Assembly (NCBI GenBank): GCA_015075625.1
Contig: JABTTZ010000002.1
Span: 372,001 to 436,000, forward strand
Origin: Anaerolineales bacterium
GTDB taxonomy: Bacteria > Chloroflexota > Anaerolineae > Aggregatilineales > UBA2796
Reading direction: 5' to 3'
DNA: 64,000 nt
Shown: piece by piece, positions 1 to 64,000 of the stretch
Layout of the letters: the number at the start of each line of letters is the position of its first letter
Numbering within the stretch: position 1 is the stretch's first letter
Position numbers and translations under genes: made by a program
The notes under the pieces: generated by a model
The model's database searches: none
The model's input: the letters and a program-made list of their open reading frames with translations, nothing else
What the model was told of the DNA's origin: nothing

Positions 1-3000
1 CAGATAGGCTAAGATAAAGGGATCAATGCCTCCCTTCAGAACCGCTTTCACATCCCGCACACGGAGTCCGGTACGCAAATCCCGAATATACACCTCAGAG
101 CGATCTAAGGCATAAACACGGATCACTGTGTATTTTTCCGGTGGGGGTGCATCCCGCCGCCCCGCCGCAATCTCGCCTAAAACCGCCTGATAGTCATGCA
201 GCCAGATGGCGATTTTGGTGGTGTCGGGGATGGCATAGACTCGCGCATTGGCAAACTCGCTGTTCCCCCCGCCCCCTTCACGCCCGCCCATCCGGTGAAC
301 GCCGCGTTCCCCCTTCAGAAAGCCAAAAGCGTTCGTCCCTCGGATCATGATGCCCACCTCCAACAGCGAGGGTGAGGTGGCAAAGGCGGTGAGTGTATCG
401 TCAAACGTCCCCGCGCTGATCGGTTGAAAAACACCCCCCGCGCCTTCCGTTGGCGGGTGCATGACATACAAATCATGTTCATAGCCCTTGCGCTGCGCCC
501 ACCGAAGATACATCTCGGCAAGGCGGCGCACCCATGCCTCCGCCCCGTTCGGTGTTCCGCCCAGTTGGGTGGCAAGCGGCGCGATCAACAGCATCGCTTG
601 GTTGCGGTGGGGTAAATGCGCCGTCATCATCTCAATATCAAAGTAGCTCACCTGTTGATAGAGTGTCTCGTAATCACGGGCGAGTTCCGGTTGGTAATCC
701 AGCGCCCGATCTCGGTTGACGAGGACGCTGAAATCCTCAAGGTATTCCGCCCGTTCCAAAAGCTGCGTCAGCCGCGCCAAGAGGCGATCTAGAAAGTAGG
801 TGCGGCTCAGGGTTTCGCGGGCATCGTTTGTTTGCCGCCAGAAATCCGGCGTTTGCGTTTCGGCAATCAACTGCGTTTTCTCATCGCGCATTTCCTTCAC
901 CGCATCGCTTGCTTCCCAATCGGCAAGTTTGCGCCGCAAGACGGCAAAGCCTTCCACCAGCGCCGCCGTATCCATCCGCTGTTTGGCGCTTTCGCCCTCT
1001 GCCCCAGAGATGGTCACTGCTTCCCCGCGATCCGCCTCCTCAATGGTGATCGGCTTGATCTGAATCATGCCGCCCTCTGCCGAAAGGCGCAGCATGTGTT
1101 GATCTTTTGTGGAACGATCTGCCAAGATGCGGGCGAGGGGGGCGACGACGAGCCGTTCGATCTCGCGCTTGAGCGGACGCGCCCCATAGATTGGGCTGTA
1201 GCCTGTGGCGAGGACGAGATCAATCACCCCCTCGTCAAGCTCCACAAGAATCCCCCGTCGGGTGATTCCATCACGGCTGAGGACGGCGTTCAACTCTCGC
1301 GAGGCGATCTTCTTTAGCGCCGAGGGGGCAAGGTGGCGGAAGGTGACGATCTGATCAATGCGGTTGACGAATTCGGGGCGGAAATAGCCCTCTACATGGG
1401 CGCGGTAGTGGTTGTCAGAGGCATCGCCCCCCCGTTCAGCATCGGCATCGGTGGCAAAGCCCACCTGCCGCAGCGCCCGTTGACCCGATCCCAAGTTGCT
1501 GGTCATGATCAGGAGCGCATTGTGAAAAAAGGTTGTCCGTCCGGCGGAGTCGGTCAGCCGTCCCTCGCCCAATACCTGCAAGAAAATATCATAGATGCGA
1601 GGGTCTGCTTTCTCAAATTCATCCAACAGGACGATGCAGAAGGGCTGCTCACGGACACGCTTGGTCAGTTCGCCCTCCCCACTGAATGCGCCGATCAAGC
1701 GTGCCAGTCCGTCCACGCCGCCATATTCGCTCATATCAAAGCGGATCAAGCGTCCTGTATCGCCAAAAAGGTAGCCCGCCAGCGTCTTTGCCATTTCCGT
1801 TTTGCCCACGCCTGTGGGTCCAATAAAAAGGAATGTGCCGAGCGGCTTTTTGGGGTCGTTCAAGCCCGCTTTTATCGTGGCAATGACGTTGACCATCGTC
1901 CCCACAGCATGATCCTGCCCAATAATGCGCTCCCGAAAATAGCCTTCAACGCGGCTCATCTCCATTCGCGCATCGTCCTTGACGATGAATTCGGGCAGCC
2001 CGCTGCGCTTGCTGAAGGTGCTGATCACCGCCCCGCGTTCAATAATCGGGCGGTTCGTGCGGCGGGCAAGTCCCCCTTCCTCAGCTGATGGTGAGGCTTT
2101 TTTGATCTCACCCAAAGTATCTTCCAAGAGGCGGATCGCCTTGCCAGGGAAGGCGCGGTAAGGCGAAAAGCGACGGGAGAGTTCAATGGCTGTTTCAAGG
2201 GCGTTGGGGGCAATGCGCACATCGAAATCCCGTTCCAAATCGCGGGCAACACTGGTCAGGACGGCGGCAGCTTCATCGTCGGGCATGGGGTCAATGGTGA
2301 TCTGGCGAAACAAATTCAGGAAACTTGCCCCCAAACCCATTCCCATCGTCAGCCGTTCGGGGCGTGCCTCCCCAATCATGATCACCTCGCCCGAAGCGAT
2401 GTGCGGCTTAAGCGCCATGCCGATATTTGAATCGCTTTTTGACCAGCGCCCCACCTCCAACAAGCCGGGGAGATCGTCCACATAGAGGATCGTCTGCTTT
2501 TTCCGGCATTCGTTGGCAATATCGTTCACCCGTTCTTCCCATGTCCCAATATACTGCGCACCGGCAATCAGACGATCCGGCGTCAGATGCCACACTTCGC
2601 GCTTGAGCAGGGCATCAGGGACTTCCTTTTTATGAATACGGCGCACCACCTCTTGCAAGATCGCCGTTTTGCCTGCCTCGCTTTCGCCCACCAAGAGGAT
2701 GCTGTTGTTGCGTGGGGCGCACAGCGTCATGAGAATATCCTCAACCATCTCGGTGCGTCGGTAGGTGCGCCGAAAGCGCCCTTCGGCGGCTTGGGCGGTC
2801 ATATTCACGCCTGTTTCCTTCAACGCCCAAAAGGATTCTTTCTCGTCCCTGCCCAGCCCGCCGATCTCATCTTCTTTTTCTTTTGGTTTCTTCAGTGAAA
2901 TATCGAGTTCAAGTGTTTCCAGCGCCTCGCTGCGGGCATGTTTGAACGTCGTCAGGTGTTCTAGGGTGGCGTCATCAAACCAATTTGTCAGTTCGACCAC

Positions 3001-3399
3001 CGCCTGAGTCGGAATTTCCTCTTTGCTATACGCATAAAAGCTCAGGGGGGGCTGCCCAACCTTTGGCACGGTGATGAAGAATTGCCCATCGTCTTCGGGT
3101 TTCACAATCAGGCTGAACTGCATCTTGATCTGTTCGCGCCGTTTTTTCAGATTTTTGCGGCGGTCTACTGGGCGCAGCGGTACCACCACTTTTTGCAGGG
3201 TGATCGAGGAATCGAAATCGAGTTGGTGCAGGAACTGCGGCTGTATGGCGCGGACGCGCTCGGTAATTGCCTCGCTGAGATCGTTCTTGATTTCATCAAG
3301 GGCAATGCCAAACGCCGTGATGTCGGTGAAGGGCAGCGCCATGACCGTATAGGTGCGGTTCTCGTGACGCTGCACAAAAAGATGAAAGGTGAACTTCAT
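1..3399 (-). CDS. Clp/Hsp100-type AAA+ ATPase fused to a GGQ-less release-factor-2-like domain (3' end outside window)
   Basis: The frame is open for 1133 codons from the ATG at 3399 to the window edge. After a ClpX-unlike N-terminal region of about 230 residues come two AAA+ modules. The first has Walker A GESEAGKT near residue 243 and Walker B ILYVDDLPG near 303; the second has GPTGVGKT near 528, VLLDEFEKA near 593 and sensor-like TSNLGS. From about residue 815 the protein follows RF2 (PrfB): TPDFW, then AEMYLRWAQRKGY near 956, LKGERGVHRM near 1033 and finally IRDLRTGLRVRD near 1100, which matches the extreme C-terminus of RF2. The segment that carries GGQ in RF2 is missing and the SPF stop-codon tripeptide is replaced by a Gly-rich stretch. 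Inference: an unfoldase that may dock on ribosomes without releasing peptide. By alignment to RF2 only a few codons lie outside the window. Confidence 0.85.
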   Translation of the reverse strand, partial: MKFTFHLFVQRHENRTYTVMALPFTDITAFGIALDEIKNDLSEAITERVRAIQPQFLHQLDFDSSITLQKVVVPLRPVDRRKNLKKRREQIKMQFSLIVKPEDDGQFFITVPKVGQPPLSFYAYSKEEIPTQAVVELTNWFDDATLEHLTTFKHARSEALETLELDISLKKPKEKEDEIGGLGRDEKESFWALKETGVNMTAQAAEGRFRRTYRRTEMVEDILMTLCAPRNNSILLVGESEAGKTAILQEVVRRIHKKEVPDALLKREVWHLTPDRLIAGAQYIGTWEERVNDIANECRKKQTILYVDDLPGLLEVGRWSKSDSNIGMALKPHIASGEVIMIGEARPERLTMGMGLGASFLNLFRQITIDPMPDDEAAAVLTSVARDLERDFDVRIAPNALETAIELSRRFSPYRAFPGKAIRLLEDTLGEIKKASPSAEEGGLARRTNRPIIERGAVISTFSKRSGLPEFIVKDDARMEMSRVEGYFRERIIGQDHAVGTMVNVIATIKAGLNDPKKPLGTFLFIGPTGVGKTEMAKTLAGYLFGDTGRLIRFDMSEYGGVDGLARLIGAFSGEGELTKRVREQPFCIVLLDEFEKADPRIYDIFLQVLGEGRLTDSAGRTTFFHNALLIMTSNLGSGQRALRQVGFATDADAERGGDASDNHYRAHVEGYFRPEFVNRIDQIVTFRHLAPSALKKIASRELNAVLSRDGITRRGILVELDEGVIDLVLATGYSPIYGARPLKREIERLVVAPLARILADRSTKDQHMLRLSAEGGMIQIKPITIEEADRGEAVTISGAEGESAKQRMDTAALVEGFAVLRRKLADWEASDAVKEMRDEKTQLIAETQTPDFWRQTNDARETLSRTYFLDRLLARLTQLLERAEYLEDFSVLVNRDRALDYQPELARDYETLYQQVSYFDIEMMTAHLPHRNQAMLLIAPLATQLGGTPNGAEAWVRRLAEMYLRWAQRKGYEHDLYVMHPPTEGAGGVFQPISAGTFDDTLTAFATSPSLLEVGIMIRGTNAFGFLKGERGVHRMGGREGGGGNSEFANARVYAIPDTTKIAIWLHDYQAVLGEIAAGRRDAPPPEKYTVIRVYALDRSEVYIRDLRTGLRVRDVKAVLKGGIDPFILAYL

Positions 3400-3512
3400 G
3401 TTCCCGCCTCAGTCGGGTTCGGTGGGTAGTGAGGATCATTCTAGCATAGAGGGCAAGGGCTGCTCTCCCCAAGCAAAACTTGCATTCTTATTCGTTTTCA
3501 GCGATAATCAAA

Positions 3513-3522
3513 TGAACGTTCA
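3513..3522. promoter_or_regulatory. Palindrome TGAACGTTCA, possible TetR operator
   Basis: A perfect 10-bp palindrome lies 25 bp before the TTG start of the TetR-family gene, in the gap shared with the divergent Clp-RF2 gene. TetR proteins often repress themselves through such sites. Its role here is inferred from position only. Confidence 0.35.
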
Positions 3523-3546
3523 ATTACTTTCTTTTGGGGTCATTTT

Positions 3547-4155
3547 TTGACAATCAAACCCGCTCATCAAACCGTCCAGCGTGAGGATATTTTGCTGGCG
3601 GCAGCGCAGATCTTTCAAGAACGGGGCTTCGATGGCGCGACGATGGCGCAGATCGCCCGCCGTGTGCACCTGACGGCGGGGAGTCTTTACCACCACTTCC
3701 CCGCCGGAAAACGCGATCTCCTCCTTGCCGTGCTAAACACCGGCTTAGATGCCGTCCTCCACCAGTTTGAGCAGCTTGGGAAGGAAGTCCTCCCCGCGCC
3801 GGAACGCCTGCGGGCGATGATCCTTGCCCATGTCCTAAGTGTGACGCAAAACGTTGCCGTTGGTGCGGCGATGGTCTTTGAGATTCGCACCCTCATTGCC
3901 CTTGACCAGCCCGACGCCGAACGGGATGCTTTTCTTCAACGGCGGGATACCTTCGAGCAGCGCTATCGGGATGTGATCCAGCAGGGCATTGCAGCGGGGG
4001 ATTTTCGTCCGCTGGATGTGAACATTTTTGTGAAGGCGCTCTTGGGGGCGCACAACTGGATCAGCGTGTGGTATCGCGGGGAGGGGCGGCTGAGCGGGCG
4101 CGAGATTGGCGAACGCATGGTGGATACCTTCCTTTCCGCCCTGCGCTGCCCGTAG
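3547..4155 (+). CDS. TetR/AcrR-family transcriptional regulator
   Basis: A 202-residue protein with an N-terminal TetR helix-turn-helix; the segment MAQIARRVHLTAGSLYHHF at about residues 36-54 is typical, and the length suits the family. The start is the TTG at 3547; the next in-frame Met lies inside the DNA-binding domain, so a later start is unlikely. The C-terminal half is the variable ligand-binding and dimer domain and does not show the ligand. It lies directly upstream of an acyl-CoA dehydrogenase gene on the same strand, so control of acyl-CoA metabolism by an acyl-CoA-like ligand is a reasonable inference, not shown. Confidence 0.85.
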   Translation: MTIKPAHQTVQREDILLAAAQIFQERGFDGATMAQIARRVHLTAGSLYHHFPAGKRDLLLAVLNTGLDAVLHQFEQLGKEVLPAPERLRAMILAHVLSVTQNVAVGAAMVFEIRTLIALDQPDAERDAFLQRRDTFEQRYRDVIQQGIAAGDFRPLDVNIFVKALLGAHNWISVWYRGEGRLSGREIGERMVDTFLSALRCP

Positions 4156-4227
4156 GCATTTTTAGAAGCACCCCTCACCGACCAACGCTCTTTCATCTTG
4201 GGGGGATGTGCAGAACGGCGTCATGTT

Positions 4228-4240
4228 TGTCAATTTGACA
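4228..4240. promoter_or_regulatory. Inverted repeat TGTCAATTTGACA upstream of acyl-CoA dehydrogenase
   Basis: Two 6-bp arms (TGTCAA and TTGACA) flank one base, 58 bp before the acyl-CoA dehydrogenase start. The right arm could double as a -35 element. It could be the target of the TetR protein encoded just upstream, although it differs from the palindrome in front of that gene. Confidence 0.35.
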
Positions 4241-4298
4241 TGTCTGCCAATTTTAATGGTCTGGTTTGAACTAACTCGTTCTAAGTGGAGTACCTTGC

Positions 4299-5402
4299 AT
4301 GATCAGTTTTAGCCCCACCGAAGAGCAGAAAATGCTCGTAGATGCCGTTGCCAAGTATGCAATTAGCGATGTGCGTAAGATTGCCCATGACGCCGACGAA
4401 GACTCGGCGCTGCCCTCGGAGACAATCCAAAAGGGGTGGGAACTAGGCTTGCTGCCCGCAGGAATCCCAGAGGCATATGGCGGCTTTGGTGAACACAGCA
4501 CCTTGACGAACAGCCTTGCCTACGAAGAATTCGCCTATGGCGATCTCGCTCTGGCGCTGGCGGTGAACGCGCCCGCCCTTGTGACCATCCCTGTGCAGTT
4601 CAGCGGGACAGAAGAACAAAAGAAGCGCATTCTCCCCCTTGCCGCTGAGGAAACGTCGCCTGCCTTCACCGCCGCCTTCCTAGAGCCAGGGATTGCCTTT
4701 AATCCCACCCATCTCAAGACGACAGCCCGCCGCGAAGGGGATTGTTACATCCTCGATGGGGTGAAGTGCTATGTCCCGTTGGCGAAAGATGCCCGCCTCA
4801 TGCTCGTTTATGCCCGCAACAGCGAGTCGGGAAAGATCGATGGGTATCTTGTTGATGGCGGCACAGCAGGGGTGACGCTGGACGGGCGCGAAAAATTGAT
4901 GGGCATTCGTGCGCTGTCCACCTACACCGTCCGCTTGAACAACGTTTCTATCGGCGTGGAGAACAAGCTCGGCGGCGACGCCGGAACACGCTACGAACGC
5001 CTGCTGAGCCATGCCCGCATCGGCTTGGCGGCAATGGCGGTGGGTGTGGCACGCGGCGCGTTTGAATATGCCCGTGATTATGCTAAAGAGCGCGTCCAAT
5101 TTGGACAGCCCATTGCCACGAAGCAGGCGATTGCCTTCATGTTGGCAGAGATGGCGATTGAGGTAGACGCTGCCCGCCTGATGGTCTGGGAAGCCGCCTA
5201 TCAGCTTGATAAAACCCCCACCGCCGATGGCACAGCCGAAACCCGCTTGGCGAAAGAATATGCTGATAAGATGGCGCTTTTCGTCACCGACAGCGCCGTG
5301 CAGGTATTGGGGGGTCATGGCTACATTCGGGAACATCCGGTAGAGCGCTGGCTGCGCAACGCACGCGGGTTCGCCACCTTTGAGGGGCTGGCAATGGCAT
5401 AG
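4299..5402 (+). CDS. Acyl-CoA dehydrogenase family protein
   Basis: A 367-residue flavoprotein of the acyl-CoA dehydrogenase family, which oxidises acyl-CoA thioesters at the alpha-beta position and passes electrons to ETF. Seen in order: the helical N-terminal domain beginning FSPTEEQKMLV, the middle beta domain (residues about 120-220), and the C-terminal helical domain with GVARGAFEYARDYAKERVQF and QVLGGHGYIREHPVERWLRN. It ends soon after FATFEG, whose Glu lies where the catalytic base of many family members sits, so the C-terminus is shorter than in the second copy at 6193. Substrate chain length cannot be read. A TetR gene precedes it by about 140 bp. Confidence 0.9.
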   Translation: MISFSPTEEQKMLVDAVAKYAISDVRKIAHDADEDSALPSETIQKGWELGLLPAGIPEAYGGFGEHSTLTNSLAYEEFAYGDLALALAVNAPALVTIPVQFSGTEEQKKRILPLAAEETSPAFTAAFLEPGIAFNPTHLKTTARREGDCYILDGVKCYVPLAKDARLMLVYARNSESGKIDGYLVDGGTAGVTLDGREKLMGIRALSTYTVRLNNVSIGVENKLGGDAGTRYERLLSHARIGLAAMAVGVARGAFEYARDYAKERVQFGQPIATKQAIAFMLAEMAIEVDAARLMVWEAAYQLDKTPTADGTAETRLAKEYADKMALFVTDSAVQVLGGHGYIREHPVERWLRNARGFATFEGLAMA

Positions 5403-5425
5403 CCCTGAGGGCAGACGCCACGCCG

Positions 5426-5451
5426 GTAGGGACGCCCGATAAGGCGTCCGC
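5426..5451. repeat. Dispersed palindromic repeat (GGACGCC/GGCGTCC family)
   Basis: The sequence runs GTAGGGACGCCC-GATAA-GGCGTCCGC and can fold into a hairpin. It lies between two convergent genes and belongs to a family of at least nine copies in this window, always between genes. Confidence 0.7.
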
Positions 5452-5476
5452 TATGAAGGAGGATGAAGGGGAGTGG

Positions 5477-6145
5477 CTACCCTTTCAAATCCTCACCGTG
5501 ACGGTCAAACAAGCCGGAAGGCTGCCCGCTGGTCAGCGGCATAAGCGGCACACCCTCTGGCACATCAATAATCCGTTTCGCCTTCTCATCCGAGTAGGCG
5601 ACGATCTCCACCGCCATGATTTTATGCATCGTGGGGAGGAAGTAAACGGTGTAGACGGAAGGGGACATCACCGCGTATTCCTGCTGATCGAGGGCAAAAA
5701 CCTGATCCTCAATTACCATCATGTAGAGCGAGGAATACGAGGTATCGAACCAGCCGCGACGGGTGGCGAGCATGGCGAGTTTTTCCGGCGGCAGCGGCGG
5801 CGCAAACCCTTTCATGGGGACGCGCAAGTAGACTTGCCCCGTCCGTTTTTGGACGGTGTTCGGTGCGGCAACGCGCATGACTGCCCCTATCGTCAGCCGA
5901 AAAGCGACAAAGGTGGGAATGGCTAGAGTGAACAGGGCAATGGACACTTCGCTTGAGGTGTTGGGAATAGTGAACAGCGCCAGCACTCCCACCGCAAGGA
6001 TCATAACCATGCTGAGGGCGAAGTTCCGGTTCGCCCCCATCCGCAGTTTTGTTAGCTGGCGTTGGGAAAGCTCTCCCATCCGGTTGGACGCCAGATCGGA
6101 ATCGGTGAAATCGAAAACCTGTCGTAGTTCGTGATTGGTATCCAT
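5477..6145 (-). CDS. Hypothetical membrane protein with two N-terminal helices
   Basis: A 222-residue protein of unrecognised family. Two hydrophobic segments at about residues 41-60 and 67-88 would cross the membrane; the rest (about 130 residues) is soluble, with ATRRGWFDTSYSSLYMMV and an acidic, basic mix toward the end. The first 40 residues are polar. It lies on the opposite strand between two acyl-CoA dehydrogenase genes and starts about 47 bp from the second one, so the two share a divergent promoter region. No catalytic motif is visible and no function is assigned. Confidence 0.7.
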   Translation of the reverse strand: MDTNHELRQVFDFTDSDLASNRMGELSQRQLTKLRMGANRNFALSMVMILAVGVLALFTIPNTSSEVSIALFTLAIPTFVAFRLTIGAVMRVAAPNTVQKRTGQVYLRVPMKGFAPPLPPEKLAMLATRRGWFDTSYSSLYMMVIEDQVFALDQQEYAVMSPSVYTVYFLPTMHKIMAVEIVAYSDEKAKRIIDVPEGVPLMPLTSGQPSGLFDRHGEDLKG

Positions 6146-6192
6146 ACAAGACCATCCTTGATTCAGTAAAACTCTACCATGAGGACGTTAAG

Positions 6193-7464
6193 ATGACGAT
6201 CAATTTTGAAATTCCCGAACGGCTTGCTGGCGAAATTGCCCTCCTGAAGGGCGTGGCAGAACAGGCAATGCGCCCCTATTCGCGCCAGCTTGATGAGAAT
6301 GAACACGAACGCCCATGGGTTTTTATCAACATGATGTGGGGCGTCCTGAAGGAACAACAAGGGCGGGCGAATGCTAAACTGCTTGAGAATGGCAAAAATG
6401 GTGCGAACGGGGGCGGTGAAAAGGGTGAAAAGAAGGTTGGCATAACCTACCTTCGCCTGATCATGCTTGCCGAACAGCTTTCGTGGGGCGATGTCGGGCA
6501 GTACCTCTGTATGCCCTCGCCACTCTTGGCGGGGTCGGCAATTGAGGCGGTGGGAACAACCGACCAAAAGCTCCGCTTTCTGACGCGCTTTGCCGAGGGC
6601 GATCCGAAATGGGGCGCCATGGCGATGACCGAACCCGGCGCCGGGTCGGACACCTCCGCCATTGAGACAACTGCTGTCCTTGATCCGGCAACAAACGAAT
6701 GGGTCTTGAACGGTTGGAAAATCTTCTGCACAAATGGCAAGCTCGCTCTTGAGGAATCAGATGGTATCCTCGTCGTGTGGGCAACGGTGGACAAAAGCGC
6801 TGGACGGGCGGGGATGAAACCCTTCGTCGTAGAGGCGAAAACCCCCGGTGTGAAGATCGCCAGCGTGGAGATCAAGCACGGCATTCGTGCCAGCGACACG
6901 GCGGCAATCGTCCTTGAGAACGCCCGCATCCCCTACGATAACCTCCTCGGCAGTCCAGAAGTCCGTGACCGCAGCGGCACAGCCGGATTCAAGGGCGCGA
7001 TGGCAACCTTCGATGCCTCCCGTCCGATGGTGGCGGCGTCGGCGCTTGGTGTAGGGCGGGCGGCGCTGGAATTTGTGAAGGAAAAACTTGCCGAAGAAGG
7101 AATCAGCCTCGATTACAGCAAACCGAAACACCTCATGACCACCGTAGAGCGCGATGTCCTAGAGATGGAGGCGCAGTTGAAGGCGGCATGGCTGCTCACC
7201 TTGCGTTCCGCCTCGCTGCTTGATCACGGCGAACACAATAGCCTTGAAGCCTCCATGGCGAAAGCAAAAGCGGGCAAGGCAGTGACCATCGTCACCCAGA
7301 AGGCGGTAGAACTCTTGGGAACGATGGGCTACAGCCGCGAATGGCTGGTTGAAAAGTGGATGCGTGACGGCAAGATCAACGACATTTACGAGGGGACAGG
7401 GCAGATCAACACGCTGATCGTCGCCCGCCGCATTTTGGGTTACACCTCCAAAGAATTGGCGTAA
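6193..7464 (+). CDS. Acyl-CoA dehydrogenase family protein
   Basis: A 423-residue acyl-CoA dehydrogenase, longer than the copy at 4299. Diagnostic motifs are MTEPGAGSDTSAIETTA (flavin and substrate contact, about residues 140-156), LNGWKIFCTNG, and the C-terminal KINDIYEGTGQINTLIVARR, in which the Glu of IYEGT is the usual catalytic base. It has an acidic, Gly-rich insertion around residues 70-80 (KNGANGGGEKGEKK). The start codon follows an AGGACG-like ribosome site at about 6181. With the first copy it suggests beta-oxidation of fatty or branched acyl-CoA; no ETF, thiolase or hydratase gene is present here. Confidence 0.9.
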   Translation: MTINFEIPERLAGEIALLKGVAEQAMRPYSRQLDENEHERPWVFINMMWGVLKEQQGRANAKLLENGKNGANGGGEKGEKKVGITYLRLIMLAEQLSWGDVGQYLCMPSPLLAGSAIEAVGTTDQKLRFLTRFAEGDPKWGAMAMTEPGAGSDTSAIETTAVLDPATNEWVLNGWKIFCTNGKLALEESDGILVVWATVDKSAGRAGMKPFVVEAKTPGVKIASVEIKHGIRASDTAAIVLENARIPYDNLLGSPEVRDRSGTAGFKGAMATFDASRPMVAASALGVGRAALEFVKEKLAEEGISLDYSKPKHLMTTVERDVLEMEAQLKAAWLLTLRSASLLDHGEHNSLEASMAKAKAGKAVTIVTQKAVELLGTMGYSREWLVEKWMRDGKINDIYEGTGQINTLIVARRILGYTSKELA

Positions 7465-7542
7465 GGGCATCCGCCCATACATCCCACCTCTTCGCCCCCT
7501 CCCCATAAATGGAGAGGGGGAACTTCATTCCCCACATCCTTC

Positions 7543-7567
7543 GTAGGGGCGACCCTGGGGCATCCGC
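7543..7567. repeat. Dispersed palindromic repeat (GGACGCC/GGCGTCC family)
   Basis: A copy in the orientation GTAGGGGCGACCCTGGGGC-ATCCGC. The neighbouring words CATCCGCCCATACATCCCACC occur twice here (near 7468 and 7561), so the gap before the hydrolase gene is a small patch of repeated sequence. Confidence 0.6.
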
Positions 7568-7711
7568 CCATACATCCCACCTTTCCCAATCACCACCGAA
7601 TTCCAAAAGACGATTAGAATAGACCGTAACCTCTTGCTCACTCTCACCCTTTTATAGTCTGGTAGGAGGGGAGACCTTGACTAAGTGAACTCGATTGTTG
7701 GGAGGTGTCTC

Positions 7712-8641
7712 ATGAGGCGTTCGTTACAACACTGTACTACATTAGGGCTGCTTCTTTTCTCTTTCATCTTTCCTTTGCTTTTACCAACCATCTGGACAAT
7801 CCGCGCTCAAACGCCAACAGAACAACCCGCCAGTGAGGAGGTAACCATTCCGGGTGTTGTCGAAAAGATGATCAATAAGCAAAAAACGACGGACATTCAA
7901 GGGACGTTTTTTCCGGCAATGCCGAAATCGACCGAAAAAAGACCCACTGTCTTGATGTTTCCCCAAATCAGTGACGGGGATCGGGAGGGGCTTGTCCTCG
8001 CTGATCGCATGATGCTTGACCCACTGGCAAAGGCGCTTCAAAGTCGGGGGTTCAACGTCCTGACGATGGATATTTCCGGCTACTATTGGGATGGGGCAAA
8101 ACAACCTCCTCTTGCAGAGAGCCTGAAAGACGCCAGCGCTGCCTATACATGGCTCACCGAACACCCTGCTGTTGATCCTAAAAAAATAGGCGTTTTGGGC
8201 AGCAGCATCGGTGCAAACCTCGCTCTCCTGATGATTGAGCAATACGCTGATATTGTGGCGGCTGTTGTGCTTTCCCCTGCCCCCGATTATGGCGGGCTGA
8301 AACCCAACCCAGAGGGAGTCGTCAGCCGTCCGGTACGCCTTTACGCGGCGAAAAGTGAGGCAGACAATCCAACCCTAGGCACGTGGTACAAGCAGTTTCC
8401 AGAGGTGATCACCCCCGCCGAGAAAGGGCATGGCATATCGCTTCTGACCGATAGCCAAACGATGGCGGGTGACATTGGCGATTGGTTCACCGCAAAGATG
8501 CCAAGTGAGACAGCGAACCCTGTCGTCCCCATCTATGACCCATATACTTTTTACTGCTGTGCGGGGTGGCGATCCTTGTTTACCTTTGGCTTGGCTGGTT
8601 TTGTTATTATCCTCCGTGCGCCGAAACGATATAGGATGTAA
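7712..8641 (+). CDS. Secreted or anchored alpha/beta hydrolase, dienelactone-hydrolase-like
   Basis: About 309 residues starting at the ATG at 7712, which has GGGAGG eight bases upstream; an earlier in-frame GTG at 7685 lacks such a site. An N-terminal hydrophobic segment ending near RAQTP looks like a signal peptide. The nucleophile elbow GVLGSSIGANLAL gives GxSxG, and KGHGISLL late in the protein supplies the likely catalytic His; the Asp is less clear. A last hydrophobic segment (SLFTFGLAGFVIIL) with a basic tail may anchor it. The stop overlaps the next start as TAATG, so it is probably the first gene of the operon that runs to 16201. Substrate unknown. Confidence 0.8.
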   Translation: MRRSLQHCTTLGLLLFSFIFPLLLPTIWTIRAQTPTEQPASEEVTIPGVVEKMINKQKTTDIQGTFFPAMPKSTEKRPTVLMFPQISDGDREGLVLADRMMLDPLAKALQSRGFNVLTMDISGYYWDGAKQPPLAESLKDASAAYTWLTEHPAVDPKKIGVLGSSIGANLALLMIEQYADIVAAVVLSPAPDYGGLKPNPEGVVSRPVRLYAAKSEADNPTLGTWYKQFPEVITPAEKGHGISLLTDSQTMAGDIGDWFTAKMPSETANPVVPIYDPYTFYCCAGWRSLFTFGLAGFVIILRAPKRYRM

Positions 8642-11600
8642 TGACCACAGCGAATCCATCTGCGCCACCGCGAAAGCGGGCGGTTCTTGCCTTTCTCGCT
8701 TTTTTAATCCTCACCCTTGTGGGGGTGGGGGTTGCCACCGCCGCGCTCTACGAACGACGTGTGCTGACACGCGGCTGGAGCGACCCCGCCACCGATGCGG
8801 CGCTCCCCTTTCGGGGAGCGCTGCCCGGCGTCAATGTTGACCTCACCCAGTACGCGCCGGAGGCACTCCCCGCCGAACTCGCCAGAATTGCTCAGGCGGG
8901 TTTTGTGTGGGTGCGCCAGACCTTTGATTGGGCGCTGATCGAGCCGAGCGAGGGCGTCTTTGATTTCAGCGCCTACGCGCCGATCATGGATGCGCTGCGC
9001 GAGATACCGACTCTGCGTCTTGTCGCTGTGCTGGATTCCACGCCAGCGTGGGCGCGTCGCCCGGAGGCATCAGATCGACTCTACGCCCCCCCTGCGAGCA
9101 TGGCGGCGTTCGCCACCTTTGCGGCGGAGCTTGCGCGGCGTTATGGCGACCAGATCGATCACTACCAAGTTTGGGACGAGCCAAACCTGAACACCCATTG
9201 GGGTGGGCTTGATCCACGCCCCGCCGATTACGCCGCCATGCTCAAGGCGGTATATGCGGCGATCCATGCCGCCGATGGCACGGCGACGGTGATCGCCGCC
9301 GGACTTGCCCCAACGATGGAGACGGGTCCGCGCAACCTGAGCGATGTCGTCTACCTAGAGGCGCTCTATGCGGCGGGCGCGGCAGATGCCTTCGACGCGG
9401 CGGCGGGCAAACCGTATGGCTTTGATCACAGCCCCGATGACCGCACCGTAGACGCCAACCGCCTAAACTTTTCGCGCCTTATTTTGCTGCGCGAGGTGAT
9501 GGTAAAACACGGTGACGGGCGTAAACCGCTGTGGGGCAGTCATTTTGGCTGGAACAGCCTTCCGCCCGATTGGACGGGGCGCCCCTCGATATGGGGCGCA
9601 GTGGATTCCCTCGCCCAAGAGAGCTATACCCGCCGTGCCTATGAACGGGCGGCGAATGAATGGGCATGGGCGGGCGGGTTGATCCTTGCCTATTGGCAGC
9701 CCGCCGCCCCCGCCGATGATCCGATTCAAGGGTTCGCCGTGCGAGAGAAGGCGCGGGCGTGGTTTGCCGATGGGGCGTTCTTCGACACCGCTGGAGCGCT
9801 GCCTCCCGGACTGTATCCGCCGGACGATCCTCGTCTAGCCTACAGCGGGCGATGGCGCTTTGGGGCGTTGGGCGCAGACCTTCAGATCGCCCCCGATGAA
9901 AGCCCGCCCGCCGATGGTTCAGGGCATACGATTCGTTTTCGCTTTCGGGGTGGCTCGCTTGGTTTTCTCGTCCGGCGGGGGGATTTCACCGCTTACCTCT
10001 ACCCCCGTGTGGACGGGCAGCCGGGGAACACGCTCCCCCGCATCCCGGAGGGAAACCCAGTAGGCGGCGGGGAAGCCTACATATTGCTCAAATCACCCAC
10101 CCGCGATCCGCTCACCGAGATGATTCAAGCGGCACGCCTCCCACATGGCGACCATGAGGCAGCGGTGGGAGCATGGCTTGGCTATGATCAGTGGATTCTG
10201 GCGGGGGTGGGAGTGGGCAGCCCGCCGCCCTCAGAGGATGGACGGCTGACCCTCGGCGTTCTGGTCGCGCTCATCGGCGGGATTGGGGCGGCGTTCAGCA
10301 CATGGCGAGCGCGGCGGATACTGCGGGCGGCGGCAGAGCCTGTCCTCCATTATTCAGGTCGGATGGGCGGCGTTTTGGGCGGGATTGGTGTCAGCCTTGC
10401 GGCTGCGGTGGGGATGGCGCTCACCCTGAACAACGCCCTGCCCGAACTGCTGCGGCGGGATATCCCTGCTTTGTTTCTGACCGGGATCGTCGTCGGCGGG
10501 CTGTCGTTTTCGCCCATTCTCCCGCTGACAGGGGTCGCCCTGATCGCCCTGTGGGTGCTGATCTACAATCGTCCCCTGATCGGTCTGGCGCTGATCGTCT
10601 TTTGGATGCCCTTCTTCCTCGCTCCCATTGATCTGCACGTCTACGCCCTGCCGATGGTGGAATTGGCGACGTTGATCACCGCCAGTGTCGTCGCCGTGCG
10701 TGCATTTTTCGGATGGATGCTGCGCAGCGCCGCCGACCCGTTCCGCCGTTACGCCCCGCCCGCCCACCAGCGAACCCCGCTGCGGTGGGCATTCATGGAT
10801 ACGGCGCTGATCGCCTTCGTCATATTGGGGGCGCTTTCCCTAACATGGAGTGCCCAGATCAACCCCGCCAGCCGCGAACTGCGGATCATGATCCTCCAGC
10901 CCATTCTCTTTTATGCGCTGCTGCGCCTTTACCGCCCCACTGTTGAGGACGCTGTACGGCTGGTCGATGTGCTGATTCTTGCAGGGGGGGCGGTGGCGCT
11001 TTATGGGATGATCGGCTACCTGACAGGCGGGTGGGGTATCACCCTTGCCGAAGGTGGATCGCGTCGCTTGATGAGCGTATACACCTCTCCCAATAATCTG
11101 GCGCTCTTTTTGGGGCGTGTGCTGCCTTTCGCCGTCGCCTTTGTGCTGATTGCGCCCGGACGTCCGCGTAAGATTGCCGCCGCTATGCTCTCGGCGTTGA
11201 TCGGAGCGGCGCTGCTGCTGACGCAGAGCGTTGGGGCGCTGCTGATCGGCGTTCCGGCGGCGCTGATCGTCGTTCTGCTGCTGTGGGATCGGCGGCGGGG
11301 TCTGTTGGCGGCGGGGGCGATCCTGATCGCGGTGGGGGGAATCATTGCTCTCGCCCGTTTTGTGCCGCGTCTGCAAGGGGCGTTTGATGTCTCTCGTTCG
11401 TCGTCGTTCATCCGTGTGCAGCTTTGGACAAGCACCCTGAACCTGCTGAGCGAACGCCCGCTGACAGGGGCGGGGCTGGATCAGTTTCTCTACCTTTACC
11501 GCAGTCGCTACATTCTGCCGGAGGCGTGGCAAGAACCCGACCTTTCCCACCCACACAATATCCTCTTGGATTTTTGGGTGCGCTTGGGAATTGGCGGGGT

Positions 11601-11910
11601 GGCCCTGCTGATCGCGCTGCAAGCTGCCTTTTGGCAGGCGGCATGGCGGGCATATCGGGCGGCGCGGGCAAAGGCGCATTTGCCACAGGGCGATCCCCGT
11701 CTTTTAGCGGTGATCGTGGGGGGAATGGGCGTTATGACCGATGTTCTCGCACATGGACTGGTCGATCACAGCTATTTTGTCACCGATCTCGCCTATGTCT
11801 TTTGTTTCTTGCTGGCATTGGTGACGATTTTCGGCGGGGCGGGATATACTTCCGAGATGGCCGCAAAACGCGAAGATCAGCATGAATGGGAAGGGGCAGC
11901 ATCGTCATGA
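8641..11910 (+). CDS. Fusion of a glycoside-hydrolase-like domain and an O-antigen-ligase-like membrane domain
   Basis: A 1089-residue two-part membrane protein. Residues 14-38 form a signal anchor. Residues about 60-400 look like a clan-A (beta/alpha)8 glycosidase, related to GH39-type enzymes: IEPSEGVFDFSAY, then YQVWDEPNLNTHW at about 178-190, whose Glu matches the acid/base residue. A beta-rich stretch and many membrane helices follow from about 530. The motifs SPNNLALFLGR and LTGAGLDQFLYLY... with DLSHPHNILLDFWVRLG are those of the O-antigen ligase/Wzy polymerase superfamily. It overlaps the next gene by ATGA. A role in building or trimming an exported polysaccharide is inferred; the fusion itself is plain in the reading frame. 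Confidence 0.8.
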   Translation: MTTANPSAPPRKRAVLAFLAFLILTLVGVGVATAALYERRVLTRGWSDPATDAALPFRGALPGVNVDLTQYAPEALPAELARIAQAGFVWVRQTFDWALIEPSEGVFDFSAYAPIMDALREIPTLRLVAVLDSTPAWARRPEASDRLYAPPASMAAFATFAAELARRYGDQIDHYQVWDEPNLNTHWGGLDPRPADYAAMLKAVYAAIHAADGTATVIAAGLAPTMETGPRNLSDVVYLEALYAAGAADAFDAAAGKPYGFDHSPDDRTVDANRLNFSRLILLREVMVKHGDGRKPLWGSHFGWNSLPPDWTGRPSIWGAVDSLAQESYTRRAYERAANEWAWAGGLILAYWQPAAPADDPIQGFAVREKARAWFADGAFFDTAGALPPGLYPPDDPRLAYSGRWRFGALGADLQIAPDESPPADGSGHTIRFRFRGGSLGFLVRRGDFTAYLYPRVDGQPGNTLPRIPEGNPVGGGEAYILLKSPTRDPLTEMIQAARLPHGDHEAAVGAWLGYDQWILAGVGVGSPPPSEDGRLTLGVLVALIGGIGAAFSTWRARRILRAAAEPVLHYSGRMGGVLGGIGVSLAAAVGMALTLNNALPELLRRDIPALFLTGIVVGGLSFSPILPLTGVALIALWVLIYNRPLIGLALIVFWMPFFLAPIDLHVYALPMVELATLITASVVAVRAFFGWMLRSAADPFRRYAPPAHQRTPLRWAFMDTALIAFVILGALSLTWSAQINPASRELRIMILQPILFYALLRLYRPTVEDAVRLVDVLILAGGAVALYGMIGYLTGGWGITLAEGGSRRLMSVYTSPNNLALFLGRVLPFAVAFVLIAPGRPRKIAAAMLSALIGAALLLTQSVGALLIGVPAALIVVLLLWDRRRGLLAAGAILIAVGGIIALARFVPRLQGAFDVSRSSSFIRVQLWTSTLNLLSERPLTGAGLDQFLYLYRSRYILPEAWQEPDLSHPHNILLDFWVRLGIGGVALLIALQAAFWQAAWRAYRAARAKAHLPQGDPRLLAVIVGGMGVMTDVLAHGLVDHSYFVTDLAYVFCFLLALVTIFGGAGYTSEMAAKREDQHEWEGAASS

Positions 11911-12848
11911 GCGTAACCCATCGTTGGATTGCCATCCTTGTTGGCTTAACCCTCCTTCTATCGGGGTGCGGCAGCGCCCGAACCGCCCCCACCCAACCGC
12001 CACCAACGCTGACTCTGACACCCTTTTCGACCCCACTGCCCACCGTTGCCACCAGCGAACCGTTTGGGACGGAGCGCCGCCCCTACCGCATCGTGATTGT
12101 CCCTCCCGAAAACAGTGATTCAACGACGACGCGCTTTCGCACCTATCTGAACACGCAAACGGGGCGCGTGTTCGAGGTTGTCGTCCTCAGTCCGGCGGAA
12201 GCTCTGGCGGCGCTGTGCAGTGGGACGCCCGTGATTGGGATCGTTGACGGTTGGACGATGGTCAGCGCGGCGGCGCAGGGCTGTGCCAGCCCGACGCTTG
12301 CCATAGAACGCGGCAGCGGCGCACGACGCGGGCGGGGCTATCGAGCAGATATTATCGCCAGCAGCGAACTGCGCATCGCCAATCTGACGGGGCTTGGTGG
12401 TCGTTCGTTCTGCCGCGTTGAGGCAGCGGAAATTGTCGGGTGGGTGCTGCCCGCCATGCTGATTCGTACCTTCCAGATTGATCCGGTGACCATCCTGAAA
12501 GAGGTTCGTCCGGTGGCGAACAACGATGTTCTTGTCAAGGAAGTTGCCAACGCCCAATGTGTGGGGGCAATTCCCGCCGGCACACTCGCCGGATTTATCG
12601 TGCCTGGGATACAGCGCATCACTGCCGCCGTCAGTGTGATCGCCACAACGCCTGAACTGCCCTATGGGGGTGTTGTCGTCACCACTGCCACCCCGAAGGC
12701 AATTGCCGATCAGGTCACACGCTTGCTGAAAGACCTCCCCACATCGTTGGAGGGGCTGATCGACGCCGAAGCATTCGTAGACACCAGCGCCAGCGACATT
12801 GCAGCGATGGTCACCCTTCTGCGCGAGGCGGGCATCACAACGCCCTAG
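11907..12848 (+). CDS. PhnD-like periplasmic-binding lipoprotein
   Basis: About 313 residues from the ATG at 11907, which overlaps the preceding stop as ATGA; an alternative ATG at 11886 would add seven residues. LLLSGCGSA is a clear lipobox, so the protein is probably attached to the membrane outside the cell. The mature part, from YRIVIVPPENS, follows the fold of phosphate/phosphonate-type solute-binding proteins (PhnD/PotD-like): LSPAEALAALCSG, a mid-protein hinge and GRSFCRVEAAEIVGW. No transport permease is in the operon; an ABC ATPase follows. Whether it delivers a solute or serves as a sensor input for the histidine kinase downstream cannot be told. Confidence 0.75.
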   Translation: MSVTHRWIAILVGLTLLLSGCGSARTAPTQPPPTLTLTPFSTPLPTVATSEPFGTERRPYRIVIVPPENSDSTTTRFRTYLNTQTGRVFEVVVLSPAEALAALCSGTPVIGIVDGWTMVSAAAQGCASPTLAIERGSGARRGRGYRADIIASSELRIANLTGLGGRSFCRVEAAEIVGWVLPAMLIRTFQIDPVTILKEVRPVANNDVLVKEVANAQCVGAIPAGTLAGFIVPGIQRITAAVSVIATTPELPYGGVVVTTATPKAIADQVTRLLKDLPTSLEGLIDAEAFVDTSASDIAAMVTLLREAGITTP

Positions 12849-12863
12849 CCGAGGCAAAACGCT

Positions 12864-13622
12864 ATGTTGGAAGTTCAGAATGTGACGCAGCGCTTCGGCG
12901 GGCTGACCGCACTCAATAAGGTGAGCCTCACCGTACAGAGCGGGCGCGTCACCGGCTTGATTGGACCGAACGGGGCGGGCAAAACAACCCTGATCAACGC
13001 GATCAGCGCCTTTGTGCGCCCCTCAGAGGGAGAAATCCGTTTTGGCGGGCAGGCGATTCAGCGCTTCTCGCCGCACCGCATCGCCCGCTTGGGGATCGCC
13101 CGCACCTACCAAAACATTCGCCTCTTTGGGGAACTAACCGTCCGCGATAACCTGATCGTTGCCCAACATACGCACGGACATTCCTCAATCCTTGATTCGC
13201 TCCTGACAACACCCTACTTTCGCCGCGAACGGCGAGGGTTGATCGCCGCCGCCGATGCTCTTTTGGAGCGCTTTGGCTTGGCGGCACTAGCCGATGTTCC
13301 AGCAGCGGCGCTCCCCTATGGCGATCAGCGCCGTTTGGAATTGGCGCGGGCGCTGGCGAGCCGCCCCACCCTGATCCTCTTGGACGAGCCGACAGCCGGT
13401 ATGAATCCGGTGGAAACCGAGGCACTTGGCGAACACGTCTTACGCCTGAAAGCCGAAGGGGTGGGCATTCTTGTTATTGAACACGATATGACCTTCATTC
13501 ACCAAGTCTGTGATGATATTTACGTCCTCAATTTTGGGGAGATCATCGCACAAGGGTTGCCCGCCGCCATCAAACAAAATCCGGCGGTCATTGCCGCCTA
13601 TTTAGGCGACGATGAATCATGA
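12864..13622 (+). CDS. ABC transporter ATP-binding protein, LivG-like
   Basis: A 252-residue ATPase with Walker A GPNGAGKTT near residue 36, the loop LPYGDQRRLELARAL in place of LSGGQ as usual in LivG-type branched-chain amino acid subunits, Walker B LILLDEPTAGMNP near 172 and the switch His in VIEHDM. Length and the C-terminal AYLGDDES fit LivG. LivH, LivM and LivF partners are absent in this operon, which is odd: it has a binding protein next door but no permease. It may serve a permease elsewhere. The stop overlaps the next gene as ATGA. Confidence 0.85.
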   Translation: MLEVQNVTQRFGGLTALNKVSLTVQSGRVTGLIGPNGAGKTTLINAISAFVRPSEGEIRFGGQAIQRFSPHRIARLGIARTYQNIRLFGELTVRDNLIVAQHTHGHSSILDSLLTTPYFRRERRGLIAAADALLERFGLAALADVPAAALPYGDQRRLELARALASRPTLILLDEPTAGMNPVETEALGEHVLRLKAEGVGILVIEHDMTFIHQVCDDIYVLNFGEIIAQGLPAAIKQNPAVIAAYLGDDES

Positions 13623-14410
13623 GCCAGCCCCTTTCCCGCCGCGCTTTTTTGCGTCATTTGGGCATCCTCGGTGCGGGGCTGCTCAGCGGGGGGAGGGCGC
13701 TGCGTGGGGCGGGAGGGACGCTCCCCACACCGCCAACGCTCATGTTTCACACGAAAGATCGGTGGAAACTGGAAAGGATCATGACCCTGATTGCCGATCA
13801 GGGCTACGAACCGATCCAGTATGCCGAGTTGCTGAAGGCAATACAGGGAGTGGCAGCGCTCCCCCCCAAGCCCATTATCCTGACCATTGACGATTTGGGG
13901 ACGGCGTATATTCAGCCCTATTTTTTGGCGATGGCGGAGGTCATTGAGGCGGCGGGCTACCGCGGCGTTTTTGCCGTCGTCACCAACGAGACGGCAGCAC
14001 GAACGCCGAAAAGTTTCGCCGTGATCCGCGAGTTGGCGGAGCGCGGATGGGAACTGACCAGCCACACGACAAGTCACCGCAGCCTGCCACGTATTCTGAA
14101 CAGCGAGACGGGCGCCCTAGAGGCGGAGATCGTTGGCTCGGCACGGCGCATGGAGGATGGTCTTGGCATTAGTCCCATTGCGCTCGTTGCCCCTTACGGA
14201 AATGTGTATTCGGAACACCGTCTGCGCGTCTTTGACGAGCGCATTTTCGAGACGATGCGCCTGACAAGCTATCAATTTTTGGTGGGGATTGTCGGTGGAC
14301 GGGTCATTGATACAAACACCGAACGCCCTTACTATGTGGGGCGGGTGGGACCAGGCAACGATTGGCGTGACACTGATGTTTACCTGCGTTATTTTGGCGA
14401 AGGGGGATAA
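13619..14410 (+). CDS. Polysaccharide deacetylase (NodB domain) with Tat-like signal
   Basis: A 263-residue exported enzyme. SRRAFLRHLGILGAG at the N-terminus is a twin-arginine-type signal. NodB motifs are visible: ILTIDDLG (metal and catalytic Asp), ELTSHTTSHRSL (metal-binding His pair) and LVAPYGN. Family members remove N- or O-acetyl groups from peptidoglycan, chitin-like or other exported glycans. It is coupled by ATGA to the ABC ATPase gene and only 6 bp separates it from the histidine kinase gene. Together with the glycosidase/ligase fusion it supports a cell-surface polysaccharide role for the operon. Confidence 0.85.
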   Translation: MSQPLSRRAFLRHLGILGAGLLSGGRALRGAGGTLPTPPTLMFHTKDRWKLERIMTLIADQGYEPIQYAELLKAIQGVAALPPKPIILTIDDLGTAYIQPYFLAMAEVIEAAGYRGVFAVVTNETAARTPKSFAVIRELAERGWELTSHTTSHRSLPRILNSETGALEAEIVGSARRMEDGLGISPIALVAPYGNVYSEHRLRVFDERIFETMRLTSYQFLVGIVGGRVIDTNTERPYYVGRVGPGNDWRDTDVYLRYFGEGG

Positions 14411-14416
14411 GGACGG

Positions 14417-16201
14417 ATGAAACCCAACCAAATTCTCCTCAGGGCGGGCGACTCTCCGGCATGGATTGAGCGCCTGATCGCCCCTGCCCCCACCGTACAC
14501 GATTTGACGCAGCGGGAACAATCCCGTTTTCTTTCTATTTTTCTCCTCGTCACGGCGTTCCTCGGTGCCGGAATGACCATCATTGTCAATATTGGCTATC
14601 CATGGGAAACGATCCGCATTGATCCGATCAACATCATTGCGACCGTTTCGGTGGTTGTCCTGCTTATCCTCTATACGGCAAACCGCGCCGGACACTATAA
14701 ACTGGCAGCGTCAAGCGCAATCTTATTCACCACCTTCGTCATTTTCGTTGCGGCGAATCCTTTTTTGCGGAAAGATACCCTCGGCATCCTTCATTTTTTG
14801 GTCATTCCCGTTCTTTTGTCGGCAATGCTGCGCTCACGACGCTTCACCATTTTTCTCATTGTGGTACAGCAAATTGGGGCGATCACCTATGTCACGTTGC
14901 TGCTGAGGCTAGAAAACCTCACCTTTGGGCAGATTTTTGGGATTGATAGTCCGGTGGGATTTCCCCTGCTGATCTCTGTCTTGGTCATTACTGTTGTGAA
15001 CCAGCAGCAGCGTTTTGAGAAAATTCGCCGCCGAGAGACCGCCGAGAGCGAAGACCGTTACCGCAGCATTGTTGAACTCTCGCCTGATGCTATCGTGATC
15101 ACCTACAATGAAACCTTTCTCTATATGAATCAGGCGGCACGGCGGCTGTTGGGGCTGATCGATCATCCAGAGTGGGGAGCGCTGATCACGCCTGTCTCCA
15201 TCATTCACCCAGAGGATGTCGCCCATGTACGGGCGATCATCCACGCCACCGAACGAGAGACAATCCCTGTTCGCCAGCGCTTGCTGCGCCCCGATGGAGT
15301 GATCATTCCGGTAGAGGCGATTGGGGCAGTCATTCACTTTGATAACGTCCTAGCACGCCAAACCGTGATGCGCAACATCACCGACCAATTGGAGGCAGAG
15401 CGCCGGGCGCTGGAGCTTGCCGTTGAGCGCGAGCGGATGCACCTTCTAGAGACATTCATCAGCAATGCCTCGCACGATCTGAAAACACCAATCACCGCCC
15501 TGACAACCTCCGCCTATGTTTTGGAGCAGTTCATCAGCCGCATTGTTGAACAGCTTGCTTACATCCAAAACGCCCCCACCGTTAGGGATGTGGTTGCCCC
15601 AAGCGCAAACTTACGCCAAATGGTCAGCTTGGTGGAAGATCGAGCGATGGGCTTGCGGGAGAACGCAGACCGCCTGAACCGCCTCTTGAACACGATGCTC
15701 GATATGATGCGCTTGGATCAACGGGGGACGTATGACCTTGCCCCGTGTAATTTGGATCGGCTTGTGGGCGACGTGGTGAACGCCTATATAGAGGAAGCCG
15801 CAGCGCGACAGGTGACACTCGTCTACGAGCCAAACCCCATAACGCGCTTGGTCTGTCTGGATGAAGGAGAGTTTATCCGGGTAGTGCAAAACCTAGTGGA
15901 GAATGCCATCCGCTACACGCCCGCCGGGGGACGGGTCACACTCCGCAGCGGGCAGCGGGTCAATCAGGCGTGGTTGACCGTCCACGACACGGGGATAGGC
16001 ATTAGCGATGTTGACTTGCCGCACATTTTTGAGCGGCTCTACCGCGCAGACAAGGCACGATCCGTCCACACAGGGGGGAATGGCTTGGGATTGGCAATTG
16101 TCAAGGCAATTGTCGAGGGACATAAAGGGACAATCCGCGTGGAGAGCCAACTGAATATGGGCAGCACCTTCATGGTAGTGATCCCCATTGCCTGTGTGTA
16201 A
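14417..16201 (+). CDS. Membrane sensor histidine kinase with PAS domain
   Basis: A 594-residue kinase. Residues about 40-195 hold five or six membrane helices without a large outside loop. A PAS domain follows (SEDRYRSIVELSPDAIVITYN, about 212 onward). The dimerisation and phosphoacceptor box is NASHDLKTPITALT near residue 352. The ATP-binding domain shows QNLVENAIRYTPAGG (N box), HDTGIGIS (G1) and GGNGLGLAIVKAIVEGH (G2). It is complete, so likely active. No response regulator gene is adjacent, so its partner is unknown. As the last gene of the operon it may report on surface polysaccharide or on the ligand of the lipoprotein upstream; that is inference. Confidence 0.9.
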   Translation: MKPNQILLRAGDSPAWIERLIAPAPTVHDLTQREQSRFLSIFLLVTAFLGAGMTIIVNIGYPWETIRIDPINIIATVSVVVLLILYTANRAGHYKLAASSAILFTTFVIFVAANPFLRKDTLGILHFLVIPVLLSAMLRSRRFTIFLIVVQQIGAITYVTLLLRLENLTFGQIFGIDSPVGFPLLISVLVITVVNQQQRFEKIRRRETAESEDRYRSIVELSPDAIVITYNETFLYMNQAARRLLGLIDHPEWGALITPVSIIHPEDVAHVRAIIHATERETIPVRQRLLRPDGVIIPVEAIGAVIHFDNVLARQTVMRNITDQLEAERRALELAVERERMHLLETFISNASHDLKTPITALTTSAYVLEQFISRIVEQLAYIQNAPTVRDVVAPSANLRQMVSLVEDRAMGLRENADRLNRLLNTMLDMMRLDQRGTYDLAPCNLDRLVGDVVNAYIEEAAARQVTLVYEPNPITRLVCLDEGEFIRVVQNLVENAIRYTPAGGRVTLRSGQRVNQAWLTVHDTGIGISDVDLPHIFERLYRADKARSVHTGGNGLGLAIVKAIVEGHKGTIRVESQLNMGSTFMVVIPIACV

Positions 16202-16214
16202 ACGGGGCGGCGGT

Positions 16215-16236
16215 GCGGACGCCCACTGGGCGTCCC
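16215..16236. repeat. Dispersed palindromic repeat (GGACGCC/GGCGTCC family)
   Basis: GCGGACGCCCACTGGGCGTCCC is a near-perfect hairpin just after the histidine kinase stop, between convergent genes. It could end transcription by folding, but there is no T tract. Confidence 0.65.
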
Positions 16237-16272
16237 AAAGGATGTGGAACGAGGGGGTGATACAAGCCGCCG

Positions 16273-17136
16273 CTAGACAAACAGAGGCGTCCCCTCTGCC
16301 ATTGCCTCGCGCATCGCCTCATCAGAGGGGCGGCGCTCAAAGCGGGCAGCCGCATCCAAGACCTTTGGCAGCAAGCGCACATCGCCCACCGTGTTCAGAA
16401 AGACCTCCGGACGCCCAATTACCCACTGCACCGCCGCATCAATCGCCGCTTGGTCGGTAAATGGCTCGTACCATGTTGGTCCCTGCTGACCATTTGCCCC
16501 CCATGCCCCACGCGCAATCGCCTTGATCGTCTGCACCGCCGTGCCGCGTTCGGCGCACAGCGCAAGCAAAGACTCAAACCCCGCCGCGTAGGTCGGATTT
16601 TGCATCAGAATCCAGTTGTAGGGGAGCAAAATGGAATCGAAAGCAAAATGTTCCATGCTGCGCATGTGCATTGCGGTGATCGCCACGTCGTGTCCGGTGA
16701 CGCCAATGAAGCGCGTCAAGCCCTGTTCCCGCGCCTCGATCAGAGCCTCTAGCGCCCCATTGGAACTCATCGCCGTCGTCCATTCATCGGGGTTTACCAA
16801 ATAATGAAGTTGAATCAGGTCAACCGAACTGACCCCCATCCGTTCCAACGAACGGTGGAGGCTCTCTTTTGCCCCTTCATAGGTGCGGATGCCCGTTTTT
16901 GTGGCAAGGAAAAACTGATCGCGGTGATCCTTCAGCCATGGTTTCAGTTTATCTTCCGATGTGCCGTAGCTGGCTGCTGTATCAATATGGTTGATGCCAT
17001 ACTCAAAGAGCAGAGCAAGCGTTTGCGCTGCCTCGGCTGGTGTCGCCTTATCCAACGCCACCGCGCCGAAAATAAGTTGGGAACTGTGGTGTCCTGTCCG
17101 TCCGAATGGGTGTTTGGGGAGAGATTTCGTCGCCAT
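16273..17136 (-). CDS. Aldo/keto reductase
   Basis: A 287-residue NADPH-dependent oxidoreductase of the aldo/keto reductase superfamily. The catalytic tetrad can be placed: Asp in HIDTA, Tyr in SYGTSEDKL, Lys in LATKTG and His in [21 protein letters not shown] near the start is typical of the family. An AAGGA site lies nine bases upstream of the ATG. Substrate is not predictable. It is not part of either neighbouring operon; its stop faces the histidine kinase gene. Confidence 0.85.
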
Positions 17137-17170
17137 GATGAGGAATCCTTCACTGTGGGGGGACCATTAT

Positions 17171-17311
17171 TAGGACTTACGCAGTTGAACCTGTTTTCCC
17201 TGTATTCATCGAAAGGGGCAGTTTGAGTGGGCTTCCCCCTCAAAACCTCTTTTCCCCCTTCTCCCTAAGGGAGAAGGGGGTAGGGGGATAAGGGCAAGTG
17301 CGTAACTCCTA
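17171..17311. mobile_element. MITE-like element with terminal inverted repeats and CATTAT target duplication
   Basis: A 141-bp element without a reading frame. Its ends are TAGGACTTACGCAGTTG (17171-17187) and, inverted, CAAGTGCGTAACTCCTA (17295-17311), matching at 15 of 17 bases. The 6-bp word CATTAT stands on both sides (17165-17170 and 17312-17317), which fits a target-site duplication. A second, inverted and partly eroded copy lies at 51486. The element can fold on itself through its GC-rich middle. A transposase to move it in trans is not in the window. Confidence 0.8.
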
Positions 17312-17358
17312 CATTATGTTGATTATCGCTCTTTTGGGGCGCGGCGGCAATTCGAGAG

Positions 17359-17389
17359 GGTGAAGGTACGTGCTTGGCGCACCTTCGCC
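17359..17389. other. Hairpin upstream of the CcdA-TlpA gene
   Basis: GGTGAAGGT and ACCTTCGCC can pair over nine positions (one G-T) around a 13-base loop that itself has a short GTGC/GCGC pairing. It lies about 80 bp before the start codon and could be part of the leader RNA; there is no T tract. Apart from this and the MITE, the gap 17137-17466 shows nothing else. Confidence 0.3.
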
Positions 17390-17466
17390 AACCATTTATA
17401 AATCTATTATCCCCAATCTGCTCTCGCCCTTGTACAATCTCCTCCATAGTGGAGAGGTCTTTTCCC

Positions 17467-18909
17467 ATGACCGGTGATATCAATTTGCTCGTTGCCTTTC
17501 TCGGCGGCGTGATCTCGTTTCTCTCGCCCTGTGTGCTGCCCCTTGTGCCGGGTTACATTGGCTATCTGACAGCACGAGCGGCGGGGCAATCCGTTGCCGA
17601 ACTGCGGGCAGCGGGGGCGGGCGGGGCGGCAATCCGCGTGAATCGCGCTTCCGTCTTTTTGCATGGTGTGTTTTTTGTCGGCGGGTTCACACTGGTGTTC
17701 ATCTTCTTCGGCTTGATCCTCAGCGCAGGCTTGACGGCACTGCAAAGCATTTCGGGAAATGCCCAAGATGCCAAGCTCATCTTGCAAAAGGTAGGCGGGA
17801 TCGTCGTCATATTCTTTGGGCTGCACATGATGGGCGGGACGCGCTGGCTGGCGTCATTCCTGCGGCGTGTTGCCCCCAATAGCCCGATCACGCAGTTCGT
17901 GACGCGGCTTTCCGGCTGGCTTTACATGGACACCCGCCGCCAAGTCGATACGAACGGGGCGGGTGGGTATGCCGGATCACTCCTCATGGGGATGTTTTTC
18001 GGCGCGGGGTGGTCGCCCTGCATCGGACCGATTTTGGGCGGCATTTTGACCTCGGCATCGCTGGCAACATCGGGCAGCGCGTTCCTCGGCGCGGGCGTCC
18101 AGATGCTCGTTTATTCCTTGGGCTTGGGTATGCCGTTTTTGCTCACAGCGCTGGCGCTCAACCGGATGCGCAGCCTCTTCAAGCGGATTCAACGCCATAT
18201 GCGGGCGGTGGAACTCGTCAGCGGCTCGTTCATGATCCTTGTCGGCGTGCTGCTCTACACGGGCGAATTGACGCGCCTAGCGAATGCGGGCGGGGCGCTG
18301 GCAGATTTCGTCTATAACCTTGATGGCTGTGTCAGCGGCGGAACCCCGCTTGCCGAATTCGGCGTATGTATGCAGTATGGTCCCGATTACAAGTACATTT
18401 TAGCGGGCAAAGGAGAGAGACCACTGCCCCCCACACCCGCCGCGACACCACCAGTGGGTGTTCCCGATGCGGCGGTGAACGTCGTCGGGTTTGGGGTGGG
18501 GCAAACCCCGCCCGATTTCCGCACGACACACCCCGATGGAACGCCCATAGCACTCTCCGACCTTCGCGGGGAGGTGGTTTTGCTCAATTTTTGGGCAACA
18601 TGGTGTACTCCATGTAAGAAGGAAATGCCCTTTTTCCAAGAGATGCTGAAAACCTATAGCGGGAAGGGATTCACCGTCCTCGCCGTGAATTTCCTTGAGG
18701 ACAGCGCCAAGATAGAGGCATTCTTGGCGGCGGAAGGGCTTGATCTCCCCATTGCGATGGATACCTCCGGCGCGATCAACCGCCAGTACAAGGTGTTGGG
18801 CTACCCCACAACATACATCATCGGGCGGGATATGCGCATCCTTGCCGTTCAATCGGGTCCATTCGATCTGGCGCTGTTTGAGAACGCCCTCAAAGGGTGG
18901 CTGAACTAG
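17467..18909 (+). CDS. Fusion of CcdA-type thiol-disulfide transporter and TlpA-like thioredoxin domain
   Basis: About 480 residues from the ATG at 17467, preceded by GGAGAGG; the frame is open further upstream but that part has no similarity to the family. Residues 1-240 are the CcdA/DsbD membrane domain, with SFLSPCVLPLVPGYIGYL holding the first redox Cys in its CxxP setting and GWSPCIGPILGG the second. After a Pro-rich linker, a TlpA/ResA-like thioredoxin domain (about 340-480) carries NFWATWCTPCKKEMPFF with WCTPC as the redox pair. One protein thus carries electrons from cytosolic thioredoxin across the membrane and also the extracellular acceptor, as used for cytochrome c maturation or disulfide repair. 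Confidence 0.9.
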   Translation: MTGDINLLVAFLGGVISFLSPCVLPLVPGYIGYLTARAAGQSVAELRAAGAGGAAIRVNRASVFLHGVFFVGGFTLVFIFFGLILSAGLTALQSISGNAQDAKLILQKVGGIVVIFFGLHMMGGTRWLASFLRRVAPNSPITQFVTRLSGWLYMDTRRQVDTNGAGGYAGSLLMGMFFGAGWSPCIGPILGGILTSASLATSGSAFLGAGVQMLVYSLGLGMPFLLTALALNRMRSLFKRIQRHMRAVELVSGSFMILVGVLLYTGELTRLANAGGALADFVYNLDGCVSGGTPLAEFGVCMQYGPDYKYILAGKGERPLPPTPAATPPVGVPDAAVNVVGFGVGQTPPDFRTTHPDGTPIALSDLRGEVVLLNFWATWCTPCKKEMPFFQEMLKTYSGKGFTVLAVNFLEDSAKIEAFLAAEGLDLPIAMDTSGAINRQYKVLGYPTTYIIGRDMRILAVQSGPFDLALFENALKGWLN

Positions 18910-18923
18910 GTGGTGCGGGGCAG

Positions 18924-18949
18924 GCGGATGCCCCAGGGGGCGTCCCTAC
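18924..18949. repeat. Dispersed palindromic repeat (GGACGCC/GGCGTCC family)
   Basis: Runs GCGGATGCCCCAGGGGGC-GTCCCTAC and is identical to the copy at 41426. It lies directly after the CcdA-TlpA stop. Confidence 0.7.
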
Positions 18950-19018
18950 AAGGGAGCGGGAATATTGATTCTCCCTTCCCCGTAAGGGGAGGGGGACAAA
19001 AGGGGTGAGGGCAGATGC

Positions 19019-19636
19019 CTACTCTCTAACCGTCTCATCCATCCTGAACGATCTTGATTTTGGATGGGTAGTCATCTTTTCCACAAGGGTGACGGCAGTC
19101 TGAACGCCATTCTCAGCACGTATGGCAGCCCCCATCTTCAGGCTAGAAATGGCGCGAACGATGAGCGGGATAGCAAGATTCCCCACTTTGTGTTGCTGCG
19201 CCTATGTTCCAAAATACCTTTTGGCAAAGGCAAAGGTTGGTTCAAGAATCTCCCCGTAATAAAGCTGGCGAAGGTCATCATTGACCATCATTTCGGAGAG
19301 TACGACGCGAAAGAGTTGGAAATTATCCTGATGAAGCGTCGTCAAAGGCAGTTGCAGAAACGCTCTCAAAAAGATCGGCAGATCGCCCTCGATCAGCTTC
19401 GATAACGCATGTTGATCCGGTTCAACCAACCCTCTCATGCGGTTGAAAATGCCTACCAACAAGGCAGGCTTATTCGTGAAGTAGTTATAAATTGTGCCAT
19501 CGGCAATACCGGCTTCTTTGGCAATGTTTTTAATCGTCGTGCTGTGAAATCCCTGCTGTGAAAAGCATTTTGCGGCGGCATCCAATATCTGGGTGCGCTG
19601 TGCTGTTTCAAACTGCACTTGGGCGGCATCTTTCAT
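19019..19636 (-). pseudogene. TetR-family regulator interrupted by an in-frame amber codon
   Basis: The gene starts at the ATG at 19636 and shows the TetR DNA-binding domain (IKNIAKEAGIADGTIYNYF, about residues 38-56). It stops at a TAG at 19202-19204 after 144 codons, about 60 short of the family norm. Reading through that TAG, the same frame stays open to a TAG at 19019-19021 and gives 205 codons, with IPLIVRAISSLKMG resembling the last helices of TetR ligand domains. So this is a recent nonsense mutation, a sequencing error, or readthrough. The DNA-binding half alone might still bind DNA but would lack part of the dimer interface. Confidence 0.7.
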
Positions 19637-19661
19637 TGTGAGACTTCCCTAAACGAATAGC

Positions 19662-19675
19662 CATTCAATTGAATG
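19662..19675. promoter_or_regulatory. Perfect palindrome CATTCAATTGAATG, likely operator of the TetR gene
   Basis: A 14-bp perfect palindrome 25 bp upstream of the TetR start, followed by two more ATTCATT words (19678-19690). Position and form fit an autoregulatory TetR operator. The rest of the gap 19691-19966 holds repeat sequence: a CAAGCCCC-AACGGGGC stem near 19759 and a dispersed palindrome at 19814. Confidence 0.5.
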
Positions 19676-19813
19676 ACCATTCATTCATTGTAGAGGTGAC
19701 AGAAAAAACGGACAAGAACTTCTAACCCCCGTCCCTCGTAAACAAGGTAAGGGCGTTTTTCAAGCCCCAACGGGGCGGCTGATCTCAGCCCCGTGCTTTA
19801 GCACGGGGGTCAC

Positions 19814-19839
19814 GCGGACGCCTCAGGGGGCGTCCCTAC
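19814..19839. repeat. Dispersed palindromic repeat (GGACGCC/GGCGTCC family)
   Basis: GCGGACGCCTCAGGGGGC-GTCCCTAC, nearly identical to the copy at 29473. It lies in the gap before the large kinase gene. Confidence 0.7.
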
Positions 19840-19966
19840 AGGAGCGGCACGCGCACCGCCGCGTTCATCTTTTTCTCCCTCAAAAACGAGGGGGATCAGG
19901 GCATGTGGGGGGGGTCTAAGGCTATAATCTCTCCTCGGCATATTCACCACTCATAAGGGGGCGGCG

Positions 19967-22900
19967 GTGACGGACAAACGCGGCACAGATACGCTTATCG
20001 GGACGCGCCTCGGCGCATATGACATCCTCGCCCGCATTGGTAAGGGGGGAGCGGGGACGGTCTACAAGGCGCGGCAGGCATCTGTTGGGCGCGAAGTAGC
20101 GATCAAGGTCATGTCCGAGATAGGGGAGCCAGATTCCCCCTATTACGAACGCTTCCAGCGCGAGGTGAGCCTGATTGCCACCCTTGAACATCCCCATATC
20201 CTCCCCATTTACGATTTTGGTCAGATTGAGGGCATCCCCTACCTTGTCATGCGCTACCTCGACGGTGGCAGTCTGAACGGGCAGCTTGCTGGAAAATCGC
20301 TCCCTCTTGCCGAGGTCAACCGCCTGCTCAGTCAGGTCTGTTCCGCCCTCGATTACGCCCACACACGAGAGATCGTCCACCGCGACATCAAGCCTCACAA
20401 TGTCTTGCTCGATGCGGCGGGCAATGCCTACCTCAGCGATTTTGGCATTGCAAAGGTCATTGGCGGGGCAGATTTAACACAGACTGGAGAGGCAATCGGC
20501 ACGCCCAGCTACATGCCGCCGGAACAGTGGCAAGGGCTGGCAATTAATTTCTATGCCGATATTTACGCCGTCGGAATCATGCTCTACGAAATGCTGACAG
20601 GGGTACTCCCCTTTCGCTCCGATAACCTGTTCAGCCTGATGTACAAACACCTGAACGATGCGCCACCGTTGGTCACAGCAAAACGCCCCGACCTGACCCC
20701 AGAGTTTGATCTGATCATCCTTCAGGCGCTCGATAAAATTCCAACGCGGCGTCACCCCTCGGCGGGCGCTCTGGCACGGGCGATCCATGCGGCAATCAGC
20801 GGCGAGGGGCGGACGATCACCCTCCTCGAAACCGCATTCGCGCCGAATACCACCGAGGATCAGCCCACCTTAGGAATGGCGGTAACTCCTTCTAACCTTG
20901 CCCTTAGCGGGCGGGCATGGGCGATCCAAGCCTTTGACGCATGGCGCGAGGAGGAGTCACCCATCCTGTTCATTGTCGGTCCGCACGGAATTGGGAAATC
21001 GGCGTTAGCGGCTCGCTTTGCCGATAGGCTCGGTAAGCGCGTGATCCATTATGCATTGGTGGCGGAACAAGCCCGCACACTTGACCCCCGCGCTTTCGTG
21101 GAGACACTTGCCGCCGAGTTGACCTCAGTCATTCCCGGCTGGGGAGGCGGCAGCACAGGCAATGCCCTTGACGAGATCGGGCTTTCTTCGGCAGAAGCGT
21201 TCGAGGCGCGAGTGTTGTCGCCAATCAGCCGTGAGACGGAGACGATCTACCTCATTATCGATAGTTTGGAGGCGTCTTTTGAACATCCGGGCGGGACGAT
21301 TGTCGATCTGCTGGAGATCGCCCTCCGTTCGCTCCCCGAAGCGCTGCGGTTGATTGTCACCGGCGCACCGCACCCGCGCTTAGAGCGCCTGTTTCGCCAA
21401 GCGACATGGCTGGAACTGAATCCTGACAACGATCAACTACGTGCCGATCTGCACGAGACGCTCAGCACCCGTTTTGCCACACTCTTTCCTAATCTCAGCG
21501 GGGGCGATTTTGACCTCCCTGCCCTGATTGAAAAAAGTGCCGGGAATCCGCTCTACCTAAATGTTATTTTGGAATACCTTGCCCTGCGCAAGCTGGACCT
21601 AGAGGAGATCGCCGCGATCCCCGCCGGACTAGACGGGCTTTATGCGTATCTTGTGGGGCGTTTGGTGGCGGAAGATGGCGAACGGCTGACCCTGCTCACC
21701 GTCTTAGCCGCCGCTCGCGCTGCCCTTCCAGAGCGGCTGCTAGGGACGATCCTTGACGAACGCTTAGAGGTTGTTCGGGGGCGGCTAGGGGCGCTGACAC
21801 CGCTCATTCAAAACACCTCAATGGGGTGGAAATTGGCACATCCGGCGCTGCGCTATTGGCTGATCGATGCCCACCACGAGGCACTTCAGGCAGCACATCG
21901 GCGCATCGCCAGCGCCTTGCGGGGGGATTCCTCTAGGGAATACAACGATCTCTATACCCTGCAATACCTGCCCTCTCATTTGGCGCTTTCGCAGCAAACC
22001 GATGAGGCCTTCGCCGTAGCGACGGATATGAACTTTCTTGCGGCGCGGTTGGGGCGCGTCTCGCTGGCAGAGGTGTTGGACGATCTGAATCAAGTCCGCG
22101 CTGCCTTGCCCGCCGAAGAAGAAGAACGTCGCGCCGCGCTGGACATTCTGCAAGAGACGCTAGAACGGCTGATCCCTGCCTTTACCACCGATGCTGCTGG
22201 CACATTCAGCTACCTCTACAATGCGCTGATCGGCGTCCCCGTCTTGCATGGGGCGTTGGAGAGCGCTGCTGAAACACGGCGGGGAGTATGGCTGCGGCTG
22301 GTCGCCCCGATCAGCCGTGCCGAGGTGACGCCCTCTCACGAACTTTGGGCGGGATTGCCGATCCTCGGCATGGCGGGGGATGCGACTGGCAAGCGGCTCG
22401 TCGTGGTGACCGAAGATCGGCGCATCGCCTTGTTTTCCGGCGGGGAACTCTACCGGATGTGGGATGGGGGGACGGTCATGCTGGCATGCGCCATGACGGA
22501 AGCGGGCAATCTGGCGCTGACCGGTGGCGAAGGGAGTGCCGCCTTTCTGTGGGATACGGGGACAGGGGCGCTCGTGCGCGTCCTTGAGGGGCATAAGCGC
22601 CGCGTGACGGGCATTGCCCTCAGCGCCGATGGCTCGCGGGCGCTGACCGCCAGTGATGATAAGCTGCTGCGCCTGTGGGATGCCGAGACGGGGACACTGC
22701 TTCGTGCCTTTTATGAACACCCCGATGTTGTCCGCTGCGGGGTATTCCTCAGCGATGGGATGGTTGCCTCCGGCTGTGCCGATGGGCTCGTCCGGCTGTG
22801 GGATGTGCGCCAAAATATCCTGATCACAACCCTGAAGGGACATCGGGGGGTGGTCACCTCTGGGGCGGCGTTCACCGATGAGAACGGCGGCATGATCCTT

Positions 22901-24157
22901 GTGACGGGCGGGACAGACGGGCAAATTATCCTGTGGGATACCACCGCCGGAACGATCATCAACACGCTGAGCGGGGCGGCGGCGGGCATTGCTGCACTGA
23001 CAGTGGGCGTCCTTAACGGACGGCGCGTCTTGGCGGCGGCGGGCGAAGATCGCACCCTTTGGCTGTGGACATTGGAACGCGGCGAACCGGTTGCCCGCTT
23101 TGTTGGGCATCGCAGCCCCGTGACGGGCGTGGTCATTGAGAGCGAAGGGGGGCGCATCCTCTCCGCTGCGCTTGATGGGATGCTCCGCGCATGGACGCCG
23201 CGCACGCTCTCCCCTCGGCTAAGTGCCGAACCCTTCCAAGAAACACATACCGCCGCCCTCAGCGCCATTCGCTTTAACCCTGAGGGAGAGATGATCCTGA
23301 CCACCTCAGTGGATCGGACAGCGCGGCTGTGGCGGGCGGCGGATGGGGCGCTGCTACAAACCTTTCGCGGTCACAGCGGGGCGCTAACGGGCGGTGATAT
23401 TCGTCCCGATGGGCGGTTGGTGGTCACTGCGTCCACCGACAAGACCGCCCGCCTATGGGATGTGGGGCGTGGGACACAGCACAAAATGCTCACTGGCGCG
23501 GGGGAGGCACTGCGCTGTGTCTCGTTCAGTTCGCGCCCGATTACGCTCCCCAACGCGCCGCGCCCGATTTGGCTGGCGGCGACGGGCGGTGCGGATCGGG
23601 CGGTGCGGCTCTATGACGCCGAGAGTGGGGCGTTGGTGCAAACGTTGAAGGGTCACCGCGACGTGATCACCGCCTGCCTGTTCAGCCCAACGGACGAACG
23701 CCTAGTGACGATTAGCCAAGACCGCACAGTGCGCGTGTGGCTGCCGCCACGTGGGGAAAAGGCGGCGGAGGTGGCAAAGATTGAAGGGGGATTCGCGACC
23801 GGCGCGTTTAGCCCCGATGGGGCGTCCTTGCTTTTGGGTGGAGACGATGGATCGCTCTCGCGCTATCTTTTTGCCGAGGGGCGTTTGGTGCGGCTGTCTT
23901 TGCGGGTGGCGGGGGCAATTCGGGCGGTGGGCGTCTTGCGCGGGGGGCGGCTGATCTATGCCGCCACCGGTTTAGGGACGCTGACGATCTGGGATGCGGA
24001 AAAAGAAACGCCCCTCGCCATGTATCGAGGGCGTCGCCCCTTGACCGCCGCCGCCGCCGATGGCGTCACCCTTGCGGTGGGCGACGATCAGGGCGCGTAT
24101 GCCATTCTACGCTTGGAGGGTTTGGGCGGCGGACGGCGCAAGGCGAGCTTGATTTAG
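19967..24157 (+). CDS. Ser/Thr protein kinase fused to a STAND-type NTPase and 14 WD40-like repeats
   Basis: A 1396-residue cytosolic protein with a GTG start preceded by AAGGGGG. Residues about 17-275 are a complete Hanks-type kinase: GKGGAGTVY (P-loop), VAIKVM (ATP Lys), HRDIKPHNVLL (catalytic loop), DFGIAKV and GTPSYMPPEQW. A P-loop NTPase follows (IVGPHGIGKSALAARF near 338; IYLIIDSLEASF as Walker B) with a helical region to about 790. The rest repeats GH...W D units; I count about 14, enough for two seven-bladed propellers. No membrane segment is visible. STAND proteins act as ligand-sensing switches that oligomerise; here the output would be phosphorylation. The trigger and substrates are unknown. 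Confidence 0.9.
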   Translation: MTDKRGTDTLIGTRLGAYDILARIGKGGAGTVYKARQASVGREVAIKVMSEIGEPDSPYYERFQREVSLIATLEHPHILPIYDFGQIEGIPYLVMRYLDGGSLNGQLAGKSLPLAEVNRLLSQVCSALDYAHTREIVHRDIKPHNVLLDAAGNAYLSDFGIAKVIGGADLTQTGEAIGTPSYMPPEQWQGLAINFYADIYAVGIMLYEMLTGVLPFRSDNLFSLMYKHLNDAPPLVTAKRPDLTPEFDLIILQALDKIPTRRHPSAGALARAIHAAISGEGRTITLLETAFAPNTTEDQPTLGMAVTPSNLALSGRAWAIQAFDAWREEESPILFIVGPHGIGKSALAARFADRLGKRVIHYALVAEQARTLDPRAFVETLAAELTSVIPGWGGGSTGNALDEIGLSSAEAFEARVLSPISRETETIYLIIDSLEASFEHPGGTIVDLLEIALRSLPEALRLIVTGAPHPRLERLFRQATWLELNPDNDQLRADLHETLSTRFATLFPNLSGGDFDLPALIEKSAGNPLYLNVILEYLALRKLDLEEIAAIPAGLDGLYAYLVGRLVAEDGERLTLLTVLAAARAALPERLLGTILDERLEVVRGRLGALTPLIQNTSMGWKLAHPALRYWLIDAHHEALQAAHRRIASALRGDSSREYNDLYTLQYLPSHLALSQQTDEAFAVATDMNFLAARLGRVSLAEVLDDLNQVRAALPAEEEERRAALDILQETLERLIPAFTTDAAGTFSYLYNALIGVPVLHGALESAAETRRGVWLRLVAPISRAEVTPSHELWAGLPILGMAGDATGKRLVVVTEDRRIALFSGGELYRMWDGGTVMLACAMTEAGNLALTGGEGSAAFLWDTGTGALVRVLEGHKRRVTGIALSADGSRALTASDDKLLRLWDAETGTLLRAFYEHPDVVRCGVFLSDGMVASGCADGLVRLWDVRQNILITTLKGHRGVVTSGAAFTDENGGMILVTGGTDGQIILWDTTAGTIINTLSGAAAGIAALTVGVLNGRRVLAAAGEDRTLWLWTLERGEPVARFVGHRSPVTGVVIESEGGRILSAALDGMLRAWTPRTLSPRLSAEPFQETHTAALSAIRFNPEGEMILTTSVDRTARLWRAADGALLQTFRGHSGALTGGDIRPDGRLVVTASTDKTARLWDVGRGTQHKMLTGAGEALRCVSFSSRPITLPNAPRPIWLAATGGADRAVRLYDAESGALVQTLKGHRDVITACLFSPTDERLVTISQDRTVRVWLPPRGEKAAEVAKIEGGFATGAFSPDGASLLLGGDDGSLSRYLFAEGRLVRLSLRVAGAIRAVGVLRGGRLIYAATGLGTLTIWDAEKETPLAMYRGRRPLTAAAADGVTLAVGDDQGAYAILRLEGLGGGRRKASLI

Positions 24158-24188
24158 GGGGATGGGCGGAGCGCCACGCCGCCAGCGA

Positions 24189-25022
24189 TCAGCCGATAAC
24201 GAAGCCTCCCCATGTGCCGGTGAGCGCAAAACGCAGGGCAGCCATTCCGCCCAATTGCAAAAAGGCAAGGAACACGCCCGCGCTCAGCGGCAGCGCCAAC
24301 TCGCGCCAACCACGCGCCAGCGGATGACGGCTGAGGTTCAAAAACAAGACACAGCCGATCAGAATCAGGACGAAAACAACCGTCCCCACGCTGAGGAATC
24401 CCAAGATCAGGCGGATGAGCGGGCGTTCGGAAAGAATCAGGGCGACGACGGCAGCGCCCAACGCACAGAGCGCCAGTAGATCGCGCCAGCCATCCAGGAT
24501 GCGGCGCTGGTCAGGCATTTCCCATACACTGCGGTTGAACAGCGGCAAGAGGACACTGCTCACAGCAAGACCACAAAGCATTCCGGTGATCAGCCGCAAG
24601 GGGTTGGCGGGGGTGTAAACTCCTGTGACATCGGGAAAAAGCTGGATGTAACTGTTCACACCATCAATGCCCATAAGGGCGACGAACGATCCCAAGACGA
24701 TCAAGAGCGGGAGATGTGGCAGCCGCGCCGCCCGCCCCCGCCCGCGCATTCCGGCGAAGGCAAAGCCAACCAACACACCGAGGTAAATCCCCGTGCAGCG
24801 GGCGCAGAGCGGCATTGCCTCCGCACCGGGCAAGCCGATCAAAAAGGTGCGAGCGAGGATTTGGTGGCAAATGGCGTAGCCCACCGCCCCCGCCTTGCCG
24901 ATGATTCCGGCGGGGGTAAGGATCACCCAAAGGGCAACAGTGAGGAATGCCCCCACTGGTATCAGGCGGGGGGCTATGCGGCGCATGCGGGCAGCCTCGC
25001 TTACGCGCTTACCCCATCCCAA
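24189..25022 (-). CDS. DUF2085-family membrane protein
   Basis: A 277-residue protein with about seven hydrophobic segments. The pair AICHQ and MPLCARCTGIYLGVLVGF is the signature of DUF2085, whose conserved Cys and His residues suggest metal binding, although its function is not known. A later Met (MRRIAPRL, residue 13) is an alternative start; the longer form overlaps the SCP2-like gene by 14 bp, which suggests the two are co-transcribed. Confidence 0.75.
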   Translation of the reverse strand: MGWGKRVSEAARMRRIAPRLIPVGAFLTVALWVILTPAGIIGKAGAVGYAICHQILARTFLIGLPGAEAMPLCARCTGIYLGVLVGFAFAGMRGRGRAARLPHLPLLIVLGSFVALMGIDGVNSYIQLFPDVTGVYTPANPLRLITGMLCGLAVSSVLLPLFNRSVWEMPDQRRILDGWRDLLALCALGAAVVALILSERPLIRLILGFLSVGTVVFVLILIGCVLFLNLSRHPLARGWRELALPLSAGVFLAFLQLGGMAALRFALTGTWGGFVIG

Positions 25023-25332
25023 ACCAGCCCATCAGTTTGACGGCAAGCCCCATGTTCTTTTCTGCCTTCACCTTGCCTTGCATAAAGGCGGTCATAGCGT
25101 TCATCTCGCCGTTCATAATCTTGACGAAATCATCTGCTTTCGCCCGCAAGATCAAATCGGGGTCGCCGGGTGCATTCCCTTTGCCCGCGTCCATCGTCCC
25201 ATTGTCCACCGTGATCCAGTAATTTTCGTCAGAAAGAATGATGCTCAGGGTTGCCTTGTCGCCTTGCGCTTTATCGGCGCGAAAACGCCCTTTTAGCCCC
25301 GCAAACAATTCTTCTACATTCGCAAAAGCCAT
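25009..25332 (-). CDS. SCP2 sterol-binding-domain protein
   Basis: A 107-residue single-domain protein. VEELFAGLKGRF at the start, then WITVDNGTMDAGKG, DLILRAKADDFVKIMNGEMNAMTAF and a final helix KMGLAVKLMGWF follow the SCP2/alkyl-sulfatase C-terminal fold, which binds lipids or acyl-CoA in a hydrophobic tunnel. With two acyl-CoA dehydrogenases elsewhere in the window a lipid role fits, but no partner is identified. Confidence 0.8.
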   Translation of the reverse strand: MAFANVEELFAGLKGRFRADKAQGDKATLSIILSDENYWITVDNGTMDAGKGNAPGDPDLILRAKADDFVKIMNGEMNAMTAFMQGKVKAEKNMGLAVKLMGWFGMG

Positions 25333-25405
25333 GATGCAAAGTCTCCTAAAGATTCGGTATGGATGGTTTGCTCAGAACGAATTCTGTGGTTGAGACTATA
25401 TCCTT

Positions 25406-25771
25406 TTATGCCCCATCCGGCAATGTGAGCGAGCCATCGGGGTGAAGGATGAGCGGCACGGCATCAATCACCGCGCTGAGCGAAATCTCGCCGTAGATGT
25501 GGGGAAACATGTCGTCCTCCTTGGTGGAGGGTTCGGGCAGCCCCTTGAGGTGTTGCGGCGGCTCGTAACGCAGTTCAGCCGTGAGCCGCGCCGGATCAAT
25601 GCGCAGGACGAGTATATCCCGCTGCCCATTAAAATAAGCAGAGGCAACAGGGGCAACCTGATGCCGCTGCGAACAGTGGATAAACCCGTCACGCGCCAGA
25701 GAGTCATTTGTTACCACCCCTGCCGCTTGTGCGGCGTCCCACGCCGCTTGGCTAATCATATGATAAATCAT
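25406..25771 (-). CDS. DUF952-family protein
   Basis: About 121 residues. The start is taken as the ATG at 25771, five bases after AAGGA; a TTG just upstream is the other choice. GFIHCSQRHQVAPVA and EDDMFPHIYGEI are the conserved blocks of DUF952, small proteins of unknown function. Cytosolic by appearance. It is 70 bp from the SCP2 gene and on the same strand. Confidence 0.75.
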   Translation of the reverse strand: MIYHMISQAAWDAAQAAGVVTNDSLARDGFIHCSQRHQVAPVASAYFNGQRDILVLRIDPARLTAELRYEPPQHLKGLPEPSTKEDDMFPHIYGEISLSAVIDAVPLILHPDGSLTLPDGA

Positions 25772-25827
25772 CAAGTCCTTCTAACGTAGGATAGGGGCAA
25801 CCATGTGGGGTCGCCCGCCTGTCGCGC

Positions 25828-27285
25828 CTATTCGCCTTCAAATTGGGGGAGGTACTGCCGAAAGGCGGTGAGCAAATCGGCTAAGATTGCCTTCCCTTGC
25901 TCAATATCGGTCACCATGGGGTCAAGCAGCAGCGCTTGGAGCGCCAGCATACGATCCCCCGTTGCAGCAGCGTCAACGTACATGGATGCCAGCGCCAACT
26001 CGCGACGGCACATCTCGGCAATCGACTCAGGAAGCATTGGGAAGGTCAAGCCCTGAAAACCAAAGCTGTTGATCACGCCCGGCACTTCGACAATTGCCTC
26101 ATCGGGCAAATTGGGGATGAAGCCGCGATTGGGGATGTTCAACTGGTTATGGTAATGATTCGTGTTGTACCACACACCAGCGATCATTTCAGGAACGCCC
26201 TCGTCAAGCATGGCGTGGCGGTACACATCGCGCAGTTCTTCCACGCTCTTTTCGCCCGCCACAATCGCCTCGGCAAGCGCCTTTCGATAGGCGCGGCGGC
26301 GGCGGTTGCCCTCCCAACTTTGCAACTTTAGGTCATAGCGCTCCCAGGGTTTAGTAAGAGGGTTGCTGACATGCTGCAAAAATTCGCAGAGGTGGCTGTC
26401 GCCCGGGGTGGGCATCAGCCCGTAAATCTCAAACATCTCGCGGGTGAGCGGCTCAAAGTCTTTCCGAGTGTGGTAAAGCCAGCGATCCCGCAGTTCGGGG
26501 TAGAGGTCTTCGCCCGTCGCCTTATCGCGAATTTCATAGACCCACGAAAAATGGTTGATCCCCGCTGCCTTGATCTCTAGGTGTTCAAGCGCCTTCCGCG
26601 CCACAGGGATGAAATTCGGCATGTTGTCGGCATCAGTGTGGACATGAAAATGATCGGGGAGGGGAATATCAAAGCGATCTGCAAAGATCGCCCCCGCCAT
26701 GGCGTAGCCCCACAACTGCTGGTGACACAAGCCCACCACTTTGATTGAGGAATAGCGGCTGATCCCAAGCGTCAGGCGGATCAGTGGGTTAACCAAATTC
26801 AAATAGTAGGCGTTGGGACAGAGGTCTTCCATATCGTGAGCGATGGCGAGCAGCGGCGGCAGATTGCGGGCGGTGTGGCTGAACGATCCAGGTCCGCCGT
26901 TTTCGGCATAGGGCTGGCGGACGCCGTGCTTCAGGGGGATTTGCCAGTCCATCTCCCAAACTTCCTCGCGCTGCCCCACTTGGATGGAGACAATGACGAA
27001 ATCGGCGCCGAGGAGAAGATCGCGCCGGTTGGTGCTGCTGGTGATCGTCAAGCCGGCGTCCCATGCCTCATTCATTTTGTGGGCAAGTGCCGTCATCGTT
27101 GCCAACCCCGCTTCGTCAATGTCGCACAGGGCAAATTCCGCCCCGTGTAGGTGCGGGCTTTGGATCATCGTCGAGAGCGCCCCTAACCCAAAAATGGCGC
27201 TCCCCGCGCCGATAATAACGATTTTTGGGGGACGGCTGTTGTTCATGTGGTGGCTGTTTAGGGTGTGGTGGGATGGGTGAGTCAT
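25828..27285 (-). CDS. GH4-family glycosidase, alpha-galactosidase/alpha-galacturonidase-like
   Basis: A 485-residue enzyme of glycoside hydrolase family 4, which cleaves by an NAD+- and Mn2+-dependent redox mechanism. The Rossmann motif KIVIIGAGSAIFG begins at about residue 20, with the NAD-binding Asp in ALCDIDEAG. Metal ligands fit GLCHQQLWGY (Cys and His near 187) and GINHFSWVYE. Length and the C-terminal half agree with the alpha-galactosidase branch of GH4. The ATG at 27285 has GAGGA six bases upstream; a later MNNS start is possible. The enzyme is cytosolic, so it would act on imported sugars. No transporter is adjacent. Confidence 0.85.
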   Translation of the reverse strand: MTHPSHHTLNSHHMNNSRPPKIVIIGAGSAIFGLGALSTMIQSPHLHGAEFALCDIDEAGLATMTALAHKMNEAWDAGLTITSSTNRRDLLLGADFVIVSIQVGQREEVWEMDWQIPLKHGVRQPYAENGGPGSFSHTARNLPPLLAIAHDMEDLCPNAYYLNLVNPLIRLTLGISRYSSIKVVGLCHQQLWGYAMAGAIFADRFDIPLPDHFHVHTDADNMPNFIPVARKALEHLEIKAAGINHFSWVYEIRDKATGEDLYPELRDRWLYHTRKDFEPLTREMFEIYGLMPTPGDSHLCEFLQHVSNPLTKPWERYDLKLQSWEGNRRRRAYRKALAEAIVAGEKSVEELRDVYRHAMLDEGVPEMIAGVWYNTNHYHNQLNIPNRGFIPNLPDEAIVEVPGVINSFGFQGLTFPMLPESIAEMCRRELALASMYVDAAATGDRMLALQALLLDPMVTDIEQGKAILADLLTAFRQYLPQFEGE

Positions 27286-27406
27286 GGGGAATCCTCAAAA
27301 AAATGGGCGGAAAAGGCTACTATTAATTAGCGTCGCCTATTCTAGCATAGGAACGGTCAGTAAGGCGAAGGTTGGGAGGTCTGTGGGAGAAAGGGCAAAA
27401 CGGGGA

Positions 27407-27436
27407 TTGACGCTCCGGTGGGAGGCATGATATGAT
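27407..27436 (+). promoter_or_regulatory. Promoter of tRNA-Glu
   Basis: TTGACG (27407-27412) and TATGAT (27431-27436) are spaced by 18 bases and lie 14 bases before the tRNA, close to the bacterial sigma-70-type consensus. Confidence 0.7.
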
Positions 27437-27450
27437 CCTGATCGCTAGAC

Positions 27451-27523
27451 GCCCCTATCGTCTAGAGGCCCAGGACGCGGCCCTTTCAAGGCCAAAACAG
27501 GGGTTCGAATCCCCTTAGGGGCA
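27451..27523 (+). tRNA. tRNA-Glu (anticodon TTC)
   Basis: A 73-base cloverleaf. The acceptor arm pairs GCCCCTA with TAGGGGC, the anticodon loop is CTTTCAA with TTC, and the T arm is AGGGGTTCGAATCCCCT. The CCA end is not encoded. The gene stands alone between a GH4 gene and an MFS remnant. Confidence 0.95.
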
Positions 27524-27545
27524 AAAGTTGGTACATTGCTGAACT

Positions 27546-27580
27546 GCCCTCACTATAGTCAGTGAGGGCGGTTTCGTTTT
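27546..27580 (+). terminator. Rho-independent terminator after tRNA-Glu
   Basis: A 9-bp stem GCCCTCACT/AGTGAGGGC around ATAGTC, followed by GGTTTCGTTTT. Confidence 0.85.
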
Positions 27581-27614
27581 ATGCGGAGAGAAGCAGGGGA
27601 AGGGGTAAGGTTAC

Positions 27615-27640
27615 ACGGACGCCCCCTGGGTCGCCCCTAC
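27615..27640. repeat. Dispersed palindromic repeat (GGACGCC/GGCGTCC family)
   Basis: ACGGACGCCCCCTGGG-TCGCCCCTAC, a diverged copy after the tRNA terminator. Confidence 0.6.
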
Positions 27641-27655
27641 AGGGTGCGGATTAAC

Positions 27656-27812
27656 TCACCTCCTCTGTACAGTGGGATGCCCGCCCCGCTTGGCAAAGAC
27701 AGCAAAGATCGTCCCCACCACCGCCAACCCCAGAACACCCCATAAGACAGGTCGGTAGCCGCCAGCCTATTCAAAGATGGTGACGGCGATATACCAGCTA
27801 TAGTAAGGGTGG
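27656..27812 (-). pseudogene. C-terminal remnant of an MFS-type transporter
   Basis: On the minus strand one frame reads HPYYSWYIAVTIFE, a TAG at 27767-27769, then AGGYRPVLWGVLGLAVVG and FAVFAKRGGHP before a TGA at 27656-27658. This looks like the last membrane helix and tail of a major facilitator transporter, with no N-terminal part. It lies just downstream of the flavoprotein gene, so the pair may once have been an export and redox operon. The assignment rests on a short stretch. Confidence 0.45.
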
Positions 27813-27866
27813 GGAGACGTACAGCGCATCTGCCGATGATTGCGCTGCGCCGCACGTCCTGTTTGG

Positions 27867-29291
27867 TTAACCACAACACCCCTGATTCTTAGGACGAATT
27901 GCCTGCCCTACCGCCCCCACGCCAACGGCTGCTTCGCGGATCGGGCTTGCCGTTACGGGTATCTCCGCTAGGGCGATGAGCGGACTGTGAACCGCGCTCT
28001 CGCCGCTTGCCGCTGTGCCGCAGCACGTCCCGCCAAGTGGGGCATCGGGTGTGGTGCAACACGTCCCCGTTTGGGGCAGTTCTAGGTGAACTTCGCGGGC
28101 GGAGTCCCAATCCCCGACGATTGCCGCCGCCACCGAGCGCACTTGCTCATAGCCTGTGAGCAAAAGGAACGTTGGCGCACGCCCATAGCTTTTACTGCCG
28201 ACGATGTAGAAATCCTGTTCCGGCTGCTTCAGTTCCTCCGCACCGTGTGGAGGGACCGTCCCACAACTATGAACATTGGGATCGATCATCGTGGCGAGCG
28301 CTGCTGGGCTTTCTACCGAAGGGTCAAGGGCGACGCGCAGTTCTGAAAACAGGCTGAGATCGGGACGAAAGCCGGTAGTCACGATAATCTCGTCCACCGG
28401 ATTCAGGGCTGTTCCCTCGCTGCTCACTTGAATCTGCTCCCCCACGCGCTGGAGCTTCGCCGCTTTGAAGTGATCGACAACCTGAAACACCCCCGTCTCT
28501 ACGAGTACCTTCACCCGCTGACCAAGCGATCCCCGTGCGGGGAGTTCATCGGCTTCGCCGCCGCCGAACAGGTTCTTCGTCAAGGCACGGCGAATGACCC
28601 AGATCACCTTCGTCTCAGGGGCGTCTTCGGCAAGGTGCGTCAGATCAAGCAGGACATTAAACGCCGATGCGCCACTGCCCGCCACGAGGATTGTTTTGTT
28701 CGCATAGCGAGCGCGATGTTCGCCTAACACGTTCGGAATCCCGTAGAAAATCTGCTCAGCCGCCCCTTCTTCGCCTAACACCGGCGTACCGTTTGCCCCA
28801 AGTGGATTTGGTGAACGGTACGTTCCCGATGCATCAATGACTGCCTTCGCTAGGTACTGGATGTCCTCGCCAGACTTCGTTCGCACCGTCAGAAGGAAGG
28901 GCGCTTGTTCACGCCCTGCCGTTTTCATTTTGTCATAGCCAGCACGGGCAATACGAATCACCCGCGAATTCACCCTGATATGGGGACGCAGTTGGGGGAC
29001 ATTCGCCAATGGGCGGAGGTAAGCGTTCACCAGGTCTGCGCCTGTTGGGTGCTGTTCAGGATCGGGGGATACCCACCCCGCCGTTTCCAACAAGGCGGTG
29101 GATGCTCTGTCCGTCGCATAGCGCCAGGGGGTAAAGAGCCGCACATGCCCCCATTCCAGAATGCTTGCCCCAACCTCTGCCCCCGCTTCAAGGACGAGAG
29201 GCGTTTCGCCTCGCTGAAGAAGATGCGCGGCTGCTGCCATGCCGATTGGTCCAGCGCCGATCACCGCGACGGGTAAGGAAGCCTTTTCCAT
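27867..29291 (-). CDS. FAD/NAD(P)-binding flavoprotein oxidoreductase with Cys-pair-rich tail
   Basis: About 474 residues from the ATG at 29291, which follows AAGGA by eight bases; the frame is open for 34 more codons upstream but that part overlaps the promoter. AVIGAGPIGMAAAAHLL is the FAD Rossmann motif and TILVAGSGASAFNVLLDL the NAD(P) one, as in flavin monooxygenase-like and thioredoxin-reductase-like enzymes. The C-terminus carries three vicinal Cys pairs (TGTCCTTP, GGTCCGT, QGCCG at the end), which suit thiol-binding metalloids such as arsenite. Two ArsR-type palindromes stand upstream. An arsenic- or metal-linked oxidoreductase is the best inference; the substrate is not known. Confidence 0.75.
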   Translation of the reverse strand: MEKASLPVAVIGAGPIGMAAAAHLLQRGETPLVLEAGAEVGASILEWGHVRLFTPWRYATDRASTALLETAGWVSPDPEQHPTGADLVNAYLRPLANVPQLRPHIRVNSRVIRIARAGYDKMKTAGREQAPFLLTVRTKSGEDIQYLAKAVIDASGTYRSPNPLGANGTPVLGEEGAAEQIFYGIPNVLGEHRARYANKTILVAGSGASAFNVLLDLTHLAEDAPETKVIWVIRRALTKNLFGGGEADELPARGSLGQRVKVLVETGVFQVVDHFKAAKLQRVGEQIQVSSEGTALNPVDEIIVTTGFRPDLSLFSELRVALDPSVESPAALATMIDPNVHSCGTVPPHGAEELKQPEQDFYIVGSKSYGRAPTFLLLTGYEQVRSVAAAIVGDWDSAREVHLELPQTGTCCTTPDAPLGGTCCGTAASGESAVHSPLIALAEIPVTASPIREAAVGVGAVGQAIRPKNQGCCG

Positions 29292-29336
29292 GATATGTGT
29301 CCTTCTTTCATCTTTTGGGGAGACCTCCCCTGTTGC

Positions 29337-29352
29337 ATTGATGTTCATCAAT
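29337..29352. promoter_or_regulatory. ArsR-type operator, promoter-distal copy
   Basis: ATTGATGTTCATCAAT: two 7-bp arms around TT. It is identical to the site at 29407, 70 bp away, and lies between the promoter and the flavoprotein start, so a bound repressor could block elongation. Other interpretation: it operates in another regulator's loop. Confidence 0.65.
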
Positions 29353-29401
29353 GTGTTTGGGCAAAAAAAGAGCGTCCTCGTAGTGATGCCCATGAACTGT
29401 A

Positions 29402-29429
29402 ATTATATTGATGTTCATCAATATGTCAA
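29402..29429 (-). promoter_or_regulatory. Consensus promoter with ArsR-type operator in the spacer
   Basis: On the minus strand TTGACA (29424-29429) and TATAAT (29402-29407) are both perfect and spaced by 16 bases. The spacer plus one base of the -10 box is the palindrome at 29407-29422, identical to the copy at 29337. Binding there would exclude RNA polymerase. ArsR/SmtB repressors use sites of this kind; no arsR gene is within the window, so the regulator would be elsewhere. Confidence 0.75.
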
Positions 29430-29472
29430 GCCCTTCAAAAAACACATTGGGCGCGAACGGGAGGGCGGTTAA

Positions 29473-29498
29473 GCGGACGCCTCAGGGGACGTCCCTAC
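29473..29498. repeat. Dispersed palindromic repeat (GGACGCC/GGCGTCC family)
   Basis: GCGGACGCCTCAGGGGAC-GTCCCTAC, between the flavoprotein promoter and the glycosyltransferase stop. Confidence 0.7.
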
Positions 29499-29549
29499 TC
29501 CACAGGGGGGTAATCCTAGCCTGACGGTTTCGCGGCGAGGGGAGAATTC

Positions 29550-30308
29550 TTACCGCCCCAAACGCCGCAGTTGGCGGTACTTTTGAAATTCGTACCACGC
29601 CATGTAAGCGCTCAGGCGCAGCCCGTGCAGCCCGTCGCGGTAGCCTTTTAGCGTCCAAAAACGCCAAATAAAGTGGCGAACCGGCTGTAAGAGGTAATTA
29701 TGGGCTTTGGGGCGTACCCCCGCTGTGTGCATTTCTTGGGCAGCAAAGGCAGTGTAGGTGCGCTGTTTGGCGATGAACTGGCGTACATCCCGATAGTTGT
29801 AATGGATGAGCGGCGTTTCCAGATAGCCCGCCTCACCGTCAAGGATCACTGTCTCGTGGACGGCGCGTGCCGGATCGTACCCCGCCCACCCCCGCCGCAA
29901 GACGCGCAGTTGGTAATCGGGATACCACCCCGCCCCGCGTGTGAGCCGCCCAAAGATGTAGTTGTGGCGCGGAATCCAATATCCCACATAAGGCAGTTCG
30001 GCAGTCTTCCGGCGAATCTCTGCCCCTTGTTCGGGGCTGGATCGTTCGTCGGCGTCCACGAAGATCACCCAATCGGCGGTGGCGATGCTCAGTGCCGTAT
30101 TGCGCTGTACGGTGAAATTGACCCAAGCGTTCGTCACCACCCGCGCTCCGGCAGATTCGGCAAGCGCCACTGTGTTATCGGTGCTGCCCGAATCAATAAC
30201 GAGGGTGCTATCTGCCCAACGGACAGATTCAAGGCAGGCGGTGATGTGCTGAGCCTCATTGCGTGTCAAAATCACCGCCTCAATCGTCTCACCTCTCGCG
30301 ACGCTCAC
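29550..30308 (-). CDS. Glycosyltransferase family 2, beta-1,4-glucosyltransferase (WaaE/KdtX)-like
   Basis: A 252-residue GT-A fold enzyme. VILTRNEAQHITACLESVRW is the donor-binding start, LVIDSGSTDNTVALAESAGA follows, and FVDADERSS supplies the DxD-like metal site. The spacing and YPDYQLRVLRRGW resemble the WaaE/KdtX branch of GT2, which adds a hexose to a lipid-linked or core sugar. It overlaps the next glycosyltransferase upstream by 4 bp (ATGA), so both are made together. Acceptor unknown; assembly of a surface glycan is the likely role. Confidence 0.85.
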   Translation of the reverse strand: MSVARGETIEAVILTRNEAQHITACLESVRWADSTLVIDSGSTDNTVALAESAGARVVTNAWVNFTVQRNTALSIATADWVIFVDADERSSPEQGAEIRRKTAELPYVGYWIPRHNYIFGRLTRGAGWYPDYQLRVLRRGWAGYDPARAVHETVILDGEAGYLETPLIHYNYRDVRQFIAKQRTYTAFAAQEMHTAGVRPKAHNYLLQPVRHFIWRFWTLKGYRDGLHGLRLSAYMAWYEFQKYRQLRRLGR

Positions 30309-31279
30309 AGGGCTATCACCTCCCGATAGGCGGCGATGAGTGCCTCGCGCACCTCTGGCGGAAGGCTTCCCTCGCGCCGTACCGCCCGAATCTTCAGGCG
30401 CATCCCCCCGCGCACCAACAGGCGTGCCGCCGCACGTTTCCAGCGCGGGTAATAGCGATCATAGAATTTCAGCCGGCTGCGCCACAGGTTTACGATGCTC
30501 TGCGCCCGCACCTGACGGGTGCTGCGCCCCTCAAGGTGAGTGATCCGCGCCGAGGGGACGGTATAGATTGCCCACCCCGCCCGCTGCACGCGCATACTCC
30601 AATCCACTTCCTCCACGTACATAAAATAGCCCTCGTCAAAGAGTCCCGTCGCTTCAATCGCCTCCCGCCGGAAAAGCATCGTCGCGCCGAGGGTGTGATC
30701 GACGGCGAAGGGGCTGCCCGTCTCGTAGCGGCGGCGCGGGTAGCGCCCGTTCAGCGGTGTTTCGTAAAGCCGCGCCCGAAGGCGGTTTGGAAGCGGATAG
30801 AGATCGATGAAAAGCTGCGCTAGACCGGGGAAACGAAAGGCACTGTGTTGGAACGCCCCATCTTCATAGGCAAGCCGCGCCCCAACAATCCCCGCACGGG
30901 GAAGGGTAAAGAGCGCCTCGTAAAGCGCCTGCAGCGCCCCTTGTTCGGTGCGCGTATCAGGGTTCAGAAGGAACACAGCGCGGGGGGCTTGTGGGGCGGG
31001 GGTTGGCGTATCGGCAAAGCCGAGCGCCCGCAGCGCAAGGTTATTCCCCGCCGCAAAGCCGAGGTTGCGCTCTGAAGCAATCAGATGGACATCGGGAAAG
31101 GTGTGCTGGATTGCCTCTGCCGTTCCATCGGCGGAGGCGTTATCAACCACCCAGATTGCGCCGCCCAGCCCGCTTTCGGCAAGGTCGGCGCGGACGGTGC
31201 GGATCGCATCAAGGGCAAGCTCGCGGACATTCCAAGTGACAAGTACAATGGCAAGGTCTAGGGGAGGGTTGGTAAACAT
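30305..31279 (-). CDS. Glycosyltransferase family 2, rhamnosyltransferase-like
   Basis: A 324-residue GT2 enzyme of the WbbL/rhamnosyltransferase type. LAIVLVTWNVRELALDAI starts the fold, WVVDNASADGTAEAI and ASERNLGFAAGNN are characteristic, LLNPDTR is the metal-binding motif and YFMYVEEVDWSMRVQRAGW contains the usual catalytic acidic residue. Coupled by ATGA to the second glycosyltransferase downstream. The linked pair suggests synthesis of a cell-surface oligosaccharide; sugar donor not predictable. Confidence 0.85.
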   Translation of the reverse strand: MFTNPPLDLAIVLVTWNVRELALDAIRTVRADLAESGLGGAIWVVDNASADGTAEAIQHTFPDVHLIASERNLGFAAGNNLALRALGFADTPTPAPQAPRAVFLLNPDTRTEQGALQALYEALFTLPRAGIVGARLAYEDGAFQHSAFRFPGLAQLFIDLYPLPNRLRARLYETPLNGRYPRRRYETGSPFAVDHTLGATMLFRREAIEATGLFDEGYFMYVEEVDWSMRVQRAGWAIYTVPSARITHLEGRSTRQVRAQSIVNLWRSRLKFYDRYYPRWKRAAARLLVRGGMRLKIRAVRREGSLPPEVREALIAAYREVIAL

Positions 31280-31594
31280 GAGTCGGGATTATAACGCAGG
31301 GCGTGGGGGGCGGGGCTAAAGCCCTCGCGCTAGTAGTTCGTCAAGAAAATTTCTAACGAACCCCTATCCCCCGCCTCCTTTCCCCGTACACAGGGAAAGG
31401 GAGCAAGAGTCCCTGTCTCTGTTTACGAGGTGGGGGGTAGGGTTTCCAAGCCCTGAAGGGGTGGTTTCTTTAGCGGCGGGCGCTTACGGACGGCGATGGG
31501 CGCAATGCCTTGTGCCCCTACACGAATTACACTTTCAACAGACCCTAGTTACCGGACACGCCTTTTAGCATGGGGTGCGGTGTGGGGTGCGTCC
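31280..31594. other. Intergenic stretch with degenerate repeat sequence
   Basis: 315 bp without a gene. It holds stretches resembling the repeats near 19731-19812 (a GTTTACGAGG word and CAAGCCC-TGAAGGGGTGG) and a weak copy of the dispersed palindrome near 31573. No promoter or RNA is evident. Confidence 0.5.
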
Positions 31595-33622
31595 CTACTG
31601 CACGCGCACCTCTACAATGACCAAATCGTGGCTGGATTCGGGGATGGGGACAATCCCCACGCGGGGGGCATCCAACTGCTTTAACCAGAGGTAGTCCACC
31701 CGTAGGGGTGCGCCATTCACCAAGCGGAGCGTCACGGCGCGTTCTTCGGGATAATCCTTGAACGGATCAGCGAATTCCTTTTGGGTGAGGTAGGTGTAAA
31801 TATCCCCTTTGGGGCGGGTGTTCAGCGTCCCGCCGAGGACAACCCGCCGCCCTAACGATTCGTTCCCCTCAATCACCGCAAATAGCGCTAATACTTGTCG
31901 AATCTGTTCTTCTTCTTGCTGCGCCGTCGTCATTGCCCCCCCGGGGAAGATGAGCGTCAGCGCTGTGTTGTAGAGATCAAGCGTCCCTCCATCTTGCGCC
32001 CTCACGCGGACGAATTGGAGCGCCGTTTGCTTGCCTTGCGCGGGCAGCAGCGTGCTTTCAAGGCGCTCCATCGGTAGGCGCGAAAGGATGGCAAGCCCCT
32101 GTAAGCCTTCGTTTGTGGGGACGTAGTGAACCTGCATTTCCAACGTCCGCGCCAACCACGCCGCCTGATCGACGCTAAAGCTGATCAAGCGCCCGCCATC
32201 CACATCTTGGAGCAGCAAAACATCAATCCCGTTTTCGGTGATGTGTTGTGCCAGTGCGGGGAGGTCTTGCCCAAAATACAGGCTGTATCCACCGTGCAGA
32301 TTCAAACTGGCGATGCGCAGTGTCTCCACCGACCCGGGCTGGCGCATGATCACCGGACGGGCGAAACTTGCCCCGCCCACCCCCCCAATAATGACGACGC
32401 ACAGCGCCGCCAGCGATTCGACAAAGCGCCCTCCGCCAAAGGGAATCCGCCGTCGGGAAACAATTACCGGCAGGCACATGAACAGCACAGCGAGGATGAT
32501 AATAACCAACCCTAACCCACGAAACCCACGTAGGATGCTGGCGAAGGGTTCTTGAACTCCGCGCACAAAGGCATATTCAAAGGTGAAGAAATCCGCCCCG
32601 CTCAACAGCAGCAAAACGAGCGAGCCAAACATCAGGCTGATCCCTGAAATCGTCCGTTGGGCGTCCGTTGGCGTGGCGATCCACCAAAAGGAAAGACACA
32701 CCATGAACTGGGCAATGACCAGTGCCGCCCCCCCGGGGAAACCGCCCAAACGCATCCCGATCACAATTAGGAGGGCGATCAGTAAAAACCACACCCACCC
32801 ACGATAGCGCGTATCAAACATATTTAGGAACGAGCGGACGAAGGCACGCACTTCCCCTACCAACGGCAAGAGCGTTGCTCCCACCAGCCAGGGGGCAAGC
32901 GCGTTGTAATCCAGCCCTACGCGGTGGGCGGCGGTGTTTGCCAAACCCAACACGGCAAACTCTAGGTAAAGCAAGCCGCCGAGGGCGAACGCTCCCCATA
33001 AGCTGATTGCCCCTCGCACGCGGCGGCGGGTGGGTGGCAGCCCAAACTGATCGAGGAGGGCGGCGCCAACGGCGACCAGAAACAAAGCGACGGAAAGGAT
33101 CGTTTGGAAATTTAGGAACTCTGCTGTCATAGTCAAATCGCGGGTGTTCCCGTAAAGGCGGATCAGGTGATCAAGAGCGAAGCCGCCCACCAGTCCAACG
33201 GGGAACATCCCCGGACGCCGCCCGGCAATAATCGTCAGGTAGAGCATCCCCCCGCCCACCACCAACGACGCGCCGAGGATACCTGCCGTTGTCCCGCCGT
33301 TTGCGGTCAGAAAGACGCGCCCCGCCGCCACAACCCCCGCTGCCAGCGTCACCCCAAACCACAATCGCCCTAACACAATGGAGAGCAAGGGGGCAACGAG
33401 CGCCACTCCTAAAATGGCAAGCGAGAGTTCAACGTTTGCGGCGCTGACAACGCCCAACTGCCCTTGCAATGCCTCACGGTTGGCGGTGACATTCACTAGC
33501 GAGGCGCTGCTCACTTGGGCATAGAGCGTCCCATAGAGGAAGCGCACCGCTTGGACGAAAAAAAGTCCGACGAAAACGGACTCTAGAAGGCAGAGAAGAT
33601 CACGGCGAGACTCAGGATTCAT
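31595..33622 (-). CDS. Polytopic membrane protein with degenerate endonuclease/exonuclease/phosphatase-like domain
   Basis: A 675-residue protein: residues 1-410 hold about 12 hydrophobic segments; about 430-675 form an extracytoplasmic EEP-type domain. It starts SLNLHGGY (the Asn is kept), but other usual residues are changed. The catalytic Glu of LQE is Asp in LLLQDVD, GDFN reads GGTLNT, and the terminal SDH reads SSHDL. The domain may be inactive or have a changed chemistry. Its membrane part resembles no transporter that I can name. It lies alone between the glycosyltransferases and the proB gene pair. Confidence 0.7.
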   Translation of the reverse strand: MNPESRRDLLCLLESVFVGLFFVQAVRFLYGTLYAQVSSASLVNVTANREALQGQLGVVSAANVELSLAILGVALVAPLLSIVLGRLWFGVTLAAGVVAAGRVFLTANGGTTAGILGASLVVGGGMLYLTIIAGRRPGMFPVGLVGGFALDHLIRLYGNTRDLTMTAEFLNFQTILSVALFLVAVGAALLDQFGLPPTRRRVRGAISLWGAFALGGLLYLEFAVLGLANTAAHRVGLDYNALAPWLVGATLLPLVGEVRAFVRSFLNMFDTRYRGWVWFLLIALLIVIGMRLGGFPGGAALVIAQFMVCLSFWWIATPTDAQRTISGISLMFGSLVLLLLSGADFFTFEYAFVRGVQEPFASILRGFRGLGLVIIILAVLFMCLPVIVSRRRIPFGGGRFVESLAALCVVIIGGVGGASFARPVIMRQPGSVETLRIASLNLHGGYSLYFGQDLPALAQHITENGIDVLLLQDVDGGRLISFSVDQAAWLARTLEMQVHYVPTNEGLQGLAILSRLPMERLESTLLPAQGKQTALQFVRVRAQDGGTLDLYNTALTLIFPGGAMTTAQQEEEQIRQVLALFAVIEGNESLGRRVVLGGTLNTRPKGDIYTYLTQKEFADPFKDYPEERAVTLRLVNGAPLRVDYLWLKQLDAPRVGIVPIPESSHDLVIVEVRVQ

Positions 33623-33677
33623 ACGGTTTATTTCGGATTATGCTGATTAGGAAGGAACTCACGCCGCTCATTTTACC

Positions 33678-34328
33678 TTATTTTGTCGGATGCCCCGCCA
33701 TTCGCGCCGCAACCTCCCGCAGCAGCCCAACCATAAACCCTTCGGCAGGGCAGGCAAGGCTGGTATCAAGAACGTAGTGAACACCCGCCCCAATCGCAAC
33801 GCGCAGCCCTACCCGCCCATAGGCGTTCAGGATCATCTGTATCCGCCATGTGTCGCCCGTTTGGGGGTGATTGTAGGGGTAGACCATCCCCCCAATACGG
33901 GTAGAATCGTTCAGCCATGCCCCATAGACCACTATGAAATTCGGTGGTGGTTCAGAGGCGGCGGCGGCGCGAATCAGCGCATAGGCATAGGCGCGGCAGA
34001 CATCGGCAAAGCCCGCGACGGCAAAGCCGACTTCCGCCGGACGCAAGCCAATCTGATCGTTGATTCCCACCAGTGCCGCCTCAAAGACCCGCGCCAGCCG
34101 ATCCACCTGATCGATCCACGCCGTTGGCGAGAGATTTGCTGGGGCTGCTGCTAACACCGTCTGCGAAAGCGCATGGAGTGCCGCGCCCGCCGCATCGATC
34201 CGCCCTAACCCGCTGTAATCTTTTGGCTCAAAAAGGGTGATTGTGAACGTTTCAGGGAGGGCATACACAGCACGAAACACGCGCATCGGCGTCAGAAGTC
34301 GCGGCGCACCATCAAGAACGAGTTGCAT
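33678..34328 (-). CDS. Hypothetical protein coupled to proB
   Basis: About 216 residues, no family recognised. The ATG at 34328 shares its A with the proB stop (TGATG), so translation is coupled. The protein appears soluble, with an Ala-rich helical middle, FIVVYGAWLNDSTR and MVYPYNHPQTGDTWRIQ as the least generic segments. It may have a minor role with the kinase upstream, but nothing shows this. Confidence 0.65.
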   Translation of the reverse strand: MQLVLDGAPRLLTPMRVFRAVYALPETFTITLFEPKDYSGLGRIDAAGAALHALSQTVLAAAPANLSPTAWIDQVDRLARVFEAALVGINDQIGLRPAEVGFAVAGFADVCRAYAYALIRAAAASEPPPNFIVVYGAWLNDSTRIGGMVYPYNHPQTGDTWRIQMILNAYGRVGLRVAIGAGVHYVLDTSLACPAEGFMVGLLREVAARMAGHPTK

Positions 34329-35440
34329 CACGCCTCAAAGACCACTAGGGCATCGCGGTGAACGATTTCATCACCATAGGTGTAGCCCAGGCGCTCGACA
34401 ATCTGTGCCGTCTGCACGCCCACTAACTGACGAATTTCGGCGCTGCTGTACGTCGTCATCCCACACGCCACGTCCCCTCCAGCGGGATCAATAATATGGA
34501 CGGCAGCGCCGCGCTCAAACTCGCCCTCAACGGCAATAATCCCTACAGGCAGAAGACTTGCCCCCCGGCGGCGCAGCTTTTCAGTGGCACCCTTATCCAC
34601 CCGCAAAAAGCCGGCGGGCTTTTCGGAGAGCAGCCAGCGCTTACGGCTTTCGCGGTGTGTCGTTTGGGGCAAGAAGGTTGTCCCCACCGCCTCGCCCGCC
34701 GCCACCTTCAAGATGACATTGGGCAGCGACCCAGAGGCAATGACCGTCGTCGTTCCGCTGCGCCCGGCAAGCTGCGCCGCTTGCAGTTTCGTGATCATCC
34801 CCCCTGTGCCAAGCCCGCTGGATGTGCCGCCTGCAAGGGCAAACACACTCTCATCAACGCGCTCTACCTGAGCGATCAGACGGGCGGCGGGGTTTGCGCG
34901 TGGGTCGGCATCATACAAGCCTGCCTGATCGGTGAGCAGGATCAACAGATCAGCGTCGATCAGGTTCGCCACCAATGCCGAGAGGTTGTCGTTATCCCCC
35001 ACGCGGATTTCCTCGGTCGCCACCGTGTCGTTTTCATTGATGATCGGCACAATGGCATGATCGAGAAGGTGTTGGAGGGTGTCACGAGCGTTCAGGTAGC
35101 CAGTACGGTTGGCAAGGTCGCCCCGCGTGAGCAAAATTTGGGCAATATGGACGCCAAAAATCTCGAACAGTTCACCATAGCGCTGGATCAAGCGTCCTTG
35201 CCCCACCGCCGCCAACATCTGTTTGGCGGGGAGCGTGCGGTCAAAGCGCGGGAAACCAAGCACTTCCCGTCCGGCAGCAATTGCCCCCGACGAAACAAGA
35301 ATCGCCTGCGCCCCGCTCTCGCGCAGTTCCACCGTCTGGCGGACGATCTCCATCAGGCGGCGGCGGTCAAGGCGCGGCGTGCCGCCCGTTAGGGTGCTTG
35401 TCCCCAGTTTAATCACAATACGGCGGGCGTTCGTCGGCAT
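34328..35440 (-). CDS. proB: Glutamate 5-kinase
   Basis: A 370-residue enzyme that phosphorylates L-glutamate in the first step of proline synthesis. IVIKLGTSTL opens the amino-acid kinase fold, SSGAIAAGREVLG and IINENDTVA (glutamate contact) follow, then DNDNLSALVA and GTGGMITKLQAA. Residues about 280-365 are the C-terminal PUA domain of bacterial ProB. The gene proA is not next to it; instead a hypothetical gene is coupled downstream. Start ATG at 35440. Confidence 0.95.
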   Translation of the reverse strand: MPTNARRIVIKLGTSTLTGGTPRLDRRRLMEIVRQTVELRESGAQAILVSSGAIAAGREVLGFPRFDRTLPAKQMLAAVGQGRLIQRYGELFEIFGVHIAQILLTRGDLANRTGYLNARDTLQHLLDHAIVPIINENDTVATEEIRVGDNDNLSALVANLIDADLLILLTDQAGLYDADPRANPAARLIAQVERVDESVFALAGGTSSGLGTGGMITKLQAAQLAGRSGTTTVIASGSLPNVILKVAAGEAVGTTFLPQTTHRESRKRWLLSEKPAGFLRVDKGATEKLRRRGASLLPVGIIAVEGEFERGAAVHIIDPAGGDVACGMTTYSSAEIRQLVGVQTAQIVERLGYTYGDEIVHRDALVVFEA

Positions 35441-35464
35441 GGTCTTGTGCTGTAATTCCTATGT

Positions 35465-35620
35465 TGTATGACCGTCCGCCCGCCGCTAAAGCAGCGGGCT
35501 AGGAGTAACCACCCCTACGGGGCTTGAAGGCAAAGAGGCTCTCCCCCTATTTGTTTTAAGTCCCAGCGGGGTGATCAGTCCTAGCGCGTGGGCTTTAGCC
35601 CCGCGCCGACCTCGCCGCAC
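35465..35620. repeat. Composite palindromic repeat, copy A
   Basis: Contains GCCCGCCGCTAAAGCAGCGG (a hairpin), CCCCTACGGGGCTTGAAGGC, and then AAGTCCCAGCGGGGTGAT with CCTAGCGCG. The same blocks in the same order occur at 45740-46075. It fills most of the gap between proB and the divergent nucleotidyltransferase gene, so it also holds their promoters. Confidence 0.7.
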
Positions 35621-35718
35621 CTATGCCAAATTCCCCTACCCCCGCTCGGATGAGTGTTCAGCAAGCGAAATAGGGCAAGTATAGCGCGAGAGCAAGTCTA
35701 TCGGTAGAATCGCCCTCC

Positions 35719-36222
35719 ATGCCAGTAATTACCCTATCTCATGCCCGCACCATGCGCGACGCCTTCCATCATGCCGGACAACCGGTTGTTTTCACTAACG
35801 GTCATTTTGATCTGCTCCATGTCGGTCACTTGGACTATCTTGAACAAGCACGATCACTCGGCGCTGCTTTGTTCGTCGGCGTCAACGATGACCCCGCCAC
35901 CGAAACGCTGAAGGGGATGGGACGCCCCCTTGTTCCGGCGGCGGAACGCGCCCGACTCATCGCCGCCTTGCGCCCAGTCGATGCGGCGATCATCTTCACG
36001 GGCGAGACGGCAGTTGGGCTGATTGACGAACTGCGCCCCGATATTTACGTGAAGGGCGGCGATTATGCTGCAAAGCCGCTCCCCGAACGGGCGACGGTAG
36101 AGCGCTACGGGGGGCGCGTCGTCCTCATCGATCTACTGGCGGGGCATAGCACCAGCGCCCTCATCGCCAAAATTCAGGCGCTCCCACCCATTTCCGAAAA
36201 GGGCGATCCGAATGACCAATGA
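35719..36222 (+). CDS. HldE/RfaE2-type nucleotidyltransferase
   Basis: A 167-residue cytidylyltransferase-fold enzyme. GHFDLLHVGHLDYLEQAR carries the HxGH motif and YVKGGDYAAKPLPE the second conserved block of RfaE2-type heptose-phosphate adenylyltransferases. These activate sugar phosphates or related alcohols as nucleotide conjugates. It overlaps murJ by 11 bp, so both are one transcript. True heptose synthesis would need GmhA, GmhB and the kinase domain of HldE, none of which is visible here. Confidence 0.85.
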   Translation: MPVITLSHARTMRDAFHHAGQPVVFTNGHFDLLHVGHLDYLEQARSLGAALFVGVNDDPATETLKGMGRPLVPAAERARLIAALRPVDAAIIFTGETAVGLIDELRPDIYVKGGDYAAKPLPERATVERYGGRVVLIDLLAGHSTSALIAKIQALPPISEKGDPNDQ

Positions 36223-37945
36223 GATGGCGACGCCTCTCCCTGTTGACTCAACAGCATCAACGGTATCCCCCGAACCCACCGATGTCTTGGAAACGGAAGC
36301 CGCCGCCGCCGAGGGAATCGCCCGCGCCACGACGATCCTTGCCATTGGAAATATCACCAGTCGCGTTTTGGGCTTTGTCAAAGAGATTCAACTGGCAAAC
36401 CTGTTTGGGGCGGGGCGGGCGGTAGATGCCTTCCAAATTGCGATCACCATCCCCCGCGACCTCTACGATCTGGCAATCTATGGGCATACGAATTCCGCCC
36501 TTGTCCCCGTCCTCAGCGAATATGCGGCGCGGAAAGATAAAAGCGAACTGTGGGCATTGATCAGCGCCCTGTTCAGCCTTGTCCTGCTTTTTGCTGGTGT
36601 CCTTGTCGTCCTCCTCACTGTCTTTGCCCCCAACATCATCGCTCTCTATCGAGGGCTGCCGCGCCCGCCGCTGATCGATCACCCCTTTACCTTCCAAACG
36701 GGGGCATTTCTTCAGAAAGGCTTGGGGTTTTCTCCGGCAGCGTTTGAACAAACCGTCCATCTGCTGCGCCTAACCGCCCCCGCCCTCATTTTTCTGAGCC
36801 TGTTCTCGGTGTTGTCGGGGGCGCTCTTTGCCCTCCGGCGATTCACTTTTCCGGCATTTGGGGCGGCGCTATTCAACGGGGCGATTTTCATTTCCACGTT
36901 GATTCTCGCCCCCTATATTGGGATCGAAGGGGTTGCCATTGGGTGGGTGATCGGCGCGTTGGCGCAGCTTGCCCTACAGGGCGTTGGGATGCGTGGGGCA
37001 AAACTCCGCTTGGTCATTGGCGGCTTGCTCCGCGCCTTGCGCCATCCGGGGATCCGCAAGATCGCGCTGCTCTACCTGCCCGTTATGCTGGCGCTGGTGG
37101 TCGATGTCTTGGTGAACCGCCCCTTCAGTTACAACATTGCCTCGCAAACGGGCGAGGGCAACGTAGCGACAATGAGTTGGGCAACAAACCTCCGCGAATT
37201 TCCCATGGGGCTGGTGGGAACGGCGATCTCGCTGGCAATCCTCCCCACGCTGGCACGGCAAGCGCTGAGTAAAGACCTCTTGGGCGATTTTCGGGATACG
37301 CTAGGGCGGGGGGTGCGCCTTGCCCTGACCTTGATCATCCCTGCTTCTGTGGGGATGTTCGTCTTGGCGGGTCCACTGATCGGGCTGGTCTTTGAGCGCG
37401 GGGCGTTCACGGCGGCGAATACAGCAGATATGTCGATTGTCCTACGCCTCTACATGATTGGCATCCCCTTTGCCGCTATCGATTTGCTGCTGATCTTTGC
37501 CTTTTACGCCCGCCGCGACTCGCTGACGCCAGCACTGGTGGGGATGTTCAGCTTGGGCTGCTACATCGTGATTACCTTGATCTTGCTGCCGACAACGGGC
37601 TTTCTCAGTCTGATGATTGCCGACAGCGCCAAGCATTTCATTCACATGGTCGTCAGCCTGATCTTGCTGCGGCGGCGCTTAAACGGCTTAGGGACGCAGC
37701 GCTTGCCCGTCACCGTCCTGAAGGTGGGCTTGGCAACGGCGGTCATGGCGCTGGTGACATGGGTCTTGATGCGCAGTGTGGGGACGCTTTTCCCCGTGCA
37801 GGGGCTGCGGGAACGGGCACTTTTGCTGTTCGTCCCTTCCCTTCTTGGTGGGGCAATTTATTTCTTGTTAGCATCCGTCTTGAAACTGAACGAATTTACG
37901 CTCTTTGTGGAGACGATCTCGCGGCGGGTGCGGCGGCGCTCGTAG
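36212..37945 (+). CDS. murJ: Lipid II flippase MurJ (MviN)
   Basis: A 577-residue polytopic protein with about 14 helices. RATTILAIGNITSRVLGFVKEIQLANLFGAGRAVDAFQIA is typical of MurJ (shown here by RVLGFVKEIQLANLFG), and PHLLRLTAPALIF and FAFYARRDSLTPALVGM occur at the usual places. MurJ moves lipid II across the membrane for peptidoglycan synthesis. The first 35 residues are a polar, Pro- and Glu-rich extension not usual in the family. It follows the nucleotidyltransferase with overlap. Confidence 0.95.
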   Translation: MTNEMATPLPVDSTASTVSPEPTDVLETEAAAAEGIARATTILAIGNITSRVLGFVKEIQLANLFGAGRAVDAFQIAITIPRDLYDLAIYGHTNSALVPVLSEYAARKDKSELWALISALFSLVLLFAGVLVVLLTVFAPNIIALYRGLPRPPLIDHPFTFQTGAFLQKGLGFSPAAFEQTVHLLRLTAPALIFLSLFSVLSGALFALRRFTFPAFGAALFNGAIFISTLILAPYIGIEGVAIGWVIGALAQLALQGVGMRGAKLRLVIGGLLRALRHPGIRKIALLYLPVMLALVVDVLVNRPFSYNIASQTGEGNVATMSWATNLREFPMGLVGTAISLAILPTLARQALSKDLLGDFRDTLGRGVRLALTLIIPASVGMFVLAGPLIGLVFERGAFTAANTADMSIVLRLYMIGIPFAAIDLLLIFAFYARRDSLTPALVGMFSLGCYIVITLILLPTTGFLSLMIADSAKHFIHMVVSLILLRRRLNGLGTQRLPVTVLKVGLATAVMALVTWVLMRSVGTLFPVQGLRERALLLFVPSLLGGAIYFLLASVLKLNEFTLFVETISRRVRRRS

Positions 37946-38076
37946 GGGAAATGCACCCCACCCCCTCAGCCATCCTCCCCGTAAACGGCTGGGGGGAATC
38001 AATCCTACCCATTCGCACCCGTAGCGTGATAGACTTACGCTCATTGCCTTTATCGCTGATCTCTGGAAAGTATTGG

Positions 38077-39303
38077 ATGAACCGCATAAAACGCTTCCTC
38101 GTTATCATTACTGCCTTCATCCTGCTTTGCCTTGCCCTTCCCGCCCCGCCCCCTATCGCCGCCCAAGAGACGATGATCATTCGCGATCCGTTCCTCTCGC
38201 TGCTCTCCCGCACGCCCGATCTGCGGGCGACGGATGGCGTTGAATCTGGGGTGATCCGCTATGTGAACTTCAGTGAGATCATGCGGGTGGGCGATGGCAT
38301 GATCAGCAGCACCGCAAGCTATGAACGAAGTGAGGAACAACGCGATGCCTGGCGGGGGGCAATGCGTCGTGTCGCTGTCGCCCCTGACTTTTTCGGCAGC
38401 GTATTGACCTTAGTCAGCGGAATGGTCGAAAGCGTTGGGCTGGATTGGTTCGATCTAAGCGCTGCTCTTGAATTTGGAGCGCCGCCGAACGTCGGCGTTT
38501 GGCTCGATTTCAGCAGCGGCGATTACGCCTCGCTGGATCGGGAGGCGGTGGCAGCGGCGCTGACCAAACGCGGCTTTGAACAGCGGGCGGGGGACGGCGT
38601 TACCGTGTGGTGGCGCTTTGAGGACAACGCCATATCGCCCAAAGAGCGCGATGTGACCGATCCCTTTGGCGGCACGTTGGGTGCGGCGGCGCGGATTCAA
38701 GTCTACGAGGGCGAGAACGCCGGACTGGTGGGGAATGCCCGTTCGTGGGCGCTGGCAGAGACGATGATCGCCACCGTCAGCGGCGACGCTGCCTCACTGA
38801 TCGATGCGCCAGATTACGCTGTTCTTGCCGAAGCTATCACCGATTCGGCTTACATCCTCATGCCCCAAGATGACGGGCAGCGGACGACCCATCTGCTGCA
38901 AGTCTACATCATCCCCGGCACGGTGGGGGCGATAATTGATGCCCCAGAGGGTGAGGCGCTCCCTCCCTATAGCCTTGTTGCCCTTGTGGATCGTCAAGAG
39001 CGTTCGCTGAACGTTCACGCCATCGTTCTCGTTTACCCTACCGCCGAAGACGCTGCGCGGGCAAAGGACATCCTCGGCGCACGGCTGAAGGTTGCCCTTC
39101 CAGAGCGCTTGGTCAGCGAAAACAAGGTAGACTTTGACGCACCATATGTCCACACCCGTCCCGATGGATGGTCGGCAGTCGTCGTTGGCGTGCGCTATCC
39201 CTCGCCAGAGGAGGGTTCGCCTACGCAGCCGGGGCTTGTCTACATGTACATGGATGCCCAACTGAATCGGCTCACCTTCACCCCCATTGGCTTAAAACCA
39301 TGA
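38077..39303 (+). CDS. Secreted hypothetical protein
   Basis: 408 residues from the ATG at 38077; the open frame extends 106 codons upstream, but that part overlaps murJ and has no RBS, while GGAAAG precedes 38077. Signal peptide: IKRFLVIITAFILLCLAL... cleaved near IAAQE. The mature protein has repeated alpha-beta elements (about 30-400) with WFDLSAALEFGAPPN and YAVLAEAITDSAYILMP; no family is recognised. Its stop overlaps the next start as ATGA, so it is the lead gene of a unit with the two paralogues downstream. Confidence 0.65.
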   Translation: MNRIKRFLVIITAFILLCLALPAPPPIAAQETMIIRDPFLSLLSRTPDLRATDGVESGVIRYVNFSEIMRVGDGMISSTASYERSEEQRDAWRGAMRRVAVAPDFFGSVLTLVSGMVESVGLDWFDLSAALEFGAPPNVGVWLDFSSGDYASLDREAVAAALTKRGFEQRAGDGVTVWWRFEDNAISPKERDVTDPFGGTLGAAARIQVYEGENAGLVGNARSWALAETMIATVSGDAASLIDAPDYAVLAEAITDSAYILMPQDDGQRTTHLLQVYIIPGTVGAIIDAPEGEALPPYSLVALVDRQERSLNVHAIVLVYPTAEDAARAKDILGARLKVALPERLVSENKVDFDAPYVHTRPDGWSAVVVGVRYPSPEEGSPTQPGLVYMYMDAQLNRLTFTPIGLKP

Positions 39304-39854
39304 GTGCCTTAGAGCAAGTGATCTATCTTCGTGTGGGACTCATCGGTCTGCAAGCCGCCAGCCTTGAGGCGCTCGATCAACCGCCACGCGGGGGCGGCAT
39401 TTCCCTGCGGGAGACACTGGAAAAGATCACCCGCCTAAACACCTATGGCGACTCGCTGGCGATCAGCGTACAGGGGGAGGCGATAAACGGGGATAGTCAC
39501 CTTCCAGAGCCGTCCCCACTGCCGCCGCTGCCAACGGAGTACCCCACCTTTGAGATGGCGGAAATCATCGCCTTGCGCCATGCCATGTGTGTGCTTGTAT
39601 GCTGTGTGGGTGGGGTAAGTGCCGAGGGGGGTATGGTCTATGCCTATACTGCTGTCCCTTGCACGGCGCTGCCAACGCTCATCGAGACGCTGCCGACCCG
39701 TAGCCTGGCGGATGTCCCAATGCAGATCATCGTTGATGATCTCCCCGAACGGACGGAAGGGTTGAAGGAAACGATGTTCACCGAATACTACTTTGCTGAA
39801 CACCAGATCAACGTCCGCGTGCTGACCGATCCCGCCGCTTTAGCCAACGCTTAG
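39300..39854 (+). CDS. Hypothetical protein, paralogue 1
   Basis: 184 residues from the ATG that overlaps the preceding stop. Unknown family. It matches the next gene in layout and in short motifs: YLRVGLIG near the start, TRLNTYGDSLAISVQGE, a Pro-rich stretch PLPPLPTEYPTFE and LVCCVGGVSAEGG. No signal peptide is visible, so both seem cytosolic. Function not assigned. Confidence 0.6.
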   Translation: MSALEQVIYLRVGLIGLQAASLEALDQPPRGGGISLRETLEKITRLNTYGDSLAISVQGEAINGDSHLPEPSPLPPLPTEYPTFEMAEIIALRHAMCVLVCCVGGVSAEGGMVYAYTAVPCTALPTLIETLPTRSLADVPMQIIVDDLPERTEGLKETMFTEYYFAEHQINVRVLTDPAALANA

Positions 39855-39868
39855 AAGGTGAGGTTATC

Positions 39869-40429
39869 ATGCCAACCCTTGCCCACCTCGCTTCCTTTCG
39901 GATCGGGATCATCTATGCGAAAGGAATCACCCCGCCGATGCTGGATGTCCCCTTGCGGGGGATGAACCAAACGCCACAGGATACCTTTCTGAAGGCTGCC
40001 TCGCTCAACACCTATGGGGCGCATCTCATGGTCAGCGTGAAGGGACAACTCATTGATTGGGACATTCACACACCCAACCCCGACCCGCCCCCTCCTCTGC
40101 CAGAACGCTACCCATCCTTTGAAACAGAGGATCACGTCATGCTGCGTCGTTTTCAGACAATTTTTGTGATGTGCCTCGGCGGGTTGAACACTTTAGGGGA
40201 ACGGCGCTATCACTATGTGGGCTTCGGTCCGCGGAGTTTGCCCGCTGTGATCGACGTTTTGCAGGCGGGGGAGCTTCCCGAAGGGGCGTTTGACCCCGCC
40301 GACCTTGATGTGATTCTGGAGGATGTTCCTGAATGTACCTTTGAAGTGAAGGAATACATGTACATGAACTGGTTGTTCGCCAACGATCACATTCACCTGC
40401 GTCTACTCGATGGAAATACTCCCTCCTGA
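39869..40429 (+). CDS. Hypothetical protein, paralogue 2
   Basis: 186 residues; ATG at 39869 preceded by AGAAGGTGAGG. Related to the gene just before it: FRIGIIYAKG, ASLNTYGAHLMVSVKGQ, DPPPPLPERYPSFE and FVMCLGGLNTLGE. The pair looks like an old tandem duplication. Family unknown. Confidence 0.6.
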   Translation: MPTLAHLASFRIGIIYAKGITPPMLDVPLRGMNQTPQDTFLKAASLNTYGAHLMVSVKGQLIDWDIHTPNPDPPPPLPERYPSFETEDHVMLRRFQTIFVMCLGGLNTLGERRYHYVGFGPRSLPAVIDVLQAGELPEGAFDPADLDVILEDVPECTFEVKEYMYMNWLFANDHIHLRLLDGNTPS

Positions 40430-40578
40430 TCGATACGCCCGCATCGCTGCCTTCACCCTCGCTCCCGCGTTCTTCCCCAAATCCACCCTATGCGATCTGT
40501 GCCGAGGGGGGTATGATTCCCCTTATGGAAAAGATGTTCTGAGTTCCCTATGCCATGCCCCGGAGATAAATAGCTGTT

Positions 40579-41391
40579 ATGTCGTGGGAAGACCTGATCG
40601 CCTGTTTACAAGCCTACCCTCGTCCAGCGGACGCCGAATCGTGGGTGGTTGAGACGCCTCTCATCCACGCCCGCCAGCCCGACCCCGCCTACCGTGAGGC
40701 GGTAAAGGATGTCCTTGAATCGTTGGGCGTTCTGCGCGAAGGGCGCTGTACCTCTGCGGCTGCCTATCTATTCGTCCGCAGCCTTCTACAGGCAGTCCAC
40801 GAGGGCGGATTAGCCCCGGCGGTGTGGGGGTCGGCAAAGAGCAGCTCACTAGGGGCAACGGGGGCGACGTTACTTGCCGCACTGGAACAGCACCGCCTGA
40901 ACGCCCAAGAATCTGCCACCCCACTGCGCCGTGTGGTGGCGGTTATGTCCGTGATCAAAGGGCGGGCTGCCGAGGGCGATGTGTTCCTCATGCAGTATGA
41001 CAGCGGCTCGCGGTGGTATCAGCCCATCGGCGGGAAACGCGACCCTGAAGATGAGAGCAACATTGCCGCTCTTGCCCGCGAACTTCAGGAAGAATTGAAC
41101 CTCCCCCATATCCAGCTTGGGCGCGATTTTCAGGTGACGCCCCTCCGCGAAGATATTCACGAACGGAGTGTCTCCAAGACGCTGAACGTCCTCACCGAAT
41201 ACAGCCACAATTTTTATTATGTGAACGCCGTCCGTTTTGCGCTTCCCACCGATAGCGAGACGCGCTGGCTGACTCTAGCTGAGATTCAAGCGGGGCGGGC
41301 TGCCGATGGACGGGCGGTTTCGCCCTTGCTGCGCCTTCATGTGGCGGATCGTCTGGCAGGGCTGCCCTACAGCCTGAGCGAAGGGGTGTAG
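40579..41391 (+). CDS. Nudix hydrolase with an N-terminal helical domain
   Basis: A 270-residue protein. The Nudix box is GGKRDPEDESNIAALARE followed by LQEELNL at about residues 150-175 and matches Gx5Ex7REUxEExGU apart from the last Gly. An N-terminal region of about 95 residues (PRPADAESWVVETPLIHAR..., SAAYLFVRSLLQAVHEGG) resembles a small regulatory domain. Nudix enzymes cleave nucleoside diphosphates linked to other groups. GGAGATAA precedes the start. Substrate unknown. Confidence 0.8.
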   Translation: MSWEDLIACLQAYPRPADAESWVVETPLIHARQPDPAYREAVKDVLESLGVLREGRCTSAAAYLFVRSLLQAVHEGGLAPAVWGSAKSSSLGATGATLLAALEQHRLNAQESATPLRRVVAVMSVIKGRAAEGDVFLMQYDSGSRWYQPIGGKRDPEDESNIAALARELQEELNLPHIQLGRDFQVTPLREDIHERSVSKTLNVLTEYSHNFYYVNAVRFALPTDSETRWLTLAEIQAGRAADGRAVSPLLRLHVADRLAGLPYSLSEGV

Positions 41392-41425
41392 GGGCATTTC
41401 TGCGGGGGTGCGCCGAGGGGATGGT

Positions 41426-41451
41426 GCGGATGCCCCAGGGGGCGTCCCTAC
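41426..41451. repeat. Dispersed palindromic repeat (GGACGCC/GGCGTCC family)
   Basis: GCGGATGCCCCAGGGGGC-GTCCCTAC, identical to the copy at 18924, between the Nudix stop and the SRAP start. Confidence 0.7.
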
Positions 41452-41495
41452 GAGGGAGGAGCTATACCGATGGATGAGTCGAGAGGGGTATTCTC

Positions 41496-42143
41496 ATGTG
41501 TGGACGGTACGCCATTTCCGTTTCGCCTGATCAACTGGCGCTCCATTTTAATGCGACACTGGCAGACGATGTGTTTTCCGCCCGTCTGAACGCCGCCCCC
41601 TCGGAATCCCTCCCTGTCATGCTGAACACCGGAGAGCGGCGCATCGAGCGGCTGCAATGGGGCTTGATCCCTGCCTGGGCAAAGGATGCCACCGTCGCCC
41701 ACAAGCTGATCAACGCCCGCGCCGAGACGGTTGAGGAAAAGCCGAGCTTCCGCGATGCTTTCAAGAAACGGCGCTGCCTTGTCCTTGCCGATTCCTTCTA
41801 CGAATGGGAAACCCGCCCCGACGGAAAAAAATACCCCATGCGGATCGCCCTTGAGTCCGGCAAACCCTTTGCCTTTGCTGGATTGTGGGAGACATGGCAA
41901 GCGCCCGCCGCCGAGGGCGGCGATCTGCGCCGCACCTTCACCATCCTGACCATCGCCGCCAACGATCTGATCGCCCCCATCCACCAACGGATGCCGGTGA
42001 TCCTCTCCCCTGAAGGGGAGACGCTCTGGCTGGATAACGCCGCCCCCCCAGAGCAGCGGCGCGGGGTGCTGCTGCCCTTTGATCCGGCGCAAATGGTGAT
42101 CACCCCTGTAGATGATGACCGCTTAAAAAAGAAAGGCGCCTAA
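41496..42143 (+). CDS. SRAP-domain abasic-site processing protein (YedK/HMCES family)
   Basis: A 215-residue DNA-repair protein. The hallmark MCGRYAIS puts the catalytic Cys at position 2, ready to crosslink to an abasic site after Met removal. Other conserved positions are the Asn of INARAETV, the Glu of DSFYEWE and the His of PIHQRMPVIL. The family shields single-stranded-DNA abasic sites. The stop and the following era start overlap as TAATG, so the two are coupled; joint repair and ribosome-biogenesis control is not known. Confidence 0.9.
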   Translation: MCGRYAISVSPDQLALHFNATLADDVFSARLNAAPSESLPVMLNTGERRIERLQWGLIPAWAKDATVAHKLINARAETVEEKPSFRDAFKKRRCLVLADSFYEWETRPDGKKYPMRIALESGKPFAFAGLWETWQAPAAEGGDLRRTFTILTIAANDLIAPIHQRMPVILSPEGETLWLDNAAPPEQRRGVLLPFDPAQMVITPVDDDRLKKKGA

Positions 42144-43165
42144 TGCCGCCCATGACCGATGATCTGCACGATGACGATCTGAACGAGACGCCCGACGATG
42201 GACTTGATCCGGTAGAGGATGATCTGGCTGACGATGCCCCTCAACTGGCGCACAGCGGCTTTGTCGTCGTCTGTGGCAAGCCGAACGTGGGCAAATCAAC
42301 CCTGATGAACCAGATTTTGGGCGAGAAGATCGCTATTGTCAGCCCCAAACCGCAGACGACGCGCCTTCGCCAATTTGGGATTTACACGCGCCCTGATGTG
42401 CAGGCGATTTTTGTCGATACGCCCGGATTGCACCAGCCGCGCCACGAGCTTGGCGAATACATGGTGCAGGTTGCCCTCGATGCCATTCACGATGCCGAGG
42501 TGATTCTCTTTGTTGTTGATCTCAGCAGCGCCCCCGACGAGGACGACCAGCGCGTGGCAGCGATCATTGGTGAGGCACGCGCCGCCGCGTTCAAGGCGGG
42601 GACGGTAATCCCCGTCGTCATGGCGCTGAACAAGATTGACCGCACGGCGGCGAAGAACGTTCTCCCCCACAGCGAGGCATATCAGGCGCTGATCCCCGAT
42701 GCCTTGTGGACGGCGATCAGCGCGGTGGCGGGGCGCGGGGTGGGGGAAGTGCTGGATCACATCATTGAGCGGCTGCCCGCCGGACCGCAGTATTACCCCG
42801 ACGACCAACTGAGCGATACGCCTGTCCGTGAGATCGTCGCGGAGATCGTCCGCGAAAAGGTGCTGCTTAATCTGGCGCAGGAAGTCCCTCACGCTGTCGC
42901 CGTTGAGGTGGACGAATACACCGAGCGCAGCGCGAGCCTCACCTACATCCGCCTGACGATTTATGTGGAGCGGGACAGCCAGAAGGGGATACTGATCGGC
43001 GGCGGCGGCGGGATGCTGCGGACGATTGCCGCCAGCGCCCGTGAGGATATCGAAACGCTGATTGGGACGAAGGTGTACCTTGAACCCTGGGTAAAGGTAC
43101 TGAAGAACTGGCGGCGCGACCCAAACTTTTTGCGCCGCTTGGGGTATCGGGTGAAGAAATCCTGA
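42143..43165 (+). CDS. era: GTPase Era
   Basis: A 340-residue GTPase that binds 16S rRNA during 30S assembly. An acidic N-terminal extension of about 37 residues (DDLHDDDLNETPDDG...) is unusual. G1 is CGKPNVGKST, G2 QTTRL, G3 DTPGLHQ, G4 NKID. The C-terminal KH domain ends KNWRRDPNFLRRLGY. Its GxxG loop reads LIGGGGGMLR where most Era proteins have a basic residue (GKGG). Terminator at 43329. Confidence 0.95.
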   Translation: MPPMTDDLHDDDLNETPDDGLDPVEDDLADDAPQLAHSGFVVVCGKPNVGKSTLMNQILGEKIAIVSPKPQTTRLRQFGIYTRPDVQAIFVDTPGLHQPRHELGEYMVQVALDAIHDAEVILFVVDLSSAPDEDDQRVAAIIGEARAAAFKAGTVIPVVMALNKIDRTAAKNVLPHSEAYQALIPDALWTAISAVAGRGVGEVLDHIIERLPAGPQYYPDDQLSDTPVREIVAEIVREKVLLNLAQEVPHAVAVEVDEYTERSASLTYIRLTIYVERDSQKGILIGGGGGMLRTIAASAREDIETLIGTKVYLEPWVKVLKNWRRDPNFLRRLGYRVKKS

Positions 43166-43328
43166 AGGAGGGCAAAACAGGGCGTTTTAGGGGGGTATTT
43201 CGCAAGTCCCTCTCTGACATATCGTTTTATAGAACAATGAACATCGGGGAGACATACCCCTTCCTGAGGGGACTTCCCTTGAATTTGCCCTCCTGATGGG
43301 AAAGGAGTGGGTTTCGCAACTCCCCCCG

Positions 43329-43358
43329 AAAGCCCGTCGCAACTCGGCGGCTTTTTTT
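43329..43358 (+). terminator. Rho-independent terminator after era
   Basis: Stem AAAGCC-GTCG paired with CGGC-GGCTTT (one bulged C, one G-T) around CAACT, followed by seven T. It ends the SRAP-era transcript and insulates the CRISPR leader. Confidence 0.75.
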
Positions 43359-43394
43359 GACAGGGATCGACTTTCGAAAATCGGGACAAATTGC

Positions 43395-43422
43395 TTGACA
43401 TTTTTGGAATAGGGGGTATGAT
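43395..43422 (+). promoter_or_regulatory. CRISPR leader promoter
   Basis: TTGACA (43395-43400) and TATGAT (43417-43422) with 16-base spacing, 85 bases before the first repeat. It points into the array, so pre-crRNA is probably transcribed on the + strand. Confidence 0.65.
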
Positions 43423-43507
43423 GATCGCTATCGAGGAACGCCCAATTTTGAACGAAAGTGATCCCAAAGGTCATTTTGTACCCCATGAGGCGTTTGAATG
43501 AGGGGCG

Positions 43508-45705
43508 GTTGCAACCACATCCTGCCCGTTGAGGGTACTGAAACTTCCTCTCGGCAACGGGGAAGTGCGCTTTACAGACAGTTGCAACCACATCCTGCCC
43601 GTTGAGGGTACTGAAACGTCATAGGCAAGCTGCGTGATGATAGTGGCACGCGTTGCAACCACATCCTGCCCGTTGAGGGTACTGAAACACAAGACGGGTC
43701 ATTGACCAGCGTACCTTTTGCCGTGTTGCAACCACATCCTGCCCGTTGAGGGTACTGAAACGCCATAGGTGGTACGTGAAAAACGACTATCGTAAAGTTG
43801 CAACCACATCCTGCCCGTTGAGGGTACTGAAACCCGTGACGAACCCGGAAGCGGCACGCGAACAAAGTTGCAACCACATCCTGCCCGTTGAGGGTACTGA
43901 AACTACGGAGGATCGTCCCTGTACGACCACCCCACAAGCGTTGCAACCACATCCTGCCCGTTGAGGGTACTGAAACATGTGGATGGTGCTATGACGTTCC
44001 TCCGCCGAAAGTTGCAACCACATCCTGCCCGTTGAGGGTACTGAAACCTATGACGAAGCTGGAGTGCCGCGCCGTCCGCTCCGTTGCAACCACATCCTGC
44101 CCGTTGAGGGTACTGAAACACTACACCGAGGCACAAAAAGGCTGGCGCTGGACGTTGCAACCACATCCTGCCCGTTGAGGGTACTGAAACTCACTACTTC
44201 TGCTACTGCTATTGTTGCTGCCAGGTTGCAACCACATCCTGCCCGTTGAGGGTACTGAAACCATTGAAGGTGGGTATTGGACAGGTGGCTGAAGGGTTGC
44301 AACCACATCCTGCCCGTTGAGGGTACTGAAACTTCAGGTACGCGAGACACAAGTCTTCGTGCGCAAGTTGCAACCACATCCTGCCCGTTGAGGGTACTGA
44401 AACTTCGTTGCGTACAGCCTGCGCGCTCCTCGCATCACAGTTGAAACCACATCCTGCCCGTTGAGGGTACTGAAACCGTCTCAGCGTCAACCTTCTCTCT
44501 GAACTCAGCAAAGTTGAAACCACATCCTGCCCGTTGAGGGTACTGAAACTCAGTTTTCGGCAACGGGGCAAAACCTAGCCGCGATAGTTGAAACCACATC
44601 CTGCCCGTTGAGGGTACTGAAACCCGCTCCAGTCTTCTGGGATAAGCCAAACTGGTTCGGTTGCAACCACATCCTGCCCGTTGAGGGTACTGAAACATCA
44701 AAGAGCGCATAGACTCCGGTGATCTTGCTCTCGTTGCAACCACATCCTGCCCGTTGAGGGTACTGAAACATGCTTGTGTACGATAGCAATATCACGAGCG
44801 CACTGTTGCAACCATATCCTGCCCGTTGAGGGTACTGAAACGCAATCCAACCAAGTACCACGACCACGACCACAACGTTGCAACCACATCCTGCCCGTTG
44901 AGGGTACTGAAACACAGCTTATTGGGATTTAGTGGGCGGCTACGATGAAGTTGCAACCACATCCTGCCCGTTGAGGGTACTGAAACAAGCGTGAGCGAGG
45001 TCAACATCCCGAATGCGCTCATGTTGCAACCACATCCTGCCCGTTGAGGGTACTGAAACGTGATCATAGAGTAAGTGCGCAATCTTCTCGGGTTGCAACC
45101 ACATCCTGCCCGTTGAGGGTACTGAAACAGTTGGTGACGCAATTTTTAGAGGACTGACTAGGTTGCAACCACATCCTGCCCGTTGAGGGTACTGAAACCT
45201 TATACCCATTCCGCTGCCCAGACGTGATCCGGTTGCAACCACATCCTGCCCGTTGAGGGTACTGAAACACCTGGAATAGACGGCGGTTTGAGTTTGGTCT
45301 TTGAGTTGCAACCACATCCTGCCCGTTGAGGGTACTGAAACTAGCCAGCAAAGTACAAGACGCCGTTTCCGCGTGTTGCAACCACATCCTGCCCGTTGAG
45401 GGTACTGAAACGACGGGACTCGCAGAGTGATGAAGGCGGAAACCATTGCGTTGCAACCACATCCTGCCCGTTGAGGGTACTGAAACGTCCACGTTGGAAC
45501 TGGAGTATCCGTCGCGCCGCGTTGCAACCACATCCTGCCCGCGTTGAGGGTACTGAAACATCCAGCTTCAAGCCGATCACTCAGTTCGGTTGCCGTTGCA
45601 ACCACATCCCGCCCGTTGAGGGTACTGAAACAGCTCAAATCAAGCGCATTGAGAAGATGGAGCATTCCGTTGCAACCACATCCCGCCCGTTGAGGGTACT
45701 GAAAC
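43508..45705 (+). CRISPR. CRISPR array: 31 repeats of 37 bp, 30 spacers of 32-38 bp
   Basis: The repeat begins GTTGCAACCACATCCTGCCC and ends GAGGGTACTGAAAC (37 bp). I count 31 repeats. Repeats 14-16 (44440, 44513, 44587) read GTTGAAACC; repeat 19 has CATATCC; repeat 29 (45521-45559) has a 2-bp GC insertion and repeats 30 and 31 have CATCCCGCC. Decay on the right and a promoter on the left place the leader at about 43360-43507. The ACTGAAAC end would give an 8-base crRNA tag like those of type I or III systems. No cas gene is in the window, so the type is open. Open frames through the array are an artefact of periodicity. Confidence 0.97.
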
Positions 45706-45739
45706 ACCTTGACCTCAATCTGCAAACGACTGCCACACG

Positions 45740-46075
45740 GTGTATTCCGTGTTAAGCCCCAACGGGGTGATTATTCCTAGCGCGGGCGTTTTAACCCCGC
45801 GCCCTCCCGCCCCCTGCGGCGTCCACCCATGATCGCCCGCCGCTAAAGCAGCGGGCTAAGGCTGACCGCCCCTACGGGGCTTGAAGGCAAATGCCACACG
45901 GTGTATTCCGTTTTAAGCCCCAACGGGGTGATTATTCCTAGCGCGAGGGCTTTAGCCCCGCGCCTCCCTACGGGGCTTGAAGGCAAATGCCACACGGTGT
46001 ATTCCGTCTTAAGCCCCAGCGGGGTGATTATTCCTAGCGCGGGCGTTTTAACCCCGCGCCCTCCCCGCGCCTTCC
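45740..46075. repeat. Tandem composite palindromic repeats, copies B
   Basis: TGCCACACGGTGTATTCCGT heads three tandem units (at about 45731, 45892 and 45989), each followed by TTAAGCCCC, then ACGGGGTGATTATTCCTAGC and a CCCCGCGCC end. Between the first and second lies GCCCGCCGCTAAAGCAGCGG and CCCCTACGGGGCTTGAAGGC, also present at 35465. The units can form stems. The gap from the CRISPR array to the terminator at 46085 is thus entirely repeats. Confidence 0.8.
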
Positions 46076-46084
46076 GCCGCAAAC

Positions 46085-46117
46085 AAAAAGGGCGACCTTC
46101 ATCAGGTCGCCCTTTTT
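46085..46117. terminator. Bidirectional Rho-independent terminator
   Basis: A perfect 14-bp inverted repeat, AAAAAGGGCGACCT and AGGTCGCCCTTTTT, around TCATC. It serves the subtilase gene on the minus strand and, in the other direction, transcripts running out of the CRISPR side. Confidence 0.9.
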
Positions 46118-46143
46118 GTCACGTGTCTAGCTTAGACTGTGGC

Positions 46144-49100
46144 TCAACGCCGACGCCGCCAGACGAACACGCCACCCAGAAGCAGCAAGCCCGCCACGAT
46201 GCCGCCGATCAACACTGCCATATCCACCGAGGTCGGCGCTGGCTCATAGCCTGTTGAGGGCAAGCTCAGCGGACCCGTGCCGGGACCACCTGCCGTTCCC
46301 GTGCCGCCCGACCCGTAGCCGATGGTCACCGTTGCCGGGATATTCGTGTTGTCTGTGGGGTCAAGGTCTTGGCTCGTCGTCGTTGCCGAGGCGAGTGCCG
46401 TCACCGTGTAGTTGCCCATCCCGCGTACCGGGAAGACAAAGCTGCGTGACTCGCCCGCTGCCAACGTGCCAACGGTGCAGGTCACATCCTGACCCGCCGC
46501 TGTGCAGCCCGCCGGAAGCGGCGCTTGCAGTTGGACAGCCGCCGCAATCGGCAGCGCATCAGTCAGGACAACGTTCAGCGCGTCTGTCGTGCCGAGATTG
46601 GTCACTGTTGCCGTGAAGTTAAACAGAGCGCCCACATCGACATTTGCTGGCACGCTGTGCGTCACCTGAATACCGCCCGCCCCCGTCACCCCAAAGAGGA
46701 TGATCTCTGGGCGGTTCGTCACCGTCCCATTGTGGTGGTGGAACAGCAGGATTCCCGGCGGCGTTGTCCCCGTGAAGGTGCTGAGGTCGTAGGTCATGGG
46801 GATTGTCGTGGACGCATCGTCAAAGTAAGCAGGCATTTGGAGGGCGTTGCCGTCCAATTCCCCCGTACTGTTGAAGCTGTAGATGGGCTGGTTCGGGTTG
46901 TAGTCGATCCAACTGCCATCGTTGGGGAACACGTCCATCAACTCGAACTCCGAGTAGAGTTCGATCTGGAAGCGGAAGGCGGGCGTGGCGTTGCTGCGCC
47001 CTAGCGTTGTGCCAGCGCCGCTCAGCCGCACAGGGAGGACATAGACATTGTTGCTGAACACGTAGCTATCGGCAACGCTTGCCGCGTAGTCGTTTAGCCA
47101 GTTCTGCCCAAAGCCTGAGCCGCAGCCCGGCGCAAGGTAGTTGATAAACACATCAGTCCGGCTTGTCCCACTTGCTGGTGAGGTGTTGAACGAGCAGCTA
47201 TCGAGGATGTCATCGCCGTTGTAGTCGAAGTAGATTACCGCTTGGAAGCCCTGCGGCTGTGGGGTGGAGAGTTCCCCTTCGACAGAGATGCCGAAATAGA
47301 CAAAGCGCGTGCCGGTGATGTTCCCGTTGGCGTCATTCGATACCCCGACATAGCGAATATCCCCCCAGGGGGCGTTAAACGCCGTGTCGCCCGCCGGGTC
47401 TTCGCCCATCAAGCGTAGCGCTGTCACCATGGAGATAATGTCGTTCGGGTACGCCGCACCAGAGTTGATGCTGTTGCCCGTCAGAGGGATGTTAATTGTC
47501 CCGCTGAGCGTGTTGCTGGTCAGCGTATCCGGCGCAGACATGTCCGAGGCGGGGCGGGCGTTGGCATAGACGTTCAAGCGCAGCGCTTGGTTCACACCCG
47601 CCGCACCGCTCGTTGGGCTAAAGCTCACGTAGCCTGTTGTCTCCGACATCCAGTGGCGGGGGTTGCCCACTTGGAGGAACGGCGGGCTGCCCCGTGTGGG
47701 GTCAGTGTTCGCGTGGGGCGTGGCGATTCCGGTGAAGTTTGCGGTGAGTGTCACCGTCACCGTCGTCGTGGCGCCAGGGGCAACGCTGATGCTAGATGGC
47801 GAGGCAGTCACCGTGACGCCCGCTTGATTGGAAACACCCACCCAACTGACGTTATAGGTTGCTGTGTTGCTGCTCAGGTTGCGCACGGTTAGATCGGCGG
47901 TGCGCACCGTTGCTGTACCGTTCATGACAGCGTTCACCGTCCCAAACGTCAGGCTGACGACATCAGGGCGGGCGGTGTTGTAGACGATCACTTGGTTTTG
48001 AATGGCGGAGAAGGTGTTTGCCACGCCCGCGCCATAGCGCACCATTGGGTTCGGGTTGCCGAAGGCATCGTTCACATTGGCAACGGTGGTCGCCGTGTTC
48101 ATGATCAACGCCTTGATCTGCGCTGGCGTCCAACTGTTGTAGGTCGGGTTGCTCAGGATTGTGGCGATCATGCCCGCCACCGAGGGCGAGGACATTGATG
48201 TACCGCTGTTCGAGGCGGAGTACGGCGCTGCCGTCTGACCGCTGGCAGCGGAGAGAATACCATCACCCGTTGAGGCAATGTCTGGCTTCAAGCCGCCGGA
48301 GGATTGGCGCGACGGACCCCGTGAGGTGAACGCCGAGGCAACGCCTGCCAAGTTTGCCGCACTCGCCCGCAGCGAGGCATCCATGATCACCGTTGCGGTG
48401 GCGATATTCGCCAACAAGAACGTGCCGGTTGCCGGTTGCAGTGACACGCAGGGAATGTAAGGTCCTCCCCCGGAGCAGGCAAGGTTTTGGAACTGCCCAG
48501 GGACATTGCTAATGACCAGCAAGCCACGCGGGGTATTGGGCGATGCCTGCGCCGACGCCATGAGGACGGCAGAACCGCACCCGCCAGTAAAGGTCACGAT
48601 GGAGATGCTGTTGGTGGGGAACGCCGAGTAGTCTGCCGCCAGGCAGCCATTGCCCGCTGGCTGTGCCAACGGATACGGACCGACTGGGGGCGGCACCATC
48701 GGGCTACTGACGGACTGTTGGACGGGGTAGTTGCCATTGGCGCCCGTCCCGCCGACGGTGATCGCGTTGTAGTTCCCATGAATGATAGACGCCACACTGA
48801 TGCCCGCCGGAGAACTCCCCGGCGATCCCGTGATGAAGTGCGTGTCACTGTTGTTCCCGGCTGACATGACGATAATCGTCCCTGTCGCCATAGCGTTGGC
48901 AATGGCTCCGGTGTAGGGGTTCAGCGTCGCGTCGTCACCGCCATAGCCAAGCTGCGACCCCAAAGACATATTGACGACATCAGCGGCGGGGAAGGTCACC
49001 GCCGGATCGGTGGCGACGAAGCCTGCTGCTGCATCGTTGATAGCAGCAATTACTTGCACGCTCGTTGTTGAGCCAGAGCAGCCGAACACGCGCATCCCCA

Positions 49101-50028
49101 ACAGGGCGGCACGCGGCGCATAGCCGGGCGAGGGGTTCAACGTGCCAAAAGGCGTCGTGTTGTCCCACGGACCTGGGTAGGTTGTGCTGCCGCTGACACC
49201 ATAGCCAGCCGAAATGCCTGCAACGTGCGTCCCATGCCCGCCGCCTTCAGAGGCGCGGCAGTCCAACGGGTTGCGGTCTGGGACGGGCGTGTTGCTGCCG
49301 GTAAAACTATCGCCTGCGTAGTCATAGCCGCCAACAACCTTCAGCGGTGTTCCCGCGCCGAGGGGGAATGTCCCCAAACTGGGCGTGCCAAGACGGGGAG
49401 CGCTGTTCGGTCCGCCCGCCGGGAACGACCCGTTCCCACCGAAATCGGGGTTCGTGTAGTCAATGCCCGTATCCACAATGGCAACGACGCGCCCTTCGCC
49501 AATATAGCCGGATGTCCACGCGGGGACGGTGTTGGTGAAGGTTGTCGCCCCGCTCAAATCCAACTGATGTTCAATGACGGGGTAAACCGTCTTCACACCT
49601 GGGGAGAGGGCAAGCGCGTTGAGGTCTTTCTCGTTGATCGCCAGCGAAATCGTGTTGATCAGGTAGGTTGTTCGCCCCAAGACTTCCGGGGAGGCAACAC
49701 CGAGCGCCTCGGCTTCGAGGACGACGGCATCCTGAACGCTCAGAATCGCCTCGTTCGCGCCAATGACGGGGGCAGAAACGACGCCGCCCGTGCCGCTGGT
49801 GCTGACATCAACGCGCTCCACAACGGGCGAGTCGGTTAGTTCAACCATAACCATCATCCGCCCATCAGCGGTGCGGAGGCTGTTCGTGCGCACCGCCTCT
49901 AGGGAGGTAAGGAGACCATCACCATCCTGCGCCGAAGCCGTTGGCGTGGCAAGAGGTGAGAGCGTAAAAGTCAGCAGCGCAACGAAAAGCGCTATGCGGA
50001 AAAAAGTTTGTAAACGATAAGCCTTCAT
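46144..50028 (-). CDS. Secreted subtilase (S8 family) with LPxTG-like wall-anchor
   Basis: About 1294 residues from the ATG at 50028 (GGGGA seven bases upstream; an ATG two codons earlier is too close to it). Signal peptide, then an I9 propeptide (MMVMVELTDSPVVE... LINTISLAINEKDLNAL). The catalytic triad is Asp in IVDTGIDYT (about 184), His in GGGHGTHVAGI (about 267) and Ser in SGTSMSSPSVAG (about 608); the wide gap holds a PA-like insert. Beta domains follow, one DUF11-like near VPANVDVGALFNFTATVTN. The end reads SLPSTGYEPAP, a helix and WRRRR: a sortase-type signal. The propeptide-like gene upstream may act with it. Confidence 0.9.
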   Translation of the reverse strand: MKAYRLQTFFRIALFVALLTFTLSPLATPTASAQDGDGLLTSLEAVRTNSLRTADGRMMVMVELTDSPVVERVDVSTSGTGGVVSAPVIGANEAILSVQDAVVLEAEALGVASPEVLGRTTYLINTISLAINEKDLNALALSPGVKTVYPVIEHQLDLSGATTFTNTVPAWTSGYIGEGRVVAIVDTGIDYTNPDFGGNGSFPAGGPNSAPRLGTPSLGTFPLGAGTPLKVVGGYDYAGDSFTGSNTPVPDRNPLDCRASEGGGHGTHVAGISAGYGVSGSTTYPGPWDNTTPFGTLNPSPGYAPRAALLGMRVFGCSGSTTSVQVIAAINDAAAGFVATDPAVTFPAADVVNMSLGSQLGYGGDDATLNPYTGAIANAMATGTIIVMSAGNNSDTHFITGSPGSSPAGISVASIIHGNYNAITVGGTGANGNYPVQQSVSSPMVPPPVGPYPLAQPAGNGCLAADYSAFPTNSISIVTFTGGCGSAVLMASAQASPNTPRGLLVISNVPGQFQNLACSGGGPYIPCVSLQPATGTFLLANIATATVIMDASLRASAANLAGVASAFTSRGPSRQSSGGLKPDIASTGDGILSAASGQTAAPYSASNSGTSMSSPSVAGMIATILSNPTYNSWTPAQIKALIMNTATTVANVNDAFGNPNPMVRYGAGVANTFSAIQNQVIVYNTARPDVVSLTFGTVNAVMNGTATVRTADLTVRNLSSNTATYNVSWVGVSNQAGVTVTASPSSISVAPGATTTVTVTLTANFTGIATPHANTDPTRGSPPFLQVGNPRHWMSETTGYVSFSPTSGAAGVNQALRLNVYANARPASDMSAPDTLTSNTLSGTINIPLTGNSINSGAAYPNDIISMVTALRLMGEDPAGDTAFNAPWGDIRYVGVSNDANGNITGTRFVYFGISVEGELSTPQPQGFQAVIYFDYNGDDILDSCSFNTSPASGTSRTDVFINYLAPGCGSGFGQNWLNDYAASVADSYVFSNNVYVLPVRLSGAGTTLGRSNATPAFRFQIELYSEFELMDVFPNDGSWIDYNPNQPIYSFNSTGELDGNALQMPAYFDDASTTIPMTYDLSTFTGTTPPGILLFHHHNGTVTNRPEIILFGVTGAGGIQVTHSVPANVDVGALFNFTATVTNLGTTDALNVVLTDALPIAAAVQLQAPLPAGCTAAGQDVTCTVGTLAAGESRSFVFPVRGMGNYTVTALASATTTSQDLDPTDNTNIPATVTIGYGSGGTGTAGGPGTGPLSLPSTGYEPAPTSVDMAVLIGGIVAGLLLLGGVFVWRRRR

Positions 50029-50129
50029 GAACATTCCCCTTTTGGGTCGTTCCAACCTTGTGTTGGGTGGATGGGCGCAACCTCCCACCGCCAACAAAAA
50101 AACATTTCACGAACCGTTGCTAAAATGTT

Positions 50130-50813
50130 CTACTGTGACCCCACCCCATCTGTCCCTGTCCCGCCCTGTGGGGCGACGACATCGGGCGCCCCACGCTGTG
50201 GCGGGACGCCTTCCGGTGTGACCGGATCGGGGTACGCCACCGTGACGACGCTGATCCCCTTCACCCCTGGCAACCCTTGAATCAGCGGGAGGGCGGTGGC
50301 ATCCACCTGCACGGCGATGCTGTTCAGCACCGCTCCCGTCTGGCTCAGGATCACGGCGTTGATCGGTGGGGCGCTGAGCGCCTTGACCATCCCTGCCTGC
50401 TGCCCCAAAACCAGCGCCGTCTCCATCCGCCGAACGAAATCGGCAAAAGCGGGCGACGCCCCCACTCCCAACGACGCCAAAAGCGCCGCAGCGGGCGGAT
50501 CGTTCAAGGTGATGATCACCTGCACCTGACCGCGCAGCCTATCCGTCAGTGGGTTTTCGGCGGTGCTGTCTATGGGTGGGCTGCCGCTCGGCGGAAGGCG
50601 TGGGGGCATCGGTGTAGCGCTCGTCTGAAGGGCGGGGCGGGCGGCGTGAGAGCCATCAAGAACAGAGGAGGGTAGGGGGTGCATTGCCGTGACGCAGATG
50701 AGGGACAGGATAAACGAACCTCCCGTGAGGATGATCCTCCACGTCCGCTGATCGTGCTGCGTTGCCAATGTCACCAAACCCTTGTGTTGCGTGTTGAGAG
50801 AAAAGATTAGCAA
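50130..50813 (-). CDS. Standalone I9-like propeptide protein
   Basis: 227 residues with an N-terminal hydrophobic segment (IILTGGSFILSLICVT) suggesting export. Residues about 95-200 resemble a subtilisin propeptide/inhibitor I9 domain: VQVIITLNDPPAAALL... then AVLNSIAVQVDATALPLIQG and GVKGISVVTVAYP, the usual end. There is no peptidase domain. It lies 102 bp upstream of the subtilase, which has its own propeptide. It may act as an inhibitor or chaperone of that or another protease; this is inference from fold and position. Confidence 0.65.
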   Translation of the reverse strand: MLIFSLNTQHKGLVTLATQHDQRTWRIILTGGSFILSLICVTAMHPLPSSVLDGSHAARPALQTSATPMPPRLPPSGSPPIDSTAENPLTDRLRGQVQVIITLNDPPAAALLASLGVGASPAFADFVRRMETALVLGQQAGMVKALSAPPINAVILSQTGAVLNSIAVQVDATALPLIQGLPGVKGISVVTVAYPDPVTPEGVPPQRGAPDVVAPQGGTGTDGVGSQ

Positions 50814-50971
50814 AAGATGAAAGAAAAATCAAATTTTCATTTTTTAGGGGGCAACAACATACATGCATTCCTATGGGAGGACGCAATCCCCCTCGCCTTG
50901 CGGGAGGGGGGGGGCAGGCGCGTACAATGCGCCCCTACAGGGTGTGGGAGATGGCGTGCTGGAGAATGTCC

Positions 50972-51466
50972 CTATTTGGGGTTTTCCATATCGGGGATTG
51001 CCCGGACGTAAATCCCAGGCTCAACCCTTTGTGGGGTGGCTGGTTTTCCCTCGGCAGGCGGATCAATCAGCATCTCTTTGACGTAGATCGCATCGCGGCG
51101 GTTGGTGAACGCCAATTGATGCTCATGCTCAAGGACAATCGCCTCGGTGGGACAGGCATCCTCGCAATAGCCACAGAAAATACAGCGCAGCATGTTGATT
51201 TCATAGGTTTTTGCGTAGCGCTCACCGGGGCTGTAGCGTTCTTCGTCAGTATTTTCCGCCGCCTCCACCCAAATCGCATCAGCAGGGCAGGCCGCCGCGC
51301 ACAGCGCACAGCCAATGCATTTTTCCAAGCCGTTTTCATAGCGTTTCAGATGGTGACGCCCCTTGAAGCGTTCACGGGCGGGGCGTTCCCGCTCTGGATA
51401 TTGGATGGTGACTGCCTCTTCGGGCAAGTATTTGAGAGTGGTTAGCAGCCCACGTAGGATGTTCAT
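50972..51466 (-). CDS. nuoI: NADH-quinone oxidoreductase subunit I (two 4Fe-4S)
   Basis: A 164-residue ferredoxin-like subunit with two 4Fe-4S clusters: CIGCALCAAACPADAIW and CIFCGYCEDACPTEAI. The order and the EINMLRC stretch are those of NuoI, which passes electrons in complex I. Other nuo genes are not adjacent, so it is a solitary copy; a related hydrogenase-linked subunit is a possibility. AAGGAAC precedes the start. Confidence 0.85.
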   Translation of the reverse strand: MNILRGLLTTLKYLPEEAVTIQYPERERPARERFKGRHHLKRYENGLEKCIGCALCAAACPADAIWVEAAENTDEERYSPGERYAKTYEINMLRCIFCGYCEDACPTEAIVLEHEHQLAFTNRRDAIYVKEMLIDPPAEGKPATPQRVEPGIYVRAIPDMENPK

Positions 51467-51485
51467 CGCAGTTCCTTTTTATGAA

Positions 51486-51611
51486 TAGGCGTTACGCAGT
51501 TGCCCTCATCCCCTACCCCCTTCTTCCGACGGGAGACGGGGAATCAACTTTTGAGGGGGCTTCCCCCTCAACCTACCCCTTTCGATGAGTACAGGGGAAA
51601 CGGGGTCAACT
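51486..51611. mobile_element. Second, inverted copy of the MITE-like element, partly eroded
   Basis: Begins TAGGCGTTACGCAGTTG, matching the right end of the copy at 17171 when read inverted, and continues TTTTGAGGGGGCTTCCCCCTCAA (matched in both) to GGGGTCAACT. The other terminal repeat is lost after CAACT, so this copy is probably immobile. It lies in the gap between nuoI and the transporter-like gene; the rest of 51467-51669 shows nothing. Confidence 0.75.
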
Positions 51612-51669
51612 CCATTGCTTCGGATGAAATGATAGCATGACAGAGCGCCCTTAGACGATAGTCGAAAGA

Positions 51670-54600
51670 TCACTCTAGTTTATCAAAGACCTTGTGCAGT
51701 TCACGCGGGCGCACCTGTGAGAGCGCGGCGATCCGGTCACTTGATTCGCGCAGGCGGCGGCTGAGGACGTTGATCAACTTGAGCGACAAATCCGGCTGCT
51801 GACGAATGAGCGCCAAAAGCGGCTCGCGGCGCAAACGGAGCGTTAGCGTATCTTGGAGGGCAAGAGCCTTTTCGGTGCGCGGGCTGTTTTCAAAGAGCGT
51901 TAGCTCGCCAAAGTAGGAGAGCGCCTCCACAGTCGCAATACGGACCGTAGACCCTTTCCGCTGTCCTTCGCGTTCCAGCGCCACCCGCCCGCGCACCACA
52001 ACATAGAGCGCCCCGCCGGCGTCGCCCTCATTAAAGACGACCGCATCGTTGGCAAATAGTTCCTCATCGCACACACTGGCGAGAATCTTCAACTGATCCA
52101 CCGACATCCCAGCAAAGAAGGGGACTTCCTTCAGGAAGATGATTTTCTCAATGGTAGAAAGCACAGTGTCCTCCCACGATGAACCGCTCGTTTTCGCCCC
52201 AGACATCATCCGCCGGGCGGCGCGTGCCGCCAAGCGTACTTCCACGACCCCATCGGAGAGGGCGGGTCCGATCATCGCTTCCAGTTCTGCCTTGCTAAAG
52301 AGCGTCGCACAGGGCGACTTGCGCAAACCAGGTAGATCGGTAGAGGGTGTCGCAAGCGCCATTTCCTCACCGGGCAGGGTTGGCACAATGGATGGATGGT
52401 CTGCCTTTTCGCTCTTTTCCGTTTTGCCTGTCGTTTCTGTCTTTTCGCCACCCAACGCACTGAGGGCATCCGCCGCACTGCGACGGCGTTTGGGCGTCTC
52501 TGGTTTTGTCTCAGAGGAGGCGGGTTCTTTCCCTTCGGGCATGTCTTTGGGCGTCTCTAGGGCGCTCAGCAAATCGCCCGCGCCGCGCCGCGCCCGCCGA
52601 TCTTTGGGGGGGTCTAGCGGGGCTTGGGGTGCGGGCAAGGCGGAGGGTTTTGGGGAGATGACCGTTGCCGCCTCGTGGGAGGGGGCGTCATCCGGTGGCG
52701 GCGGGTAAGCCGTTGCCCCAATCTCACCGAGGGCATAGACGACAATTGCCCGTACCCAATGGTCGTTGGCGTCCCCGCCGAGGGTGCGCAGTACCGTTCC
52801 GGCGTTCCCTTGTTTTACCCCCGAATACTCATGACTCACCTCAAGAAGTTTCGCTTTGGGCAGGTCTTTATCGTAGAGTGGCTTGAACATCCGCCCTAGC
52901 ACGGGGGTGAGGACAGTCTCCAGCGCTTCAAAGGCGTTCGCCCGCACCCGCGCCACATCGCTCACCAGTGATTCAGCGATCACCTGCACCTCTGCTGGCG
53001 GGTGCAGCGCCGAGAGGAGGTAGAATGATTCCTCAAGGAGCAGTTCGTTGCGCTCCCGCAGTAAGTTGGCAATGATGCTGATGCCCTGAAAGGCGATGCA
53101 TGGTTCAAGCGCCTCCAGGCGGATCAGATTGGTGTAGACTTGGATCAGGTTTGCCCGAATATAGGCACGGATCGGCTCTATTGCTTTTTCTTTATCGATC
53201 TTCCCCAACACAACAGTGAGCATCTTGCGCAGTTGGTTCGGTTGGTTTTCCACCCGCAGCAGCGCCGTCAGGGTGATCTGATCGCTCCCCCGCGCCAGCG
53301 CCTTCACTGCTGTATCCCGAATCTCGGCACTGGAGTCCGTCAGGAAGCTGATCAGGACGCTTTGCGCTTGGGAAAGCCGCAAATTCCCCAAGATGACCAG
53401 CGCCGCCCGCCGGATGCGCTCTACGGGGTCGGTGAGCAGCGCCTGCCCCTGTTCAAGGAGCATCCGCTCAATGCGGACGGGGAGCGCCCGTTCGGAGAGC
53501 ATTTCTACGGAGACTGCCGCCTCCAAGCGCACCTCGTCATCGGGATCGTTCATATAGGGCAAAATTGACTGGATGAAGCGTGAATCGCGGAACTGTGCCA
53601 ACAAGCGCACGGCTGCCCCACGCCGCGCCGGAGAAGAATCTGTCAGTAGCGGGGAGAGCGCTTGCATCGCTGCCGCCATGAAGTAAATATCGCCAGAGCG
53701 GATCAAGATCGGGATCACCTGCAAGCGCACTTCCGGTTCGGGGTCGCGCAGCAGTTCCAGCGCCAGCCCGTAGATTTCATCTGTCCCCTGATCCGACCAT
53801 TGGCTGAGGTAAGAAACCGCCGACTGGCGCACTACCCCTTCGGGATCGGAAAGCAGGTTCGTCAGGACGCCGCGCACCTCGCTGCTGCGAAAATCCGCCG
53901 CGATGAGGATATTGGCAATAGCAGCGCGGATTGTTGGGTTTTCGCTACGTGCCATGCCCACCAGCGCGGGGATGCTCGTCTTGCCCCCGACATCGCTCAT
54001 CAGCTTGGCGATGAAGATGGTCATTTCGGGGCTGGTGCTTTCTTCCGCTTGTTTTTTCAGCCGTTCCATCGTCTCTATATTGACGATGTTCAGGTCTTCG
54101 GCGGGTTGCAACAAGAAGGAATAATCTTCCTGCTCCAACATCGTCACCAGCGCTTTGGAATACAGCCGCGTGACGATAAACGAGGAGAGGAAATAGGCGA
54201 TCCCAAGCGCCGCTAAAATTGCCGGAAGCAGCCAGGGCAGCCCGCGCAGTGCGGGGAGTGTCAGCAGCAAGATGCCGCCGATCAGGTAGCCAACGGGGAT
54301 GAGCAGCCCGGTGGTGAAGGCACGCGCCCGCCCTTTCACCTTCAGCGGGACGGCATTATAAAGAAGGTTGTCAATCGTCATACGGAAGGAGGTGCGGAAG
54401 GTCGTCCGGTAAAAATAGGCGAACCCCGCACTGAAGAGCGCCGTTGGCAGCGCCACCAACGATCCTACCGCCAGGAGCGTTCCCGTTGGGTAGATCATGT
54501 TTGTGTTGCCCAACCCCAAACGGCGGATGAGCCGCCCCATGAGGAACAACTGGATGGGAAACATGATCAAATTCGTGATCCCCGTCAGATTCCCCACATA

Positions 54601-55428
54601 AGAGGAGATCGCCGCCGTCGATTGAAGCTGATCCTTCAAAATTTGGCTGGTTTGATAAGTGATTAGCGGGAGGAGCGTCATCAACAGCAGTGTTGAAATG
54701 GCGATCCAGCGCAGGTAGGGCGAGTTCCGCACATAGCCCACACCCTCACGAATGTTTGCCACATAGCCCCGCCAGCCGCGTTTTTCCTCTTTTTTCGCTG
54801 TCTCACCAATTTTCGGCATTGAGCCGTCATCGGGGCTTAGACGCGGCATCAGGGTAACCCCAAGCGCCACCAAAACAAGCGACCCCATCCACAAAAAAAT
54901 GATATTTTCCGGGGCAAGCCAACGGTTCAAAAGTGCCATGCTAAAGCCGGCAACAATGCCCGCCACCCGCGCCCCTGTGGCAATAAACGGCACAACCCGC
55001 TTTGCCGACTGAGTGTCGTAGAAGCTGTTCACATATGTCCACCAATGGAGGATGAACAGGTCTTTGATCACGTGCGAGCCGAGATATAGGAAGGGGTAGG
55101 CGAGGATGCTTGCCGAAGTCCCCACCAAAATGCGCCCGATGAGGACGATCACCGCACTGATCAGCATGATCCCAATCAGCAGGCGATCATGCCCGACGCG
55201 ATCCACAAAGACGGTGTAAATGGCAACGGCAAAGACGGCGATCACAGCATCGGCGATGAAGGTGTAGGGCAAAACACCCGTCCCCACTTGTGCCAGAAAT
55301 GCCGCCTCCGAGATCGTCTCGCCCCAGGTGATCCCCGTTAGAAAGATCAAGCCGAACAGGTAGAGCAGCAATAGGCGATTCCATTCGCCCTTGCGGATGT
55401 CAAAGAGGTAGCTCAGAAAGCCTAGCAT
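51670..55428 (-). CDS. NTT/MFS-like membrane protein fused to HEAT repeats and a cyclic-nucleotide-binding domain
   Basis: A 1252-residue protein. Residues 1-420 contain about 12 membrane helices and resemble the nucleotide transporter/MFS-type fold (LLLLYLFGLIFLTGITWGE; LYLGSHVIKDLFILHWW). Then come about 500 residues of HEAT-type helical repeats (DFRSSEVRGVLTNLLSDPE and similar), a Ser/Pro/Lys-rich linker (about 910-1040) and a C-terminal cNMP-binding domain: FFAGMSVDQLKILASVC, NEGDAGGALYVVVRGRVAL and SYFGELTLF. The last may respond to cAMP or c-di-GMP. It is the end of a leftward unit with the MinD-like and kinase genes. The transported solute is not known. Confidence 0.8.
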   Translation of the reverse strand: MLGFLSYLFDIRKGEWNRLLLLYLFGLIFLTGITWGETISEAAFLAQVGTGVLPYTFIADAVIAVFAVAIYTVFVDRVGHDRLLIGIMLISAVIVLIGRILVGTSASILAYPFLYLGSHVIKDLFILHWWTYVNSFYDTQSAKRVVPFIATGARVAGIVAGFSMALLNRWLAPENIIFLWMGSLVLVALGVTLMPRLSPDDGSMPKIGETAKKEEKRGWRGYVANIREGVGYVRNSPYLRWIAISTLLLMTLLPLITYQTSQILKDQLQSTAAISSYVGNLTGITNLIMFPIQLFLMGRLIRRLGLGNTNMIYPTGTLLAVGSLVALPTALFSAGFAYFYRTTFRTSFRMTIDNLLYNAVPLKVKGRARAFTTGLLIPVGYLIGGILLLTLPALRGLPWLLPAILAALGIAYFLSSFIVTRLYSKALVTMLEQEDYSFLLQPAEDLNIVNIETMERLKKQAEESTSPEMTIFIAKLMSDVGGKTSIPALVGMARSENPTIRAAIANILIAADFRSSEVRGVLTNLLSDPEGVVRQSAVSYLSQWSDQGTDEIYGLALELLRDPEPEVRLQVIPILIRSGDIYFMAAAMQALSPLLTDSSPARRGAAVRLLAQFRDSRFIQSILPYMNDPDDEVRLEAAVSVEMLSERALPVRIERMLLEQGQALLTDPVERIRRAALVILGNLRLSQAQSVLISFLTDSSAEIRDTAVKALARGSDQITLTALLRVENQPNQLRKMLTVVLGKIDKEKAIEPIRAYIRANLIQVYTNLIRLEALEPCIAFQGISIIANLLRERNELLLEESFYLLSALHPPAEVQVIAESLVSDVARVRANAFEALETVLTPVLGRMFKPLYDKDLPKAKLLEVSHEYSGVKQGNAGTVLRTLGGDANDHWVRAIVVYALGEIGATAYPPPPDDAPSHEAATVISPKPSALPAPQAPLDPPKDRRARRGAGDLLSALETPKDMPEGKEPASSETKPETPKRRRSAADALSALGGEKTETTGKTEKSEKADHPSIVPTLPGEEMALATPSTDLPGLRKSPCATLFSKAELEAMIGPALSDGVVEVRLAARAARRMMSGAKTSGSSWEDTVLSTIEKIIFLKEVPFFAGMSVDQLKILASVCDEELFANDAVVFNEGDAGGALYVVVRGRVALEREGQRKGSTVRIATVEALSYFGELTLFENSPRTEKALALQDTLTLRLRREPLLALIRQQPDLSLKLINVLSRRLRESSDRIAALSQVRPRELHKVFDKLE

Positions 55429-55458
55429 CGTCGTCCCCTATGGCTGGTCATTGGGCGG

Positions 55459-56223
55459 TCATTCGTCGTCGGTGAGCAAGGCATCTAAGGCGCTGGTCAG
55501 GGTCTTGACCAAAGGATGATCGGGAGAATTGAGGGCAAGTAGATTCGATGAAGAAAGACTCAGGCTGTCTGTGCGATGAATCACCCCCACCACCTCCCAC
55601 CCGAAAGCCTTCTCCAAACTGACCTTTACTGCGTCTAAGGAAAGCAAGGTAGGCGTTTCGTTAACCAAGACGGCAACATGGCTGGCGCTCAATTCGCGAG
55701 CGATACCTATCAGCATGATTGTCCCTTGATGTTCGCGGCTGTCGTAACGGGTGAGAATCAAGGTGGCATCAGCAATGGCGGGCATAACGATGTTATCTTC
55801 AAAGAATCCGGCGGTATTGTCAATGATTAAGGTGTCCAGTTCAAAGGACTCGGCAAGCTGTATAATGCCCTCACTCAGCAGTCCAGGGTTATACCCTTCG
55901 CGGAGCATACGGGCAATTTCACTGACGGAGGGGTTGCTTAGCACCGCGAAATAACGCCCCTGTTGAAGGTTCAGCGAGTCCGTGACATCAATCACCGTTG
56001 AAAGAATGTCGCAGCGCCCGGCGAGGTAATCGTTTAGGTAGTAAGCGGGAGGGTGTTTATAAAAATCGCGGTTCAAGAAGAAATGCAGCGACGGCGATTG
56101 CAGGTTTGCCTCAGCCACCGCCACCCGCTGCCCGCGTTTGGCAAGGATCGCCCCCATATTGGCGGCAAAGGTTGTTTTCCCCGCGCCACGCCGAAACGAG
56201 TGAATGGAAAGTATTTTTACCAT
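55459..56223 (-). CDS. MinD/ParA-like P-loop ATPase
   Basis: About 254 residues taken from the second Met (MVKILSIH), with another start two codons earlier. The P-loop SFRRGAGKTTFAANMG is a deviant Walker A as in MinD, ParA and CpaE proteins, but the usual signature Lys (KGGxGKT) is Arg here. VAEANLQSPSLHFF and LDTLIIDNTAGFFEDN (Walker B-like, with Asn where Asp-Leu-Pro is common) follow. The Arg change at the signature Lys is not rare in CpaE-like branches. Between a membrane NTT-HEAT-cNMP protein and a kinase, it may position or gate the complex. Confidence 0.75.
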   Translation of the reverse strand: MVKILSIHSFRRGAGKTTFAANMGAILAKRGQRVAVAEANLQSPSLHFFLNRDFYKHPPAYYLNDYLAGRCDILSTVIDVTDSLNLQQGRYFAVLSNPSVSEIARMLREGYNPGLLSEGIIQLAESFELDTLIIDNTAGFFEDNIVMPAIADATLILTRYDSREHQGTIMLIGIARELSASHVAVLVNETPTLLSLDAVKVSLEKAFGWEVVGVIHRTDSLSLSSSNLLALNSPDHPLVKTLTSALDALLTDDE

Positions 56224-56428
56224 GAACACTCCATGCCCTTCCCTGTCGCTTTGTGGTGATTATGCCCCAGAGCGCCCCTGTGGGCAATGTATGGGGATTG
56301 GGGGTGATATTGGACATTGCAAACCGCGTGACCCATCCCTAAAGGGGCTAGGGCGTTGTCCAAGTGGGGGCGACCCCACGTGGTCGCCCGCCCCCTCGCC
56401 CCCTCATGGTATATCGCCCGCCATCCCC

Positions 56429-57349
56429 CTATGTCGTTCCCGCTGGCGGACCGACCCAATAATCCCCGCGTCGTTCGGCTGGAGTCAGCGTCCGCACCGC
56501 CTCGGCATAGGCAAGGCTGAATTCTCCCGCCGAGGCGTAACGCTGCTCCGGCTTTTTTGCCAGCCCCTTCAGGATCACTGCCTCCAGTGCTGGCGGAAAC
56601 CCGGCGCTAAGCACGGTTGGAAAGGGAATTTTTTCGCTGACATGCTTGAAGGCAAGCCGTTCTGGGCGCTTGTCATAGAAGGGGTAGCGCCCCAAGAGCA
56701 TCTCGAACAGGACGGCGGTCAGGGAATAGACATCAGAGGCGGGCGTGATCAGTTCGTCAAGGACTTGTTCGGGGGACATATATTCCGGCGTCCCCACGCT
56801 GATTCCGGCTTGGGTCAGTTTCGTCCAGTCCAAGACTTTGCTCAACCCGAAATCGGCAAGGTAGACCTGATTTTCGGCGGGTTCGTCCTCGTTTTTGACA
56901 ACCTCGATGAGGATATTTCCCGGTTTGATGTCGCGGTGAATAACATTGTAACTGTGGGCATAATCAAGCGCTCTGGCAATCGGATTCAAGACTTGCCATG
57001 CGGCAATCGGGGAAAAGTGTCGTTTTTGCATCAGATCGTAAAGGGAGACGCCGCGCACCAAGCGCATGATGAAGTACAACAACGTCTGCTCTGCGCTTAC
57101 TGTGTGCGCCCCAACCGCATAAACAGGGATGATGTTCGGATGCTGCAACTGGCTCAGCAAGGCTGCCTCGCGTTTGAAGCGGCTGCGAAATTCGGCGTCT
57201 CCTGAATATTCGGGGAGCATGATCTTGATCGCGTAAATCTCTGGCGATCCATCAAGGATCGCTTGAAAGACAAACCCCATCCCCCCTTCCCCGATGACTT
57301 TTCCAACGCGATACCCACCCAAAACCAGCCCTTCAAATGCATTACGCAT
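56429..57349 (-). CDS. Soluble Ser/Thr protein kinase
   Basis: A 306-residue Hanks-type kinase. GEGGMGFVFQA (P-loop, near 18), YAIKIMLP (Lys), HRDIKPGNILIE (catalytic), LADFGLSKV and GTPEYMSPEQV are intact, so it is likely active. There is no membrane helix or extracellular sensor, unlike PknB-type kinases. It is the first gene of the leftward group that continues with the MinD-like ATPase and the NTT-HEAT-cNMP protein; the substrate may be one of these. Start ATG at 57349; the gap of 200 bp to the ATPase holds a dispersed palindrome. Confidence 0.9.
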   Translation of the reverse strand: MRNAFEGLVLGGYRVGKVIGEGGMGFVFQAILDGSPEIYAIKIMLPEYSGDAEFRSRFKREAALLSQLQHPNIIPVYAVGAHTVSAEQTLLYFIMRLVRGVSLYDLMQKRHFSPIAAWQVLNPIARALDYAHSYNVIHRDIKPGNILIEVVKNEDEPAENQVYLADFGLSKVLDWTKLTQAGISVGTPEYMSPEQVLDELITPASDVYSLTAVLFEMLLGRYPFYDKRPERLAFKHVSEKIPFPTVLSAGFPPALEAVILKGLAKKPEQRYASAGEFSLAYAEAVRTLTPAERRGDYWVGPPAGTT

Positions 57350-57541
57350 GGGAAACGCCCCCTCACAAGGTTGTGGTGTGCTGATGCCTTGTTCATTGCC
57401 CTCACGAGTGTACCATGATCTTCGATCTTTTCAGGTCTGCTCTTCTCCTCGCAAACTTCTATGGGCGACCCACATGGTCGCCCACTTCTTCCACTCCCTC
57501 CCCACTTGCGCCGAATCAAAAATCCTCTAAGATTCAGCTTC

Positions 57542-58168
57542 ATGAGTGACGATTTAGACGATTTCTTTCAAGACAATACGCGCCAGACCCGCGCTGACGC
57601 GCAAAAAAATCGCGATTTGATCCTGACCGCCGCCAAACAACTTTTTGCCGAACAAGGGGTGGAAGCTGTCTCTATGACGGCAATTGCGGTGGCAGCAGGG
57701 GTTGGCAAAGGAACGCTCTACCGCCACTTTGAGAGCAAAATGATGCTGTGCATCGCCCTTTTGGATGCTGACCAACGCGATCTCCAAGCGCGATCTTTCC
57801 GCCGCTTTGCCAAACCCGATTCCCCTCGCCATAAATTGCATTGGTTTCTAAGTGCGGTCATTGCCTTCGTTGTCGAACATGAGGCGATGTTGAATCTGCC
57901 CGATGCCGGGTCTACCTATGCTGCAGCGCATTGGCGAGCGCATGGGTGGTGGCGGCAAACGATTATTGGGCTGCTGCGCCCGCTGCGACCCAAAGGCGAT
58001 CTAGAGATGATCACCGATATGATTTTTCTGCTGATCGATGTGCGGGCGGTGGGCTACCTTGTACGCGGGCGTGGCTACACGCAGGGGCGTATTGTGGAGG
58101 GTATTTGCCGCCTCATTGATGGTCTTTTGCCAGAGACAAATCCCTACAACATTTTTCAAGGAAACTGA
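57542..58168 (+). CDS. TetR-family transcriptional regulator
   Basis: About 208 residues from the ATG at 57542. The open frame before it reaches 57461, but that stretch is repeat-derived. The DNA-binding domain is clear: RDLILTAAKQLFAEQG then MTAIAVAAGVGKGTLYRHF (about residues 44-62). The ligand domain is generic. It is divergent from the kinase gene upstream, and a possible structured RNA follows it. Its target is not obvious. Confidence 0.85.
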   Translation: MSDDLDDFFQDNTRQTRADAQKNRDLILTAAKQLFAEQGVEAVSMTAIAVAAGVGKGTLYRHFESKMMLCIALLDADQRDLQARSFRRFAKPDSPRHKLHWFLSAVIAFVVEHEAMLNLPDAGSTYAAAHWRAHGWWRQTIIGLLRPLRPKGDLEMITDMIFLLIDVRAVGYLVRGRGYTQGRIVEGICRLIDGLLPETNPYNIFQGN

Positions 58169-58180
58169 CCCCCCTTATTG

Positions 58181-58320
58181 GTTGATGCCCCTGATCGTCA
58201 TGATATACTTACCGATGGGCATGTGGCAGTGATCAAGGGGGAAAGTAATAAACGCCCGTCCTTCTTGTCAGAAGGCTGGTTGCAGTCCAACCAGCGAGGG
58301 TACTGCATGCAATAAGTCCT
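58181..58320 (+). ncRNA. Candidate structured RNA between two TetR genes
   Basis: A promoter-like pair TTGATG and TATACT (16-base spacer) stands at about 58181-58208. Downstream, CCTTCT-TGTC-AGAAGG and GCTGGTTG-CAGTC-CAACCAGC form two adjacent perfect hairpins, and the loop CAGT can pair with ACTG in GTACTGCATGC just after, which would be a pseudoknot. No open frame explains the stretch and no known riboswitch motif was matched. Confidence 0.3.
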
Positions 58321-58353
58321 TCTTCCTTATTTCCTAACCCCTCACCCAACACC

Positions 58354-58381
58354 TTGACACCGACCAGCCGGACGGTATAAT
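58354..58381 (+). promoter_or_regulatory. Promoter of the TetR/GAP-family operon
   Basis: TTGACA (58354-58359) and TATAAT (58376-58381) are both consensus, 16 bases apart. The inverted repeat at 58387 starts five bases downstream and covers the expected transcription start. Confidence 0.75.
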
Positions 58382-58386
58382 TGGCA

Positions 58387-58420
58387 TCCAACGCAAACCG
58401 TCTGGACGGTTTGCGTTGGA
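58387..58420. promoter_or_regulatory. 34-bp inverted repeat, probable TetR operator
   Basis: Two perfect 15-base arms, TCCAACGCAAACCGT and its complement, flank CTGG. It lies between the promoter and the TetR start, so the encoded regulator probably represses its own operon. Confidence 0.8.
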
Positions 58421-58428
58421 AGGTGAGG

Positions 58429-58989
58429 ATGAACAGTAAACAACAAGCGGCAGCCCAAACCCGCACGCACTTGGTTGAGGCAGCGCTCAACACACTCAGG
58501 CAGCACGGCGCACATCATCTAACACTGGACGCGGTGGCAAAAGCCAGCGCCATCAGCAAAGGGGGCTTGCTGCATCACTTTCCCACCAAAGAAGCCTTGA
58601 TAGAAGCCCTTCTGCGCCAACTTCTCACCGAATATGAGCAGCAGGTGCAGGGATTTTACGAGCGAGAATCGCAAGGGGTGGGGCGCTGGCTACGTGCTTA
58701 TGTCCGCGCCACCTTTGCCGCTGAGGACTCGCTGTCGATGGAACTGCTGGTGATGCTCCTCTCCGCTATCACCGAATATCCCAATCTGCTGCGGCTTGTC
58801 CAAACCGATCATCGGGCGTGGGAGGCGCGACTGAGCAGCGATGGGCTGCCCTTAGCCCGCGTCCGGGCGATCCGTATGGCAGCCGACTCCTACTGGCAGG
58901 AACGGCTAATGGGTATCGGCGTCAGCAACCCTGAAGAACGTTACCTCGTGTTGAACGAACTCCTCAACTGGGTGGAGGCAGCCATATGA
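58429..58989 (+). CDS. TetR-family regulator, autoregulated
   Basis: 186 residues from the ATG at 58429 (GGTGAGG just before it); the frame reaches back to 58381 through the operator, which cannot be coding under this promoter. The DNA-binding segment is LDAVAKASAISKGGLLHHF (about 33-51). It overlaps the next gene by ATGA, so its target is likely the coupled membrane protein, as for many TetR-efflux pairs. Confidence 0.9.
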   Translation: MNSKQQAAAQTRTHLVEAALNTLRQHGAHHLTLDAVAKASAISKGGLLHHFPTKEALIEALLRQLLTEYEQQVQGFYERESQGVGRWLRAYVRATFAAEDSLSMELLVMLLSAITEYPNLLRLVQTDHRAWEARLSSDGLPLARVRAIRMAADSYWQERLMGIGVSNPEERYLVLNELLNWVEAAI

Positions 58990-59663
58990 CTGGCGGATTA
59001 CTGCTTTCCATCGTAGGGATTGGACTGTTGGATAGCATCAACCCATCACTTTTTATTGCCCAATTGTACCTGCTGACCACACGACGCCCCGTGCCTCGCG
59101 TTCTGAGCTATATCGCCGGCGGGGTGCTTGCCTATTTTGTGGGCGGCATCCTCATCTTGATCGGGGCGCGGACGGTGATCGTTGGCTGGCTATCACAGGC
59201 TTCACCAACCCTGCTGTACGGGTTGCAGCTGGCGGTTGGGCTGGTGATCCTCGGTGTTGGGCTGTGGTTGAAACCTCAGGCGCAACCCCAAGAACAGCGC
59301 AAGCCACGCTCTCTGACCCTCACTGCCAGTTTTATGTTAGGGATTGTGGTGATCGGCAACGAGGTGACAACGGCGCTCCCCTATTTCGTCGCCATTGAGC
59401 AAATTGCGCAGGCAAAGATGCCCATGCCCCACAATGTGCTGGCACTGCTCCTCTATAATGCCGTGTTTAGTCTCCCACTTTTTGCCTTTCTACTGATCTA
59501 TCTGCTGTTTCGGCGCCAGTGGGGGGGCATTATCGAGCGCATCAATCAGTCCATCCAGCGTTGGATGCCGCACATCATGAAGTGGTTGGCGATTGTCTTC
59601 GGCTTTGGGCTTGTGTTGAACGCAGCGGGCTTCCTTCTGACGGGAGCAGCGCTGTTCGGCTAA
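58986..59663 (+). CDS. GAP-family (Sap/LysE-like) membrane protein
   Basis: A 225-residue protein with six helices. It starts LLLSIVGIGLLDSINPSLFIAQ, whose DSINP element is found in the GAP/Sap and CcdA/LysE groups, and has a second amphipathic copy of the motif near IVVIGNEVTTALPYFV. Members export lipids or amino-acid-like compounds; here the substrate is open. It is translationally coupled to the TetR gene, which suggests it is induced by a toxic or signal compound. No second subunit is adjacent. Confidence 0.75.
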   Translation: MTGGLLLSIVGIGLLDSINPSLFIAQLYLLTTRRPVPRVLSYIAGGVLAYFVGGILILIGARTVIVGWLSQASPTLLYGLQLAVGLVILGVGLWLKPQAQPQEQRKPRSLTLTASFMLGIVVIGNEVTTALPYFVAIEQIAQAKMPMPHNVLALLLYNAVFSLPLFAFLLIYLLFRRQWGGIIERINQSIQRWMPHIMKWLAIVFGFGLVLNAAGFLLTGAALFG

Positions 59664-59756
59664 ACGGATGCGCCGCCCTATGTTGTAAGCATCATGGGGG
59701 CAAAATGACCCTGATCTATGCTATAGTGCAGGGTAGTATGCGAGGAGGTCTACAAC

Positions 59757-60008
59757 ATGGTCGCTGCCCTTAGCCTAGACGAAATCACCGCTGCCGCCGA
59801 GATGCTCTCGTTGGTCGATAAACTTGTCTTGATGCAACGCCTAACAGGGATGATTCAGGATGCTGCTGGCAAGGTGGATCGGACGACCCTTGCCACAATG
59901 GAGGATGCCCTCACGCACATTGGGCTTTCCCCTACCGAGGATGAGCTTGCCGAAGTCCGCCGTCAGATGGCGGAAGACCCCGACTCCTTTTCCGATAAAG
60001 AAGTCTGA
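59757..60008 (+). CDS. Small hypothetical protein
   Basis: 83 residues with a strong GAGGAGGT ribosome site 10 bases upstream. It is helical and acidic: LDEITAAAEMLSLVDKLVLMQRL and EDELAEVRRQMAEDPDSFS. The size and helical content are compatible with an antitoxin or a small regulator, but no toxin gene follows, so no function is assigned. TATAGT at 59722-59727 may be its -10 box. Confidence 0.65.
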   Translation: MVAALSLDEITAAAEMLSLVDKLVLMQRLTGMIQDAAGKVDRTTLATMEDALTHIGLSPTEDELAEVRRQMAEDPDSFSDKEV

Positions 60009-60044
60009 CGCCCCCTTTCGCATCATGCCCCATCACCGCACCTC

Positions 60045-60070
60045 GTAAGGACGCCACCCGAGGCGTCCGC
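60045..60070. repeat. Dispersed palindromic repeat (GGACGCC/GGCGTCC family)
   Basis: GTAAGGACGCCACCCGAGGC-GTCCGC, inverted relative to the copy at 18924. It fills the gap between the small gene and the CHAT gene. Confidence 0.65.
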
Positions 60071-60189
60071 CCCCTATCTTCCCCCCGCTGCGCAGCCCCT
60101 GTACCCTTCCCTGCCAATCCCCTGTACAATTAATGACGGATTCAGGTGCAGATCGGGCGTTGGGCGTACCAGCCTACCATAGGATAGCT

Positions 60190-61704
60190 ATGCCAGAGCA
60201 AGAATACCGCCTCTCGATTGAAATCAAGGGGAATCGCGTCCTCATGGTGAACGCGGATCGCAGCCGCACCGCCGAAGGGGATATTTGCGCCTCCGATGCC
60301 TTTCCTCGCCGCATGATAGACATGCTTCAAAAATGGATTCAGCGCAGCGATGTCTTTCGTTCAGAGCGCGAATTCGAGGTCTTTGGTCACTGTCTGTTTG
60401 AAATTCTTTTCCCCAACGCCGATACCCGCGATCTGCTAGAGGCGGCGCTTGTTCAGGCGAAACGCCGCGATCAGATCGTCCGTATCGAACTGGAATTTAG
60501 CGATAACAACGAACTGGCAAAACTGCCCTGGGAATACTTGTGGTATCCCAAAACAGGGCGGTTTATCAGCCGCCACAGCATCATGGTTCTCACACGCTAC
60601 ATTCGCACACAGGCGGAACATCCTGATTTTCAGACGGATAAACTGAATATCGCTGTGTTGCAAGCGAGCATGGACGACCCCGAAGGCGAGCCACCTCTTG
60701 CCCGTATTCAGGGGTATGCCGACGCCCTCCGCAAGCGCCTAACCGACCTTGAGCAGCAGACAATCCGCCTGATTGCGCCCCCCACCAACCTAACCTTTGG
60801 CGATTTTCAAACGGCGCTGGATAAAACAGCCAGTAAAATCCCCCTCCCCAACATCCTTCATATTGTGGCGCCGGGGCGCTCCGATGGACGCGATGGCGAG
60901 ATCGGGCTTGCCCGTGCCGCCAACGATGCCACCCCCAACTGGATCAACGCCGAGACGTTCGGCAATATCTGCGCACGGGGGGAATCCCACCTCAAATTGA
61001 TCATCTTGCAGATCAACGAGACGCCCGGCAGTTCGCGCTTTGCCGATGTGCTGGATCGTTTCGTCAAAACCCTCATGGGGCGTGCCGATGTCCCTGCGGT
61101 GATCGCCATGCAACAAGCGTTGAACAACCCGATCATGGTTGATTTTATGGATGCCTTTTACCGCGAATTTCTCAAGACGCTCAACCTCGGTCTGGCGGTG
61201 CAGACCGCCCGCGATTCTGTCGCCATGCGCCAGTACGAGTATGCCAACGAGCAAAAGGCGATGTATGCTTTTGGGGCGCCCGTGCTTTACATGCGCACGA
61301 ACAGTGGTCAGATCATGCGTCTTGCCGGAGAAAGCCACCCCGAAGGGGGCGAACGAGACAAAAGCGACAGCGGTGTTGCCCGCACCGCCCCTAGCACCGC
61401 ACCTGCCAACGTCCCTAGCCCTGCCTCTAGCCCTATGGCAGCGGGGGGTATGGAAGGGCGCAAAGAATTGTTCCAAGCGGCGCGAAAGATGGTGCGCGAG
61501 GGGCTGGCACTCTCCGTCATTGATCAGAGTCTCTACATCACCCGCCTGCGGACTCTAGAGACGGAGTTAAATACCCTCCCCGATGCCGAAAGCCGCCGCG
61601 AACGGTTTGCTGCCTTCCTGCTCACCCTTGATGGTGAGTTAGACGACAAGCCCTCTCTCGCCCCTCTGATTGCCCACCTTGACGCCGGAAAGGATGGTTT
61701 ATGA
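60190..61704 (+). CDS. CHAT-domain protein with changed catalytic residues
   Basis: About 504 residues from the ATG at 60190; an earlier ATG at 60133 would add 19 residues. The fold of the caspase-like CHAT domain is visible: a region near LPWEYLWYPKTGRFISRH, then ILHIVAPGRSDGRDGEI (normally ...HxHG) and LKLIILQINET (normally ...LNACES), then VPAVIAMQQALNNPIMVDF and FYREFLKTLNLGLAVQTARD. The His is kept but the following Gly-partner is changed and the nucleophile Cys is absent. A C-terminal helical segment (about 435-500) may be a linker. Its stop overlaps the next start (ATGA). A signalling scaffold rather than a protease is inferred. Confidence 0.75.
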   Translation: MPEQEYRLSIEIKGNRVLMVNADRSRTAEGDICASDAFPRRMIDMLQKWIQRSDVFRSEREFEVFGHCLFEILFPNADTRDLLEAALVQAKRRDQIVRIELEFSDNNELAKLPWEYLWYPKTGRFISRHSIMVLTRYIRTQAEHPDFQTDKLNIAVLQASMDDPEGEPPLARIQGYADALRKRLTDLEQQTIRLIAPPTNLTFGDFQTALDKTASKIPLPNILHIVAPGRSDGRDGEIGLARAANDATPNWINAETFGNICARGESHLKLIILQINETPGSSRFADVLDRFVKTLMGRADVPAVIAMQQALNNPIMVDFMDAFYREFLKTLNLGLAVQTARDSVAMRQYEYANEQKAMYAFGAPVLYMRTNSGQIMRLAGESHPEGGERDKSDSGVARTAPSTAPANVPSPASSPMAAGGMEGRKELFQAARKMVREGLALSVIDQSLYITRLRTLETELNTLPDAESRRERFAAFLLTLDGELDDKPSLAPLIAHLDAGKDGL

Positions 61705-64000
61705 GCGCCCGCAGTTTTCCCCGTCAGACGCCCTTTGACGATGCCCGCCAGCGTGCCATAGATGCCGGAATCCCTTTTGCCGATGCTCTTCTTCAGGCGT
61801 TGGCAGCCAACCCCACGATGAGCGCATTTGCGGCGGCAGAAAAACAGGCGGAGGCATGGGCGACCATCCTTGCTGACCTGCGCCGCGCCATTTTTGAGGT
61901 GACAATGATCAGCCGCGGCGGCTGGCTGCGCACCTTTACCGAGGCGCTCACCGCGTGGGATAGCGATCAGGGGAAGGCGCTCATGGGGCGCTGCCCCTTC
62001 AGCGGGACGGAGCGGGCGCTCTTTGAGGAAGGACTGGCGGCAGTGGCTGAGGATAATCCGGTGGGTGCGCTGTCCATGCTTCAACGGCTGATCAACCAGC
62101 CCGATTTGGGGAAAGAAGATGCCGCCCTCCTACTGATCCTTGCCGCGAGAGCCCATATGGCGCGGGCAGCAGCCGATGATTTCGAAATGGCGCGGAATCT
62201 CTTAGCGCTGGCGAAAAAACGCGCCGCCGACCTGCCCCTGATCGACGTAGCCGCCGCCGACCTCGCCCGCTTAGAAGGGGCATTTGATACCGCCCGTGCC
62301 GCCTATCAGAAGGCTGCCGCCCAAACGCCCACCCTCGATACGGCACACGCTGTCAGTGGGGCGCTCGTTGGGTTGGGTCTCCTTGCTGAGCGCGAGGAAC
62401 AGTGGGGCGAGGCGGATAAGTACTTTGATGCCGCCATTGCCGCCCTCCAACGCGCCGGCGTGGGCGATTTCCTGAATACATTCCGCGCCTACTTTGCGCC
62501 GCGTTCTGGCAATCTTTACCTGCAAGCGGGCTACACCCTTCAGCGGATGCAGCCCGATCTGGCGCTGAAGGCGGCGGATGAAGCGATTGCCCTGGGCATG
62601 AAAGCGCCCACTTCCCTGCCCTACCCAGAAAAGATTGCCCACCAACTGCGCGGCGATCTGTTGCGCGGGCTAAACCGTGTAGAGGAGGCGGCAGAGGCAT
62701 ACCGCGAGACGGCGCAGCGTCACCAGTGGTCTTACCAAACGACGAACAACGCTGACGATCTGCGCGAATCGGGGGCGGCGTATGAGGCGGCGATCAACCT
62801 GCTTTCCCCCCCACCAGATGGCGACGCCCGTCGCGCCTGGTGGGAACGTTGGCAAGGGCTGTATTGGAGCGGATCGGATACCTACCTGATCGCCAGCTAC
62901 CTGAACCGCCCGCCTTATGTCGATGGATCGATGCTCGAACGGAGCATTGATCTCTACCATCGAGGGATGTCTTTTGGTGGGCAAAGCGCCGAGTACAACT
63001 GGACGTACACCCTCCGCGCCCGCCAGCTTGGGCAGCAAGCACAGCTTGAGCCGCCTCCCCGCCCGAAAGGGGAGTTGATTTGGGAAAGCCACCTGACACT
63101 GGAACGCGGCTGGCAAAAAAACCGCGAGGACGCCTACTTTTGGATTGCCCTCGCCCAGAGTTTCGCCGCCTTGTGGCTGGATACCAACGCTGTCGATACT
63201 GTTCGGCGAGCGCTTGCCCTGCTCCCACAGGATCGCTATGTCGTCGGGGAGGCGATTATCATTTTCGTCAATGCTGGCGAATATGCCGCCGCCCGCGAAT
63301 TGATCCCCCGCCGCTTGGAGTTGGAGGAGACGCCCGAAATTGAGGATTGGTGCGACGCCATTACCGCCTTCATCATGCTCCACGAGGGCAAGGCGGAAGA
63401 AGCCCTCGCCCTCATGAATGCTGTCCTCGCTGGCAAGGATTACGTCTGGGCAAGGGCGGGCTTAGGGTGGGCGGTGGAGATCAAGACCACCGCGCTGGCG
63501 GCGTTAGAGCGTTGGGAGGACTTTCACGCTTACGTCCTTGAGAGCGTGGCTAAGGCGGAAGACGCCGAACGGCACGGCGAAGGCGACGAACGACGCTGTG
63601 CCTACCTACGGATGATTGCCAACGGTTACGAGGCTGTCCTCCCCTTTTATCGGGACGAGATCGCCATTTCTGAACGGGAGGCTGCCGCCAACGAATTCAA
63701 CATGGCGATGTGCTACGCCGCCCTCGGTGATCTGACGCGGGCGGATCGCTTTGTGCGGGCGGCATTGGCAAGCGCCACGAACACCCGCGTCTTAGCCGAT
63801 TACATCGGGGCGGATTTGAAGATCATCGCCCATTACACGGCGGATAAACCTTATGCCGATGATCTGAAACGCTTGATCGCCGTCTGGCAGCAGATCGGCT
63901 TGGAGCGCCTTGCCGATTTGCAGCAGTACCCGATTGAACCGCTGAACGAGTTAGAAGGGGCGCTCACCTCGCCCGCCCTTACCCGCCGGGCGCGGGTGGC
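61701..64000 (+). CDS. Large TPR-repeat protein (3' end outside window)
   Basis: The frame is open for 766 codons to the window end without a stop. ATG at 61701 overlaps the CHAT stop. Many helix pairs of TPR type are visible: EDNPVGALSMLQRLINQ, EEQWGEADKYFDAAIAALQ, EALALMNAVLAGKD and FNMAMCYAALGDLTRADRF. There is no signal peptide, so it is cytosolic. CHAT and TPR proteins often work together, with the TPR part sensing or carrying the partner. What lies past the window end is unknown. Confidence 0.85.
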   Translation, partial: MSARSFPRQTPFDDARQRAIDAGIPFADALLQALAANPTMSAFAAAEKQAEAWATILADLRRAIFEVTMISRGGWLRTFTEALTAWDSDQGKALMGRCPFSGTERALFEEGLAAVAEDNPVGALSMLQRLINQPDLGKEDAALLLILAARAHMARAAADDFEMARNLLALAKKRAADLPLIDVAAADLARLEGAFDTARAAYQKAAAQTPTLDTAHAVSGALVGLGLLAEREEQWGEADKYFDAAIAALQRAGVGDFLNTFRAYFAPRSGNLYLQAGYTLQRMQPDLALKAADEAIALGMKAPTSLPYPEKIAHQLRGDLLRGLNRVEEAAEAYRETAQRHQWSYQTTNNADDLRESGAAYEAAINLLSPPPDGDARRAWWERWQGLYWSGSDTYLIASYLNRPPYVDGSMLERSIDLYHRGMSFGGQSAEYNWTYTLRARQLGQQAQLEPPPRPKGELIWESHLTLERGWQKNREDAYFWIALAQSFAALWLDTNAVDTVRRALALLPQDRYVVGEAIIIFVNAGEYAAARELIPRRLELEETPEIEDWCDAITAFIMLHEGKAEEALALMNAVLAGKDYVWARAGLGWAVEIKTTALAALERWEDFHAYVLESVAKAEDAERHGEGDERRCAYLRMIANGYEAVLPFYRDEIAISEREAAANEFNMAMCYAALGDLTRADRFVRAALASATNTRVLADYIGADLKIIAHYTADKPYADDLKRLIAVWQQIGLERLADLQQYPIEPLNELEGALTSPALTRRARV

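Follow-up and report, generated by a model that had tools for sequence, protein, structure and literature searches.

The left end of the window (the whole 64,000-nucleotide stretch of DNA that was analysed) encodes, on the minus strand, a Clp-type ATPase fused to a release factor 2 (RF2) that, as the evidence supports, can neither release peptides nor read stop codons. The best explanation, to which we assign a probability of roughly 0.4, is a two-ring Hsp100/Clp-type ATPase whose RF2 tail serves as a targeting module to ribosomes or translation intermediates, with ribosome binding as the step that we infer.

The gene (1..3399, minus strand) consists of a single uninterrupted frame of 1133 codons that extends from 3399 to 1 without reaching a stop before the left edge. 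In the adjoining sequence of the same genome, another 57 coding bases (19 codons) are followed by a stop, giving a full fusion protein of 1152 aa (locus L003:9941-13399:-), of which residues 1-1133 lie within the window. Hence, the initial annotation correctly placed one frame at 1-3399, but the gene is on the minus strand and continues past the window edge. A GGQ domain hidden beyond this edge was ruled out, as only 19 residues are left there. Pfam assigned AAA_lid_9 to residues 375-433 of the fusion protein, AAA_2 to 518-684, ClpB_D2-small to 691-767, and PCRF to 839-1037. The frame, these domains, and the RF2 profile agree with the original proposal that Clp-type AAA+ modules and an RF2-like region are joined in one frame. 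In total, 22 homologues of the same architecture were found; alignments and motif counts refer to 22 distinct members, with 12 true RF2s as comparison. That two genes were fused by an assembly or annotation artefact has negligible probability: the novelty of the architecture, and nothing further, speaks for it, and it is refuted by the identical junction in 22 distinct genomes, each with one frame of 1000-1200 codons.

Profile and predicted fold both identify the C-terminal third as a true descendant of RF2. This module (1..966, minus strand; residues 812-1133, with its end at residue 1152 outside the window) shares with RF2 (prfB, TIGR00020) the fold of domain 1 and superdomain 2/4 and three collinear sequence blocks. 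The C-terminal 340 aa matched the TIGR00020 model with E = 6.8e-28, a partial match under the cut-off for full RF2, and the RF1 model was far weaker (NCBIfam). PCRF was detected in this protein (E = 6e-16; Pfam) and in 20 of 20 scanned members (best E = 1.6e-20). Profile matches of the C-terminus in the PDB were RF2 chains from B. subtilis and E. coli (E = 3e-17 to 2e-13). The collinear blocks comprise (i) domain 1 and the start of domain 2; (ii) the strand G..A.G.LK.E.GVHR; and (iii) the end, RDLRTG...F..AYL, and the PDB alignment skips the GGQ region between them. The predicted structure of the module (AlphaFold2, pLDDT 84.9) had E. coli RF2 as its best PDB match (1gqe; Z = 21.6, rmsd 4.8, 281 residues aligned), and all Foldseek matches listed for the C-terminal model were release factors (RF2, RF1) or ribosome-bound release factor chains. 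An unrelated family was therefore rejected for the C-terminus, and the RF2 ancestry first read from the letters was borne out by profile and structure searches. Domain 1, the helical bundle with TPDFW (625..966, minus strand), was delimited by the PDB blocks, the predicted structure, and the alignment; domain 4 (IRVYALDRSEVYIRDLRTG...) occupies 1..123 (minus strand; residues 1093-1133). The core motifs Y..W, E.G.H[RK], and D.RT, the last within domain 4, were kept in all 22 aligned members.

Sequence and models alike demonstrate that every known element for stop reading and release has been lost from this module. At the place of the SPF and RRHTSF loop (250..294, minus strand; residues 1036-1050), neither motif was found in any of the 22 members, and the same holds for GGTE..DW, the helix tip that reads the first base; in the true RF2s, SPF, RRHTSF, and the helix tip were present in 12/12, 12/12, and 11/12, respectively. 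According to the PDB and member alignments, a short bridge (124..228, minus strand; residues 1058-1092) replaces domain 3 with its GGQ. No GGQ was aligned to the domain-3 position in any member (0/22), and PF00472 gave no match in the 20 members scanned nor at this locus in the genome-wide scan. GGQ strings occurring in three members (L044, L067, and L068) were rejected as domain 3, being located in the AAA part or in a variable insert. Two details of the initial annotation needed adjustment. The loss of GGQ holds for all 22 members, but domain 3 was removed cleanly only in the main clade, as L029, L117, and three members from family f55 retain a degenerate, GGQ-less remnant. Likewise, SPF is absent throughout, but the Gly-rich stretch described in its place is peculiar to this genome.

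The same fusion was found in 10 of 41 close genomes, with open frames of 1151-1199 codons; an eleventh (G040, carrying L029) has a more distant version of 1061 codons. Within the order, the typical form occurs in 17 of 154 genomes, among them G454, whose copy is broken by a change of frame. In f55, another family of the phylum, 3 of 11 genomes have the fusion, and a class-wide sample yielded three more carriers (G627, G790, and G827, the last carrying L117). A single-protein query of contigs gave no match; an alignment query did, and the carriers from the contig search were MAGs labelled Anaerolinea sp., Anaerolineae, Ardenticatenia, and Chloroflexi bacteria. The remaining matches (Verrucomicrobia, Clostridia, and others; 22-28% identity) resembled ordinary release factors, and those checked had SPF and GGQ. 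This search used the alignment query and two narrow peptide patterns, so that carriers may also exist in other phyla.

In the tree of the release factor part, the fusions formed one clade (bootstrap 100), in which L029 and L117 branched first. They also grouped together in the tree of the AAA part, the root of which was weakly supported (62). Since the early-branching L029 and L117, as well as the f55 members, keep a GGQ-less remnant, the motifs were probably lost first and domain 3 later. Pairwise dN/dS values of the RF2-like part ranged from 0.02 to 0.22, near those of the AAA part, with dS saturated in some pairs, which indicates that the RF2 module is maintained. The whole fusion has been conserved over the long term, for as long as several Chloroflexota families have been diverging.

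In RF2, domain 1 and the core of superdomain 2/4 hold the factor in the ribosome. As the residues of RF2 that contact the stop codon are lost, ribosome binding may be gone too, and the module could instead work off the ribosome as an RNA- or protein-binding domain. It would then select RNA-protein or protein clients for the ATPase, which would act as a specialised chaperone or regulator. The plant chloroplast protein PrfB3 is an example: this relative of RF2, which has neither SPF nor GGQ, stabilises petB mRNA by binding to its 3′-UTR (PMC5897788). It differs from the fusion in that it has been described as a chloroplast RNA-stabilising factor and that no ATPase fusion has been reported for it. 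We regard such a role as possible, though rather unlikely: the fusion has no codon-contacting element of any kind, but domain 1 and the superdomain 2/4 core are still recognisable and under purifying selection, with which reuse of the fold is nevertheless compatible.

The ATPase part resembles ClpA, ClpB, and ClpC (Hsp100) in its D1 and D2 modules, its D2 motifs, and its D2-small domain, and it lacks the M-domain, like ClpA. In contrast to these proteins, it has a HicB-like N-domain instead of Clp_N, the RF2 tail, altered D1 motifs (Walker B, sensor 1, and Arg finger), and no D2 GYVG. D1 (2095..2832, minus strand; residues ~190-435) is of the ClpA type and keeps the nucleotide-binding loop, with a decayed hydrolysis site. 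GKT of its Walker A (GESEAGKT; 2665..2688, minus strand; residues 238-245) is present in 22/22 members. The catalytic Glu is absent from its Walker B (ILYVDDLP; 2467..2490, minus strand; residues 304-311) in 22/22, with DE in none; sensor-1 ATT has been replaced, in most cases by GE.., and the RRF finger deviates as well. In D2 (1090..1965, minus strand; residues 479-770; PF07724, E = 4e-40), all ATPase motifs are intact. Its Walker A (GPTGVGKT; 1798..1821, minus strand; residues 527-534) is identical in all 22 members, which also share Walker B DE, sensor 1 TSN, the NR Arg finger, and sensor 2 GAR.

At the site of the D2 pore loop (1672..1689, minus strand; residues 571-576), GAFSGEGELT stands instead of GAPPGYVGYEEGGQLT. 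None of the 22 members has GYVG, and the loop is shortened in 20. The other two are the basal members L029 (GFDI) and L117 (GSTE), which keep the loop length without GYVG; GFDI has an aromatic residue where Tyr would stand. The D1 pore position has an aromatic residue, Y or F, in 19/22. ClpA is driven principally by D2, and the Tyr residues of both KYR (D1) and GYVG (D2) touch the substrate (PMC9663308). That the D2 GYVG loop and the D1 hydrolysis motifs are missing speaks against an ordinary unfoldase, most strongly so for the D2 loop.

The tripeptide VGF (1456..1464, minus strand; residues 646-648) follows sensor 1 and corresponds in position to the IGF/VGF loop for docking to ClpP. ClpX and ClpA use their IGF loop to dock in the H sites of ClpP (PMC9035409). 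This candidate docking loop reads xGF in 19/22 members and LGL in 2/22, and the same genome's own ClpB lacks the tripeptide. The first residue of xGF is Arg or Pro in six members, which counts against docking to ClpP, and six RF2-sized modules at the C-terminus of D2 could stand in its way.

These losses bear on two other readings. The protein might be a regulatory or decaying Clp paralogue with no role in translation, in which the RF2 part is mainly an oligomerisation or self-inhibitory tail. All members have indeed lost D1 motifs as well as the D2 pore loop, and presence in the order is patchy (17/154 genomes), but decay is opposed by strong purifying selection on all parts and by the intact D2 ATPase, so that this reading appears improbable. 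Slightly better, though still decidedly unlikely, is a ribosome-silencing or hibernation factor, whose module would plug the A site in idle ribosomes, with the ring using ATP hydrolysis to load, remove, or recycle this plug. The absence of GYVG from D2 fits a remodelling machine better than a threading one, and Balon, a GGQ-less relative of release factors, can hibernate ribosomes (PMC10901736). The neighbourhoods, however, show no link to hibernation genes, and most members have domain 3 deleted. In release factors, domain 3 is the part that reaches the peptidyl-transferase centre.

The N-domain, for which no Pfam family was found, comprises two units. Together with the decayed D1 site, the intact D2 ATPase without its pore loop, and the candidate ClpP loop, these units go beyond the initial annotation. 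Unit 1 (3175..3399, minus strand; residues 1-75; AlphaFold2 pLDDT 83.9) was modelled as a HicB-like alpha/beta fold, and unit 2 (2890..3129, minus strand; residues 91-170) has the same order of strands and helices in the secondary structure of the model. HicB or HicB-like rows topped the VIA-align list (6g1c, Z = 9.0, 83 residues, rmsd 3.1); Foldseek (E = 0.03) and the PDB profile match (E = 0.45) gave weak support. The resemblance in fold of each modelled unit to the HicB antitoxin is suggestive only, and the fusion differs from HicB in having no HicA partner or Pfam match and in that the unit serves as the N-domain of an ATPase. The f55 members, L029, and L117 lack this domain. Outside the fusion, a search of 400 genomes of the phylum, loose in its first pass, returned only the gene itself.

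The genome separately encodes GGQ-bearing RF1 and RF2, two ClpP, five other two-ring Clp paralogues, and tmRNA. Having its own RF1, RF2, and tmRNA, it does not rely on the fusion as a replacement for either termination or trans-translation. The RF2 module thus differs from RF2 not only in lacking the GGQ domain, SPF, RRHTSF, and the GGTE..DW helix tip, but also in residing in a 1152-aa ATPase and coexisting with a normal RF2. In part of the order, genes for a globin, a small membrane protein, and a lipoprotein lie downstream of the fusion, with RuvA/C and YebC near; elsewhere, UvrA, PIG-L, or dehydrogenases adjoin it, and RNase H is also among the housekeeping neighbours. Other carriers do not share the divergent TetR gene found in this window.

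The suggestion that the protein is a toxin or defence effector was not sustained. If the protein attacked or sensed ribosomes as a toxin or anti-phage effector, a patchy distribution such as that of the fusion would fit, and the ATPase part is generically similar to AAA proteins of defence models. However, the PADLOC matches covered the D2 region only, at the level of generic AAA similarity, and no relatives were found in plasmids or viral contigs. Four weak matches in the phage collection (23% identical over half of the query) were at the level of ordinary release factors. The neighbourhoods in related genomes, which the initial annotation had singled out as a check, contained housekeeping genes (RNase H, RuvA/C, globin, UvrA, and PIG-L), with no defence gene beside the fusion and no conserved partner gene travelling with it across the family. 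Such a role is consequently very unlikely.

Several lines of evidence support a targeting role of the RF2 tail as the best explanation: (i) homology to RF2 by profile and fold; (ii) a release factor core kept in every member, from all of which SPF, HTS, the helix tip, and GGQ are absent; (iii) the well-supported release factor clade and the low dN/dS shared with the AAA part; (iv) the invariant D2 motifs, together with the aromatic D1 pore position and xGF in 19 members each; (v) the presence of two ClpP genes and a vertical, housekeeping-like setting; and (vi) the precedent of Balon as a non-releasing A-site factor (PMC10901736). The RF2 module would dock on a ribosome or translation intermediate, at or near the A site, by analogy with Balon and Pelota without reading a codon or releasing a peptide. 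In this way, a ring powered by D2 would reach ribosomes that are stalled or idle and may there remodel or extract a bound protein, perhaps passing the client to ClpP. Binding of the client or of an adaptor would fall to the HicB-like N-domain. In place of the D2 GYVG loops, the client might be gripped by the D1 loops only, or be remodelled without full threading. The first proposal, in which an RF2 module has kept its affinity for ribosomes and supplies an unfoldase with substrates, is plausible from the sequence; the simple picture of feeding is weakened by the missing GYVG in all members and by the decayed D1 ATPase site.

Both Balon and Dom34/Pelota (aeRF1 superfamily) are GGQ-less relatives of release factors that act in the A site (PMC10901736; PMC6514570). 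They differ from the fusion in their catalytic fold, which is unrelated (aeRF1 vs bRF-PH; PMC6514570), and in having no ATPase fusion. A more specific role, tentative and somewhat unlikely, would be bacterial ribosome quality control by one polypeptide, in which the release factor head docks and the Clp ATPase strips or extracts proteins from stalled ribosomes. In its logic, this could be a bacterial counterpart to Cdc48 with Vms1. Eukaryotic Cdc48/p97 with Vms1 likewise pairs an AAA+ unfoldase with a release factor-type protein (PMC6514570; PMC5989216); these are two proteins, the release factor fold is unrelated, and Vms1 releases peptide, so that the logic alone is shared.

No description of a Clp-release factor fusion was found in text searches of the literature, and automatic annotation may already exist. 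The 2019 survey of release factors nowhere mentions Clp and describes no Clp fusion (PMC6514570). The parts are of known kinds; their combination, with a release factor that has no domain 3, was found nowhere in these searches.

Reading stop codons and releasing peptides are considered the functions of class I release factors. In several Chloroflexota families, an RF2 that has lost both abilities has been retained as a constant component of an AAA+ machine. As a natural Hsp100 with a D2 ATPase preserved without its pore loop, the fusion lends itself to studying the role of D2 hydrolysis in the absence of threading. Were it to bind ribosomes, it would provide a one-chain bacterial link between translation and the Clp system and would show what use the release factor scaffold can have without catalysis.

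The genome that carries the fusion also encodes a second unusual two-ring Clp paralogue, L096 (734 aa; contig C2 of this genome, G000, near 353668-354864). In its first AAA+ module (D1), Walker A appears as GKR and Walker B is not recognisable; the GYVG pore loop of the second module (D2) is normal. L096 lacks the GF loop, the xGF tripeptide at the ClpP-docking position. Elsewhere in the order, in one incomplete genome (G454), the fusion frame lies in two pieces of 998 and 173 aa (locus L077, 5583-9064), a split that stems from an error in sequencing or else from a genuine frameshift.

A CRISPR array occupies window positions 43505-45721; its repeat, close to GTTGCAACCACATCCTGCCCGTTGAGGGTACTGAAAC, recurs about 30 times at a spacing of 69-75 bases. 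No cas gene was seen among the long frames of the 64-kb window. A 261-aa frame at 44940-45725 is the CRISPR array in translation. Adjoining the array, three diverged copies of a repeat of about 95 bases (45709-46060) contain short G+C-rich palindrome-like blocks.

Divergent from the fusion gene lies a TetR-family gene (3547-4155; Pfam). Immediately ahead of it, the palindrome-like TGAACGTTCA was noted at 3510-3530; judged from its sequence, this element is possibly the operator of the TetR-family gene.
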